A stretch of DNA of 50,797 nt from Natrinema pallidum DSM 3751 (GTDB lineage: Archaea; Halobacteriota; Halobacteria; Halobacteriales; Natrialbaceae). Both the position numbers and the translations under genes were made by a program. The notes under the pieces are model-generated. The model worked only from the letters and a program-made list of their open reading frames with translations. It was not told where the DNA came from and made no database searches. The DNA is taken from positions 39,044-89,840 of the forward strand of contig NZ_AOII01000071.1 of NCBI RefSeq assembly GCF_000337615.1, given 5' to 3'. Below, piece after piece: positions 1 through 50,797 of the stretch. Positions within the stretch are counted from its first letter, which is position 1. Each line of letters opens with the position of its first letter.

Positions 1-9
1 CGCCATCAG

Positions 10-28
10 AGATGTGTATAAGAGACAG
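10..28 (+). other. Tn5/Nextera mosaic end (library adapter)
   Basis: These 19 bases are exactly the hyperactive Tn5 mosaic end used in Nextera libraries (AGATGTGTATAAGAGACAG). The match is complete and lies 9 bases from the contig edge. Genuine haloarchaeal sequence begins directly after it, at 29, in the middle of a gene. This is an untrimmed sequencing adapter, not a biological transposon end. Bases 1-9 are probably also artefactual. Confidence 0.96.
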
Positions 29-135
29 GCCTCGTCGCTCATCGTCTCGACGCTGCCCGAAAGCAGGCCGGCCTGGGTCCGACAGTACTCGACGCAGTCC
101 TCGACCGCGAGTGCGTCCGCGGCGTCGTCGCTCAT
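29..135 (-). CDS. N-terminal fragment of an unrecognised small acidic protein, cut by the contig end
   Basis: Reading the minus strand from an ATG at 133-135 gives an acidic open frame beginning MSDDAADALAVEDCVEYC that continues without a stop for about 35 codons until it meets the adapter at 28. It contains a Cys pair spaced CxxxxC and an acidic, helical look typical of small haloarchaeal proteins. I do not recognise the family. The 3' part is missing because the contig ends. It is divergent from the membrane protein gene starting at 341, so 136-340 probably holds both promoters. Confidence 0.6.
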
Positions 136-340
136 AGTCGTCGTTGGGACTGCCGGCCGAAGACACTTTGGTCCGGCCGTCGCCGTTCGGAGGCAGTGGG
201 GATGCGAACAGCGTCGGAACACGGTCTCGATGGGACAGTCGACACAGTGCGCCGAAAGCGCCCCGGTGCCGCATCGTGGGGGCTGCGGGAACCCACCGAT
301 TGAAGGCATCGGTCTCGCCACACGTAACCTGTAACACGGG

Positions 341-982
341 ATGCTCCATCCAGACACGCTCACACCTCCGACCACCCTTCGGTCGCACGGTCCCGTAGCC
401 GTCGGCCCGAGCGACCTCGAGACCGCCGTCACGAATCCTACGACGCCCGAGGAACTGGCATTCGCGTTCGGACTCTACGTCCTCGGAACGATCGCCATCG
501 GGGCGGTCGTTCTCGCCGTGTCCCAGTCGTCGGTCCGGCGACTCGAGGCCCGGATCGTCGAGCGGCCGGTCCCCACGGGCGTGATCGGCATCGGCGTCCT
601 GGTCGGCGGCGGCGTCGCGCTCGCGGTCGTCACCGCCACCGCGTCGTTCCTCGTCGCGGCCGGTGCGCCGGCACCGGTCGGTACCGGACTCGAGGCGGTG
701 GCGCTTGCGTTCCCGATCGGGCTGACGGTCGCCAACACCGTCGGCGTCATCGTCCTCGGCTCGAGGCTGCTCCGGCGGGTCGGCCGGGGACCGAAACCGA
801 ACCTGTGGCTCGCGCTCGCCGTCGGCGCGATCACGGTCAACGTCCTCTATCTGATTCCGGTGGTAAACGTCGGCATCGTGGTCGGGCTGGTGGCCGTCGC
901 GACCGGGGCGATCGCCGGCCAGTGGTGGCACGATCGCGGGGAGGCCGATTCGGAGCCACGCGAGCGTTCAGCGGACGGCTGA
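341..982 (+). CDS. Multi-pass membrane protein of unknown function
   Basis: A 213-residue protein with about five hydrophobic segments, starting at roughly residues 40-62, 80-110, 118-142, 150-175 and 178-195, and a short charged acidic C-terminus. Basic residues follow the first segment (SSVRRLEARIVERP) and lie in the RLLRRVGRGPKP loop, which suggests cytoplasmic loops there. The ATG at 341 gives a 39-residue polar N-terminus with no signal peptide. I do not recognise a named family. The gene is upstream of and co-directional with uvrA but separated by 129 nt, so it is probably its own transcript. Confidence 0.72.
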   Translation: MLHPDTLTPPTTLRSHGPVAVGPSDLETAVTNPTTPEELAFAFGLYVLGTIAIGAVVLAVSQSSVRRLEARIVERPVPTGVIGIGVLVGGGVALAVVTATASFLVAAGAPAPVGTGLEAVALAFPIGLTVANTVGVIVLGSRLLRRVGRGPKPNLWLALAVGAITVNVLYLIPVVNVGIVVGLVAVATGAIAGQWWHDRGEADSEPRERSADG

Positions 983-1111
983 ATGTGTCGTGGTATCGTG
1001 TGCCTTGCTATTGGCCTTTCAGACTCGTTAAGTCCTTGCGGCCACTGACTCAGATACAATGAATCCGGAACCGCGTCGACAGGAGAGCCAGTCCCGAGTT
1101 GCGATCGAACG

Positions 1112-4075
<2,964 letters not shown>

Positions 4076-4089
4076 GGGGAAGTCATCAC

Positions 4090-4788
4090 GTCTATTCGAC
4101 GGCAGCAGGACGATCCTCTCGAAGCTTCGCCGGAGATGTACGTTCCGAACTCGGAGTCGTGATCGACGACTTCGAAGACCTGGTAGAACCCCTTCGGATC
4201 GCCGTTCTCGTCGAGTACGAGCGGGCCACTGACGCCGTCGTAGTTGCTGTCTTCGGGGCCGCCGTCGGCCAGCGCCGCTTTCGCTTCCTGAAACGAGGTG
4301 ACCGTCTCACCGGACTCGACCGTGATTTCCCGGTCGAGGGGCTCCGGAGTGTCGTACTGCTCGAGCAGGATCGCGTTGGCGCTGTCGGCGATACTGCGGT
4401 CCTCACCGTCGGCCGAACTCGCAACGATCCGTCCCTCCTCGATGTCGACGTAGTGGATCGCCTGTGAGCCGATCGGCAACTCGAGGACTCACTGTGAGAG
4501 GTCGTCGTCGATTACCGCCTCGTCACCGCCTGCAACCGGGCCGGACCGAGACAGCATGTTCGCGGTGAGTCGGTTCTTCTCGTTCCAGGTCTCGAGTTTC
4601 TTCGCCTCCTGGGCTGTGACCGTACCCGAATCCTCCGTGACCCGTTGCTCGATATCGGCCTGAATGAGAACCGTTCCCTTGTACCCGATAATCCCCACAG
4701 ACACGCCGAGTACCAGCAACGCGATGCCGAATGTGAGCGCGTAGTTTCGGCGTATCGGCGCTGGGACCGCTGTTCGCAGTCGCGTCAT
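4090..4788 (-). pseudogene. Decayed halobacterial chemotaxis transducer, N-terminal part only
   Basis: The minus strand from ATG 4788 encodes a cytoplasmic tip and first membrane helix (RTAVPAPIRRNYALTFGIALL) closely matching the intact transducer at 44080 (VPTAIRRRYAVKFGIALL). The shared extracellular start follows (RVTEDSGTVTAQEAKKLETWNEKN versus RVQSDHASAAGQEAQSMQMWNEQN). An in-frame TGA at 4489-4491 interrupts it. The same frame continues with recognisable sensor-domain sequence (VLELPIGSQAIHYVDIEEGRIVASS) to about 4090. There the homology ends against uvrA, before the second membrane helix, HAMP or signalling domain. The stop aligns with a tryptophan (LDW) in the intact paralogue, consistent with TGG to TGA. 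It cannot make a working transducer. Confidence 0.85.
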
Positions 4789-4995
4789 ACTATCAACTGT
4801 GGTTGAAAATGCGTTAACACATGTCTAATCATGGTCGAGTGGTGGCGAAAACGGGCGGGCCGAGACCGGTACGGTGGGTTCGGCACGGTTGCGGCCGCTA
4901 CCGAGCGACGGTTCCATGGTCGGGTCGCTCTATAGGACCGTCGCTCGCTAGCTACTGGATAGCGATGTCCGAGCGCTCGGACGATCGCGATACAC

Positions 4996-5145
4996 ATGAA
5001 TCAACAACCTTCAATCGAAACGCAAGCTGACACATCGCTGGATAGTGCACCAACGTGTCTCAAGTGCGAGACGGAACTGGTCGCCGGCAGCGGCCGGCTT
5101 CACTGCCCGTCCTGTGGCTGGGGCGAGTGCTCCGGAGCCGACTGA
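4996..5145 (+). CDS. 49-residue zinc-finger micro-protein
   Basis: A short ORF from ATG 4996 to TGA 5143-5145 encodes a 49-residue protein with C21-x2-C24 and C37-P-S-C40-G, plus a fifth Cys at 45. Two CxxC knuckles separated by 12 residues, the second being CPxCG, are the signature of the abundant one-domain zinc-finger micro-proteins of haloarchaea. Several of these affect motility, biofilm or stress responses. The first 20 residues are polar and low in complexity. The actual role is unknown. The gene is alone, downstream of the divergent transducer pseudogene. Confidence 0.75.
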   Translation: MNQQPSIETQADTSLDSAPTCLKCETELVAGSGRLHCPSCGWGECSGAD

Positions 5146-5524
5146 CGTCACGCGATTAGCTGCGGACCGGATCGATCGGAGAGCCGACGCCCCGATGCAG
5201 ATCGATGTCCCACTACACGACTCGTCGGCGCTGTCCCATTCGTCCGACAACTGGAGACAGTTGTCGTTCGCTCCGCCCTCGAGCGCTGCGTCTCGTCCTG
5301 TCGTTGCTTACGTTCTCGGCGTTGCTCGACGGACGATCAGTAAGAAACGAGCACGACAGTGGCACAACGTTCGTTCCGAAAAACGGCCCCGGTGTCTCAA
5401 CGGTGCGAACGGGACTACCAGTACGCCCCCTACGGACCAAAATTGATGTCCTACTTCTACCGTCGCATCCGCGAACGCAAGGAAAACGCCCTGTTTGCCC
5501 TTCGAGCGGTCCTCACGGGATAGC
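5146..5524. other. Gene-poor stretch with one possible basic 54-codon ORF
   Basis: This 379-base interval between the zinc-finger gene and the convergent Bat-like regulator has no recognisable gene. One frame, from GTG 5359 to TAG 5521-5523, could encode 54 residues ending YFYRRIRERKENALFALRAV. The peptide is strongly basic, unlike real haloarchaeal proteins, and its codons are AT-richer than those of neighbours, so it is either a remnant of a transferred gene or spurious. No tRNA or strong hairpin is visible. Confidence 0.35.
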
Positions 5525-6259
5525 TCACTCGACGCCGATATCGTCGGGATCTAGCAGTTTCGATTCCGCTTTTCGCAGGTGATCGAGCATCGTCGTTTTC
5601 GAAATATCGAGTTCCTCGGCGAGTTCGCGGGTCGAGATGCCGCGGGGCCACTGGTAGTACCCCCGCTTGCGTGCGAGTTCGAACACGTCTCGCTGGGTGT
5701 TGGTGAGGGCGTCCATGCGGTGTTTGCGCTCGGATTCAGCCGTCGGCGTGCTCGTGACGGTTTCGACTGACACGTCGGCATCGCCATCCTCGCAGACGTG
5801 ATCGATCGCGGTTTCGATCTCGTCCCGATCGCCGGCGAACCCGACTTCCCAGTACTCCTGACCGCCTTCGATCCGAACCGGAGCGCTGTGGACGAAGCCG
5901 TGCTCGAGCAGCGTCGGACAGATCATGTCCGCGGGATCGTACTCGAGGAAGAACTCACGGACGACGTTCCCCGGAAGCGACGAGGATTGCGGTCGGCCGA
6001 ACCGTTCCTGAAGTTCGAGGACTTCGCCGGCCAGCGGGGACTCGCGTACCTCTTCGATCAAGGTCTCGACCTCGTCGGTGGTCTGGCCGAACGCAGTGAA
6101 CAGGCCGTTGACCGACTCGCCTTCGGTCGTCGGCGCGGTGTAAATCGCGTGTGCCAGAATGCCCCCGCCGACGCGTTCGGTCGACTCGATCGCCCAGCAG
6201 TTCGGATGCCACAACTCGAGCGTGATCCGCGTTCCGTGGGGTGATCGACTCCGTGCCAT
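5525..6259 (-). CDS. Bacterio-opsin-activator-like HTH transcriptional regulator
   Basis: A 244-residue one-component regulator of the haloarchaeal Bat/HTH-10 family. The N-terminal about 170 residues form the Bat-associated sensor-like domain (RITLELWHPNCWAIE at the start). The C-terminus carries the family helix-turn-helix: LTNTQRDVFELARKRGYYQWPRG, then STRELAEELDISKTTMLDHLRKAESKLL. The start at 6259 is preferred over the upstream ATG at 6301 because conserved sequence begins with MARSRSPHGTRITLELW and the extra 14 residues look non-coding. It is divergent from the aldehyde dehydrogenase gene at 6363 and could regulate it, but that is inference from position only. Confidence 0.88.
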   Translation of the reverse strand: MARSRSPHGTRITLELWHPNCWAIESTERVGGGILAHAIYTAPTTEGESVNGLFTAFGQTTDEVETLIEEVRESPLAGEVLELQERFGRPQSSSLPGNVVREFFLEYDPADMICPTLLEHGFVHSAPVRIEGGQEYWEVGFAGDRDEIETAIDHVCEDGDADVSVETVTSTPTAESERKHRMDALTNTQRDVFELARKRGYYQWPRGISTRELAEELDISKTTMLDHLRKAESKLLDPDDIGVE

Positions 6260-6362
6260 GGTAAATATAGGTGCGTGCCATGCAAGTAGTTCTCGTGCCA
6301 CGAATCACCGCCCGACCATGGACGGGTCCCGTTATTCGATGGCGACGACCCAATCAGCATCC

Positions 6363-7904
6363 ATGAGCCAGCAAACCACGGAGCAGGTATACGGCCACCA
6401 CATTGACGGTGACTGGACCGACGGTGACGGGGACGAGACGTTCGCCAGCGAGAACCCGGCGACGGGTGAGACCCTCGCGCGATTCCAGCAGGGGACGGAC
6501 CGCGATGTCGACGCAGCGCTCGCGGCCGCCGAGGATGCGGCCGAAGCGTGGCGTGAACTGTCCTATATCGACCGTGCGGAGTATCTCTGGGACATCTACC
6601 ACGAACTTCGCGAGCGGACCGACGAACTCGCCGAGATCGTCACGAAGGAGTGTGGCAAGGAGATCAGCGAAGGCCGCGCGGACGTCATCGAGGCCTACCA
6701 CATGGTCGAGTGGGCGGCGGGCAACGCGCGTCACCCCCACGGGGATGTCATCCCGAGCGAGATCGGCAGCAAAGACGCCTCCATGCGGCGCAAACCCCGC
6801 GGCGTCGTCGGCTGTATCACGCCCTGGAACTTCCCGGTCGCGATCCCGTTCTGGCACATGGCCATCGCGCTGATCGAGGGCAACACGGTCGTCTGGAAAC
6901 CCGCGGAGCAGACGCCGTGGTGCGCCCAGATCATCGCCGAGATGATGGACGACGCGGGCGTCCCCGACGGCGTCTTCAACATGGTACAGGGCTTCGGCGA
7001 CGCCGGCGCGGCCATTAGTGAGGACGACCGGGTCGATACCGTTCTCTTCACCGGCTCCGCCGAAGTCGGTCACGAGATCGCCAGCAAGGTCGGTGGTCAG
7101 CCCGGCAAGCTCGCGGCCTGCGAGATGGGCGGCAAGAACGGGATCGTCATCACCGAGGAAGCCGATCTGGACATCGCCGTCCACTCCGCGGTGATGTCGA
7201 GCTTCAAGACGACCGGCCAGCGCTGCGTCTCGAGCGAGCGCCTGATCGTCCACGGGGACATCTACGACGAGTTCAAGGAGCGCTTCGTCGACGTCGCGGA
7301 ACGCGTCACGGTCGGCGATCCCCTCGAAGAGGGGACGTTCATGGGGCCGGCCATCGAAGCCGAGCACGTCGAGAAGATTCGCGAACACAATCAGCTGGCA
7401 CGTGACGAGGGCGCTGAGGTGCTCGTCGACCGGGAGGACCTCGCGGCCGAGGAGATTCCGGACGGCCACGAGGACGGGCAGTGGGTCGGGCCGTTCGTCT
7501 ACGAGGTCGGTACCGACGAGACCGATCTCGAGTGCGTGAACGAGGAGTGTTTCGGCCCGCACGTCGCCCTGCTCGAGTACTCGGGCGACATCGAGGCTGC
7601 CGTCGAGATCCACAACGACACGCCGTACGGACTCGCCGGCGCGATCATCTCCGAGGACTACCGCCAGATCAACTACTTCCGCGATCACGCGGAGCTCGGA
7701 CTCGCGTACGCGAACCTGCCGTGTATCGGCGCGGAAGTCCAGCTTCCCTTCGGCGGCGTCAAGAAGTCCGGGAACGGCTACCCGAGCGCGCGTGAGGCCA
7801 TCGAGGCCGTCACCGAGCGCACCGCCTGGACGCTGAACAACTCGAAGGACATCGAGATGGCACAGGGACTGTCGGCGGATATCGAGACCTCGAGCGACGA
7901 CTGA
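6363..7904 (+). CDS. NAD(P)-dependent aldehyde dehydrogenase
   Basis: A 513-residue member of the ALDH superfamily, oxidising an aldehyde to its acid in the cytosol. Cofactor and active-site motifs are intact: the TPWNFPVAIP oxyanion-region motif near 155-165, a VVWKPAEQTP loop, FTGSAEVGHEI of the nucleotide fold, catalytic Glu in ACEMGGKN, catalytic Cys in GQRCVSSERL, and the ECFGPHVALL and LPFGGVKKSGNG C-terminal motifs. The substrate cannot be decided from sequence. ATG 6363 is chosen because MSQQTTEQVYGHHIDGDW resembles other family starts; an in-frame ATG at 6339 is possible. The gene is preceded by the divergent Bat-like regulator and followed by a tandem duplication that includes its last codons. 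Confidence 0.93.
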   Translation: MSQQTTEQVYGHHIDGDWTDGDGDETFASENPATGETLARFQQGTDRDVDAALAAAEDAAEAWRELSYIDRAEYLWDIYHELRERTDELAEIVTKECGKEISEGRADVIEAYHMVEWAAGNARHPHGDVIPSEIGSKDASMRRKPRGVVGCITPWNFPVAIPFWHMAIALIEGNTVVWKPAEQTPWCAQIIAEMMDDAGVPDGVFNMVQGFGDAGAAISEDDRVDTVLFTGSAEVGHEIASKVGGQPGKLAACEMGGKNGIVITEEADLDIAVHSAVMSSFKTTGQRCVSSERLIVHGDIYDEFKERFVDVAERVTVGDPLEEGTFMGPAIEAEHVEKIREHNQLARDEGAEVLVDREDLAAEEIPDGHEDGQWVGPFVYEVGTDETDLECVNEECFGPHVALLEYSGDIEAAVEIHNDTPYGLAGAIISEDYRQINYFRDHAELGLAYANLPCIGAEVQLPFGGVKKSGNGYPSAREAIEAVTERTAWTLNNSKDIEMAQGLSADIETSSDD

Positions 7905-8019
7905 CCGGTGCCGTCGCGTCAGCGACGAAGCTGCAGTCTCGCTCGAGTGACGGCGACGACTGACCGGTGCCGTCGCGTCAGCGACGAAGCTGCAGTCTCG
8001 CTCGAGTGACGGCGACGAC
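7894..8019. repeat. 59-bp tandem duplication spanning the 3' end of the aldehyde dehydrogenase gene
   Basis: Bases 7894-7960 are identical to 7953-8019, that is, two perfect copies with period 59 and 67 bases of match. The first copy starts inside the last codons of the dehydrogenase, so its terminal Asp-stop codons are repeated downstream as non-coding sequence. Each copy contains short dyads (GTCGC/GCGAC and GCCGTC/GACGGC), so the unit may include the transcript terminator, now doubled. The perfect identity implies a recent slippage or duplication event. Confidence 0.95.
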
Positions 8020-8080
8020 CGTCCCGCTTCTCGCCGCAAGTGAGAACGACTAACTGCGATCCCGGAGAACCGAGCGAGCG

Positions 8081-8497
8081 ATGAGCGGATTGAAGACGGT
8101 CGTTCGCCGCGGGTTCACCGGTGGCGGCGTCGCCACGCTGTTGCTCGCAAGTCTCTTCGTGATCAGTGGCGGCTTTCGGAATTCGACCACATTGGCACTG
8201 ACCGGGTGGCTGACCGCCGTCGGGATCGTGTTACTCCTCGCCGGCACTCGAGAACGGATCGTCGTCGGCAGTCGAACCGTCGGCTGGCCCCGCCTCGCCG
8301 CAGTCGGGATCGGAATCCTCGCGGTCGGCGCTGGCGGGTTCGGTCTCTCACAGCTCCGGGGGTTCGAGGTCGCCAGCGGTCCGTGGCTGCTCACCGTCGC
8401 GGGCACGGTTTTCGTGCTCGGATACTTCACGTGGTTCGCCCTCGAGTGCTGGGCAGGCGGGTGGCAGTTGGACGAGGAGGTGTTCGCCGTCGAGTAA
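8081..8497 (+). CDS. Four-helix membrane protein of unknown function
   Basis: A 138-residue protein with four hydrophobic segments at about 14-30, 36-54, 67-88 and 98-120, joined by short loops with RERIVVGSRTVGWPR between the second and third. The N-terminus is basic (MSGLKTVVRRGF), which suggests N-in topology. The C-terminal tail is short and acidic. No family is recognised; its size and composition fit small conserved haloarchaeal membrane proteins. It stands alone between the tandem duplication and a frameshifted small gene. Confidence 0.72.
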   Translation: MSGLKTVVRRGFTGGGVATLLLASLFVISGGFRNSTTLALTGWLTAVGIVLLLAGTRERIVVGSRTVGWPRLAAVGIGILAVGAGGFGLSQLRGFEVASGPWLLTVAGTVFVLGYFTWFALECWAGGWQLDEEVFAVE

Positions 8498-8580
8498 CGG
8501 TTCGATCGCGTTTTCCGTCCAGTTCGATACGTGTCGGTGCCGTGCCCGGTCTTTTCGGCAGCGGCGTTGTCCGACCGATA

Positions 8581-8879
8581 TGAGCGCACACGACCGGGAG
8601 CTATCCACGACCACGGACGGCGAGGAGAGCCAGTTGACCTACCAGAAAGTAACCGGGTAACCGAGTCGCCGATCAGGCGCTGGCTGATGCTCGAGGCCGC
8701 CGTCCTGAACCTGCTCGTCACGGCGACGGTCGTGGCTCCTGCTGGCGATCGCAGCCGGTGGCGTCGTACTCGTCTTCCTTCCGTTCATAGTCTTGCTGAG
8801 CCACGCACTCCGGATCGCGACCATCGCCGCGCGAACCGCCGACTTCGGCCCGTTCGTCCCGCGAGCCTCGAGCGAATGA
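8581..8879 (+). pseudogene. Small membrane-protein gene with two apparent frameshifts
   Basis: Coding signal runs through three frames. ATG 8581 begins an acidic N-terminus (MSAHDRELSTTTDGEESQ) that stops after 26 codons near 8660. A second frame takes over with ESPIRRWLMLEAAVLNLLVTATVV. Near 8738 a third frame supplies a hydrophobic helix and tail (LLLAIAAGGVVLVFLPFIVL, then HALRIATIAARTADFGPF) ending at TGA 8877-8879. Joined, these make a plausible two-helix membrane protein of about 98 residues. Two single-base indels explain it, either true decay or assembly error. The family is not recognised. Confidence 0.6.
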
Positions 8880-8969
8880 CGGCCGTCGCCGACACCCTCA
8901 CTCGCTCATCGAGCTCCGGCGGAACGGGCCGGGAACACGCCCAAGGGGACCGGCGGAAAAGAATGGTGT

Positions 8970-9335
8970 ATGGGAGAACACGACAGTTGCTCCGAGGAGC
9001 CGACGCCGATCGAGGAGGCGCGGACGGATTCGTTCGACCTCGAGCACGCCGAGCGCGTCCGGATCGGCGTCACCCGCGGGGAAACCGACCTCGAGCTGGG
9101 ACCGCCGCGGGACTATCCCGATCGCGCCAACGTTTCGGTCCGACCCGAGTCGGCGGACGGTCACCGGCTCGTCCTGAGTATCGATGCGATGGCGGGCGAC
9201 CACGGCACGGGCCACGCGGACGTCGAGCTGACACCGGCGGAGGGCCGCGCGTTACGAGATCGACTCGACGAGACGGTTCGGTGGATGACCGAAGACGAGG
9301 TGTCCGAAGCCGACGCTGCCCGCGACTCGAGCTAG
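8970..9335 (+). CDS. Conserved-looking acidic soluble protein, function unknown
   Basis: A 121-residue, strongly acidic protein with no membrane segment or cysteine motif apart from Cys7. The middle (residues 25-105) has alternating hydrophobic and charged positions compatible with a small beta-rich domain (RVRIGVTRGETDLELG, HRLVLSIDAM, ADVELTPAEG), ending in a helix, ALRDRLDETVRWM. The codon pattern is typical of its neighbours, so it is very likely real. Function is not recognised. It converges on the CBS-domain gene, with two hairpins between. Confidence 0.65.
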   Translation: MGEHDSCSEEPTPIEEARTDSFDLEHAERVRIGVTRGETDLELGPPRDYPDRANVSVRPESADGHRLVLSIDAMAGDHGTGHADVELTPAEGRALRDRLDETVRWMTEDEVSEADAARDSS

Positions 9336-9670
9336 GTCGACTCTCCGTCCGCGGTGCTCGGTTTCCGACGAGACGTTCGGAGACGGTCACGGAAACGTGT
9401 GTCCCACCGATCCCGCCATCGCCAGTCGTGTTCCCGAAGTCGAAAACGGACTCCCGCCGTGTGTCGAGAACGCCGGACCGTCGTCGGAAACGGCGAACCC
9501 GTCGTCCTCGAGGGAGATGGTGACGGTGGCGGCGGGCGCACGGGTCGGCTTCGCTCGCACAGCTACGAGACGGCGAAGCCGTCTCGAGCGGCGTCGTCCG
9601 TTTAGAGTGCGAGACCACGGGTCTCGTCCCGCTCGCTTCCGAAGGGAGTCACCAGCCCGATCCTGGGAGA
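9336..9670. other. Non-coding interval between convergent genes, with two hairpins
   Basis: No supported gene is seen in these 335 bases. The right half carries two perfect stem-loops, at 9566-9586 and 9610-9626. They sit between the + strand acidic-protein gene and the - strand CBS gene and may act as a terminator region for both. Confidence 0.6.
9566..9586. terminator. Perfect 9-bp stem-loop
   Basis: CGAGACGGC at 9566-9574 pairs perfectly with GCCGTCTCG at 9578-9586 across a GAA loop. A second perfect hairpin follows, with 7-bp arms at 9610-9616 and 9620-9626 and an ACG loop. The arms of the two hairpins share the CGAGAC core. The location between convergent genes suggests a bidirectional terminator or RNA-processing site, although no poly-T tract is present. 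Confidence 0.5.
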
Positions 9671-10075
9671 TTACGTCGGAGAGGGCGTCTCCTCGCTCGA
9701 GAGGTACGACGCCAGATCGGACGTCGTCACCATCCCGATGACGCCCTCGTCCTCGTCGACGACGGGAACGTGATGGAAGCCGTGCGTGACCATTACGTCC
9801 GCGACGTCGCGAATGCTGTCCTGTGCCGAGGCCGTCACGACATCAGCACTCATGTACTTCGAGACCGGCGTCTGATCCTTCGGCTTCTGTTCGGCGACGA
9901 TTCGGACGAAGTCCGTCGTGGTCAGGATTCCCTGAAGCTGGTTGTCGTCGTCGGTGACGACGACCGAGCCGATCTCGTTATCGAGCATTACCTGTCCTGC
10001 CGCCTCGACGAGCGTGTCCGACGCCACCGTGTGCAGTGACGTGGACATGACTCGAGCCACGAAAATATCCTCCAT
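9671..10075 (-). CDS. Two-CBS-domain protein
   Basis: A 134-residue protein made of a Bateman pair: CBS1 about 5-60 (VMSTSLHTVASDTLVEAAGQVM, then GSVVVTDDDNQLQGILTTTDF) and CBS2 about 72-128 (YMSADVVTASAQDSIRDVADVM, then HVPVVDEDEGVIGMVTTSDL). Such stand-alone CBS pairs bind adenosine ligands and often sense energy state or regulate a partner; the partner is unknown here. The ATG at 10075 is chosen because CBS1 begins right after it and a TATA-like element lies about 26 nt upstream (rc of 10099-10106). The much longer frame upstream looks non-coding. Confidence 0.9.
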   Translation of the reverse strand: MEDIFVARVMSTSLHTVASDTLVEAAGQVMLDNEIGSVVVTDDDNQLQGILTTTDFVRIVAEQKPKDQTPVSKYMSADVVTASAQDSIRDVADVMVTHGFHHVPVVDEDEGVIGMVTTSDLASYLSSEETPSPT

Positions 10076-10321
10076 ACGGGACAGTATTCGCGACACAGTA
10101 TAATGATTATCGAACTTGATCCGCCCGAGACGGTACCCACGAGTGTCGGATTTGATATACGACGGTTCGCTGATCAAAACACGCCAGTCGTGATCTGGCA
10201 CTGAAACGGCGGTATCTCGGCACATTCGCGCCGGGTGGTGGGTTTCGGGCCGATCGAATCGTCCGATCGTGGCCGTCAGTTTCGGCCGTGCCGAGCGTTG
10301 TCGGTCGGGCACGATCCCGCC

Positions 10322-10546
10322 GTGACCGTGCCGGAAACCCTCGTTCACGTCACGCTCGAGCCCGACGGCCTCGGGACCGGCTACCATACAGCCGTCGGTA
10401 TCGTCGCTGACGCTCGCGAGGCGGTATCGGCGCTCGAGGCGATCCGGGAGGCGCTCGAGACCGCACTCGCGGCGGACGAGCCGGTTCTGGTCGAAATCCC
10501 GACGGACCCGAGCGAGCCGCAGACGAGCGACTGGATGAGTGAGTGA
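10322..10546 (+). CDS. Small acidic protein, tentative
   Basis: A frame from GTG 10322 encodes 74 residues: a beta-like start (VPETLVHVTLEP), a long amphipathic helix (DAREAVSALEAIREALETAL) and an acidic tail. Codon use and acidity match real haloarchaeal genes, whereas the opposite strand is Arg-rich and looks like a shadow. The open frame extends upstream to 10235 without a convincing start. The family is not recognised. It would be divergent from the CBS gene. Confidence 0.45.
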   Translation: MTVPETLVHVTLEPDGLGTGYHTAVGIVADAREAVSALEAIREALETALAADEPVLVEIPTDPSEPQTSDWMSE

Positions 10547-10855
10547 TGGATCGTTCCGGCAAAGACGCGGGTGTGGCCTTGTCAGGGAACGAGAACGCTG
10601 GTAAATGCACGGGGAAGCGGAGGAGTGAGAACAAAAAGGAGTGGTCCGCTTCTGCTGGCAACACGGAATCGCCACCCCCTCCCCAACCGATTCGCTCCCT
10701 TCTGTCAGTCGGTCGCTCATCCCTCGCACGGTATCGTCGGCCGTCCTCGCCACCACTCGGACGGCCGACAGCGTGCGCCACTGCACACTGGTTGACAAGC
10801 CGGGGCGAAAACTCGCACACCTGTACACCCGTTGAACGGTAATCCTACACAACAG
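10547..10855. other. Non-coding interval with a long perfect hairpin
   Basis: No supported gene lies in these 309 bases between the small + strand ORF and the end of the - strand transporter. The sequence includes a pyrimidine-rich tract near 10673-10690 and a perfect 11-bp inverted repeat at 10736-10769. It may terminate both convergent transcripts or encode a small RNA. Confidence 0.55.
10736..10769. terminator. Perfect 11-bp stem-loop
   Basis: GTCGGCCGTCC at 10736-10746 pairs perfectly with GGACGGCCGAC at 10759-10769 across a 12-base loop. It is one of the strongest structures in the window. It lies downstream of the transporter gene, on that gene's strand, and of the small ORF on the other strand. 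A bidirectional terminator or a structured small RNA are both possible. Confidence 0.5.
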
Positions 10856-12028
10856 TCAGTAGCCGAGCGAAAGGACGTCGTTCGTGGCGATGGTTACCAG
10901 CGAGATCGCCATGAGCGCCGAGAGCAGGCCGAACGCGACGGTCCAGCCGAAGAAGTCGGCGGCCGATCCGACGGCGACGCTGCCGGTCGCGCCGAGGGTC
11001 ATGTAGGCAGTCCGAACGAGCCCGAAGCCGAGGCCGCGCTCGGAGTCGGAAAGAACGTCCATGAACCGCGACTGCAGCGGGGCTCCCCAGGTCATCGCGA
11101 CGCCGACGCAGACGACGCCGGCGACGGCCGCCGGAAGCTCCTCACCGCTGACCAGCACCGCGTAGCCGACCACTCCCGACGACATCGTGATCGCGGCCGC
11201 GGCGTCGCGCGAGTAGCGATCGGACAGCGCGCCGATCAGCGGCTGAACGCCCCCGTTGACGAGGAAATACAGCGAGAACAGGAGCCCCGCCGTCGTTCGC
11301 GGGAGTTCGTAGCCGACCTCGAGAAAGGTCGGGAGAAACGACGCCGTGGCCTGCCAGGTGAACGCGCCCATCGCACAGAGTGCGGTCGTGTAGGCCACGC
11401 TGGGACGGGTCAGCAACTGGAAGAGGAGGGACGGATCGATCTGATCTCGCATCCGCCGGTCGGGGTAGCGGGGCTCCGTGGGTCGGGTTCGGAGGAAAAA
11501 GACGAGAACGATCGGAACGCCGACGGCCGTCCCGACGGCGATGGCGGCGCGCCAGCCGTACCGGTCGGCGGCGAGGGCTGCGAGTACCGGTGCGGCGAGG
11601 CCGGCGATCGGTGCGCCGGAGACGTGCAGCCCGATCGCACGGCCCGTTTGATCGAACAGGCGAGTGAGCAAGGTCGTCGCCACGCTGTAGTGGAGGCCGG
11701 CCGTCCCGCCGAGGACGATCGCGAAGAGCAAAAAGGCGACGTACGTCGGCGACAGCGCGAGTAGCGCGCTCGCGACCGCCGTCCCGCCGATCGCGCTCAG
11801 GATGATCCGCCGTTCGCCGAACCGGTCGCCGAGCAGCCCACTCGGAAACTGTGAGAGCGCGTAGGCGGCCCACATCCCCGATAGCGCCAGCCCGACCGCA
11901 CCGGTGCTGACCGAAAACGTCTCCACGATGTCGGGAACGACTGGGCTGATCACCAGCCGCGCGGTCACCGTCACGAAGAACGCGAACGTACAGAGAACGA
12001 GAACAGTATTCCTGTATGACCAGTTCAC
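10856..12028 (-). CDS. Major facilitator superfamily transporter
   Basis: A 390-residue integral membrane protein with twelve hydrophobic segments in two six-helix halves. The MFS motif A between helices 2 and 3 is present (GLLGDRFGERR), and a related copy lies in the second half (GALSDRYSRDAA). The central cytoplasmic loop is charged (RTRPTEPRYPDRRMRDQ). The substrate cannot be inferred; the general fold is that of small-molecule antiporters or symporters. It starts MNWSYRNTVLVLCTFAFF, with helix 1 immediately following. It stands alone, with no adjacent regulator or enzyme hinting at a substrate. Confidence 0.9.
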   Translation of the reverse strand: MNWSYRNTVLVLCTFAFFVTVTARLVISPVVPDIVETFSVSTGAVGLALSGMWAAYALSQFPSGLLGDRFGERRIILSAIGGTAVASALLALSPTYVAFLLFAIVLGGTAGLHYSVATTLLTRLFDQTGRAIGLHVSGAPIAGLAAPVLAALAADRYGWRAAIAVGTAVGVPIVLVFFLRTRPTEPRYPDRRMRDQIDPSLLFQLLTRPSVAYTTALCAMGAFTWQATASFLPTFLEVGYELPRTTAGLLFSLYFLVNGGVQPLIGALSDRYSRDAAAAITMSSGVVGYAVLVSGEELPAAVAGVVCVGVAMTWGAPLQSRFMDVLSDSERGLGFGLVRTAYMTLGATGSVAVGSAADFFGWTVAFGLLSALMAISLVTIATNDVLSLGY

Positions 12029-12184
12029 TGCGGGACCGTTCGACGACTGCGGGAAAAGCGGTTTCGATAGCGCCGTCGGCGGCGATCATGGACGCCCCGA
12101 GACGACTACGAACCGACCGCCGACCCGTCTATGGCGTGTGTACTGGGTCGATATTCCCGCCGACCCCGACGAAGAGCGGGCGCG

Positions 12185-12328
12185 ATGCAGGCCGCGGAGT
12201 ACGTGATCGGACTCCTCGAGTACTCCGAGGGGAGTGCCGACGAACTGTTCGATCCCGACGACGTGCCCGAATCGGACGCCGCCGCCCGCGATACGCGCGA
12301 GGCCGACTGTCCCGCAGCGGTCGTTTAG
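12185..12328 (+). CDS. 47-residue acidic micro-protein, tentative
   Basis: ATG 12185 opens a 47-codon frame, MQAAEYVIGLLEYSEGSADE followed by LFDPDDVPESDAAARD and a short tail. It has a short hydrophobic helix and an acidic C-terminus, as expected for a real haloarchaeal micro-protein. The frame extends upstream to 12131 through Arg-rich sequence that looks non-coding. No family is recognised. Confidence 0.4.
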   Translation: MQAAEYVIGLLEYSEGSADELFDPDDVPESDAAARDTREADCPAAVV

Positions 12329-12830
12329 CGATCGACCAGGTTCCGTCGAGCGGGAGAACCCGGCCGTCAACCGGGCCGGGCACAATTCTCAACAGGAGCC
12401 ATTGGAGAACGTGTTTGATTATCGAGAGATAGGTGAACAAGAACGAGAACAAACATATAGAACTATTCTAAGATATGTGCGTATTGCACGTTCAACCGCC
12501 TGGAATCGGGTATTAAGAGCAAATTCATAAAGTGAATCAGTCCGAAAGAGAGCCGAACACATATGTGAGGAAGACCAGTTCTCGAGCCTCGATACGGGGT
12601 AGTCGCTAAGTCCCCATCGGCACCGTTCATTTCACAGCCATATAGTACCATATCAGTACACTAATACAGTATTTTGACACCATCTGCCGGTAGAACGTGG
12701 ACGAACTCACGCTCGTCTCCCGTCGGGAGTCCTCGAGTCCGCTCGGTCGGGTTCGAGGCACGCCTCGATCGGGATCGAATCGTGCCCACATTTAAGTACG
12801 AATTCCGCCATACTCGGTGACGTACGACCG
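12329..12830. other. 502-base non-coding interval with an AT-rich patch
   Basis: No convincing gene. From about 12411 to 12560 the sequence becomes much richer in A and T than anything nearby, with short frames on both strands that are not haloarchaeal in composition. This may be a decayed mobile-element remnant. A TATA-like element (TTTAAGTA at 12791-12798) near the right end fits a promoter for the helicase-nuclease operon starting at 12831. Confidence 0.55.
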
Positions 12831-15074
12831 ATGGCCACGCCGCCCATACTCGACGGAACCTGTAAGCTCCTCCCCGCACCCGCGCCGGGCAGCGACGTGT
12901 TCGCGACGGTTGCCGCGGAGTACGCGGCCCTCGCCGCGGAGCACGGACCGCGGAACGTTCTGGTCCTGAAACGACAGCCGGCTGGTCTCGAGTCGGTGGC
13001 CGAGGCGCTGGCCGACGCCGGTCGCGGGCGGAACGACGGGTGGCCCCGCTCACCGCGGCTCGAGTCGCTGCCGGAACACGCCTCGAAAACGATCGAGGAG
13101 TACGATCCGACGCTGGACCGCCTCGAGTACGAAGAGCGTATCGAACTCATTTCGCTCGTCATCGACGGTGCGAGCCGATCGGTCCCCGACTACCTCGAGC
13201 GTGCCGCCGACCACGAGAGTTTCGCGCGCGACGTGGGACAACTGCTGCTCGCGGCGACCCGTCAGCGGCTCGATCTCGACGACTTCGAGTCACCCCACGA
13301 CTGTCTGGCCTTCCTCTACGCGATGAACGATCGCTTTCACGCGGAACTCGATGACCGAGGGTACGTCGAGCGGGCGGACGTGATCCCGCGGGCGGTCGAC
13401 CTGCTCGAGGCGGACGCGGACGGCGTTCGGTCACGGGTGACCGCCTCCTTCGACGCCGTCCTCGCCGTCGAGTTCGAGGAGTACCGCCGCCTCGATCGCC
13501 GGTACCTCGCGGCGCTGTCCGACGACGCCGACCTCGTCTGCATCGGCGAGCGCCACGCCAGCGTCGAGCGAACCCGGGTCGAACCGGGCTGTATCGAGGA
13601 CGTGGCGAGGGACGCGGGTCTCGATATCGAGCCGCTCGAGCCCGTTTCCGCCGGCGAAACTGCCGATGGACCGCCACATCACCCCGTCACGCGGTTCCTC
13701 GCGACGGGTGACCGACCGGAGGGAGGCAACGATACCGATGCCGGACCCGCTGCGGGGCGACCGGTCGGTCGGGCTCGACGCATCCGCACCGAGACCGCCC
13801 GCGAACAGGTTCGGGCGGTCGCCACCGAAATCCAGTCGTTGTCGGACCGCCACGGCTGGTCCTACGACGAGTTCGCCGTCGCCGTGCCGCGGATCGAACG
13901 CGTTCCGGAGACCAGACGCCGCCTCCGGGACGCCGGCGTCCCGACGGCGACGATCGGTACCCCCTCGCTGGCCGAGGACCCCGCGGTCAACGAACTCTAC
14001 GCGGTCGTCACGTGCCAGTGCGAGCGCGACGGCGACAGCGACGCGCTCGAACGACTCGATGGCGGTCCGTCCCCGGCGTCGAGCGAGCCCCGGGAGGTCT
14101 CGCTGAATCGCCTCCGGGCTCGCGTCCCCGAGTTCTCGACCGGCCTGCTCGCCGAAACCGATGGAGCGAGCGTTCGCCGCTCGCTCGAGCGCTGGATCAG
14201 TCGAACGGACCTGAAAGGGCGAATCGCCCGTGAGGAAGCGTGGATCGACGCCCGCGAACAGTACGAGGGTATCAGACGCGTCCTCGAGATCGCCCGGTTC
14301 GTCGAGGAGACGGATCTCGTGGGACCCGACTGGCAGGGCCTGCGCCGAATGCTCCGGCGAACGATCCGGTACGACGCGCCCTACGTCCACGCGGTCGAGA
14401 CGCGGCCGCCGGTCGGCGGCGTCACCGTCTGTGCCGTCGACGACCTGAAGTACGATTCACGGCAGGCGGTTTTCCTGCTCGATCTGATCGACGAGACCTA
14501 TCCGGGCGAGCAGTTCCTCACCCAACTGTTCCCGTCGGCGTGGCTTCGAACCATGCCGGCCTATCCCGCAGTCACCGACCCGTCGCTCGCGGAGACCGCG
14601 GCGACGTTCGAGCCGGTCGACGCGACCGCGGTCGGCGACCCATTCGAGACCTACCACGCCCAGCGGTCCCGCAGGCGACTCGCGCTCGGTGCGCGCGCGG
14701 CCGAGCGTGCCCTCTATCTGTGCTCTTACGAGCGCGGTGCCGGCGGCCTCCAGCGGACCCACGACGAGTCGCGCTACCTGAAACTGCTCGAGTCGACGCC
14801 CGGGCTCGCGCTCGCGAATATCGATGCCGCGGCCGGTGCGGCGATTCACGGCGAAACGAACGCCGTCGAGGCGTTGCTCGACCAGCCCCGCGGCGAGCTC
14901 GAGCGGGTGCTCCGGGAAGCCAGCACCGGCGGCGAGGCCGATCTCGGCGCGACCGAGTCGCTGTTCGAGGAGATCGCGGTCGTGCTCGAGGAGGGCGATA
15001 TCGACGACGAACTCGCCGAGGCGGTCCGTTCGCAGTTCGAGTTCGCCGCGGGCGAGGTGGTCCGCGATGACTGA
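12831..15074 (+). CDS. AddB/RecC-like helicase-fold subunit, ATP site apparently lost
   Basis: A 747-residue protein, first gene of a three-gene overlapping operon. The N-terminus resembles the opening of superfamily-1 helicases and AddB-type subunits, but where a P-loop is expected the sequence reads APAPGSDVFATV, with no GKT or GKS. Towards the C-terminus, GVTVCAVDDLKYDSRQAVFLL, followed by LIDETYPGE, resembles a worn helicase motif V region. SRRRLALGARAAERALYLCS resembles motif VI. The pattern fits a catalytically silent helicase-fold partner like RecC or AddB. The two downstream genes, encoding nuclease and helicase, support a complex. The family assignment is inference from motif layout and context. 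Confidence 0.6.
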   Translation: MATPPILDGTCKLLPAPAPGSDVFATVAAEYAALAAEHGPRNVLVLKRQPAGLESVAEALADAGRGRNDGWPRSPRLESLPEHASKTIEEYDPTLDRLEYEERIELISLVIDGASRSVPDYLERAADHESFARDVGQLLLAATRQRLDLDDFESPHDCLAFLYAMNDRFHAELDDRGYVERADVIPRAVDLLEADADGVRSRVTASFDAVLAVEFEEYRRLDRRYLAALSDDADLVCIGERHASVERTRVEPGCIEDVARDAGLDIEPLEPVSAGETADGPPHHPVTRFLATGDRPEGGNDTDAGPAAGRPVGRARRIRTETAREQVRAVATEIQSLSDRHGWSYDEFAVAVPRIERVPETRRRLRDAGVPTATIGTPSLAEDPAVNELYAVVTCQCERDGDSDALERLDGGPSPASSEPREVSLNRLRARVPEFSTGLLAETDGASVRRSLERWISRTDLKGRIAREEAWIDAREQYEGIRRVLEIARFVEETDLVGPDWQGLRRMLRRTIRYDAPYVHAVETRPPVGGVTVCAVDDLKYDSRQAVFLLDLIDETYPGEQFLTQLFPSAWLRTMPAYPAVTDPSLAETAATFEPVDATAVGDPFETYHAQRSRRRLALGARAAERALYLCSYERGAGGLQRTHDESRYLKLLESTPGLALANIDAAAGAAIHGETNAVEALLDQPRGELERVLREASTGGEADLGATESLFEEIAVVLEEGDIDDELAEAVRSQFEFAAGEVVRDD

Positions 15075-16098
15075 CGACGCGGCGACCGCCACGCTCGACG
15101 TCGACGGTCTCCGCACCGCGCTTCACTGTCCGCGGCGATACGAGTTCGCCCACGTCCACGGGCTCGAGGGGAGCGACGACGACGCGGTCGCCGACCGCGT
15201 GGACGTGCTGCGGACCGCCATCTGTGACGCACTCCGGAGCGGCGAAACCGATCGGGGGGCGCTCGAAGCCGTCGCCAGCGATCGGCTCTCGACGCTGTGG
15301 ACCGACCACGACGAACCGTTTCACTCCAGTACCCAACGCCGCCACGAGCGACGGGTGCTCGAGGCGACGCTGTCGGCGTACCTCGATCGCGTCGGGACGG
15401 ACCACGCCGCCGGGATCGAGCGACTGGACGACGACGCGGCCCGCGGCGAACTGATCGGGCCGGCGCTGCCGCTCTCGAGCGCGGTCGACATCGCCGACGG
15501 GGCGCACGCGGCCGAACGAGTGCGGATCGACGCGACGGTGGACTACGTCTACGGCGACGGCTCGTCGATCGTCGGCGTCCGGTTCGTCCCGACGCTCGCG
15601 CCGCTCGGCCGGCTTCGCTACCGGTCCGACTGGGAGAGCGATGTCGCCGATCTCTTCACCGATCACTTCGACGACGAGTCGTCCACGTTCGAACCGGACC
15701 CCGTCGGCTCGCTCCTCGAAACCGCCGTGGTCATCGACGGGCTCCGCGAACTCCGTGACCGCCTCGAACTCGGCGACCGAACCTGTCGGTACGTCCAGAT
15801 ACCCCTCGCCGACCGCTCGGCAGCGACGGTAAACTGGGTTCAGGACACCGTCGAGACAAGCCTCGAAGTAGCCGATCTCACCGACGTATACGTCGACCAC
15901 CACACCTACGGCATGACACACGATCACCGAAACGAGACCGTCGACGACCGCCTCGAGACAGTGGCCGCGAGCCTGCTCGCGGGTCCCTTCGATCCGTCCG
16001 ACCGCTGGGAACGGATCGAGGAACACGCCTGTCCGGACTGTGAGTACACCGTCTGCTGTCAGGAGTACATCGCAGGGGAGGTGCGGTTCGATGGCTGA
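15067..16098 (+). CDS. Cas4/RecB-like Fe-S nuclease-fold subunit
   Basis: A 343-residue protein whose ATG (15067) overlaps the end of the upstream gene by 8 nt. Four or five cysteines are placed as in Fe-S PD-(D/E)XK nucleases of the Cas4/AddB type: C21 in HCPRRYEF near the N-terminus and CPDCEYTVCC at residues 321-330. The region where the catalytic D...(D/E)xK should lie reads RIDATVDYVYGDGSSIVGVR. It keeps an Asp but has no clear DYK or ExK, so nuclease activity may be lost. It is probably a structural or DNA-binding subunit of the helicase-nuclease complex; weak nuclease activity cannot be excluded. Confidence 0.65.
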   Translation: MTDDAATATLDVDGLRTALHCPRRYEFAHVHGLEGSDDDAVADRVDVLRTAICDALRSGETDRGALEAVASDRLSTLWTDHDEPFHSSTQRRHERRVLEATLSAYLDRVGTDHAAGIERLDDDAARGELIGPALPLSSAVDIADGAHAAERVRIDATVDYVYGDGSSIVGVRFVPTLAPLGRLRYRSDWESDVADLFTDHFDDESSTFEPDPVGSLLETAVVIDGLRELRDRLELGDRTCRYVQIPLADRSAATVNWVQDTVETSLEVADLTDVYVDHHTYGMTHDHRNETVDDRLETVAASLLAGPFDPSDRWERIEEHACPDCEYTVCCQEYIAGEVRFDG

Positions 16099-19000
16099 CG
16101 AATCGGGGCCGGCGGATATCGACCCCAAAGGAAACCAGCAGGCGGTCATCGACAGCCGGGCGGCGTGTACCTCGGTCGACGCGGGTGCCGGCACCGGGAA
16201 GACGACGACGATGCTGCTCCGGATCGAGCGTGCTATCGCGCGGGGCGACGTCGATCCCGACGACGTACTCGTACTGACGTTCGCGAACGAGGCGGCCGCG
16301 AGCATTCGGGCGGCGGTCAGCGACCGCCTCGAGCCCGACGCCGCCGCGGCGATCGACGTCTACACCTACCACTCCTTCTGTTATCGGCTGGTCCGCGAGT
16401 ACGCCTACTATGTGGGCTACTCGCCGGAGTTCGATGTCGTCACCGAACGGACCCGCCGCCGGCTCATCGGCCGCCTGCTCGCGGACAACGACTACGATTT
16501 CGCGGCCGCGGCCCGCAACGACGGCTCGCCGGCCGATCTCGTCGATGCTATCGACCGGTTCATTCGGACGATGAGCCAGGAAGATATCACGCCCGACGAC
16601 CTGCAGTCCGGACTGCCGCCGGTGCGGACCCTCGAACTGTGTAACGAGTTCGTCCTCTGGCTCGAGCGGACCGCCGGCGAGGACCTCTCGTTCGAGTCCG
16701 AGGCGCTGCGCTACTTCAATCGGGACACGCACCTCGAGACGGCCCGGGAGTCGCTGATCGACTACGGCAAACTCGTCTCCTACTGCCGGGAGAAGATCGC
16801 GGAGGCACCGGACGAGTTCCGCGAGGACGATCTGGTACGGGACATCGACCGCTATCTCCGGGTGCTCCAGCAGTGCGTAACCAACACGATCGACACGCTC
16901 TCGCTCGACGACCGGACGACGAAGCACCTGCCGCGGGCGTTGTTCGGCAACCGAATTTGGGGGCAAGCGACGAGCCGGATCGAACAGACGCCCTTCGGCC
17001 GGTTGAAACACTACGTCGAGTTCCTCCGACTGGCCCGCCACTACGCCGACGTCTACGCGGACTACCACGACGCGCTCGAGGCCGAGCGGGCGATGGACTT
17101 CGACGAACTGGTGCGGACGGCGACCGGGTTGCTCGACGATGCTGCCATTGCCAGCGAGATCACGGGGCAGTGGTCCCAGGTCTACTGCGACGAGTTCCAG
17201 GACACCGACGCGACCCAGTTTGCCCTGCTGACCGAGCTCACGGACGGCCCCGACCGGCCGGACCTGCTCGCGATCGGGGACAAGGACCAGGCGATCTACG
17301 GCTGGCGCGGGACCGACCGCGAGGGACTCGATCGACTGGCCGCCGCCTACGACGACCACGAGGCGATCGAACTCGAACTCAACTTCCGCTCACGACAGGA
17401 GATCCTGGCCCTGACCAACGCCTGCGATTACGGCCCGCAGTCCTCGAAGACGCTGCGGGAAAACGGCCGAACGGCCGGCAGCTACGACGAGGACGAGCCG
17501 CCGGACCGCGTCGTCAAAGTCGAGAGCGACGACGTGTCCCAGTCGACGCCCGAGCAGGTCGCGACGACGGTCTCACGGCTGCTCAACGGCGAGGCGGCGA
17601 CCGTCCCACGACGGTCGCTCGGCGATATCGCGGTCATCGTCCGAACCAACCGCCACGCGCAGGCGGTCGCCGACGAGCTACAGGAGTTGCAGATCCCCTA
17701 CGAGATTTCCGGCTCGCCGCGCGGCGACATCTCGCCCGGGATGCGGACCGTTCTGTCGTATCTCAGAGTGCTCGTCGAGCCGGACGCGGACGCCCACCTC
17801 CGTCGTGTGCTGCTCTATCGCTACCGCGTCACTGCCGACGACCTCGCGACGCTGCAGCGATGGGACGGGTCGCTGTACGACGCCGTGATGGACGCCGACC
17901 CGTCGGCGCTCGCGCTCGAACAGCCCGACCGCCTCGAGACGGTCCGGGCCCACCTCGAGCGACTCGAGCGGTTCCGGGACGTCTATCCGCTGTCGGGGTT
18001 CGTTCGACGGTTCCGGGAACTAACCCGAATCGAGTGGTTCTGTGCGAGCGAGGAGCGAGCCGGGCTCGATCGCCTCGAGCGGTTCGTCGAGGCCTACGAG
18101 TCCGATGGCGTCGTCCAGTCGCTGTCGGTCTCGTTCGTGGACGCGCTGACACGGACCCTCCAAAGCGGCGGGAGCGACCGAACGCGGGGCACTCACTCCG
18201 AGGACTGCGTCGACGTGATGACGGTCCACCAGGCCAAGGGCCTCGAGTTCGATACCGTCCTCGTCCCCTACCTCTCGGACGAGGAATGGTGTGTCGACGG
18301 CGACTACGTCGAGCGGGCCCGCTACCGGCTGCTGGCCGCAACCCTCGACGACGCGGTCGACTCGCCCCTGCTCGCCGATCTCGCAACCGAGCGGGTCGCC
18401 GAGGAGTGGCGCGTGCTCCACGTCGCGCTCACTCGCGCCGCGGAACACCTGTTCGTGTTCGGCTCCGACTACGAGTACGACGGCGACGACGACGAACTGG
18501 CGGCATCGACGGCCGAAGCCTGCCTGGCGAGCGACATCGAGTGGTCCGTGACCGGCCAGCGGATGGACCTCTGGGCGTCGCTGACCGAGAGCTTCGAGCG
18601 GGTACAGGAGATCTATCCCGAGACCGTGGTCGATCGCACCGACGAGATCGCCGCCTCGGCCGGCGAGAGTCCGGGCACGATCACCTACGACGCCGACTCC
18701 GGTGAGCGCCCCGTCGAACCCCTCGAGACCCGCGCGGCGATCGAGACCGTCCACCGGCTGGGTCGACTGCTTCGCGACGGGACGCTGTTGTCGGCGGCCG
18801 ACGCAGCGAGCCACGGCTCGATCGGGACGGACAGCGGTGACCGAGCGGCGACGGATGCATCGCCGCGAGTCCCGAGCGGTCGGCGGCTCTCGGCGCTGAC
18901 GACCGAGACGGTCCGGTTCCCGGTCGAAACGCTCGCGACAGCGACGGCGCTTCCGGTCGCGATGCGACACAGCTACTCGGCGATGGATACCCACGAGACC

Positions 19001-19774
19001 TGCGCCCGGAAACATTACCTCGATCACGTCGTCCGGGCGATCGACGACCCGCACGCGGCGGCCACGGTGGACGAGCAGGCGGCCGCGGCGAACGGCGGGT
19101 CGCCCGCAGTGACCGACGAGCCCGCATCGCGACTCGTCGGCACCGTTTTCCACGACGTCGCCGAGGAGGCGTTCCATCGCGAGTACCGCACCCGCGAGGC
19201 GTGGCGCGAGGCCGCCGTTCGACACCTCACCGCCCGCGGTCTGCTCGCACACCGCGAGGCGGTCCTCGCCTGCATCGACCGCTACTTCGACGCGACCGCG
19301 CCGGCCTTCGACCGGCCGATCGCCGACTGGGAGCCCCTGGCCGCGGAACTCCCCTTTTCGCTCGAGGACGTGGCCGGCGTGACGGGGGACGTCGTCGGCT
19401 ACGTGGACTCGGTCCGGCGACATCCCGACGGCGGGCTCGCGGTGCTGGACTACAAGGCCACCGCGGAGCGGATCGCGCCCGAGAAAGCCGTCCAGTTAGC
19501 GCTGTATCTGCGGGCCTGCGAGGACCGGTTCGACGAACCGATCTCGGCCGTCGGCTACGTCTACGTCGGCGATATCGACGGCCATCGCGTCGCCCTCATG
19601 GAACGCGACGACCTCCCGGCGTGGGAGTCGGTCCTCGAGACGCTCGCGGCAGTCGACGACCCGTCGTTCGCGGAGACGACGCCGGGCGACCACTGCCGAC
19701 ACTGTCCACATCGGTCGTTAGGCTGTGGGCCAGCGGCATACACGCCCGACAACGACGGCGTGGGCGGCGACTGA
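16091..19774 (+). CDS. UvrD-type helicase with C-terminal Fe-S RecB nuclease (AddA-like)
   Basis: A 1227-residue motor-nuclease. Superfamily-1A helicase motifs are complete: Walker A DAGAGTGKTT (K37), motif Ia VLTFANEAA, motif II YCDEFQDTD (about 366-374), motif III GDKDQAIYGWRG, motif IV LNFRSRQE, motif V VMTVHQAKGLEFD (about 710) and motif VI WRVLHVALTRA. The C-terminus has RecB nuclease motifs GTVFHDVAEEA, GYVDSV, VLDYKAT (about 1120) and VQLALYLRA. Cysteines at ETCARKHYLD and CRHCPHRSLGC fit a 4Fe-4S staple as in AddB and Cas4. It should unwind and degrade DNA ends. The start ATG 16091 overlaps the previous gene by 8 nt, implying translational coupling. Confidence 0.9.
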   Translation: MADESGPADIDPKGNQQAVIDSRAACTSVDAGAGTGKTTTMLLRIERAIARGDVDPDDVLVLTFANEAAASIRAAVSDRLEPDAAAAIDVYTYHSFCYRLVREYAYYVGYSPEFDVVTERTRRRLIGRLLADNDYDFAAAARNDGSPADLVDAIDRFIRTMSQEDITPDDLQSGLPPVRTLELCNEFVLWLERTAGEDLSFESEALRYFNRDTHLETARESLIDYGKLVSYCREKIAEAPDEFREDDLVRDIDRYLRVLQQCVTNTIDTLSLDDRTTKHLPRALFGNRIWGQATSRIEQTPFGRLKHYVEFLRLARHYADVYADYHDALEAERAMDFDELVRTATGLLDDAAIASEITGQWSQVYCDEFQDTDATQFALLTELTDGPDRPDLLAIGDKDQAIYGWRGTDREGLDRLAAAYDDHEAIELELNFRSRQEILALTNACDYGPQSSKTLRENGRTAGSYDEDEPPDRVVKVESDDVSQSTPEQVATTVSRLLNGEAATVPRRSLGDIAVIVRTNRHAQAVADELQELQIPYEISGSPRGDISPGMRTVLSYLRVLVEPDADAHLRRVLLYRYRVTADDLATLQRWDGSLYDAVMDADPSALALEQPDRLETVRAHLERLERFRDVYPLSGFVRRFRELTRIEWFCASEERAGLDRLERFVEAYESDGVVQSLSVSFVDALTRTLQSGGSDRTRGTHSEDCVDVMTVHQAKGLEFDTVLVPYLSDEEWCVDGDYVERARYRLLAATLDDAVDSPLLADLATERVAEEWRVLHVALTRAAEHLFVFGSDYEYDGDDDELAASTAEACLASDIEWSVTGQRMDLWASLTESFERVQEIYPETVVDRTDEIAASAGESPGTITYDADSGERPVEPLETRAAIETVHRLGRLLRDGTLLSAADAASHGSIGTDSGDRAATDASPRVPSGRRLSALTTETVRFPVETLATATALPVAMRHSYSAMDTHETCARKHYLDHVVRAIDDPHAAATVDEQAAAANGGSPAVTDEPASRLVGTVFHDVAEEAFHREYRTREAWREAAVRHLTARGLLAHREAVLACIDRYFDATAPAFDRPIADWEPLAAELPFSLEDVAGVTGDVVGYVDSVRRHPDGGLAVLDYKATAERIAPEKAVQLALYLRACEDRFDEPISAVGYVYVGDIDGHRVALMERDDLPAWESVLETLAAVDDPSFAETTPGDHCRHCPHRSLGCGPAAYTPDNDGVGGD

Positions 19775-19928
19775 GCAGCGTCGGAACGTCACGGAATCGC
19801 CGGCGTTTTCGAGGCTGCCGCTCGGTCGCTCATGTGAACAGACGTGGCTGTCGAGCGGTATGAGTCCTCGCCCGGGAGTGCCGTCCTCTTGACCGGTGTC
19901 TTCGAAACGCGCCCCGATCAGAGGGAGG

Positions 19929-22511
19929 TTACGACTCCCAGTCGAAGCGATCCGGATCACGCGCGGCAAGGGCCGTCCGAACCGCGGCGACGTTCTCGGG
20001 CACGTCGTGGACGCGCACGAGGTCGGCTCCGCGGTCGGCCGCGAGGGCACTGGCCGCGACGGTCGCCTCGAGTCGGTCGCCGGCCTCGCGGCCGACCTGG
20101 CCGAACATGGACTTGTGCGAATGGCCGAAGAGGACGGGGCAGCCGAGCGCGCGGAACTCGTCGATCCGGTCGAGCAACTCGAAGTTCTCGCTGGCCGATT
20201 TCCCGAAGCCGATCCCGGGGTCGACGATGATTTGGTTCCGGTCCAGCCCCGCCTTCTCGGCCAGCAAAATGCGTTCGGAGAGTTGATCGATCACGTCCGC
20301 GACGACGTCGTCGTACTCGATATCGCGGTCGGGGACGACCGGCGCGTCGATGCTGTGCATCACGACCAGCCCCGCGTCGTGTTTGGCGGCGACGAACCGC
20401 ATCTCGGGGTCCTCGAGCCCCGACACGTCGTTGATGATGTCGGCACCGGCCTCGAGCACGGCGTCGGCGACGGCGGCTCTGCGGGTGTCGACCGAGAGCA
20501 GGGTATCGAGGTCGGCGATCCGTTCGACCACGGGCACGACCCGGTCGAGTTCCTCCTCGACCGACACGGGAGCAGCGCCCGGCCGGGTCGACTCCCCGCC
20601 GATATCGATCACGTCGGCGTCGGCCGCGGCCATCTCCTCGGCGCGGGCCACGGCGTCGTCGAGGGCGTCGTACTCGCCGCCGTCGTGGAAGCTGTCCGGG
20701 GTGACGTTCAGAATCCCCATCACGGCCGTTCGATCGGTCCAGGGGTAGTCCGGACCGGTCGAGCCGTCGGCCGGCCGATCGGGCGTTCGAGGCCGGCCGG
20801 CGGCCCGAGTCGGCACCGTCGCGTCGCCGTCGAGGTCCGTGTCATCGGCGACGCTGGTATCGGGTCCGGCGTCGACCTCGAGCGTGTCCCGCAGCTCTCG
20901 GGCGACGTCGGTCAGACCGTGGGGTCGCGAGCGCGTCTCGAGGGCCTCGACGAGCGCTTCGAACTGGGCAAGCGTGCCCATCAACACGGCGTCGACGGGT
21001 TCATCGTCGCGTTCGAGGCTCGAGAGTGCGCATTCACCGCCCAGCCGCAGCAGCTCCTCCTTGAGGACGGTCGCCTGTCGGTCCCGAAGCGCCGTCCTGA
21101 CGACCCGGTGGACGGCATCGCCGTTCAGTCGCTCGGCATCGCCCGCGGCGACGTTCGCCTCGGCGAGCGCGTCGCGGGCGTCCGAGAGGTCACGGATATG
21201 CTTCGGAACATCGGTTCGGGTCCACCGCGACCGGGCCTCCGCGACCGCGTACAGCGAGCCGGTGACGAGCACGCAATCGTCGCTCCCGGCGTCGCCGAGG
21301 GCGGTCGCGAGCGCGTCCGGGACGGCGGTCTCGGTACGGACGGTCCCGACGCCAGCGTCGGCGAAGACGTCGGCGAGGACGGCCCGATCCTCGGCCCGGT
21401 CGAGGGTCGGTTCGGTCGTTACGACGGCGTCAGGCGTCGGCAAGGCGGCGGCCATCTCGCGGTGGTCCTTGTCGTGCATCGCGCCGAAAACGAGGTAGAG
21501 ATCGTCGTAGTCGTAGGTATCGAGCGTCTGGGCGAGCCCCTCGCAGGCACCCGGGTTGTGCGCGCCGTCGAGGACGGTCAGCGGCTCCGTATCGAGCACC
21601 TCGAACCGGCCCGGCCAGTGAGCGCTTCGCAGTCCACGTGCGATCTCCGCCGCCGAAACGTCGCCGACCTGTCTGGCGAGGGTGGCGGCGATACCGGCGT
21701 TTTCGGCCTGGTGCTCGCCCAGCAACGGAATCCGCGTCTCGAGGTCCCAGTCGTCGCCGGCGATCGAAACGGCGGCTTCGGTGTGGTTCGTTCGCCCGCC
21801 GTATGTGACCCGAACGTCGGGGTTCGAAGCGGTGTCGTCGCCGTCGTCGGCCGCCGTCGCCGACCCGACGGTGACGACCGCGTCGGCGACATCGCGGATG
21901 GGGTCGAGCGGGCTCCCGGTGACGCCCGTGACCAGCGGCGCGTCGGCCGGGGCGACGTGAGCCTTGTCGCGGGCGATCTCCGCGATGGTGTCGCCGAGGA
22001 TGCCCGTGTGCTCGAGGGTCACGCTCGTGACCGCGCTGGCGACCGGATCGACGACGCTCGTGGCGTCGTACTTGCCACCGATACCGACCTCGAGAACGGC
22101 GATATCGACGTCCTCGCGGCCGAACTGCCAGATCGCCATGGCGGTCATCGTCTCGAAGAAGGTCGGGGACTCACCGTCAGCGCCGCGCTCGGTGACGTAC
22201 TCGCGAACGGCGTCGACGTAGTCACAGACGGCCGTCCGCGACATCTTCCGGCCGTCGACGCGGACCCGCTCGCGGAGGTCCTCGAGGTGTGGCGAGGTGT
22301 AGAGGCCGACGGAGTAGCCCGCCTCCCGCAGCGTCCGCTCGAGCATTCGGGCCGTGCTCCCTTTCCCGTTGGAGCCGGCGATCTGAACGAAGTCGACGGT
22401 TTCGTGTGGGTTCTCGAGGTGGGCCAACAGCCGGGCTGTCGACTCGGTGCCCGGCTTCGGGCGGAACCGTCGCAGATCGAAGAGGAAATCCGCCGCCTCG
22501 TGATACTCCAT
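19929..22511 (-). CDS. folCP: Bifunctional folylpolyglutamate synthase / dihydropteroate synthase
   Basis: An 860-residue fusion of two folate enzymes, as known from Haloferax. Residues 1 to about 430 are FolC, the ATP-dependent ligase adding glutamate to folates: P-loop GSNGKGS at 46-52, GLYTSPHL, EVGIGGKYDAT and VLDGAHNPGA. Residues about 595-860 are FolP, joining p-aminobenzoate to the pterin: MGILNVTPDSFHDGG, DIGGESTRPGA and FGHSHKSMFG. The roughly 150-residue middle is partly helical (HRVVRTALRDRQATVLKEEL) with an acidic low-complexity stretch before FolP. A TATA element (rc of 22533-22539) sits about 25 nt upstream of the ATG, consistent with leaderless transcription. Confidence 0.96.
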   Translation of the reverse strand: MEYHEAADFLFDLRRFRPKPGTESTARLLAHLENPHETVDFVQIAGSNGKGSTARMLERTLREAGYSVGLYTSPHLEDLRERVRVDGRKMSRTAVCDYVDAVREYVTERGADGESPTFFETMTAMAIWQFGREDVDIAVLEVGIGGKYDATSVVDPVASAVTSVTLEHTGILGDTIAEIARDKAHVAPADAPLVTGVTGSPLDPIRDVADAVVTVGSATAADDGDDTASNPDVRVTYGGRTNHTEAAVSIAGDDWDLETRIPLLGEHQAENAGIAATLARQVGDVSAAEIARGLRSAHWPGRFEVLDTEPLTVLDGAHNPGACEGLAQTLDTYDYDDLYLVFGAMHDKDHREMAAALPTPDAVVTTEPTLDRAEDRAVLADVFADAGVGTVRTETAVPDALATALGDAGSDDCVLVTGSLYAVAEARSRWTRTDVPKHIRDLSDARDALAEANVAAGDAERLNGDAVHRVVRTALRDRQATVLKEELLRLGGECALSSLERDDEPVDAVLMGTLAQFEALVEALETRSRPHGLTDVARELRDTLEVDAGPDTSVADDTDLDGDATVPTRAAGRPRTPDRPADGSTGPDYPWTDRTAVMGILNVTPDSFHDGGEYDALDDAVARAEEMAAADADVIDIGGESTRPGAAPVSVEEELDRVVPVVERIADLDTLLSVDTRRAAVADAVLEAGADIINDVSGLEDPEMRFVAAKHDAGLVVMHSIDAPVVPDRDIEYDDVVADVIDQLSERILLAEKAGLDRNQIIVDPGIGFGKSASENFELLDRIDEFRALGCPVLFGHSHKSMFGQVGREAGDRLEATVAASALAADRGADLVRVHDVPENVAAVRTALAARDPDRFDWES

Positions 22512-22529
22512 ACGAATCCAGAGAGCCCG

Positions 22530-22541
22530 GTCATTTTAGAG
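22530..22541 (-). promoter_or_regulatory. TATA-like promoter element of folCP
   Basis: The reverse strand reads TCTAAAATGA here, an archaeal TATA-like box centred about 25 nt before the folCP start codon. That spacing predicts a leaderless mRNA beginning at or near the ATG. Confidence 0.55.
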
Positions 22542-22712
22542 TATTCCGTTCCGGGACTCGCTCGAGTCGCTCTCCTGGCAGGGGCGGCGACTGCTGACGG
22601 ATCGGGCGTCGATTACCGCTCGCCAATATGTTCGGGAGAAGACCGACCCCGGCGAGGGACATCGGTTCGAGCACGTCTTCGGCGAGCCCGAATCGCCCGG
22701 CGGAAATCACCC

Positions 22713-23084
22713 ATGCCAGCAACCGACTTCGACAGCGAACGGACGTACGACGAGGATCGATTCAGCACGCGACCCGTGTTCCGGAGCGACCGGATGAAGG
22801 TCGTGCTCGGCTACTTCGAGCCGGGACAGTTCATTCCGGTTCACGCGCCCGGCAGTGACGTCGCGATCTGCATCCGCTCTGGAACCGGCGTCGTCCGAGA
22901 GGGCGAGACCGAGCACGCGGTCGGTCCCGACGACGTGGTCGTCGTCGAGGCCGACGTCGAGCGGGGGATCCGAGCCGACGACGACGAACGGCTCGAGGCG
23001 CTGCTCACGACGAGTCCGCCGCCGACCGACGCCGAGCACGCGCCCGTTCGCGAGGGGCTCGAACGCGGCGTCTTCGATCCCTGA
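22713..23084 (+). CDS. Single-domain cupin protein
   Basis: A 123-residue small cupin. After a polar N-terminus, the barrel runs about residues 28-105 with the cupin-1-like region FIPVHAPGSDVAICIRSGTG and a following GVVREGETEHAVGPDDVVVV segment, in which His and Glu could bind a metal. The classical second His of motif 1 is absent, so a full metal site is uncertain. The function could be a sugar or small-molecule binder or isomerase; it cannot be told from sequence. ATG 22713 is chosen as the last start before the conserved region; the frame upstream is antisense to folCP and not coding. Confidence 0.82.
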   Translation: MPATDFDSERTYDEDRFSTRPVFRSDRMKVVLGYFEPGQFIPVHAPGSDVAICIRSGTGVVREGETEHAVGPDDVVVVEADVERGIRADDDERLEALLTTSPPPTDAEHAPVREGLERGVFDP

Positions 23085-23230
23085 GACGATTCCTGTTCAT
23101 CCGTTCGTCGACTCCGACCCGTTCGAGTGACCGATAGATACGGCTTCGAGACGGTCACGAACGGTCACAGAGGGGCATATGATGGTGGACGTGGACAGCA
23201 AGTCGATAACTGGAGGTCCCGGGACAGGCT

Positions 23231-24187
23231 ATGGATGAGACACCGCGAGGCCACCGCGCGACCGACCGACGGACCGCTCATCGACGGACGTTCCTCCGCG
23301 CCGTACCGTGCGTCGGAACGGCGCTCACAGCGACCGGTACTGTCGCCGGGAGCGTGACGGGCCGGGAGTTCCCGCCGCCAAAGCGCACCGAGTGGAGCGA
23401 ACCGGTCTCGCTTGGCAACGGCGAGTTGCGGACGTTTACCACGGTCGCACCGTCGGGCGACCCGACGTACCACGGCGTCGTCCTTGATCGCGACGCGCTT
23501 ACCGGTCTCCCGTCGGCCGCGGCGTTGCGAACCCGGGCGGAACGCGGCGAGTCCGGGGACAAATACGGGCCGACCGGCGCGGCCCTCGAGATCCATCACG
23601 CGTGGTCACAGGAGTTCTTCGTTCCGTTTCCCGAGGCGGCGGCGACGCCGTTTACCGTCCTCGGCCTGACCTGGAACCCGGAGGGCCACCCGCCGCCGGG
23701 AACCTACGACGTTCCGCATATCGACGTTCACTTCCACATGCTCGAGGCGGCCACAGTAGACGCCATTACGGGGCTGAACGCAGCATCGTACACCATTCCG
23801 GAGCCGCGGCTTCCGGAGGGGTACACCCGCGTTCCCGAGCCGAGTCTTGGAGGTGAGTTCGCAGTCGTCACGGACATGGGCGAGCATCTGGTCGACTCCG
23901 AATCGCCGGCGGGTCCCGGCGGCGAGTTCACCGCTACGCTCATCTGGGGGGCATACGAGACGACCGGTGACGGGTGCGGTGAGCTCACGTTCGTCGAACC
24001 GATGGTGACGAAGCGCTATCTCGAGACCGTGACCGGCACCGATCGGTACGAGATCCCACAGCCGACGCTATATCCGACGGCCGGCGCGTATCCGACGGCC
24101 TACACCGTCCGCGACGTCCCGAGCGACGATGCGATCGCGATCACGATCGAAGCGTTCACGCCCGTGGACCGGACCGAACTGCACTGA
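23231..24187 (+). CDS. Tat-exported protein, possibly DUF5602/TTHB210-like
   Basis: A 318-residue exported protein. The twin-arginine signal HRRTFLRAV (R18-R19) precedes a short hydrophobic stretch (about 24-40). There is no lipobox, so it may be released outside the cell or cleaved after the signal. The middle contains LEIHHAWSQEFFVPFPE and HPPPGTYDVPHIDVHFHML, rich in His and aromatic residues. This resembles the His-rich core of the TTHB210-like (DUF5602) family and could bind a metal. I hold this assignment only moderately. The gene is preceded by a short tandem direct repeat, ACGGTCAC, near 23151. Confidence 0.75.
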   Translation: MDETPRGHRATDRRTAHRRTFLRAVPCVGTALTATGTVAGSVTGREFPPPKRTEWSEPVSLGNGELRTFTTVAPSGDPTYHGVVLDRDALTGLPSAAALRTRAERGESGDKYGPTGAALEIHHAWSQEFFVPFPEAAATPFTVLGLTWNPEGHPPPGTYDVPHIDVHFHMLEAATVDAITGLNAASYTIPEPRLPEGYTRVPEPSLGGEFAVVTDMGEHLVDSESPAGPGGEFTATLIWGAYETTGDGCGELTFVEPMVTKRYLETVTGTDRYEIPQPTLYPTAGAYPTAYTVRDVPSDDAIAITIEAFTPVDRTELH

Positions 24188-24267
24188 GGTTCCGTCCGGT
24201 TCGGGCCGCCTCGAGACTCGAGTGCCTAGCGGTCCGATTATCGACTCGAGCGGCGGGTCGGACGCGG

Positions 24268-24510
24268 TCACGTTCCGCGCGGTCTCGTCGGCGGGCGGAA
24301 AAACAGGCCGTCGAGCACGGCGATGCCGGCGATGGAAACACCGGCAAGAAGCGTCGTCTCAGCCGAGAGATCGAGGAAGTGGCCGACGAGACCGGCGACC
24401 GCGAAGGCCGTCGGAATCAGCCCCAACAGGAGATCGTATCGGGTGATCGTCGAGGCGTATTCGGCGAGTCGCGACCCCGTATCGACTCCGGTGATGTCTC
24501 TCCATCCCAT
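24268..24510 (-). CDS. Small two-helix membrane protein
   Basis: An 80-residue protein with a charged N-terminus (MGWRDITGVDTGSRLAEYAS) and two hydrophobic helices at about 27-46 and 52-70, ending in a short Arg/Pro tail. The N-terminal sequence has the look of a conserved family in haloarchaea, but the function is unknown. It lies in the same direction as the ABC ATPase gene, 197 nt downstream of it, so it could be co-transcribed. Confidence 0.7.
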   Translation of the reverse strand: MGWRDITGVDTGSRLAEYASTITRYDLLLGLIPTAFAVAGLVGHFLDLSAETTLLAGVSIAGIAVLDGLFFRPPTRPRGT

Positions 24511-24707
24511 CGGATCACACCTCTCGATGAGGCGTACGATCTCCCCTCACTAAAAACATATGGAAACGACTGGCGCAGAATAGAGTTCCACCGCCATCCG
24601 TCGATCTCAGGTAGCCACAACGACTCGAGTCGGTTGCCGGTCTCGATCGGTGGGTCGTCCGCCTCGATCGACCCGTCCGGGGTGACCACGGCGGCTTGGC
24701 GGGTGCG

Positions 24708-25490
24708 TCACTCCGCGGCCCGCTCCTTGCCCAGCCCGCCCTCGCCGTGTTCGCGGGTGATCTCGAGGAAGGCGTCCTCAAGACTGCGGGCGTCGCCGGT
24801 CTCGGCACGGGACTTGAGCCGCTCGGGTTCGCCCTCGGCGACGAGTTCGCCGTCGTGGAGCACGCCGATCTCGTCGGCCAGTTCGTCGACGACGGGCAGG
24901 ATGTGCGTCGAGAGGAAGACCGTCATCTCCCGATCGGCGAGTTCGGCGATCGTGTCCCGCATCGTCCGGGCGGCGCGGGGATCGAGTCCGCTCGTCGGCT
25001 CGTCGAGGAAGGCCACCGCCGGTTCGTGGAGGACCGCCTGAATGACGCCGACCTTCTGGCGCATTCCCTTCGAGTAGTCCTCGATTCGCTTGTTCGCATC
25101 CGCGCGCAGGTCGAACCGCTCGAGCAGCGACGCGATGCGCTCGTCGGCCGTGTCCGCGGGCATGTCACGAAGACCGGCGGCGTACTCGAGCTGTTCCCGG
25201 CCGGTGAGTTCGTCGTAGATCGGCGGCTCCTCGGGCAGGTAGCCGATGTGGGGGGTCACCGATTCGCGATCGGCGATGGAGTGGCCCGCAACCCTTGCCG
25301 TCCCGGCGGTCGGTTTCGTCAGCGTCGTCAGCATCCGCATCGTGGTCGTCTTCCCCGCGCCGTTGGGACCGAGAAAGCCATAGACAGTGCCGCGCTCGAC
25401 GGCCATCGTCAGGTCCGAGACGGCGACCGTCTCGCCGTAGCGTTTGGTCAGTCCCTCGGTTTCGATCGCGGGGGCGTCGGCGGCGTTCAT
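24708..25490 (-). CDS. ABC transporter ATP-binding protein
   Basis: A 260-residue ABC ATPase of the export/bacitracin-resistance-like type. Walker A GPNGAGKTT (about 43-51), the Q-loop in HIGYLPEEPP, signature YSKGMRQKVGV, Walker B AVAFLDEPTSGLD and the switch His (LSTHIL) are all present, so it should hydrolyse ATP. No membrane domain is fused. The divergent permease gene at 25723 is the natural partner. The export substrate is unknown. A TATA element (rc of 25512-25520) lies 26 nt before the ATG, consistent with leaderless transcription. Confidence 0.95.
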   Translation of the reverse strand: MNAADAPAIETEGLTKRYGETVAVSDLTMAVERGTVYGFLGPNGAGKTTTMRMLTTLTKPTAGTARVAGHSIADRESVTPHIGYLPEEPPIYDELTGREQLEYAAGLRDMPADTADERIASLLERFDLRADANKRIEDYSKGMRQKVGVIQAVLHEPAVAFLDEPTSGLDPRAARTMRDTIAELADREMTVFLSTHILPVVDELADEIGVLHDGELVAEGEPERLKSRAETGDARSLEDAFLEITREHGEGGLGKERAAE

Positions 25491-25510
25491 ACGAGTCCTT
25501 CAGTCTCGGT

Positions 25511-25521
25511 GTAATTAAATG
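25511..25521 (-). promoter_or_regulatory. TATA-like promoter element of the ABC ATPase gene
   Basis: The reverse strand reads ATTTAATTAC, centred about 26 nt upstream of the ATPase start codon, which is the spacing expected for a leaderless haloarchaeal transcript. Confidence 0.6.
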
Positions 25522-25672
25522 TGTATCACAACGTACAGGAGTCCCGTCGCTGGCCTGCGCACTGACCGGGACTCGGACCGGTGCTCACGACACTGATCGA
25601 GATGCGATGGCACAGCGGACGAGAATGACAGCAATCCAAACGGTTTACTGGGAGCGCGACACGATTCCGACT

Positions 25673-25723
25673 ATGAGACTCGATCGCTCGCTCGCCACAT
25701 CCCCGAAACGAGGTGTTCGCTGA
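25673..25723 (+). CDS. 16-residue leader ORF overlapping the permease start
   Basis: ATG 25673 opens a 16-codon frame (MRLDRSLATSPKRGVR) whose TGA stop, 25721-25723, overlaps the permease ATG as TGATG. A TATA-like TTTACT at 25644-25649 is about 27 nt before this ATG, so the transcript is predicted to begin here and not at the permease. Ribosomes would reach the permease by termination-reinitiation. Whether the peptide has a role of its own is unknown. Confidence 0.5.
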   Translation: MRLDRSLATSPKRGVR

Positions 25724-27390
25724 TGGAGCTCGCCGCCGCCTCGCTGTCGATCACCAAGGCCGAGTTCCGACGGACCACTCGATCGGTCACCGGTAACCGG
25801 ACCAGACTGATCCTGATGGCGGCGGTCGCGCTGTTCGCACTCGGTCCGATCACGGCTGTCGGCGTCCTCTTGCTTCCGGAGTTGGGAGAACACGCCGCCG
25901 ACGGAACGGTCTCCGCGGCCGACGCGGCGACGGTGGCCGACTACGCCACCGGTGCCACGGCGGTCGCGTGGGTGTTTCTGGTCGTCATAGCGGTCATGCG
26001 GACGATCACGACCGTCGCCGACATCGATCAGCCATCCTTTCTCCTGCTATCGACCCCGGTCCGGAACACCGTCGTCGGCGTCGTCGCCGCGGAAACGGCC
26101 CGCTTTGCGGTCTGGCTGCTGCCGTCGACGGTGCTCCTCGCGGCGGCGTTCGCCACTGGAGCGGGAACACCGCTCCCGGTACTCGCGGCACCGCTGTGGG
26201 TCGGAGGTTGCCTGCTCACCGCGTTCCCCGTCGGGTTCGCCGTGGGCATCTGGATACGGCACCTGATCACCGCCTACGAACCGATCGCCCGATACCGGAC
26301 CCTGCTGTTCGCCGCGTTCTGGGTCCTCTACCTCGGGGCGGTCACGACCGGCAGATTCGACGTGATCGCGGAAACGCTGTTCATTCGACTCCGGAGCAGT
26401 CCGCTCGGCTGGCCCGGTCACCTCCTTCTGATCGGCGTCCCCGGCGTCGATCCGTCGGCTCCCGTACTCGGCGGCGCAGCCGTCGGCGCAGTGGTCGTCC
26501 TCGGGCTCGCCTTCGTGGTCGGAACCGCCGGCGCGCGGACACACTGGTTCGCGGACCCGGCCCGAACCGACGACGAGGAACCCAGCTCGGAAACGTCCGA
26601 CGATCGGCTCGACGAACTCCTTTCCGGGACGCTCTCGCGGCCGGTTCGGACGGTCGCGGTAACCGCGATCCGGCGTACGAAGCGCTCCCCGATCCGACTC
26701 ACGTACGCCGGGTACCCCCTGCTCGGCAGCGTCGCGTTCGCCCAACAGATCATCGATGCCGGGACCGTGCCACGATTCGTGGCCGTCCTGCTCTGTCTGT
26801 ACGTCGTCTGGGCCGCCGGCGCGCTGTTCACGCTCAACCCCCTCGGCGATCTCGGGCCGGCGCTGCCCGCCGTCGTCACGTCGACGCTCACCGGCCGACA
26901 GGCGATTCGCGGGCGAATCGTCGCCGGCGCGCTCGTCGGCGTTCCGCTCGCGCTCCTCGTCTCGGTCGTTACGGGCATCGTCAGCCCGCTCTCGCTCGAG
27001 CGCACCGCCGCGCTGGTCGGGGGCACCGTCGTCGGGACGATCGCGACGCCGGCACTGGCGGCCGGGATCGGCTCGGCGTTCCCTCGCTTCGGAAGCGTCA
27101 ACATCACGTCCAACCGCGAGGCCGTGATGCCGAGCAAGACCGCCTTCCTCGTCTACACGCTCGCGATCGCGCTCCCCGCGGTCGCCGCCGTCGTGTTGTC
27201 CCTCGAGGCCCCCGAAGCGATCGCCGGCCTGCTCAGGTCGGTCACCGCGTGGACGCCGCTCCCCGCGGTCTCGCTATCCGCCCGCACGATCACGACCGGT
27301 GCGTGGATCGTCCTGATCGCCGGCTTACTCGCCCCGCCGATCTCCTATCGCTACGCGGTCGAGCGGTTCGACTGGTACGACCTCGAGTGA
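25723..27390 (+). CDS. ABC transporter permease
   Basis: A 555-residue membrane protein with about ten to twelve hydrophobic segments and a long hydrophilic loop near 275-310 (acidic, DPARTDDEEPSSETSDDRLD). The helix layout and the partner ATPase on the opposite strand suggest a large ABC-2-type exporter permease. The N-terminus begins AAASLSITKAEFRRTTRS, an amphipathic cytoplasmic stretch typical of ABC-2 permeases, before helix 1. The substrate is unknown. The divergent ATPase/permease arrangement is unusual, since such pairs are commonly one operon. Confidence 0.82.
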   Translation: MELAAASLSITKAEFRRTTRSVTGNRTRLILMAAVALFALGPITAVGVLLLPELGEHAADGTVSAADAATVADYATGATAVAWVFLVVIAVMRTITTVADIDQPSFLLLSTPVRNTVVGVVAAETARFAVWLLPSTVLLAAAFATGAGTPLPVLAAPLWVGGCLLTAFPVGFAVGIWIRHLITAYEPIARYRTLLFAAFWVLYLGAVTTGRFDVIAETLFIRLRSSPLGWPGHLLLIGVPGVDPSAPVLGGAAVGAVVVLGLAFVVGTAGARTHWFADPARTDDEEPSSETSDDRLDELLSGTLSRPVRTVAVTAIRRTKRSPIRLTYAGYPLLGSVAFAQQIIDAGTVPRFVAVLLCLYVVWAAGALFTLNPLGDLGPALPAVVTSTLTGRQAIRGRIVAGALVGVPLALLVSVVTGIVSPLSLERTAALVGGTVVGTIATPALAAGIGSAFPRFGSVNITSNREAVMPSKTAFLVYTLAIALPAVAAVVLSLEAPEAIAGLLRSVTAWTPLPAVSLSARTITTGAWIVLIAGLLAPPISYRYAVERFDWYDLE

Positions 27391-27585
27391 CTCGGTGACC
27401 GGAGCAGCAATCCCCGCCGGGCGGCAGTACACGCGGTTTCGCCCCGAACCGCGCTCGAGAACGCCGAACGGGCGACGATTTCATCGATCGACAGCGGCTA
27501 CTGACGCGACAGGACAGGCTCCGTGACGGCGAAGACGACGACTGAGACTACTAATCGTTTCGGCGACGGGTCCGAATCGAACGCG

Positions 27586-27729
27586 TTACTGCGAATCGAT
27601 CTCGTCCGGCAGATGATCTACGCCGTATGCCTGTATTACTTGACGAATATGGAAGTTCTTCTCCGACGGGTCGTCGCTCTGTAATGCTTTCTCGAGGTGT
27701 TCCATACAGTCATCAGCTAGCTTCGGCAT
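27586..27729 (-). CDS. 47-residue micro-protein
   Basis: ATG 27729 opens MPKLADDCMEHLEKALQSDD followed by PSEKNFHIRQVIQAYG and an acidic end, 47 residues forming two probable helices joined by a DPSEKNFH turn. The longer frame (ATG 27768) is less likely because a TATA-like TTTTTAGT (rc of 27755-27764) falls about 30 nt before 27729. Codons are AT-richer than those of neighbours. The helix-turn-helix-like layout hints at a small regulator, but no family is recognised. Confidence 0.6.
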   Translation of the reverse strand: MPKLADDCMEHLEKALQSDDPSEKNFHIRQVIQAYGVDHLPDEIDSQ

Positions 27730-27931
27730 CTTACTACGAGTGTAGTTCGTCACACCACTAAAAAGCATATATCTTCCTATAACTATGGCAGACAGGCATT
27801 GCTAACGGAATCGAACGTGGCGTCGATCGATCGGCACGGGCGGCGACACACTGTCTCATGACGGAGTCGACACCGTCCGACGGCAGTGTCACGCCGGAGA
27901 TGGTGTCGGGAGTCGGCCGAGGCAGGCGTCG

Positions 27932-30900
27932 TTACTCCGCGGCACCCCACTCGGCGACATGCGTCGGGCGGTCGGTTACCGACGCGACTTCGAGGTCGCC
28001 CTCGAAGCTCTCGAGCGCTTCGACGTAGGCCTCGGCGCTCGCTTCGGTCGACAGGTAGGGGATTTCCTCCTCGACGGCCATCTCCAGCGAGTCGCGGTCG
28101 CGGCTGACGACGAAGTCGACTGCTCCCTCGCGGATGGCTGCCGGCACGTCGTCGAACTCGGCCACGTCGAAGTGATTCTCGAAGCCGTCGACATCGAGGT
28201 CGACCACGGCGGTCCCCTCGCTGACGGCGTTGCCGGCGGCCTGCTGGGCCTTCCAGTACGCCGTGCCGAAGTCGCTTGCGGTGCCCATGACCTCGCCGGT
28301 AGACTTCATCTCCGGGCCGAGACGCGGGTCCGAGCCCGGCAGGCGGTCGAACGGCAACACGACCTCCTTGATCGAGGTGTGGTCGGGAATCCGCTCGTCG
28401 GCCTCGAGACTGGCCAGCGTCTCGCCGGCCATGACCTTCGCGGCGAGTTTGGCGATCGGAACGCCGGTCGCCTTCGAGACGAAGGGCACGGTCCGCGAGG
28501 AGCGCGGGTTGGCCTCCAGCACGTACACCTCGCCGTCACGAACCGCGAGCTGGACGTTCAGCAGGCCCTTGGTCTTGAGCGCCTCGGCGATGTCCTCGGT
28601 GACCTCGCGGACGCGTTCGAGGGTGTCCGCCTCGAGCGACCGGGGCGGGATCATACACGCGGAGTCGCCGGAGTGGACACCCGCCGTTTCGACGTGTTCC
28701 ATGATGCCGCCGATGATGACGTTGCGGCCGTCCGAGACGGCATCGACGTCGAGTTCGATCGCGTCCTCGAGGAAGTCGTCGACGAGGATCGGCTTGTCGG
28801 GGGCGACGCGGACGGCTTCCTCGATGTAGGTCCGGAGTTCCTCGTCGTCGTAGACGACCTCCATCGCGCGCCCGCCCAGCACGTAGGAGGGGCGCACGAG
28901 GACGGGATAGCCGATATCGTGGGCCAGTTCGAGGGCTTCCTCCTCGGAGAAGGCGGTCCCGCCGTCCGGCTGCGAGATGCCCAGTTCGGCCATCAGGGCG
29001 TTGAATCGGTCGCGGTCCTCCGCGAGGTCCATCGCCTCGACGGAGGTCCCCATGACCTCACAGTCCAGCCCGCGGCGCTGCAGTTCGTCCTCGAGCGGTT
29101 CGCCGATGTTGACGGAGGTCTGACCGCCGAACTGGACCATCACGCCGTCGGCACCGGTCGCCTCGGCGACGTCGGCGACCTCCTCCGCGGTGATGGGTTC
29201 GAAGAACAGCCCGTCGGAGGTGTCGTAGTCCGTCGACACCGTTTCGGGGTTGTTGTTCACGACGTAGGCGTCGATCCCCAGTTCGCGCAGGGCGCGGACC
29301 GCGTGGACCGAACAGTAGTCGAACTCGACGCCCTGGCCGATACGGATCGGGCCGCCGCCGACGACGATCACGCTCTCGAGGTCGCGGTCGACCTCGAGTT
29401 CGCCGGCCGCGGCGTCGCCCAGCAGCGGTCCCGATTCGAACTCCGACTTGCGGGCGGAGTAGTAGTACGGCGTCTCGGCCTCGAACTCGCCGGCGCAGGT
29501 ATCGACCTGCTTGTAGGTGCGACCCGGGACCTCGGTTTCGACGGTATCGACGTCCGCACCGGCGGCGGACGCGATCGTCGCGTTGGTGTGGCCAGCGATC
29601 GCGGCCTCGGTGAAGTCACCCTCCTGGGCCGCCAGCGTCGAGTCTGCGATACGCTTGAGGCGCTCGGTGTACCACTCGAAGATACCCGTCAGCTCCTGGA
29701 CCTCCGCGACGGTGTAACCGCGTTCGAACGCCTCGAACATCGCGTAGGGGCGATCCGGCGACGGGCGCTCGAGGTAGCGCTCCTCGAGTTCGTCATCGCT
29801 GACCGCAGTCCAGTCGACGTCTGGTTCGTACTCGCTCGAGCGTAAGGCTTTGAGCAGCGACTCCTCGAACGTGCGGCCGATGGCCATCGCCTCGCCGGTC
29901 GACTTCATGGCCGTCGTCAGTTCGAAGTCGACGTCGTCGAACTTGTCTTTGGGCCACCGGGGGACCTTGGTGACGACGTAGTCGATCGCGGGCTCGAAGG
30001 CGGCGGTGGTCTCGCCCGTGATCTCGTTGTCGATTTCGTGGAGGCGTTTACCCAAGGCGACCTTCGCGGTGACGCGGGCGATCGGGTAGCCGGTCGCCTT
30101 CGACGCGAGCGCCGAGGACCGGGAGACGCGGGGGTTGACTTCGACGACGCGATACTCGCCGCCGGGGGTGCCGTCGTCGTGCCAGGCGAACTGGATGTTA
30201 CAGCCGCCCTGAATGCCGAGTTCGCGGATGACCTCGAGCGCGGCGGTACGCATCTCCTGGTGGCCCTCGTCGGGGACGATCTGGGAGGGCGTGACGACCG
30301 TCGACTCCCCGGTGTGGATGCCCATCGGGTCGATGTTCTCCATGTTACAGATGATGATACAGGAGTCGTCGGCGTCGCGCATGACTTCGTACTCGTACTC
30401 GACCCAGCCGGCGATCGACTCGGTGATGAGGACCTCGCTGTTGCGGGAGAGGCGCAGTCCCTTGCGGACACGGCGGAGGAGTTCGTCCATCTCGTGGACG
30501 ACGCCGGACCCGGACCCGCCGAGGGTGTAGGTAGTGCGGGCGATGACCGGCAGGCCGCCGACTTCGTCGACGGCGGCCTGGACGCGTTCGTGGAGGTCGT
30601 CTTCGGTCAGTTCCGAGACCGTCTCGCCCTCGTCGAGCGAGATGGTCGTCGAGGCGGGAACCGGCTGCCCGATCTTCTCCATGCGCTGGCGGAAGAGATC
30701 GCGGTCTTCGGTGGCGTAAATCGTGTCCAGCGGCGTCCCCATGATCTCGACATCGTACTCCTCTAAGACGCCCTCCTCAGCGAGTTCGGCGGTGACGTTC
30801 AGGCCGGTCTGCCCGCCCAGGCCGGCGATGACGCCGTCGGGGTTTTCCGCCCGGATGATCTCGGCGATGGCGTCGGTCGTGATCGGTTCGATGTAGACCT

Positions 30901-31108
30901 CGTCGGCCATCTCCGGATCGGTCATGATCGTCGCCGGGTTCGAGTTTACGAGGACGACGCGAGCGCCTTCCTCCTGAAGCGCCCGACAGGCCTGTGCGCC
31001 CGAGTAGTCGAACTCGGCGGCCTGTCCGATCTGGATCGGGCCGCTCCCGATCAACAGGATCGTGCGTCCGTCCCCCGTCTCGCCGTCTGCGGCGGTGTCC
31101 GTACTCAT
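27932..31108 (-). CDS. carB: Carbamoyl-phosphate synthase large subunit
   Basis: A 1058-residue CarB making carbamoyl phosphate from bicarbonate, ammonia and two ATP for arginine and pyrimidine synthesis. The duplicated ATP-grasp halves are evident: IGSGPIQIGQAAEFDYSGAQ in the first and VVGGGPIRIGQGVEFDYC in the second. Each is followed by a VNSNPATIMTD or VNNNPETVSTD motif and a metal-binding EVNPRVSRSSALASKATGYP or EANPRSSRTVPFVSKATGVP segment. The C-terminal about 120 residues form the MGS-like allosteric domain. The ammonia-supplying small subunit carA is not adjacent. A TATA-like TTATTA (rc of 31139-31144) lies about 33 nt before the start. Confidence 0.98.
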   Translation of the reverse strand: MSTDTAADGETGDGRTILLIGSGPIQIGQAAEFDYSGAQACRALQEEGARVVLVNSNPATIMTDPEMADEVYIEPITTDAIAEIIRAENPDGVIAGLGGQTGLNVTAELAEEGVLEEYDVEIMGTPLDTIYATEDRDLFRQRMEKIGQPVPASTTISLDEGETVSELTEDDLHERVQAAVDEVGGLPVIARTTYTLGGSGSGVVHEMDELLRRVRKGLRLSRNSEVLITESIAGWVEYEYEVMRDADDSCIIICNMENIDPMGIHTGESTVVTPSQIVPDEGHQEMRTAALEVIRELGIQGGCNIQFAWHDDGTPGGEYRVVEVNPRVSRSSALASKATGYPIARVTAKVALGKRLHEIDNEITGETTAAFEPAIDYVVTKVPRWPKDKFDDVDFELTTAMKSTGEAMAIGRTFEESLLKALRSSEYEPDVDWTAVSDDELEERYLERPSPDRPYAMFEAFERGYTVAEVQELTGIFEWYTERLKRIADSTLAAQEGDFTEAAIAGHTNATIASAAGADVDTVETEVPGRTYKQVDTCAGEFEAETPYYYSARKSEFESGPLLGDAAAGELEVDRDLESVIVVGGGPIRIGQGVEFDYCSVHAVRALRELGIDAYVVNNNPETVSTDYDTSDGLFFEPITAEEVADVAEATGADGVMVQFGGQTSVNIGEPLEDELQRRGLDCEVMGTSVEAMDLAEDRDRFNALMAELGISQPDGGTAFSEEEALELAHDIGYPVLVRPSYVLGGRAMEVVYDDEELRTYIEEAVRVAPDKPILVDDFLEDAIELDVDAVSDGRNVIIGGIMEHVETAGVHSGDSACMIPPRSLEADTLERVREVTEDIAEALKTKGLLNVQLAVRDGEVYVLEANPRSSRTVPFVSKATGVPIAKLAAKVMAGETLASLEADERIPDHTSIKEVVLPFDRLPGSDPRLGPEMKSTGEVMGTASDFGTAYWKAQQAAGNAVSEGTAVVDLDVDGFENHFDVAEFDDVPAAIREGAVDFVVSRDRDSLEMAVEEEIPYLSTEASAEAYVEALESFEGDLEVASVTDRPTHVAEWGAAE

Positions 31109-31136
31109 TTGTCTTGTCGAAACGGAGTTCGCACAT

Positions 31137-31146
31137 CGTAATAAGC
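31137..31146 (-). promoter_or_regulatory. TATA-like promoter element of carB
   Basis: The reverse strand reads GCTTATTACG about 33 nt upstream of the carB ATG, predicting a very short leader. Confidence 0.45.
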
Positions 31147-31373
31147 CCCACGATACAATACGAATCTCGAAACGGCTTTTCGAAATTCGAATTCGATCGG
31201 CGATGGCACCTCAACCCGGACCGCGTTCGCAACGGTCGCGGCGGGTTCGGTGGTTGGGTGTGACTGTCTTCCGCTCCCGTCGCGGGTACTCCGAGTGGTG
31301 GTACGGCCGGCTATAATCGAAAATCCCGGCCACACGCCTTATCACGACGCGTTCCGTTCTTCGTATCAATTAG

Positions 31374-33755
31374 ATGGCTGCGTCCGGCACTCCCCGCTTC
31401 CAGCACCCGATTACCGTTATCTACGCCGACCCGGACTCCGCGGCTCGCCGTCGAACCGTCGACGAACTCGAGTCGGCCGCGGACGAACTCGCGATCGATC
31501 CCGTCGCGACGCCGGCCGAGCTCCGCGGCGCGCTCGTGGACGCGGACGAGCGGACGTGTGTCGTCACCGAATATCGGTTCGCCGAAACGGACGCGCTGTC
31601 GCTGTACGACCGCATCCGGGGGGATGGGGCCGCCGAGATTCCGTTCGTACTCTACACCGCCGATAGCGACGAACGGCTCGCGAGCGACGCCATTACGGCC
31701 GGCCTGTCCGGCTACGTCCCGAGAGATGTCGCGGATTCGACGGAGCGACTCCTCGCACAACTCCGGACGGTCGTCGACGGACGGGGCCGGTCGGGCGACG
31801 CACGGGCCGTCGATCCGCCCCCGTCGGCCCGAACGCCAGATATCGACTGGGATCACTTCACGACGCTTTTCGAGTACAGCCCCGACGCGATCATCGTGAC
31901 GCGCCGTGCCGATCCGAATCGAATCGTCGACGTCAACCCCGCGTTCGAGGAGATTTTCGGCTACGATCGCGATGCTGTCTCGGGGGACTCGCTCGACGAT
32001 GTCCTCGTCCCCGACGACGACGAGCCAGTCTGCATCGCGGGAACGGTTGGGCTCGGTGACGTAGTCACCACGGTCGTCGAGCGTCTGACGGTCGACGGCC
32101 CCAAACACTTCTCCCTCCGCGGGTTCGCGGCCGAGATCGACGGCGACATCTACGAGTACGCGATCTATACCGACATCAGCGAGCGGAAGCGTCGCGAACG
32201 GGAACTCGAGCAGTACCGGACCCTCGTCGATACGGTCGGCGATCCGATGTTCGTCCTCGACGCCGAGGGACGGATCGAGATGGTCAACGACGCGATGGCG
32301 GACGTGCTCGGCAAGTCGCGTGCCGAACTCGTCGGCGAGTATCCCGGCGACTATATGCCCGACGAGGACGTCGAGCGGGCGAAACGGACCCTCCGCGAAA
32401 TCCTGTCCGACGACGATCGGACGTGGGATACCTACGAGATGCAGTTCGAACCCGTCGACGGCGACCCCGTGCTCGTCGAGAACAACGTCGCGCCGCTGGT
32501 CGACGACAGCGGCTCGTTTACCGGCAGCGTCGGCGTCATCCGAGATATCAGCGACTACAAGGAGCGGGAGCGACGGATACACCGTCTCCACGAGGGGACC
32601 CGTCGACTGATGGCCGCGGAGCGCACCGAGGAGGTCGCTCGCGTCGCCACCGAAATCGCCCACGACGCGCTGTCGCTCGAGATGAATTCGATTCATCTGT
32701 ACGAAGAACGGGCGGACGGCTCCCCACGGGATGACGACAGATCCGCCGCCACCGATACGAGCGACGACGCCGACGGGGACCGCGGCATGCTCGTTCCGGT
32801 CGCGATGACCGACGAGACGAAAGCGCTGCTCGGGACGGTCCCGACGATCGAGGCGGGCAACGGCATCGCCTGGGACGCCTTCGAGGCCGGCGAGACCATC
32901 GTCCACGGCGACGTTCGCTACGCCGAGAACCTCCGAAACCCCGAGACCCCGGTCCGGAGCGAGATCCATATCCCGCTCGGCGATGAGGGAATCTTCATCG
33001 CTAGTTCGACGGCGACGAACGACTTCGAACCGGAGACCGTTACGCTGGCACGCATCCTCGCGGCCAACGTCGAAGCCGCCCTCGAGCGGGCCCGCCGCGA
33101 GGACGAACTCGCCGCGCGGACCGCGGAACTCGAGCGCCAGAACGACCGGCTGGATGCCTTCGCGAGCACCGTTTCCCACGACCTGCGGACCCCACTGACG
33201 CTCGCGGCGGGCCACCTCGAGAACCTCGAACCCCACATCGACGCCGAGGGCGAGCACTACCGCGCGGAGATCGAGTGGGCGCTCGAACGGATGGACGTCC
33301 TCATCGAGAACGTCCTCGCGCTGGCCCGAAGCGGACAGCGACTGACGGAAACGGAGCCGGTCGCTCTCGATGCCGTCGTCGAGCGAGCGCATCGAACGGT
33401 CGACGCCGACGTAACCGTCGTTCGGGAGGGGACGTTACCCACGGTCGAGGGGGACGAGGAGCGACTGCTCGTGCTCTTCGAGAACGTCTTCCGAAACGCG
33501 CGTGAACACGTCGGACCAGACGTAACGATTACCGTCACGGCAACCGAAGACGGGTTCGCGATCGGCGACGACGGCCCCGGTATCCCGCCGCACGAGCGCG
33601 AGGACGTCCTCGAGTTCGGCTACAGTACTGCCGCGGACGGCACCGGTTTCGGGCTGGCGATCGTCTCCGAGGTCGTCGAGGCCCACGGCTGGTCGATCTC
33701 CGTCGACGAGAGCGAGGCTGGCGGGCTTCGGTTGGCCGTTTCGTTCGGGGAGTAA
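31374..33755 (+). CDS. Multi-domain sensor histidine kinase with a pseudo-receiver
   Basis: A 793-residue soluble kinase. Order: receiver-like domain (about 13-130), PAS1 (about 160-270, YSPDAIIVTRRADPNRIVDVN), PAS2 (about 280-400, LVDTVGDPMFVLDAEGRIEMVN), GAF (about 420-570), HisKA with the phospho-accepting His in FASTVSHDLRTPL (about 601), and HATPase (ENVFRNAREH, DDGPGIPPHE, GTGFGLAIVSEV). The receiver-like domain has Glu (E66, VVTEYRF) where the phosphorylated Asp belongs and Arg for the usual Lys (YVPRD). It probably cannot be phosphorylated and acts structurally. No membrane helices are seen, so it senses a cytoplasmic signal. No response regulator is adjacent. Confidence 0.93.
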   Translation: MAASGTPRFQHPITVIYADPDSAARRRTVDELESAADELAIDPVATPAELRGALVDADERTCVVTEYRFAETDALSLYDRIRGDGAAEIPFVLYTADSDERLASDAITAGLSGYVPRDVADSTERLLAQLRTVVDGRGRSGDARAVDPPPSARTPDIDWDHFTTLFEYSPDAIIVTRRADPNRIVDVNPAFEEIFGYDRDAVSGDSLDDVLVPDDDEPVCIAGTVGLGDVVTTVVERLTVDGPKHFSLRGFAAEIDGDIYEYAIYTDISERKRRERELEQYRTLVDTVGDPMFVLDAEGRIEMVNDAMADVLGKSRAELVGEYPGDYMPDEDVERAKRTLREILSDDDRTWDTYEMQFEPVDGDPVLVENNVAPLVDDSGSFTGSVGVIRDISDYKERERRIHRLHEGTRRLMAAERTEEVARVATEIAHDALSLEMNSIHLYEERADGSPRDDDRSAATDTSDDADGDRGMLVPVAMTDETKALLGTVPTIEAGNGIAWDAFEAGETIVHGDVRYAENLRNPETPVRSEIHIPLGDEGIFIASSTATNDFEPETVTLARILAANVEAALERARREDELAARTAELERQNDRLDAFASTVSHDLRTPLTLAAGHLENLEPHIDAEGEHYRAEIEWALERMDVLIENVLALARSGQRLTETEPVALDAVVERAHRTVDADVTVVREGTLPTVEGDEERLLVLFENVFRNAREHVGPDVTITVTATEDGFAIGDDGPGIPPHEREDVLEFGYSTAADGTGFGLAIVSEVVEAHGWSISVDESEAGGLRLAVSFGE

Positions 33756-33798
33756 CTGATACCGACTCCGCCGGGCTGTAGATGTCCGCGGCCGCCTC

Positions 33799-34335
33799 TC
33801 AGAGCGGCTGGTCGTGCTCGCTTTCGAACTCGCGCTGGCGGCGGTACTGGTCGACGAACTCCGCGACGTCGAACTCGAGCATCTGGGACTCGAACTCGGT
33901 CACGGCGTCGTCGTTCTCGGCGTGACTGATCGCGTGCTCCATGAGTTCGACGACGAGTTCGACGACGACCTCGTGGAGGCGGCGGGCATCGAAGTCGGTT
34001 AGCCACAACAGCGTGTAGCCGACGGCACCGTCGTCGCTTGCGTCGTAGACGACGACCTCCTCGGGGAACTCCTCGAGAACCACGCCCAGCAGGTGTGGCG
34101 TCCCGAACTCCTCGAACTCGTCGTCCGTGTCGATCGTCTCCTGAAGGACGGCGACGAGCGACTCCGGGAAGAAACGCGAGGGCGGATGTACGTCGGTCAC
34201 GACGGCGTGAGCGTCGCCGCAGGGACAGGCGTACTCGCGCATGCCCAGATCGATCTCGTGGGGATCGACACGCTCCCCGCAGGGGAGCTCGAGGCGATCA
34301 CCGCTGTCGGAACCCGGAGCGCCGGAATCTGCCAT
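33799..34335 (-). CDS. Conserved haloarchaeal protein, probably DUF5815
   Basis: A 178-residue protein with a compact Cys site near the N-terminus (ELPCGERVDPHEIDLGMREYACPCGDAHAVV, residues about 17-48), giving three Cys and a His that could bind zinc. It is followed by an alpha/beta body with an acidic helix-rich end. It looks like the haloarchaeal DUF5815 family, which has no known function. I recall this family but cannot verify it here. ATG 34335 is chosen because the conserved part follows at once; the upstream open frame is Arg-rich and non-coding. Confidence 0.75.
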   Translation of the reverse strand: MADSGAPGSDSGDRLELPCGERVDPHEIDLGMREYACPCGDAHAVVTDVHPPSRFFPESLVAVLQETIDTDDEFEEFGTPHLLGVVLEEFPEEVVVYDASDDGAVGYTLLWLTDFDARRLHEVVVELVVELMEHAISHAENDDAVTEFESQMLEFDVAEFVDQYRRQREFESEHDQPL

Positions 34336-34725
34336 TGTGAGCGCTTCGGCGGGCGCGGACATAAGCGCGACGACTCGCGGAGAACGGGCGGCGGCCCGGC
34401 TTTTGCGACCGAGTCGTCGAAAGGGATGGCGGAGCGTCCAGCGGGACGCTTCAGACGGTGACTCGAGCGCGCCGCAGTAGACCGTCTTCGTCCCCGCTGT
34501 GGTGGCGACGGATACCCGCACGGACGGCGTTCGAGGCCGACTCGAGAGAGACGACCCGCGACGAGGGAATCGCGGTCGACGACTGCGGAGTGGACGTGCC
34601 GACTCGCGCGGTCGACGCGCAACTGTGGGGGCAGGGAGCAGAGAACCCTCAGTACGACACGCTCCTCGTGACTTCAAAACGGTTTCAGGACCGGTGGGAG
34701 CGCCCGGTCGATCCAACGGCGTGGC
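34336..34725. other. 390-base interval without a supported gene
   Basis: Several overlapping frames are open, as expected at this GC content, but none has both acidic composition and a good start. A short perfect hairpin lies at 34433-34450 (AGCGTCC/GGACGCT around an AGCG loop). The right part precedes the end of the - strand gene at 34726 and so holds its downstream region. Confidence 0.5.
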
Positions 34726-35136
34726 CTACGGCCAGTCGTCGCGGACCTGTTCCGCGTCGTCGTCCTCGTCTTCGGCGTGGCTCGCCACGATCCAGTCGGC
34801 CGCCTCCGCCGCGTCCTCGACGTCGAGATACTCCCAGCCGACCTCGTCGGCCAGTCGCTCGTCGTCGTCGTTTGCACCGACGTAGACGTAGCGTTCGGTG
34901 TCGAACTGGTCTTTGACGCCCTCGAGGCTCTCCGCTTTCCCGCGGGGGCCGGAGAAGAAGTCCTGTCGGATGCGGTTCTTCCGCGTGAAGTTCGTCACGA
35001 CGTAGGTCGGTTTCTCCGAGACGACGCCGATGTACTCGGTCCACCCTCTGGCGTCTTCGAACACGCGCTCGGGCGAGGCGAGTTCCTTGAGCGCCTCGAG
35101 CTCGAACGCCAGTGTCATATCGCTGTCGCCGTTCAT
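34726..35136 (-). CDS. Conserved haloarchaeal protein, possibly DUF7124
   Basis: A 136-residue acidic, soluble protein. The ordered part is residues 7-115: TLAFELEALKELASPERVF, then GWTEYIGVVSEKPTYVV, a basic strip TNFTRKNRIRQDFFSGPRGK that could contact nucleic acid or phosphate, and WEYLDVEDAAEAADWIV. I associate this with the haloarchaeal DUF7124 family, function unknown, with moderate confidence. A downstream ATG at 35118 would remove six residues and fits the conserved start equally well. Confidence 0.72.
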   Translation of the reverse strand: MNGDSDMTLAFELEALKELASPERVFEDARGWTEYIGVVSEKPTYVVTNFTRKNRIRQDFFSGPRGKAESLEGVKDQFDTERYVYVGANDDDERLADEVGWEYLDVEDAAEAADWIVASHAEDEDDDAEQVRDDWP

Positions 35137-35221
35137 GCCTCACCGAAGGCGCGCACGCGGGAAAACGACTTCGATACCACCCACCGGCGAGCGGGCCGAG
35201 CCGCGACGCACCGGGGTCGGC

Positions 35222-35470
35222 TCAAACGCGTGCGACGCGGTAGTAGTCCGTGAAGACCAGTATCTCGCCCGGTTCGAGGTCCGTCGCGGCGGTCGAGACC
35301 GGTCGGTCCTCCGAAACGGCGCGATAGACGGCCGCCAGCGTCTCCGTGTCGAGCTGATCGACGTGGCGAACTGTTGCGCTCGCCGCGACTGATTCGACCT
35401 GCTCGAGTCGAGCATCGGCGTGTTCGATCCGTACCGATCGACGGCGGCGTTCACTGGCAGCCATGTTCAT
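35222..35470 (-). CDS. Small haloarchaeal protein of unknown function
   Basis: An 82-residue protein (start ATG 35470) with a basic N-terminus (SERRRRSVRIEHADARLEQV), two probable helices and a C-terminal beta-strand pair (EPGEILVFTDYYRVARV). A TATA-like TATTAAG (rc of about 35494-35500) is about 27 nt upstream of this ATG, consistent with leaderless transcription. An in-frame ATG lies at 35479. No family is recognised. Confidence 0.65.
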   Translation of the reverse strand: MNMAASERRRRSVRIEHADARLEQVESVAASATVRHVDQLDTETLAAVYRAVSEDRPVSTAATDLEPGEILVFTDYYRVARV

Positions 35471-35647
35471 TGCTACCAAATGTCCGATACTGACTTAATA
35501 GTTCCGGCGCGGGGAGCGACTGGTCACGGCACGGGCGACACTGCGTGTCCCAGTTGCTACGCGGCGGGGATCGAACGGACTGCCACCGAGCCGGCGCGCT
35601 CGGCGACTCGAGAACGCGAAAAAACGGACTCCGTTGGGCGAACCGGA

Positions 35648-36886
35648 CTACTGTTCCTGGGGCGCTGCGAGGTCGTCCAGATCGACGGACTGTTCCAGGA
35701 GCACGTCGGCCTGGTCGGCGACGACGCGCTGTTCGCGCATGAGCTGTTTGAACTTGCTCTGGGGCGAGAGGTCGCCGATGAGGACGCCGCCGACGATCCG
35801 GCCGTCCTTGAAGGCGATGCGACGCCACTCGGTGTCGCTGTAGCGCCGTTCGGCGTGTTCGTCGCCCAGCGTCGGGTGACCGAACGAGAGGAACGGGAAG
35901 TCGAAGTGGGTAATGGAGTACGAGGAGACCCACTGGAACCCCTCGGCTTCCTCGTCGGCGGCCATGTTGACCGCGGCGACGCGGCCCTGTTCCTTCGCCG
36001 AGCCCCACGAGCCGTTCTGGGCCTGCTCGCCGAGCAGGACGTCGTAGAACCGAGTGAGATCGCCGGCGGCGTAGACGTCGTCGACGTTGGTCTGCATGTG
36101 TTCGTCGACGACGATCCCGTTGTCCCGTTCGATGCCGGACCCGCGGAGGAACTCGGTGTTGAAGTTCAACCCGATAGCGGCCCCGACGAAGTCACATTCG
36201 TAGCGGTCGCCGTTCGGATCGACGGCGGCGGTAACGTGTCCGTCGTCGTCGGTCTCGAAATGATCAACGCCGCTATCGAAGACCGGTTCGACGCCGACCT
36301 CTCGCATGCCCTCGTGCATGATCTCCGCACCGTCGCCGGAGAGGGCGTATCGCCACCAGCGGTCGCCGCGCATCAGGTACTCGGCCTCGATTCCCTGTGC
36401 ACCACAGACCGCGGCGAAGTCGATCCCGAGGAGTCCGGCACCGACGATGACGCCCTTGTCCGCGTTTTCCGCGTGCTCGCGGATGCCGCGGGCGTCCTCG
36501 AAGGTCCAGAAGTGGTGAATCCCGTCTGCATCGCTGTTTTCGACGGGCAGTTGTGTCGGCGTCCCGCCGGTCGCGACGAGCAGCTTATCGTACGGAATCT
36601 CGCCGCTATCGTGGGTGTTGACGACCTTCGCGTCGGTATCGACGCTCGTGACGTGGGTGTTCAACGAGAGATCGATCTCGCGTTCCTGATACCAGTCCTC
36701 GTCGTGAATCGAAATGGGGGCTTCGGGGAGCTTGCCTTTCGCGTGTTCCTTGATGAGAATCCGGTTGTACAGTGGCTCCCCCTCATCGGTGATGACGGTA
36801 ATCTTCGCGTCCGGGTCTTCCTCCCGGAGGGTCTCGGCGGCCGAACTACCCGAGATCCCGTCACCGATGATGACGTACTGAGTCAT
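35648..36886 (-). CDS. FAD/NAD(P)H-dependent pyridine nucleotide oxidoreductase
   Basis: A 412-residue two-dinucleotide-binding-domain flavoprotein, like rubredoxin reductases, ferredoxin reductases and the NirB N-terminal domain. The FAD motif opens the protein (YVIIGDGISGSSAAETLREE), the NAD motif is near 143 (GVIVGAGLLGIDFAAVCGAQG), and the second FAD motif TNVDDVYAAGDLTRF is near 285. There are no redox-active CxxC cysteines, so it is not a disulfide reductase. The electron acceptor is unknown. A TATA-like CTTTAAC (rc of 36909-36915) is about 26 nt before the ATG. Confidence 0.92.
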   Translation of the reverse strand: MTQYVIIGDGISGSSAAETLREEDPDAKITVITDEGEPLYNRILIKEHAKGKLPEAPISIHDEDWYQEREIDLSLNTHVTSVDTDAKVVNTHDSGEIPYDKLLVATGGTPTQLPVENSDADGIHHFWTFEDARGIREHAENADKGVIVGAGLLGIDFAAVCGAQGIEAEYLMRGDRWWRYALSGDGAEIMHEGMREVGVEPVFDSGVDHFETDDDGHVTAAVDPNGDRYECDFVGAAIGLNFNTEFLRGSGIERDNGIVVDEHMQTNVDDVYAAGDLTRFYDVLLGEQAQNGSWGSAKEQGRVAAVNMAADEEAEGFQWVSSYSITHFDFPFLSFGHPTLGDEHAERRYSDTEWRRIAFKDGRIVGGVLIGDLSPQSKFKQLMREQRVVADQADVLLEQSVDLDDLAAPQEQ

Positions 36887-37190
36887 ATCGGGAACGTTCG
36901 TAATGCGGGTTAAAGTGGGTTGCTATCTCGTCCATTTTACCGTACGGGGGGCGTTGACACTACGATCGTAAACTGAACCCCGAATATATTCACCAGAGTA
37001 GCTCCGGCCCAACGGTTCCGATACCAATTCTCGGGCGAGCACGGGTTGCCGCCATCTCCGACGCCGGTCCGTCACCGCCGATCGACCTGCCCGCCCGGAG
37101 TAGCAACGGGGCTCGAGCGTCGACGAACCGGCGTCGGGCCTAACAATGTTGTCCGAACGGCTCTTTAGGACTCCGTCCCAAGGCGAAGAC
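36887..37190. other. Divergent promoter region with palindromes
   Basis: These 304 bases separate the oxidoreductase gene from the divergent DUF6149-like gene. They contain the oxidoreductase TATA element at 36909-36915 and two short palindromes, CCGTACGG at 36940-36947 and TACGATCGTA at 36961-36970. A locally AT-rich segment, ATATATT, lies near 36984. The palindromes are candidate operators. No gene is seen. Confidence 0.5.
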
Positions 37191-37769
37191 ATGAAACTCC
37201 GTCAGAACGCGAAACACTTCGCCTATCGGAAGGCCCTCGAGACGCCGGGCATCCGATCGGTGGCCAACTCGGGTCTCGTCAGGCTCCATACCAAGATCTT
37301 CGCCGGGAAGGCCGACCCCGCCCACGCCGAGGAGCGCACGGCCCACCTCGATGGACTCTTCGACGCGACGATGGACGCCTACCTGCGTGCGCTACAGGAG
37401 GGCTACTCCGAAGCCGAGGCGCGCGAGATCACGCACATCCAGGCCAACTTCGACTTCTACAACCACGGCTGGACCGAGATGATGGAGTTCCCCGCCGACG
37501 AACTCGAGGCCCACTACGACCGCTACGGCGACTTTTTCGACCGCTGGGACGTGACGATCGCCGAGCCGCTGGGCCAGTTCGCGCCGCCGGCGGGCCTCCC
37601 CGAAGCGCCCTCGACGCCCGAACGCCTCGAGAATCCCGACCATCCCCACGCCGAAGGCGGATTCGCCGACGATGTCTACGTCGAAACCGACGACGGGGAA
37701 CTCGTCGTCGGCGGTCGTGATGCGGCGACCGACGGGTCGCGAGCCTCGAATAGCAACCGAACCGATTGA
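37191..37769 (+). CDS. Conserved haloarchaeal protein, DUF6149-like
   Basis: A 192-residue soluble helical protein. The conserved core is about residues 1-130: MKLRQNAKHFAYRKALETPG, HTKIFAGKADPAHAEERTAHLD and REITHIQANFDFYNHGWTEM. A Pro-rich, acidic and probably flexible tail follows. It resembles the haloarchaeal DUF6149 family, whose function is unknown. ATG 37191 is chosen over 37146 because conservation starts at MKL and a TATA-like CTTTAG lies about 27 nt upstream. It stands alone. Confidence 0.82.
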   Translation: MKLRQNAKHFAYRKALETPGIRSVANSGLVRLHTKIFAGKADPAHAEERTAHLDGLFDATMDAYLRALQEGYSEAEAREITHIQANFDFYNHGWTEMMEFPADELEAHYDRYGDFFDRWDVTIAEPLGQFAPPAGLPEAPSTPERLENPDHPHAEGGFADDVYVETDDGELVVGGRDAATDGSRASNSNRTD

Positions 37770-37773
37770 CACA

Positions 37774-37819
37774 CTGATCGTAACGCCCTCGTGCGATCAG
37801 GTGCGCACTGACTGTCAGT
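37774..37819. repeat. Cluster of inverted repeats between two genes
   Basis: CTGATCG (37774-37780) pairs with CGATCAG (37794-37800) around 13 bases. The palindromes GTGCGCAC (37801-37808) and ACTGAC-T-GTCAGT (37807-37819) follow immediately. The first may terminate the upstream gene and the others look like operator half-sites in front of the deacetylase gene. Confidence 0.45.
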
Positions 37820-37930
37820 TGCTACGATAGCGGCAGCCGAACGGCACCCCGGGTATCCGCCTCATACCTTCGGAACCGACGAGAGTAACGAGTTCGTAAC
37901 AATAGCTGCTGTCGACCTGGGTCGTCGTAA

Positions 37931-39208
37931 ATGCAACGGCGGCACTATCTCGCAGCGACGGCGTCGCTTTGTCTGGCCGGCTGTCTCACCTCGAGATGGG
38001 TCGATTCGGCACCGGCAGAGGCTGATTCGAACGCGAGCGACATCGATCCGTCACCACGGCCCGAAACCGGCGATCCGCCACCGGCGAGTGATCCGGGACC
38101 GGTCGGGACGATCGACGACTTCGAGACGCTCGACTCCTGGGAGGTTTTCGGCGCGACGCTCTCGCCCGACCCGTCCCGGTCAGTCGTCGGGACCCGGAGC
38201 GCCCGCCTCGAGATTCCGGCGACCGAGCGGACCGGCGGAATCACGGCGACGTTCGACGAGCCCCGCGACCTCGCCGACGTCGTTCCAGGTCTCGCCGTCG
38301 CGTCGAAGGGGCTCGTCGTCCCGTGGCTCCGTTTGACCGACGATGACGGCCGCGAGATCGACTACCGTCGCGGGATCAAGGGCGGTCTTCCGCTCGTCCG
38401 ATACAACTTCGGGATCGACGCGATCGCGGCGGATTTCGATCCGACCGCGGTCCGCAAACTCTCCGTCCTCGTCAGGACGAACGAGGGAGCGGCGGAAACC
38501 GTCTGGCTCGACGACCTCCATCTCGTGCCACGGCCCGACACCGGGAAAGTGATGTTCCAGTTCGACGACGCCCACGTCACCGACTACACGAAAGCGCTCC
38601 CGACACTCGAGGAGTACGGCTATCCCGCCGTCTCGTTCGTCAACCCGGGTCGGATCGAAGCGGAGATGCGCGGTGCCGACGACCCCGGTGGCTTCCCTCG
38701 GCTCACGGCCGATCACCTTCACGAACTCCACGACGCCGGTTGGGTCATCGGTAACCACTGTTACACCCACCCGCACCTGTCGACCCTCGAGACGAAAACA
38801 CAGGAGTCGGAAATCAAGAGGGGAAAGGACTGGCTCGAGGCGGAAGGGTTCGAGGACGGGGCACGGTACTTCGCCTATCCGCACGGCGACTACGACGAAC
38901 GGACGCTCGCCCTCGTCGAGCGGCATCACGACCTCGGCTTTGCGGGCGGCCGCCCGGTGCAGGGCTACGCCGTGAACCCGCAACAGACGTCCCGGATCGG
39001 CGAACCCACCGCCGAGCGCGCCCGGACGGCGATCGAGCGCACGGCGTCGATGCGCGGGATTACCGCGCTGTTTTTCCATCGACTCGAGGGCGATACCCTC
39101 GCCGCCTTCGAGACGGCGGTCGAGACGGTTCACGAATACCACTCCGCCGGCAAGCTCGACGTGATCCTGCCGGCGGATCTCGAGGGCCCGCTCCGGTTCG
39201 ATTCGTAG
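37931..39208 (+). CDS. Tat-exported lipoprotein polysaccharide deacetylase
   Basis: A 425-residue surface enzyme. The signal has RR at 3-4 and a lipobox LAGC with Cys18, so it should be lipid-anchored outside the membrane after Tat export. A Pro/Asp-rich spacer (20-60) leads to a beta-sandwich-like domain (about 60-200, FETLDSWEVFGATL). The NodB deacetylase domain (about 205-425) has the metal Asp in FQFDDAH, the metal-binding GNHCYTHPHLS and a later FAYPHGDYDE motif. It probably removes acetyl groups from a cell-surface or extracellular glycan, with the extra domain possibly binding the glycan. Confidence 0.9.
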   Translation: MQRRHYLAATASLCLAGCLTSRWVDSAPAEADSNASDIDPSPRPETGDPPPASDPGPVGTIDDFETLDSWEVFGATLSPDPSRSVVGTRSARLEIPATERTGGITATFDEPRDLADVVPGLAVASKGLVVPWLRLTDDDGREIDYRRGIKGGLPLVRYNFGIDAIAADFDPTAVRKLSVLVRTNEGAAETVWLDDLHLVPRPDTGKVMFQFDDAHVTDYTKALPTLEEYGYPAVSFVNPGRIEAEMRGADDPGGFPRLTADHLHELHDAGWVIGNHCYTHPHLSTLETKTQESEIKRGKDWLEAEGFEDGARYFAYPHGDYDERTLALVERHHDLGFAGGRPVQGYAVNPQQTSRIGEPTAERARTAIERTASMRGITALFFHRLEGDTLAAFETAVETVHEYHSAGKLDVILPADLEGPLRFDS

Positions 39209-39280
39209 CGGGCCCGGGTGCGGACGACGCCGGTTCCCAAGCGGCTAAGTGCACGGCGGGCCCGGAATCGGGTAACGGAT

Positions 39281-40552
39281 ATGGGGCTGAACGCGAACGA
39301 TCGCGCGATCGCGGGCTTTACCATGACGGGCCACGCGCTCGTCCACTGGTTCGAGACCTCGATCCCGATCTTTCTGGTCGTCTGGCTGACCGAGTTCGAC
39401 GTGGGCGTCGCGACGTTCGGAATCGTGGTCGCGCTCGGGTACGCGCCCTTCGGACTGGGGGCGCTTCCCGGCGGTATCCTCGCGGATCGATACGGCCCGA
39501 AACGGCTCGTCGTGACCTGTCTCGCGGGGATGAGTGCCGCGTTCCTCGTGCTCTCGTTGGCCGCGTCGATATACACGATCGCCGTCGGCCTCGTCCTCTG
39601 GGGCGTCGCGGCCAGCGTTTACCACCCCGCCGGCCTCGCGCTCATCAGTACCGGCGTCTCGGAGCGCGGGACCGTCTTCGCCTGGCACGGCATCGCCGGC
39701 AACGCCGGTATCGCGCTCGGCCCCTTCGTCGCCGCGACGCTGCTGATCTTCCTCGAGTGGTCGCTCGTCGCGGCGATCCTCGCCGTGCCCGGCATCCTCG
39801 CCGTTCTCTACGGGCTCGGTGCGGAGTTCGATCCGACCGCCGCCGTCGACGACGGCGTCGACGCCGGCCCCGACGAGGCGCTGTCGCTATCGGCGCTCGT
39901 CTCGGATTCCCGGGCGCTGTTCGCGAGCGCCTTCGCGATCATCTTCGCCGTCGTCGCCGTCGAGGGGCTGTACTACCGCGGCATGCTCACCTACCTCCCC
40001 GAGATCCTCCACGGCCTCGACGCGATCGGCGGACTCGCCGTTCCCGCCGGTCTCGAGGGAATCGAGCCGGCCGATTACATCTACGTCGGGCTACTGGTCG
40101 TCGGGATGGGCGGACAGTACGTCGGCGGGAAGCTGACCGATCGCGTGCCGCCGGCACGCGGGCTGATCGGACTCTTCGCCGTTCTCGCGGTCCTCGCGCT
40201 CGCGTTCGTTCCCGGGACCGAACTGGGACTGGTCGGGATCACCGTCCTCTGTGGCACCTTCGGGTTCTTCCTCTTTGCGATCCAACCGTTCTATCAGAAC
40301 GCGGTCGCGGTGTACACGCCGCCGGACACGCGCGGGCTCTCCTACGGCTACACCTATCTCGGGGAGTTCGGACTCGGCTCGGCGAGTATCGCCGTCGGCG
40401 GCGTCGTCCTCGGCGAGGCCTCGCTGACGGCGTTTTTCGCCCTGATCGCGACCTTCGCGCTCGCCGGGGCCCTCCTCTCGGTCGCGCTGCTCGTCGGCCG
40501 CGACCGGTTCGTCGACGCAGGCCACCCCGCCGACGCGAACGCGGACGGCTGA
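39281..40552 (+). CDS. Major facilitator superfamily transporter
   Basis: A 423-residue twelve-helix transporter. Motif A is seen as GGILADRYGPKR between helices 2 and 3, with a related GGKLTDRVPPAR in the second half. The first helix carries HALVHWFETSIPIFLVVW, with charged residues inside the membrane region that may bind substrate or protons. ATG 39281 is chosen because residues before it (from 39218) are basic and non-coding in look. It follows the deacetylase gene by 72 nt in the same direction, so the two may be co-transcribed; the substrate is unknown. Confidence 0.9.
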   Translation: MGLNANDRAIAGFTMTGHALVHWFETSIPIFLVVWLTEFDVGVATFGIVVALGYAPFGLGALPGGILADRYGPKRLVVTCLAGMSAAFLVLSLAASIYTIAVGLVLWGVAASVYHPAGLALISTGVSERGTVFAWHGIAGNAGIALGPFVAATLLIFLEWSLVAAILAVPGILAVLYGLGAEFDPTAAVDDGVDAGPDEALSLSALVSDSRALFASAFAIIFAVVAVEGLYYRGMLTYLPEILHGLDAIGGLAVPAGLEGIEPADYIYVGLLVVGMGGQYVGGKLTDRVPPARGLIGLFAVLAVLALAFVPGTELGLVGITVLCGTFGFFLFAIQPFYQNAVAVYTPPDTRGLSYGYTYLGEFGLGSASIAVGGVVLGEASLTAFFALIATFALAGALLSVALLVGRDRFVDAGHPADANADG

Positions 40553-40718
40553 CGACACGGCCGTACGAACCGATTCCCAGCGACTCGAGACGGCGACTCG
40601 ACTGGCACTCGAACGACGGCTGGGGGAGACGCGAACGCCCGTGAAGTGGCGGCGTCCATGGGTGCAGACCTGAAACGCCCACCGCTCGGGAGTCTCCGCT
40701 TTCAGGCGGAGAAAGCTA

Positions 40719-42068
40719 TCAAGCGAGCCACGACGGCGTGACGTAGCCCGAGCCGGTCGCCTGTTCCGGCGGCCAGATGACCTCTTGTCTTCCATCGCCG
40801 TCATCGCCCTCCTGCCACTGGAAATAAACCGTCTCCGCCTTGTTGTAGACGAGGTCGTGGGCGACCGGAGTGCCCGCGACTTCGGCCTCCCGATCGTAGA
40901 ACTCGACCGTGCCGGCGGTCCCGGTAAAGGACACGTCCTCGAGCGCGGGGACCAGTTCCTCGTGACCGAACGTTTCCTCGTCTTCGACCGCCGCTGCGAA
41001 CAACGTGATCGCATCGTACGTGTGGTAGCCGGTATACACGGGGTTCGAGCCCGCGAACGTGTTCCGATATGACTCGACGAAGGGTTGAGTAGCGTCGGTT
41101 ATCGTGCTGTTCGCCGTGGCGCTGCTTTGACCGATGGCGTACTGACACTCCCCGCCGACCAGGTCGTAGTACGCCGGGAGCTGCATCGGGACGTGGATTC
41201 CGCCGAAGTCGAACTCGCGTTCGGGAACCCCCCAGTCCATCAGGGCGCTGGTTCCGGTGTGGGCGGTCGTGATGAAGACCGCGTCGGCATCCGCCGCTTC
41301 GACCTCGTCGTACCGGCTCTCGAAGCTGTCTATCGACGGCGGATACCGCTCCTCGAGCGCGACGTCGACGCCGGTCTCCCCGATCCGGTCCTGATAGACG
41401 CGCCACGGTTTTTCCGTCCACTCGTAGTCCTCGGCGAGGAGCGCGATCGAGTCCCAGCCGAGTTCGTCGGCCATGTCGGTCAGGAAGTCGATCTGCATGC
41501 GGCCGTAGTCGATATCGCTGTTCGGTCCGGCGCGGAAATGGTACTTGTACTCGTCGTACTGCTCGTGGACCAGCCGACTGACTTCGGTCGTCGCCGCGCC
41601 GGAGGTCAGGTGGATCGTCTCCTGTTCCGCGATGTCGTCGATGATACCCAGCAACGCCTCGCTCGCGAACACGCCGGTCGTTACGTCGACGTCTTCCTCG
41701 AGAATGAGCCGCTGGTACTGGCGGCGCGCCTCCAGCGGACTCGAGTTCGTATCCCCCAAAACGAGTTCGACATCACGGCCGAGGATCCCGTCGCCGTCGT
41801 TGAGATGGCTGACCGCGAGCGTTGCGGCCCGGTACATCGACCGACCGATCATGTCGCTGTCCGGGTTCGGTGCCAACAGCCCGATTCTGACCGGCGTCGT
41901 GCCGTCGCTCTCCCCGACGACCGAGCCGGCCGTCTCGAGACAGCCGGCACCCGCCGTCCCCGCCGCGACTCCACCCGTCGTTTGCAGGAATCGTCGTCGG
42001 TTCACGCCTCGAGAGCCCGGACTCGCCGTGGCCCGTGAACCGAGTCCCGTCGCAGTGTCATCAGACAT
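40719..42068 (-). CDS. Leu/Ile/Val-type substrate-binding lipoprotein, chemotaxis type suspected
   Basis: A 449-residue periplasmic-binding-protein-like lipoprotein. The Tat motif NRRRFLQTT and lipobox GAGC (Cys43) anchor it outside the membrane. The body follows the type I ligand-binding (LivJ) fold: VRIGLLAPNPDSDMIGRSMY, LAVSHLNDGDGILGRDVELV, SEALLGIIDDIAEQETIHLT and DYEWTEKPWRVYQDRI. No ABC permease or ATPase gene is near. A close paralogue and a chemotaxis transducer follow, so it may present amino acids to a transducer like BasB does. A TATA-like AATTAAG (rc near 42086-42094) is about 22 nt upstream. Confidence 0.9.
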   Translation of the reverse strand: MSDDTATGLGSRATASPGSRGVNRRRFLQTTGGVAAGTAGAGCLETAGSVVGESDGTTPVRIGLLAPNPDSDMIGRSMYRAATLAVSHLNDGDGILGRDVELVLGDTNSSPLEARRQYQRLILEEDVDVTTGVFASEALLGIIDDIAEQETIHLTSGAATTEVSRLVHEQYDEYKYHFRAGPNSDIDYGRMQIDFLTDMADELGWDSIALLAEDYEWTEKPWRVYQDRIGETGVDVALEERYPPSIDSFESRYDEVEAADADAVFITTAHTGTSALMDWGVPEREFDFGGIHVPMQLPAYYDLVGGECQYAIGQSSATANSTITDATQPFVESYRNTFAGSNPVYTGYHTYDAITLFAAAVEDEETFGHEELVPALEDVSFTGTAGTVEFYDREAEVAGTPVAHDLVYNKAETVYFQWQEGDDGDGRQEVIWPPEQATGSGYVTPSWLA

Positions 42069-42465
42069 CTTGACACTCGTTTCGTCTTAATTCGCTTAGT
42101 GTTTGTGGTAGTGTACCAATAGCATGGGTCGGTCCGGGATAGTTGGAACGAGAGTCGTCCGATTAGGTGTGTAGTGCCGTTCAGCGACTGCGATCGTGTT
42201 GCGACCGTCGCACCTGATCGTTTCGGGCACCCGCCGGAAGTCGACGGACTCGAGCGGGGAGCCAGTTCGCGGGTTGGTCGCGGCCCTGCCGCAACGACGC
42301 GGCTTCGGGTTTGCTCGTGGTCGCGTTACTACTGACGGACGAACGGAGGGGAAAAGGCGGCACCGTGAGTGGCCGGCGGGGAGTGTGACCCGTCGGGAAG
42401 GCAAGGACTCGCCGACGACTGGGTCGTGATTCACACGGAGGAGCCGTTGACGGCCCGTACCCGGT
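42069..42465. other. 397-base interval between the two binding-protein genes
   Basis: No supported gene. The left edge holds the promoter of the first binding protein on the minus strand. Short open frames on both strands are Arg/Ser-rich and look non-coding. The spacer separates the paralogues, so each has room for its own promoter. Confidence 0.55.
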
Positions 42466-43803
42466 CTAGAGCCAGTCCGGCGTCATGTACTCGGCACCGT
42501 CGGCCACGTACTCGTCGGGCCAGATGACCGTCTGCTGACCTTCACCGTCGATTTCCTGCCACTGGAAGTACACCGGGTGAACGTTGCCCTTGCCGTAGAT
42601 AACGTCGTGTGGGTATTCGTCGTCGCGACCGTGGAACTGGATCGTACCGGTGGTGCCCTTGAACTCGGTCTCCTCGAGCGACCCGACCAAGGCCTCCGAC
42701 TCGAGGGAGTCGGTTCGCTTGGCCGCGTCGGCGAACACCTCGACCGCGTCGAAGGCGATATAGCCGGTATAAACCGGGCTTTTGCCGTCGTTTGCGCCTT
42801 GATACGCCTCGACGAAATCCGATGTCCGGTCCGTGAGATCAGCGGTATCGGTCGCGCTGGCGTAACCCGCGGCGTACTCGCAGTCGCCGCCGGTCAGCCG
42901 GTAGTACGACGGGAGTTGCATCGGAACGTGAATGCCGCCGAACTCGAAGTCCCGTTCCTCGGGCCGCCAATCCGCCAGTGCGGCGGTGCCGGTGTGTGCG
43001 GTCGAAATGAACGCCGCATCGGCGTTCGACTCCTCGACTCGCGTGTAGATTTCCGAGAAGTCGTCGGTCGCCGGCGGATACCGTTCCCACGCCGTCACCT
43101 CGATATCGGTCTCGGGGAGGCGACTCCGATAGAAGTCCCACAACCCATCGGTCCAGGCGTAGTCCTCCGCGAGGACCGCGATAGAGTCCCACCCGATATC
43201 ACTGCCCTTCTCGGTCAGGAAGTCGAGTTGCGCCTCTGCGAGGTTGGTCCCGTTAATCGGACCGACACGGAAGTGATACTTGTAGTCGTCGTACGACGAT
43301 TTGACCCGATCGCTGGCCACCGTCGTCGCGGAGCCGGCGGTGAGGTGCACCGTCTCTTGCTCGGCGATCTCCTCGAGCAACGGCACGAGGACTTCACTGG
43401 TGGAAACACCGACGGTAACGTCGGCGTCCTCCTGGAGAATGAGCCGCTGATACTGACGGCGCGCCTCCTGTGGGCTGCCGTTGGTATCGCCGACGACCAT
43501 CTCGACATCACGGCCGAGGATTCCGTCGCCGTCGTTGAGTTGCTTGACGGCGAGCCGCGCACCCCGAACGATCGAGCGCCCCGTCGCGTCGCTCTCCGGG
43601 TTGGGTGCGAGGACGCCGACCGTGACCGGATCGGTTTCGTCGCTTCCGACGAACGATCCGGGCGTCTCGAGACAGCCGGCGAGGGAGAGGCCGGCCGCGC
43701 CACCCGCAGTCGTTTGCAACACTCGACGGCGGTCGAGGTTCCGTCGCAGTCCGCTACGAGCGGGGCCCGTCGCGTTCGCCCGGTCGTGGTCTCCGTCGTT
43801 CAT
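42466..43803 (-). CDS. Leu/Ile/Val-type substrate-binding lipoprotein, paralogue of the previous one
   Basis: A 445-residue protein closely similar to the product of 40719-42068 along its whole length (RLILQEDADVTVGVSTSEVL versus RLILEEDVDVTTGVFASEAL; FEFGGIHVPMQLPSYYRLTGG versus FDFGGIHVPMQLPAYYDLVGG). It has Tat motif DRRRVLQTT and lipobox LAGC (Cys44). ATG 43803 is chosen because the signal follows and a TATA-like GTTAAGAAA (rc of 43826-43836) is about 27 nt upstream. It is divergent from the transducer gene, an arrangement that suggests the two work together in chemotaxis. The ligand is probably an amino acid. Confidence 0.92.
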   Translation of the reverse strand: MNDGDHDRANATGPARSGLRRNLDRRRVLQTTAGGAAGLSLAGCLETPGSFVGSDETDPVTVGVLAPNPESDATGRSIVRGARLAVKQLNDGDGILGRDVEMVVGDTNGSPQEARRQYQRLILQEDADVTVGVSTSEVLVPLLEEIAEQETVHLTAGSATTVASDRVKSSYDDYKYHFRVGPINGTNLAEAQLDFLTEKGSDIGWDSIAVLAEDYAWTDGLWDFYRSRLPETDIEVTAWERYPPATDDFSEIYTRVEESNADAAFISTAHTGTAALADWRPEERDFEFGGIHVPMQLPSYYRLTGGDCEYAAGYASATDTADLTDRTSDFVEAYQGANDGKSPVYTGYIAFDAVEVFADAAKRTDSLESEALVGSLEETEFKGTTGTIQFHGRDDEYPHDVIYGKGNVHPVYFQWQEIDGEGQQTVIWPDEYVADGAEYMTPDWL

Positions 43804-43825
43804 TGGCCGATGGTTTCGACCTCTG

Positions 43826-43837
43826 TTTCTTAACGGT
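43826..43837 (-). promoter_or_regulatory. TATA-like promoter element of the transducer-adjacent binding protein
   Basis: The reverse strand reads CCGTTAAGAAA about 27 nt before the binding-protein ATG. The paralogue at 42068 has a comparable AATTAAG element. Both are compatible with leaderless transcription. Confidence 0.5.
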
Positions 43838-44079
43838 TGTGAAGAATAACACTTGTTGGGGACGGTATGACGCGCTGATAGGCCCGGAAAAGAAAATTTC
43901 AAATTCGTCGGGAGTTGGTCTCGACCTATGGGATTTATTTCAGACAGGAGGCGAATATACAACAGCACCAGAAACGAAAGGCAGCAGATACCCTCAGAGT
44001 CCGGAACAATCTCCAATTATCAGCACCGATAACCGCGGCTGACAATTTATGTAGTGGCGAGAACAGGCGTTTCGTATCC

Positions 44080-47000
44080 ATGGATTTCGCTCGACGGTTG
44101 GTACCGACAGCTATCCGACGCAGATACGCGGTCAAGTTCGGGATCGCGCTGCTCATTCTCGGATTGTCTGTCGGGCTGATCGGATTCGTTGCGACAGGGG
44201 CAATCGCCGATCAGGTGGAGAATCGGGTGCAAAGCGATCACGCTTCCGCCGCCGGACAGGAAGCCCAGAGCATGCAGATGTGGAACGAGCAAAACGAGCA
44301 CACGGTCGGGATGATCGCCCGATCCGACGTCGTCGCCAGCGACGACCCGGCTGCGATCGAACGGCGTTTCCTCGACTGGCAAGAACACTTAGACGCCGAT
44401 ACGTTCGATATCTCCTACGTCAATCTGGACAACCGAACCGTGACCGCGAGTACGAACGAGGCCTATCGCGGGACACCGGCGGCCGATATCGATAACATCC
44501 CGAACGAAGCCTACGAGGACGCCTCGAAAACCGTTCCGTGGGTCTCGGACGCCTATATCGCCGAAGGGGAGTTCGGCCAGAACACGACCGTCCTCACGTA
44601 CGTCCAGCGCTCTGCCGACAACGAGAACCGAGCGGTCGTCTACACTGCTGATCTCGAGGCGTACGCGAGCCAACTACAGGACGATGAGGGTGTCACGACG
44701 GTGATCCTCGACGGTGAGAACGACGTCATGCTTGACAACGCCGACTACGGTGAGAACCACCAACTGTTCGGCTACACCTACAACGACGGCAACGGCCTCG
44801 CCAAGAGCGCACGGACCGAGGGCGCAACCACGCAGCAGGTCGCCGGCTCGTCGCTCTCGCTGGGCGATTACGACCTCGGTGAGGACAGCGACGAGTACGT
44901 CGCCAGTTCCGCCCGCGTGTTCGGGACCGACTGGGTCGTCCTGACCGTCGAACCCGCCGACCAGGCACTCGGGTTCGTCAACAGCGTCAACCAGTGGGGA
45001 CTCGTGGCGACGATTCTCGGGGTCGTCATGATCGGCGCGGTCGGTGCAGTCCTGGGCCGAAACACTGCCGTCTCGATCGATCGGCTCACCGACAAGGCCA
45101 GCGAGATGGAGGACGGCAACCTCAACGTCGACTTCGAGACCAAACGGATCGACAACATCGGCCGGCTCTACGACGGGTTCGGCTCGATGCGTGATGCCTT
45201 GCGCGAACAGATCGAAGAGGCCGAAGCCGCCCGCATGGAGGCCGAACGCGAACGTGAACGCGTCTTGGAGATCAACGATCACCTCGAGGACAAGGCCGCG
45301 GAATACTGCGCGGTCATGGGTGAGGCCGCCGATGGGAACCTCACCGCCCGTGCGGACGTCGAAAGCGACAACGAACAGATGCAACAGATCGGCGAGGACT
45401 TCAACGAGATGCTCGACGAGATCGAGCAGACCATCGCCGAACTCAACCGGTTCGCGACCGACGTCGCGACCGCCTCCGAGCAGGTGACCGCCTCGAGCGA
45501 GGAGGTTCGGTCCGCCTCCCAGCAGGTCACCGAGTCGATTCAGGAGATTTCCGACGGTGCGGACCGACAGAACGACTCCCTCCAGTCGGTCGACCAGGAG
45601 ATGAGCGGCCTCTCGACGACGACCGAGGAGATCGCCGCGTCCTCGAATGAGGTGGCCGACATCGCGGAGCGGACCGTCGACACCGGTCGGGAAGGGCAGG
45701 AAGCCGCTCAGGCGGCGATCACTGCCATGGACGAGATCGAGACCGAGGCCGGCGACGCCGTCGCCGAGATCCGTCGTCTCGAGGAAGAGGTCCAGCAGAT
45801 CGACGAACTGATCAACACGATTTCCGAGATCGCCCACCAGACGAACATGCTGGCGCTGAACGCCAACATCGAAGCCTCCCGCTCCGCGGGCGGCAGCGAC
45901 GACGAAGGGTTCTCCGTCGTCGCAAAGGAAGTCAAGGCGCTCTCCGAGGACGTCGCCGAAGCGGCCGACGAAGCCGAGGACCGACTCGAGGCGATCCGCA
46001 AGCGGACGGAAACCTCCGCTGCCGAAGTCGAAGGTACGAGTAGCGACATCGAAACCGCCAGCGATCGGGTCGAGGAGGCGGTCAAGGCGCTCGAGGAGAT
46101 CGCCGACCTCGCTCAGGAGACCAACATCGGTGTACAGGAGATCTCCGCAGCGACCGAAGAGCAGGCCGCCTCCACGCAGGAGGTCGTCGCGATGGTCGAC
46201 GACGCCGCAACGATCTCCGAGGAGACGACGGCGGAAGCCGAGAACGTCGCCGCCGCGGCCGAAGAACAGACCACCGCACTGACCGAAGTCACGAAGTCCG
46301 CCTCGAGCCTCTCCGAACAGGCCTCGCAGCTTTCCGAAGCGCTCGACCGGTTCGACACTGATGTCGACCACGTCGACCTCGACTTCGAATCGACGTTCGA
46401 CGTGGACGCGGAACTGGATGCGCCCGCGGCGATTGACGACGCTGCGGCCGACGGCGAGTCGGCCGAAGAGGGTCAGGGCATCACGTTCGACGCCGCAAGC
46501 GAGCAGGACGACTCCGACGAGACCCTCACGTTCGACGACGCGGACGGGGACGCCCACGAACTCGAGGAGGACGCAGACGCGGACACTGCCGATGCCGACC
46601 GATCGACGGAGACCGCGTTCGATTCCGAGGCGTCGGTCGACGATCCGATCGATCACGCCGGTGACGATTCGGCGACCGGCAGTGGAGCCGATGGCGACGC
46701 GACCGAGGAACTCGGTGCCGAAGAGATCCTCGGAATCGAGGGGAGCGAAGACGAGGAGTCCGACGCGATCGAGTCGACCGACGCGACCGATCCGCTCGCC
46801 GATGACACCGTCGGAGCCGATAGCGACGGGACGACGGATACGACCGATCCACTCGCCGACGACGCCTTCGGAGCCGACGGTGACGAGACAACGGACGCGA
46901 CCGATCCACTCGCCGATGACGCCTTCGGAACCGACGGTGACGAGACAACGGACGCGACCGATCCACTCGCCGATGACGCCTTCGGAACCGACGGTGACGA

Positions 47001-47352
47001 GACGACGGACGCGACCGATCCACTCGCCGACGACGCCTTCGGAACCGACGGTGACGAGACGACGGATACGACCGAGTCGACCGGCCCGACCGACCCGCTT
47101 GCCGACGACACCCCCAAATCCGGCGGGGACGACACGGCAGACATCGCCGAGTCGGCCGGCGACGAACCGGACGCCCAACCGCTCGGATCGGTCGACGACG
47201 GTGGCCATGCGGAGACCGACGACGAATCGGCCGCCGACGAGACTCCTGCGGCCGACGACCTCGAGAGCGACGAGACTGACGAAAGCGACGGGGCCGACGA
47301 GGACGACGAAGACGACGACGTGTTCACGTTCGGCGCGACCGACGAGGAGTAA
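44080..47352 (+). CDS. Halobacterial methyl-accepting chemotaxis transducer with a long acidic tail
   Basis: A 1090-residue transducer. Cytoplasmic tip and first helix (RRRYAVKFGIALLILGLSVG) are followed by an extracellular dCache-like sensor (about 45-300) and a second helix (about 303-326). HAMP follows, then the methyl-accepting coiled coil with hairpin tip HQTNMLALNANIEASR (about 585) and GFSVVAKEV (about 611). It should signal to CheA/CheW. The C-terminal about 330 residues are unusually long and acidic, with 19-residue repeats and TF-containing motifs. ATG 44080 is chosen by alignment with the pseudogene start at 4788 (MTRLRTAVPAPIRRNYAL versus MDFARRLVPTAIRRRYAV). It is divergent from the binding-protein gene at 43803. 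Confidence 0.95.
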   Translation: MDFARRLVPTAIRRRYAVKFGIALLILGLSVGLIGFVATGAIADQVENRVQSDHASAAGQEAQSMQMWNEQNEHTVGMIARSDVVASDDPAAIERRFLDWQEHLDADTFDISYVNLDNRTVTASTNEAYRGTPAADIDNIPNEAYEDASKTVPWVSDAYIAEGEFGQNTTVLTYVQRSADNENRAVVYTADLEAYASQLQDDEGVTTVILDGENDVMLDNADYGENHQLFGYTYNDGNGLAKSARTEGATTQQVAGSSLSLGDYDLGEDSDEYVASSARVFGTDWVVLTVEPADQALGFVNSVNQWGLVATILGVVMIGAVGAVLGRNTAVSIDRLTDKASEMEDGNLNVDFETKRIDNIGRLYDGFGSMRDALREQIEEAEAARMEAERERERVLEINDHLEDKAAEYCAVMGEAADGNLTARADVESDNEQMQQIGEDFNEMLDEIEQTIAELNRFATDVATASEQVTASSEEVRSASQQVTESIQEISDGADRQNDSLQSVDQEMSGLSTTTEEIAASSNEVADIAERTVDTGREGQEAAQAAITAMDEIETEAGDAVAEIRRLEEEVQQIDELINTISEIAHQTNMLALNANIEASRSAGGSDDEGFSVVAKEVKALSEDVAEAADEAEDRLEAIRKRTETSAAEVEGTSSDIETASDRVEEAVKALEEIADLAQETNIGVQEISAATEEQAASTQEVVAMVDDAATISEETTAEAENVAAAAEEQTTALTEVTKSASSLSEQASQLSEALDRFDTDVDHVDLDFESTFDVDAELDAPAAIDDAAADGESAEEGQGITFDAASEQDDSDETLTFDDADGDAHELEEDADADTADADRSTETAFDSEASVDDPIDHAGDDSATGSGADGDATEELGAEEILGIEGSEDEESDAIESTDATDPLADDTVGADSDGTTDTTDPLADDAFGADGDETTDATDPLADDAFGTDGDETTDATDPLADDAFGTDGDETTDATDPLADDAFGTDGDETTDTTESTGPTDPLADDTPKSGGDDTADIAESAGDEPDAQPLGSVDDGGHAETDDESAADETPAADDLESDETDESDGADEDDEDDDVFTFGATDEE
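46783..47068 (+). repeat. 57-bp coding tandem repeat (five copies) in the transducer tail
   Basis: Copies begin at 46784, 46841, 46898, 46955 and 47012 with a strict 57-bp period, each encoding about 19 residues of the form TDPLADDAFGTDGDETTDA. The last three are nearly identical in DNA, the first is more diverged, and a decayed sixth follows at 47069. All are in frame with the transducer, so copy number can change without breaking the protein. Confidence 0.95.
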
Positions 47353-47468
47353 TCGTCCGATCGGACTCGGGGAGGCCGTCGATCCGGTTCGATTCTCGAG
47401 GTGATCGTCAACAGCCGTCGTCGGTATCGTTCGCTACCTTTTTGACTGCCGTCTAGAAAGGAATCGGC

Positions 47469-48356
47469 ATGCTTACAGTGCGGGCACCCGCAACGAGCGC
47501 GAATCTCGGGAGCGGCTTCGACGTGTTCGGCGTCGCTCTCGGAACGCCCGCCGACGTGGTTCGGGTCGAACGAGCCTCGCGAACGACGATTACGGTGACC
47601 GGGGCCGGAAGCCAGTACATCCCGGAAGACCCCGCCAAGAACACGGTCGGCGCAGTCGCGGAGGCGCTCGACGCCCCCGCACGAATCCGGATCGACAAGG
47701 GCGTTCGGCCGTCCTCGGGGTTGGGATCGTCGGCCGCGAGTGCCGCCGCCGCCGCCGTTGCACTGAACGAACTCTACGATCGGGGCCGCTCTCGTGCGGA
47801 GCTCGTCCCCGTCGCCGCCGAAGGCGAAGCGCTCGTCTCCGGAGCAGCACACGCGGATAACGTCGCGCCCTCGCTGCTCGGTGGCTTTACCGTCGCCACC
47901 GACGGCGGTGTCACGCACGTCGACGCGTCGGTTCCCGTCGTCGCCTGCCTGCCGGATATCTCCGTTTCCACGCGCGATGCGCGCGGCGTCGTTCCCGATG
48001 CAGCCTCGATGGACGAGGTCGTCGACACCGTCGGCAACGCCGCCACGCTGACCGTCGGGATGACGCGGGACGATCCAGTTCTCGTCGGCAAGGGTATGGA
48101 AGACGAGATCGTCACGCCCGAACGCAGCACACTGATCGACGGCTACGAGAGCGTTCGCGAGGCCGCTCTCGAGGCGGGTGCGACCGGCGTCACGGTCAGC
48201 GGGGCCGGCCCGGGAATGCTCGCGGTCTGTCACCGCCGCGACCAGCGGGCGATCGCCTCGGCGATGGTCGACGCCTTCGACGCGGCCGGCGTCGAGAGCC
48301 GCGCCTATCAGACCGCGATTGGCGAGGGCGCGACGCTGTACCGGGACGGCTCGTAG
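47469..48356 (+). CDS. thrB: Homoserine kinase
   Basis: A 295-residue GHMP-family kinase phosphorylating L-homoserine to O-phosphohomoserine in threonine synthesis. The family N-terminus is clear (VRAPATSANLGSGFDVFGVAL), as is the ATP-binding motif PSSGLGSSAASAAAAA (about 77-92) and the C-terminal GHMP motif TGVTVSGAGPGMLAV. The length is normal. A GGA-rich AAAGGA lies 7-12 nt before ATG 47469, and a TATA-like CTTTTTGA lies about 30 nt upstream. thrC and hom are not adjacent. Confidence 0.95.
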   Translation: MLTVRAPATSANLGSGFDVFGVALGTPADVVRVERASRTTITVTGAGSQYIPEDPAKNTVGAVAEALDAPARIRIDKGVRPSSGLGSSAASAAAAAVALNELYDRGRSRAELVPVAAEGEALVSGAAHADNVAPSLLGGFTVATDGGVTHVDASVPVVACLPDISVSTRDARGVVPDAASMDEVVDTVGNAATLTVGMTRDDPVLVGKGMEDEIVTPERSTLIDGYESVREAALEAGATGVTVSGAGPGMLAVCHRRDQRAIASAMVDAFDAAGVESRAYQTAIGEGATLYRDGS

Positions 48357-48360
48357 CCGG

Positions 48361-48711
48361 ATGGGGACGCGAACCGACGCCGCGCTCGCGCTGCTCGTGC
48401 TCGCTGCGGTCGCGAGTTTCGCGGTCCACGCCGACGTAACGCCGTCACTGATTTTCCTGATCGTCGGCGGTGCTGCGACGGTCTCCTTCGAACTCCTCGT
48501 CGCTCGAGCGTACGAGACCGTCCGGCAGTATTGGGAGCGGCGGAGCGTCCAACTCACGTCCCTCGCGGCGGCGATCAGCGGTGCCGCCGTCGGCACTCGA
48601 GTCGCGCCGGTGCTGGTACTGTCGCTGTGCTGTGGTGCGACGATAACCTACCTGGTCGTTCTCGCGCTCCGCCGAACGGGCATCGTCCCGCGGCCGCAGA
48701 CGTGGTGGTAG
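48361..48711 (+). CDS. Small three-helix membrane protein
   Basis: A 116-residue protein starting 5 nt after the thrB stop, so probably co-transcribed with it. Hydrophobic segments lie at about 6-22, 28-48 and 62-102, the last long enough for two helices. A basic loop RAYETVRQYWERRSVQ lies between and a Pro/Arg tail ends the protein. No family is recognised; its link with threonine synthesis is only positional. Confidence 0.7.
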   Translation: MGTRTDAALALLVLAAVASFAVHADVTPSLIFLIVGGAATVSFELLVARAYETVRQYWERRSVQLTSLAAAISGAAVGTRVAPVLVLSLCCGATITYLVVLALRRTGIVPRPQTWW

Positions 48712-48841
48712 CAGGGGCTCGGCTCGAGCGCGCGGCCGGCTGCCAGCGAGGGCGGAGTGAGGACCGTCGGAGCGGGAGAGAACAAGCGTGGTTGCCGAGC
48801 GGTCGGCGGTCAAAGCGCCGGGTCGAAATCGGCGTCGTCAG

Positions 48842-49750
48842 TTAGACGCCACGGCCCTGCATCTTTTCGTCCTCGGGGAGGTCGACGTTCGCGTCGCCTT
48901 TCATGCTCTTGCCGAGGTTCTTCGAGATCTCCGCGAGCGTCTCGGGGTCGTCCCAGTTGTTCGTCGCCTCGACGATCGCCTCGGCCATCTCGGGCGGGTT
49001 CTCCGCGCCGAAGATGCCGCTGCCGACGAAGATACCGTCGCACTCGTGGTGCATCATGAGCGCGGCGTCGGCCGGCGTCGCGATGCCGCCCGCGGCGAAG
49101 TTGACGACCGGGAGTCGCCCCATCTCGGCGGTCTCGTGGACCAGCTCCGCGGGCGCTTCGATCTCGCGAGCGAAGGCCTCCCGTTCCTCGTGGCTCATGC
49201 CCTCGAGTTTCCGGATCGCGCCCTTGATCGTGCGCTGGTGGTGGACGGCCTGATTCACGTCGCCGGTACCGGCCTCGCCTTTCGTCCGGATCATCGCCGC
49301 ACCCTCGTCGATCCGGCGCAGGGCCTCGCCGAGGTTGCGCGCCCCACAGACGAACGGGGCGGTAAAGTCGCGCTTGTCGATGTGGTAGGCGTCGTCGGCG
49401 GGAGTAAGCACCTCGCTCTCGTCGATCATGTCCACGCCGACGGCTTCGAGGATCTGGGCCTCCTTCGTGTGCCCGATACGGGATTTACCCATGACCGGGA
49501 TCGAAACCGACTCGACGATCTCGGCGACGTCGGCGGGATCGGCCATCCGAGCGACGCCGCCGCGCTTGCGGATATCGGCGGGCACGGCTTTGAGCGCCAT
49601 CACTGCAACCGCGCCGGCCTCCTCGGCGATACGGGCCTGCTCGGGGTCGACGACGTCCATGATGACGCCGCCTTTCTGCATCCGCGCGAAGCCGCGTTTG
49701 ACGAGATCAGTCCCGCGCCGCAGTTCCTCGAGATCGGTGTTTTCGGCCAT
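48842..49750 (-). CDS. pdxS: Pyridoxal 5'-phosphate synthase lyase subunit
   Basis: A 302-residue PdxS (SNZ) protein. This TIM-barrel builds the vitamin B6 ring from ribose 5-phosphate, glyceraldehyde 3-phosphate and ammonia. Very conserved segments are present: [47 protein letters not shown] with one active-site Lys, and [20 protein letters not shown] with the other. The C-terminal [12 protein letters not shown] phosphate loop is also present. The glutaminase partner pdxT is not adjacent. Length and start ([20 protein letters not shown]) are normal. Confidence 0.97.
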
Positions 49751-49855
49751 ACTGACCGGTTAGGAGCCCCGCCACTTACGCGTTTCTTTGGGCCCGATGC
49801 GGCCGCCGGAGCCAACGGTTCCGCGGGCCCACGGAACCGGCGTCGGACCGACCGC

Positions 49856-50605
49856 TCACTCGACCAGCCGCTCGCCCTCGAACAGGCGGGCGCGGACGTC
49901 CGCGCCGTACAACCGTGCGAGCGGCCGTCGCCACAGCCCGAGTTCGCGGGCCAGCGCCGGGGGAATCGAGAGCCGCGTCCCGACGCCCGACCCGATCGCG
50001 ACGTCGCCCCGAATCCGAGCCGTCGTCCGCACGAGAGCCCCATCTGTCGTGGTGTAACTGGTCAGCGTCCAGTCGCGCGCTCGCGGCTCGAGCCGGGGAC
50101 GAGCGACCTCGAGCCGGATGGAGTCGTCCCCATAGCGGCCGCCGTCGACGACAGTACGGATCCCGTCCGGGCCGTCAGTCACCGTGATGGCGGCCAGTTC
50201 CTTGGGATACCCCCAGATCTCGCGCCCGAGCGCGACCGACGGCGCGGTCGTCACCGGGAGCCAGTGGACGTAGCCGCCGAGTTCGCTGCCCGCGAGCTGT
50301 GCGAGCGGGCGGGTCGTTCGACTCCCACGGACCGCCGGAACGATGACCGCGAACTCGTCGTAGGGATCGAGTTCCGTCCCGTCTCGATCGCCGCCGACCC
50401 GGTGGTACTGGATCCCGACGAGGGTGACACAGCCGACGCCAGGTGCGATCGCGAGCGCGGAGAGTCCATCCGGAAGCGCTGTCTCGAGCCGGCCGCGACG
50501 CGCGGGGACGGTCGTGCCGCCCATCGCGAACGACAACTCGAGCGGGAGGGACACCTCGTGGCCGGTCGAGAGTCGCGAACGTGATCGTTCGTCGGCCGTC
50601 GTCAT
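49856..50605 (-). CDS. Acetoacetate decarboxylase-family protein
   Basis: A 249-residue protein of the ADC-like fold. The family core with the potential Schiff-base Lys is recognisable as GREIWGYPKELA (about 127-138), preceded by EFAVIVPAVRGSRTTRPLAQ and HWLPVTTAPSVA. True acetoacetate decarboxylases also need an acid-lowering Glu pair, which I cannot confirm here, and many haloarchaeal members have unknown substrates. The start at 50605 follows polar residues; the ordered part begins near TGHEVSLPLELSFAMGG. Upstream lies the GC-rich hairpin at 50624-50643. Confidence 0.82.
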   Translation of the reverse strand: MTTADERSRSRLSTGHEVSLPLELSFAMGGTTVPARRGRLETALPDGLSALAIAPGVGCVTLVGIQYHRVGGDRDGTELDPYDEFAVIVPAVRGSRTTRPLAQLAGSELGGYVHWLPVTTAPSVALGREIWGYPKELAAITVTDGPDGIRTVVDGGRYGDDSIRLEVARPRLEPRARDWTLTSYTTTDGALVRTTARIRGDVAIGSGVGTRLSIPPALARELGLWRRPLARLYGADVRARLFEGERLVE

Positions 50606-50623
50606 CTTGCTGTAGCGAGGAAA

Positions 50624-50643
50624 CCCCGCCCCTTGGGGCGGGG
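50624..50643. repeat. Perfect 20-bp GC hairpin, possible IS200/IS605-type end
   Basis: CCCCGCCCC at 50624-50632 pairs with GGGGCGGGG at 50635-50643 around TT. The flanking bases (AGGAAA before, AGGAAT after) resemble the subterminal hairpin at the end of haloarchaeal IS200/IS605-family elements. No tnpA or tnpB is visible within the window, so this may be a solo end, a decayed element, or a strong terminator of the truncated gene to its right on the minus strand. Confidence 0.65.
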
Positions 50644-50678
50644 AGGAATCGCGTTCGTTCGTTCCTCAATTCGCCCTG

Positions 50679-50797
50679 TTACGGCTTCCCGGTGTCCAAC
50701 GCTTCGACACCTTCGAGCATCAGCCCCTTCCAAGTGTAGCCGCGCTTGTCTTTGATCGCTTTCAGTCGCTCGTACTGTTCGTCGTCTACCTCGAATC
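50679..50797 (-). CDS. C-terminal part of a ribbon-helix-helix-like protein, cut by the window edge
   Basis: The minus strand from the edge reads FEVDDEQYERLKAIKDKRGY followed by TWKGLMLEGVEALDTGKP and a TAA stop (50679-50681), about 38 visible residues. A beta-strand, a first helix (DEQYERLKAIKDKRG), a turn and a second helix (TWKGLMLEGVEAL) make a ribbon-helix-helix pattern like small antitoxin-type repressors. The N-terminus is outside the window. Its stop is followed by the hairpin at 50624-50643. Confidence 0.7.
   Translation of the reverse strand, partial: FEVDDEQYERLKAIKDKRGYTWKGLMLEGVEALDTGKP

Follow-up and report, generated by a model that had tools for sequence, protein, structure and literature searches.

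The DNA that follows uvrA in Natrinema pallidum DSM 3751 is very probably the deletion-eroded remnant of a taxis-transport-catabolism island that lies between uvrA and the downstream chromosome. The analysed window (50,797 nucleotides, genome G000) retains there the beginning of a chemotaxis transducer gene, the ends of a substrate-binding protein gene and of a proline dehydrogenase gene, and a few intact genes; at least three deletions would have removed about 9 kb of the island in this lineage. Within one genus the same locus is found intact (genome G016), as a three-deletion remnant (the window) and, in 27 congeners, completely lost, in one of them with a short-repeat join. Such a readable intermediate of operon loss opens the order and the mechanism of deletion to study; as a case of pseudogenisation and gene loss it is ordinary, and moderately informative as an intermediate.

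N-terminal transducer sequence is encoded by the minus strand of positions 4090-4788; the 233 codons of its translation are interrupted once, by an in-frame TGA at codon 100. The sole real relative of this fragment inside the window is the following gene.

44080..47352, plus strand: intact paralogous transducer with HAMP and MCPsignal domains (Pfam), with counterparts in congeners.

The two align without gaps over residues 1-125 at 40% identity (E 1e-24), which far exceeds chance, and the TGA stands opposite a tryptophan of the 44080 product. A Pfam search of the fragment gave zero matches and revealed neither a HAMP nor an MCP signalling domain. The initial annotation had correctly noticed both the TGA opposite tryptophan and the disappearance of the signalling domain. 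Its description of the fragment as closely related to the 44080 product, however, suits another gene. When the fragment was searched against 28 other genomes of the genus, a close relative was found only in G016, in two places about 3.5 kb apart: one, within an open frame of 993 codons, matched residues 1-134 at 87%, the other residues 151-229 at 80%. This G016 locus also supplied the full-length orthologue next to uvrA that the initial annotation had proposed looking for.

The gene order in G016 (L034) is uvrA, a Liv-type substrate-binding protein gene (PBP2), the transducer gene, a small zinc-finger ORF, livF-G-M-H, a second binding-protein gene (PBP1), proline dehydrogenase (PRODH), an HTH_10 regulator and an aldehyde dehydrogenase. 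Two of these genes, which overlap by 8 bp, are central to the comparison.

L034 4769-6127, minus strand: PBP2 gene, Peripla_BP_6 (Pfam, E 2e-34).
L034 6120-8696, minus strand: transducer gene, HAMP (E 1e-10) and MCPsignal (E 2e-31; Pfam).

The G016 island also encodes the parts of a Liv/Urt transporter (two BPD_transp_2 permeases, two ATPases and a Peripla_BP_6 binding protein) and, on the plus strand, a proline dehydrogenase with the full Pro_dh domain (PF01619). Mapping against G016 revealed no branched-chain-type ABC transporter genes at the window locus. By this mapping, window positions 1010-4337 correspond to L034 1634-4977 (uvrA and the last 69 PBP2 codons), 4407-5143 to L034 8315-9045 (transducer N-terminus, promoter region and small ORF), and 5415 onward to L034 15144 onward (end of proline dehydrogenase, regulator and dehydrogenase). 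The features of the locus are as follows.

1112..4075, plus strand: uvrA, intact, the left flank; 96% amino acid identity to the G016 uvrA that borders the intact island.
4129..4337, minus strand: C-terminal 69 codons of the Liv-type substrate-binding protein PBP2, stop lost; 87% amino acid identity to residues 384-453 of L034:4769-6127, the intact gene being Peripla_BP_6.
4329..4337, no strand: deletion junction 2, with 3,019 bp lost in frame, at imperfect 7/9 repeats (mapping to G016).
4329..4413, minus strand: internal piece of the transducer, about 24 codons, flanked by two deletion junctions; 87% DNA identity to L034 7988-8072.
4407..4413, no strand: deletion junction 1, inside the sensor, with 249 bp lost in frame, at the 7-bp direct repeat CGTCGGC (repeats of at least 7 bp occur at 0.16% of random breakpoint pairs).
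4407..4788, minus strand: first 127 codons of the transducer, with its start, the first TM segment, the beginning of the sensor region and the codon-100 TGA; 86-87% amino acid identity to G016 L034 8315-8696.
4489..4491, minus strand: in-frame TGA (codon 100), from translation and comparison of orthologue codons.
4996..5145, plus strand: intact small ORF of 49 aa with CxxC zinc-knuckle motifs, in the same place in G016.
5166..5385, no strand: decayed intergenic DNA, from the stretch that separates the small ORF from livF, corresponding to L034 9061 to about 9290; local alignment score 49 versus a maximum of 25.5 in 60 shuffles.
5386..5415, no strand: deletion junction 3, with about 5.8 kb lost, placed by mapping to G016 only to within this interval.
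5415..5524 (also given as 5415-5521), plus strand: remaining 3' end of the proline dehydrogenase gene, consisting of the stop and about 35 codons before it; 87-88% DNA identity from L034 15144 on, the intact gene being Pro_dh PF01619.
5525..6301, minus strand: intact HTH_10 (bat-type) regulator of the island; PF04967 E 2e-19, 90% to G016, dN/dS 0.13.
6342..7904, plus strand: intact aldehyde dehydrogenase; Aldedh E 7e-142, 96% to G016, dN/dS 0.05.

Judged from this alignment of sequences, the minus strand of 4129-4788 is a three-piece fusion created by two deletions. Junction 2 has cost the transducer its HAMP and MCP domains and PBP2 most of its length, so that the transducer interior is joined to the PBP2 end; missing at junction 3 are livF-livG-livM-livH-PBP1 and the 5' part of PRODH. 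Because junctions 1 and 2 both preserve the reading frame (about 1 in 9 by chance), the initial annotation saw one continuous product there, the N-terminal half of a transducer. That description holds for codons 1-127 and for the roughly 24 internal codons, but the final 69 codons encode the C-terminal end of a Peripla_BP_6 binding protein. Nor does the frame end at 4090, as had been stated: with the PBP2 stop codon lost, it runs on antisense into uvrA. In the history that we propose, a 249-bp deletion in the sensor would have arisen via the 7-bp direct repeat, a 3.0-kb deletion would have fused the transducer interior to the PBP2 end, and a deletion of about 5.8 kb would have taken the transporter together with PBP1 and the greater part of proline dehydrogenase. 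The CGG to TGA change (two substitutions) and the loss of the PBP2 stop would be further damage, suffered before or after the deletions.

The 49-aa CxxC ORF (4996-5145) is intact and conserved in G016, despite decayed neighbours on either side. For the 271 bp at 5144-5414 we considered a mobile element, but no repeats of this DNA were found in the genome, and alignment to L034 identifies it as mostly decayed intergenic DNA; a mobile-element origin was rejected.

The N-terminus of the fragment is orthologous to an intact Htr, with 86-87% amino acid identity over residues 1-127/134 to the gene at the same locus in G016. The window thus holds a copy with missing segments and a disrupted frame of a gene that is intact at the same locus elsewhere, the pattern of a pseudogene formed by deletion. 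An Htr carries HAMP and MCP signalling domains after the sensor, and the window fragment has neither. As it has no Pfam match, whereas the G016 orthologue has HAMP and MCPsignal, the fragment is best classed as a remnant of a haloarchaeal MCP-type transducer (Htr) and not as an Htr.

The preserved frame raises the question of whether the deletions first gave an in-frame fusion of the TM segment, part of the sensor and the PBP2 C-terminus, which was expressed for a time and acquired the stop later. The two in-frame junctions and the still low dN/dS of the remnant are in keeping with this. Such a product, however, would have had no HAMP or signalling domains and little of the binding fold, the low dN/dS is accounted for by the time before decay, and both the loss of the PBP2 stop and the TGA at codon 100 speak against it; we regard a formerly expressed fusion as improbable.

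The initial annotation had instead proposed a single nonsense mutation, TGG to TGA, in a transducer related to that at 44080, which would imply that the 3' part was lost later. The one in-frame TGA opposite tryptophan prompted this reading, and a route from CGG to TGA could pass through TGG. The codon aligned to the TGA, however, is CGG (arginine) in both true orthologues, those of G016 and of G041, a genome from outside the genus. Because G016 and the independent G041 orthologue agree, the ancestral residue at codon 100 was arginine, and CGG to TGA requires two substitutions. The tryptophan of the 44080 paralogue, only 40% identical, is uninformative about the ancestral codon; a premature stop is easily misread when a paralogue serves as the reference. 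The stop or the deletions, in either order, are each sufficient to kill the transducer gene, and the stop is not the evident cause where at least three deletions took about 9 kb including the signalling domain. With the last 69 codons coming from another gene and the deletions alone abolishing function, inactivation by TGG to TGA is very unlikely. Among the residues that distinguish the remnant from G016, those at which G041 agrees with one of the two give six changes on the remnant side (the stop included) and two on the G016 side, in an alignment read by eye and with numbers too few for significance.

It is scarcely credible that an intact locus in the organism was collapsed by an assembly error: the assembly is a draft of 115 contigs, with short repeats and paralogous binding-protein ends at the locus, but the junctions are internal to one contig and their flanks have diverged, the TGA and the PBP2 stop loss accompany the deletions, and a collapse would leave the deleted genes on other contigs, whereas elsewhere in G000 there is no transducer match above 40% and no other PBP2 copy.

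Transducers of the 44080 type occur in most congeners, with about 38-43% identity to the fragment. The 44080 gene is a genus-wide paralogue, and it and the fragment are not recent duplicates of each other. It resembles the eroded locus in its N-terminal architecture and in having a neighbouring binding-protein gene, but differs in being intact, in being 40% identical over 125 aa only and in having counterparts throughout the genus. The binding protein divergent to it (42466-43791) is Liv/Urt-like, and the two may form a second binding-protein/transducer pair. Behind the signalling domain, the C-terminal tail of the 44080 product is long and acidic and contains several nearly identical repeats, each of about 19 aa (TTDATDPLADDAFGTDGDE).

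Deletion erosion of an older island also agrees with the distribution of its parts. The order uvrA-LivFGMH-PBP1-PRODH-HTH-ALDH is found in three genomes of other Natrialbaceae genera (G109, G043 and G045), in the first of which the block is followed by the window's own downstream genes, and a partial form, uvrA-Liv-PBP1, occurs in G111 and G113; the transducer and PBP2 are missing from the blocks of all five. Because the same gene order recurs in other genera, the block is most simply ancestral to these Natrialbaceae and its absence derived. Within Natrinema the block is missing in 27 of the 29 genomes, with G000 part-way and G016 intact; inspection of the 14 kb after uvrA in those 27 congeners (20 and seven loci) revealed nothing of the island. 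Their lack of it had suggested an insertion specific to G016 and G000, an idea dropped for the Liv-PRODH-ALDH part, the order of which is found in other genera. The transducer and PBP2 pair, whole in G016 and, outside the genus, only in G041, could be an insertion in the ancestor shared by G016 and G000, since G016 is the only intact reference for the pair at this site. A plasmid search with the G016 sensor returned only relatives of about 36% or less and no sign of a plasmid-borne pair.

The uvrA tree pairs G001 with G000 as sisters and places G016 outside them; on this branching the island was lost several times within the genus. In G019 the uvrA end runs straight into the DNA that follows the aldehyde dehydrogenase. 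The two meet at CGACGACTGA, which occurs at the 3' ends of both the uvrA and the dehydrogenase gene; taken alone, this join could also be a site into which the island had not yet been inserted. The dN/dS between the fragment and G016 is 0.19 (95% 0.08-0.37) and that of the PBP2 piece 0.24, as compared with 0.26 for the intact pair of G016 and G041. Because the values of the remnants do not exceed that of the intact pair, most of their divergence predates the decay, and it is fair to call the loss recent. The initial annotation was right in this respect and in that a receptor was lost; the lost unit, however, is a whole island for sensing, uptake and proline oxidation, and not a lone receptor. 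The regulator and the aldehyde dehydrogenase that survive are under constraint, as their dN/dS values indicate.

The island, of about 10 kb, probably served to sense, import and degrade proline. The aldehyde dehydrogenase at 6342..7904 is a predicted P5C (glutamate semialdehyde) dehydrogenase, and from the gene neighbourhood, in which the Liv-type transporter stands beside this P5C-type enzyme and proline dehydrogenase, we infer that the transporter imports proline or a close relative. The window's HTH_10 regulator, aldehyde dehydrogenase and PRODH tail match the order of haloarchaeal proline utilisation genes on Natrinema replicons and in other genera, but the full catalytic domain (PF01619) is missing and PRODH is reduced to about 35 C-terminal codons, which leaves this copy of the pathway broken. 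Two intact full proline dehydrogenase paralogues exist elsewhere in G000, and the genome has four MCP-domain genes versus eight in G016. Given these, a loss of proline oxidation or of taxis in general is not expected in G000, and the same genes may explain why loss of the island was tolerated.

Binding-protein-dependent transducers are known from Halobacterium salinarum, where the binding proteins BasB and CosB co-purify with BasT and CosT, respectively (PMC3579733). The intact G016 locus likewise has adjacent genes for an MCP-type transducer and a Liv-type (Peripla_BP_6) binding protein, and G041 has the same pair; the transducers of the two genomes are 61% identical over the sensor. The G016 pair differs from BasT/BasB and CosT/CosB in that the transducer gene precedes the binding-protein gene, in that the pair lies beside proline dehydrogenase and the transporter, and in that its ligand is a prediction; the window copy is a remnant. 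Since the PBP2 of G016 is 44% identical to its PBP1, and by analogy to BasB/BasT and CosB/CosT, PBP2 and the transducer would report the ligand of the transporter, and the intact pair would have mediated chemotaxis to it, most likely to proline. Proline is not assigned as a ligand in the Halobacterium transducer table (PMC3579733). We tentatively propose, with doubt and belief nearly balanced, that the G016 (and G041) orthologue is a dedicated proline taxis receptor acting through its own binding protein, linked in G016 to genes of proline uptake and oxidation, and that Natrinema repeatedly sheds the island by short-repeat recombination. The locus points in this way to a putative haloarchaeal taxis receptor with a predicted ligand, a more interesting lead than the pseudogene of the window.

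Across the Natrinema genomes, MCP-domain matches vary from one (G028) and two (G023) to eight (G016). In the draft assembly of G004, uvrA lies in two frames (residues 1-491 and 501-987; L123 and L124, L167) and a downstream gene is split too, possibly by frameshift or assembly errors. At window positions 7894-8019 a 59-bp unit stands twice, perfectly repeated head to tail (2.1 copies); it begins within the final codons of the aldehyde dehydrogenase gene and carries CGACGACTGA, the string also present at the uvrA end and at the G019 join.

Follow-up and report, generated by a model that had tools for sequence, protein, structure and literature searches.

A conserved mini-ORF, predicted to be leaderless, overlaps the start of a putative ABC-2 type permease gene in Natrialbaceae and probably delivers ribosomes to it

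In Natrinema pallidum DSM 3751, the gene for a putative ABC-2 type permease is directly preceded by a mini-ORF of 16 codons, and across Natrialbaceae this layout keeps its promoter spacing, its reading frame and its overlap with the permease start, whereas its peptide is free to change. We propose, with a probability of roughly 85%, that the mini-ORF acts as a leaderless cistron from which ribosomes are passed on to the permease by termination-reinitiation. The mRNA would start at the mini-ORF ATG or a few bases from it; ribosomes would initiate directly on the 5′-terminal AUG, translate 16 codons that are unimportant in themselves, and terminate at the TGA whose last base is the first of the permease ATG. 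Beneath the terminating ribosome, the GAGGTG motif would then pair with 16S rRNA, and the ribosome would restart on the permease. As to its origin, the mini-ORF would have replaced an upstream ATPase gene as ribosome donor after the two genes became separated in Natrialbaceae. The features concerned are collected in Table 1; the window is the whole stretch of DNA analyzed, 50,797 nucleotides of contig NZ_AOII01000071.1.

Table 1. Predicted features of the permease and uvrA loci, in window coordinates
Feature	Coordinates	Strand	Details
Promoter, BRE-like CCAAAC plus TATA-like TTTACT	25636–25649	+	TTTACT at 25644–25649; its first T is 29 nt 5′ of the mini-ORF start
Mini-ORF with predicted leaderless spacing	25673–25723	+	16 codons plus TGA, MRLDRSLATSPKRGVR; ATG at 25673, TGA at 25721–25723; direct reading of the window sequence
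Shine-Dalgarno motif GAGGTG inside the mini-ORF	25710–25715	+	7 nt 5′ of the permease ATG
TGATG overlap of the mini-ORF stop with the permease start	25721–25725	+	1 nt in common: the A of the TGA is the first base of the permease ATG (25723–25725)
Permease of ABC-2 type, downstream cistron	25723–27390	+	555 aa; fold comparison of the predicted model
Divergent ABC ATPase gene	24708–25490	−	Pfam ABC_tran, E 2.8e-29
TATA-like TTTAAT of the divergent ATPase gene	25514–25519	−	29 nt 5′ of the ATPase ATG
Second mini-ORF of the same layout, before uvrA	1059–1115	+	18 codons; ATGA overlap with the uvrA start
TTAAG box of the uvrA mini-ORF	1028–1032	+	mini-ORF ATG at 1059
uvrA, downstream cistron	1112–4075	+

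The initial annotation had described a TATA-like box, a short ORF and a TGATG overlap with the permease, and direct reading of the window found the coordinates of all three to be exact. The predicted message start lies 50 nt from the permease ATG, and the encoded peptide contains five basic residues and one acidic residue. The Shine-Dalgarno match inside the mini-ORF had been overlooked in that annotation. The sequence GGATCACCTCCT, which we take to be the site expected at the 16S rRNA 3′ end, occurs once per genome in three of four congeneric genomes (putative 16S rRNA 3′ ends), and a search of the draft genome of the strain itself returned no copy. Two other gene models were rejected. The mini-ORF cannot be an N-terminal extension of the permease, because its frame differs from that of the permease and because many relatives carry an in-frame stop (the TGA of GGTGATCG) immediately 5′ of the permease start. 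A longer ORF opening at an ATG at −98 is ruled out as well, since the promoter box would fall inside it and since its distance moves by single bases among relatives (−98, −97, −94).

A genus search found a permease orthologue in all 29 genomes, that of the strain included, and 57 loci, from Natrialbaceae and from other haloarchaea, came out of a scan of genome contigs. Among named relatives, Natrinema gari and N. altunense are the nearest, with permeases that are 92% identical. After removal of duplicates, 53 loci with at least 50% identity were kept. Named Natrinema and Haloterrigena records taken to be of the same species as the genus set (L034 to L045, L063) were dropped, as were, before any counts, a fragment (L033), two distant paralogues (L003, L004), one locus in which no ATPase was found (L076) and the operonic loci below 50% identity. 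A single coupled mini-ORF of 14 to 23 codons, reaching the permease start, is present in 51 of the 53 loci; L061 and L066 were excluded from the 51-row statistics. Manual curation shifted the permease start of L067 upstream by one codon and set those mini-ORF starts that do not lie at −50. The mini-ORF opens with ATG in 50 loci and with GTG in L021, and in all 51 single-ORF rows it overlaps the permease start by 1 or 4 nt, as in termination-reinitiation pairs. Five forms of this overlap occur (TGATG in 32 rows, ATGA in 8, GTGA in 8, TAGTG in 2 and TAATG in 1), and it was kept across 11 changes on the tree, including changes of the permease start from ATG to GTG.

Natronosalvus, the genus of L061, shows variants of this layout. 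Orthologues were found in seven of its eight genomes, the eighth giving only a match of 28% identity, and two of the loci (L181, L187) apparently repeat L061 and L066. One further locus (L183) has a single mini-ORF of 15 codons ending in GTGA, and three (L184, L185 and L186) have single mini-ORFs of 46, 54 and 53 codons ending in TGATG; in each of these four the box lies 30 nt 5′ of the mini-ORF ATG. L061 (= L181) and L182 carry two mini-ORFs in tandem, of 26 plus 14 and 26 plus 28 codons, respectively, with ATGA junctions both between the two and to the permease, and with the box 30 to 31 nt 5′ of the first mini-ORF ATG. With the five new Natronosalvus loci included, a coupled mini-ORF or tandem pair is found in 57 of 58 Natrialbaceae orthologues; the sole exception among the 58 rows is L066, a metagenome bin in which no clean overlap was seen. 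Conservation of the mini-ORF and its overlap had been set beforehand as a test of the initial annotation, and on this point its claim was borne out. The same conservation rules out a chance ORF, and it is conservation that carries the case for the mini-ORF as more than chance.

The promoter is fixed relative to the mini-ORF. TTTA stands exactly 29 nt 5′ of the mini-ORF start in 46 of the 51 orthologue rows, and two further rows have it 30 or 34 nt away (34 nt in locus L023); this strongly backs the earlier suggestion that the box is spaced for a start at the short ORF. When TTTA, TTAA and TATA were sought 20 to 39 nt 5′ of the permease start, none was present in any of the 51 rows. Since a box stands at leaderless distance from the mini-ORF and none does so from the permease, this box appears to serve a message with its 5′ end at the mini-ORF, and box spacing thus suggests that transcription starts at the mini-ORF ATG or within a few bases of it. 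The divergent ATPase gene has a TATA-like box of its own, 29 to 32 nt 5′ of its ATG in 39 of 45 scored rows. In addition, a GACA element is found at positions 25627 to 25630 (+ strand) of the window; 40 of 51 orthologues have it 16 to 17 nt 5′ of the box, and it may belong to the promoter or bind a regulator.

The reading frame of the leader is constrained. The distance from mini-ORF start to permease start belongs to a single class modulo 3 in all 51 rows, although the tree requires eight changes of leader length (13 with Natronosalvus included); by simple arithmetic, with even classes and changes taken as independent, eight frame-keeping changes out of eight would arise by chance about once in 6,500. 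By comparison, the noncoding distance from ATPase start to box is spread 21/9/15 over the modulo-3 classes in 45 rows. In-frame stops are absent from the leaders (0 of 787 codons; the two alternative frames have 7 and 25 stops, each in 736 codons). Taken alone, this absence is weak evidence; when leaders are shuffled at constant length, 82% of trials still reach the overlap, and 27% do so if the frame is randomized as well.

The peptide, in turn, shows no such constraint. Codon-position counts were made on the 38 of 51 rows that have a 50-nt leader, and in the leader body the mean number of changes per site was 9.3, 8.6 and 10.5 at positions 1, 2 and 3, compared with 5.6, 4.1 and 9.2 across 30 nt of the permease. 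Slow sites include the start codon, the GGTG motif and the overlap, whereas few parts change faster than the leader body; in the GGTG motif of these 38 rows, both of the first Gs are unchanged, the T changed three times and the final G once. It therefore seems, from these substitution patterns, that the act of translating is kept and its product is not; a conserved ORF need not imply a conserved peptide.

These data also bear on a regulatory role of the mini-ORF, as a uORF or attenuator in which the speed or stalling of ribosomes within the 16 codons would sense a metabolite, an amino acid or salt and gate the permease. Leaderless cysteine-rich short ORFs are described as attenuators in mycobacteria, in a review and in PMC4633059, and any coupled donor could be gated. 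However, no codon run or stall motif common to the 53 peptides was found by eye, the rate of change at codon positions 1 and 2 is close to that at position 3, and the mini-ORF ranges from 14 to 54 codons in length, so that we regard attenuation as unlikely.

Ribosome delivery by termination-reinitiation agrees with what has been reported for Haloferax volcanii in the portions of the literature compared here. Leaderless transcripts make up 72% of the protein-coding ones in this species (PMC4983044), and initiation was not driven by a Shine-Dalgarno motif in a 5′-UTR (PMC3986360). All nine overlapping or closely spaced gene pairs tested showed strict coupling, to which the motif contributed to a variable extent (PMC6728339); for three pairs, coupling was lost or near zero at gaps of 22 to 23 nt (PMC10666635). 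Together, these leaderless, Shine-Dalgarno and coupling results make an overlapping leaderless mini-ORF a plausible route for ribosomes to the permease, and dependence of the permease on the mini-ORF would be expected from the coupling and Shine-Dalgarno results. The coupling experiments in H. volcanii used upstream genes longer than the mini-ORF; the last 15 nt of the upstream stretch have been shown to suffice only in Escherichia coli, in a reporter fusion (PMC10666635), and in Sulfolobus solfataricus one adjacent stop/start pair with a Shine-Dalgarno motif was uncoupled (cited in PMC6728339). Some initiation at the permease may be independent of the mini-ORF.

Were independent initiation the whole explanation, the permease would be started by its own Shine-Dalgarno motif within a 50-nt 5′-UTR and the ORF would be incidental. 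A Shine-Dalgarno-like motif is indeed present in nearly all orthologue rows, but the behavior of such a motif in the H. volcanii 5′-UTR (PMC3986360) speaks against this mechanism, which moreover leaves unexplained why leader length changes in threes, why the distance from box to mini-ORF ATG is fixed at 29 nt, and why the overlap is kept despite changing start codons. We consider it quite improbable. It is very improbable that a DNA operator or an RNA structure constrains the region and that the ORF is a by-product: the GACA element would fit an operator, yet the leader body changes too fast, the leader folding z-score is +0.66, none of six predicted pairs was changed on both sides in 20 aligned leaders, and the one Rfam match at E ≤1 lies far under the gathering score and inside the permease. 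Neither a known riboswitch family nor a covarying leader structure was found by Rfam search, folding and comparison of the 20 aligned leaders. That the 16-residue peptide is a functional microprotein of the transporter is scarcely credible, for although in 57 of 58 loci the mini-ORF adjoins the permease, the first two codon positions show no excess conservation outside the Shine-Dalgarno bases, and tandem and 46- to 54-codon versions exist in Natronosalvus. The initial annotation had also spoken of a form of control; this part found no support, with peptide and codons unconserved, no structured leader RNA found, and nothing seen that points to a signal.

The permease was assigned to the ABC-2 type by fold comparison. 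No Pfam or NCBIfam match was found at E 0.001, and profile searches with 34 members of the permease family gave only stray weak matches. The AlphaFold2 model has a mean pLDDT of 79.4; its best PDB match is a mycobacterial efflux pump (8k1n; E 4.6e-3, probability 1.00), followed by NosFY, ABCG2 and Wzm chains with some unrelated membrane proteins interspersed, and no PDB match reaches E 0.001. The divergently oriented ABC ATPase is the probable partner of the permease. Among 77 loci in the ATPase tree, the ATPase gene is divergent from the permease in 48, upstream on the same strand in 27 and convergent in 2; it lies downstream on the opposite strand in the six Natronosalvus loci that have the layout and in L187. 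In L057 and L067 the mini-ORF is present and the DNA examined gave no ATPase match.

In 20 loci, namely 19 from more distant named haloarchaea and a paralogue in the strain's own genome (L002), the ATPase gene immediately precedes the permease on the same strand. Its stop codon overlaps a possible start of the permease in 17 of them and comes within 1 nt of one in the remaining three; several have a second in-frame permease start within a few codons, which leaves the true start unsure. Seven further paralogues in the genus have the same order; in the eight paralogous pairs (L002, L091 to L097), the junction reads GTGACGATG in six. In the tree, the 48 divergent loci form one group (support 94) that adjoins the two convergent loci, and a branch with support 83 separates the 27 operonic loci from the rest. 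Where the ATPase gene is elsewhere, the mini-ORF occupies the place of an ATPase gene that ends at the permease start. The simplest history would be a coupled operon, separation of the genes in Natrialbaceae, and takeover by the mini-ORF as a substitute donor; the direction of this history is tentative, because the ATPase tree is a quick, midpoint-rooted one with supports of 83 to 94 on the relevant branches. This suggests that a natural answer for a lone haloarchaeal gene in need of reinitiation is to carry a disposable donor ORF.

Several known systems resemble the arrangement, as judged from the parts of the sources compared. In mycobacteria, leaderless small ORFs coupled by RTGA are overrepresented (Shell et al. 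2015, PMC4633059); there, too, the stop overlaps the start of the next gene, and one shown example keeps position and coupling but not the peptide. The mycobacterial type is bacterial and defined by RTGA, whereas the permease mini-ORFs also use TGATG, TAGTG and TAATG; 16 of the 51 rows have RTGA but the window itself has TGATG, so that its mini-ORF works alike and is not classed as the mycobacterial type. The haloarchaeal set differs further in comprising 58 loci with a frame test and in being tied to separation from an operon partner. Haloarchaeal termination-reinitiation pairs (Huber et al. 2019, PMC6728339; 2023, PMC10666635), from the same domain, share the overlap of 1 or 4 nt and the Shine-Dalgarno motif inside the upstream ORF, which is frequent in such pairs and not required. 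Their upstream member, however, is a protein gene, in contrast to a mini-ORF of 14 to 54 codons with no conserved product and at a predicted 5′ end.

The uORFs in 5′-UTRs of H. volcanii (Babski et al. 2016, PMC4983044) are comparable in size, with 15 to 31 codons, and one stands before an ABC transport gene. Those 5′-UTRs are 150 to 250 nt long, versus 50 nt at the permease, and the uORF products have low isoelectric points, unlike the predominantly basic peptide described above; the part of that paper compared mentions neither coupling nor conservation. A short ORF that serves only to drive the next gene is discussed in the compared part of a 2025 review (PMC12548453), where it is engineered or proposed from bacterial data, whereas the mini-ORF described here is natural and conserved in archaea. 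As far as the accessible text of the open-licence full-text literature goes, we found no account of a comparable mini-cistron, leaderless and conserved, in archaea. In haloarchaea, coupling of full genes is well described; no description was found of a dedicated leaderless mini-ORF acting as the donor.

A second mini-ORF of the same layout precedes a gene in the window that we take to be uvrA from its N-terminal sequence. Within the genus, 28 of 29 genomes have it; outside the genus, so do 17 of the 19 Natrialbaceae genomes with a uvrA match (a twentieth had no match), which gives 45 of 48 Natrialbaceae uvrA loci. The exception within the genus is L133 (genome G027), whose leader has no overlapping ORF. 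The mini-ORF opens with ATG or GTG at −53, −59, −50, −47 or −44, all one class modulo 3, and in the 42 rows with an exact CGTTAAG the box is 30 to 31 nt upstream. In these rows, 670 codons contain no in-frame stop; the other two frames contain 8 and 0 stops in 628 codons each. The uvrA mini-ORF of the window has no clear Shine-Dalgarno motif. In ten genomes of other families, some ORF overlaps the uvrA start in four, at varied distances, and none does so in six, so that there is no consistent uvrA version there.

It is a tentative and still doubtful generalization that haloarchaea commonly use leaderless mini-cistrons to start genes dependent on termination-reinitiation, that a throwaway 5′ ORF replaces the donor after an operon breaks up, and that the permease and uvrA are two instances of a class missed by gene callers. 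Such a class would predict unannotated translated ORFs before ordinary genes and would provide a natural bicistronic expression element for haloarchaea. Genome-wide, the strict pattern TTTA-N23..27-ATG-N15..45-GGDG-N5-TGATG has one match in the 3.9-Mb genome, at the permease leader, and a reversed control pattern also has one match, so that on its own the strict-pattern match is weak; the RTGA form of the pattern gave one other match (C14:52805-52889, minus strand). A scan for the layout in 409,751 bases of the strain's genome, covering 229 genes by a conservative filter, counted TATA-like boxes 6 times at the six right distances and 20 times at the other 58. It returned five candidates, namely the permease leader, uvrA, window position 42061, L099 and L107. 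The candidate at 42061 is false, as an in-frame ATG just upstream is the likelier gene start. The candidate in L107 (14173-15407, minus strand) is a 39-codon ORF before a gene of 372 aa read as starting with GTG, and that in L099, near position 3183 on the minus strand, may have the same layout.
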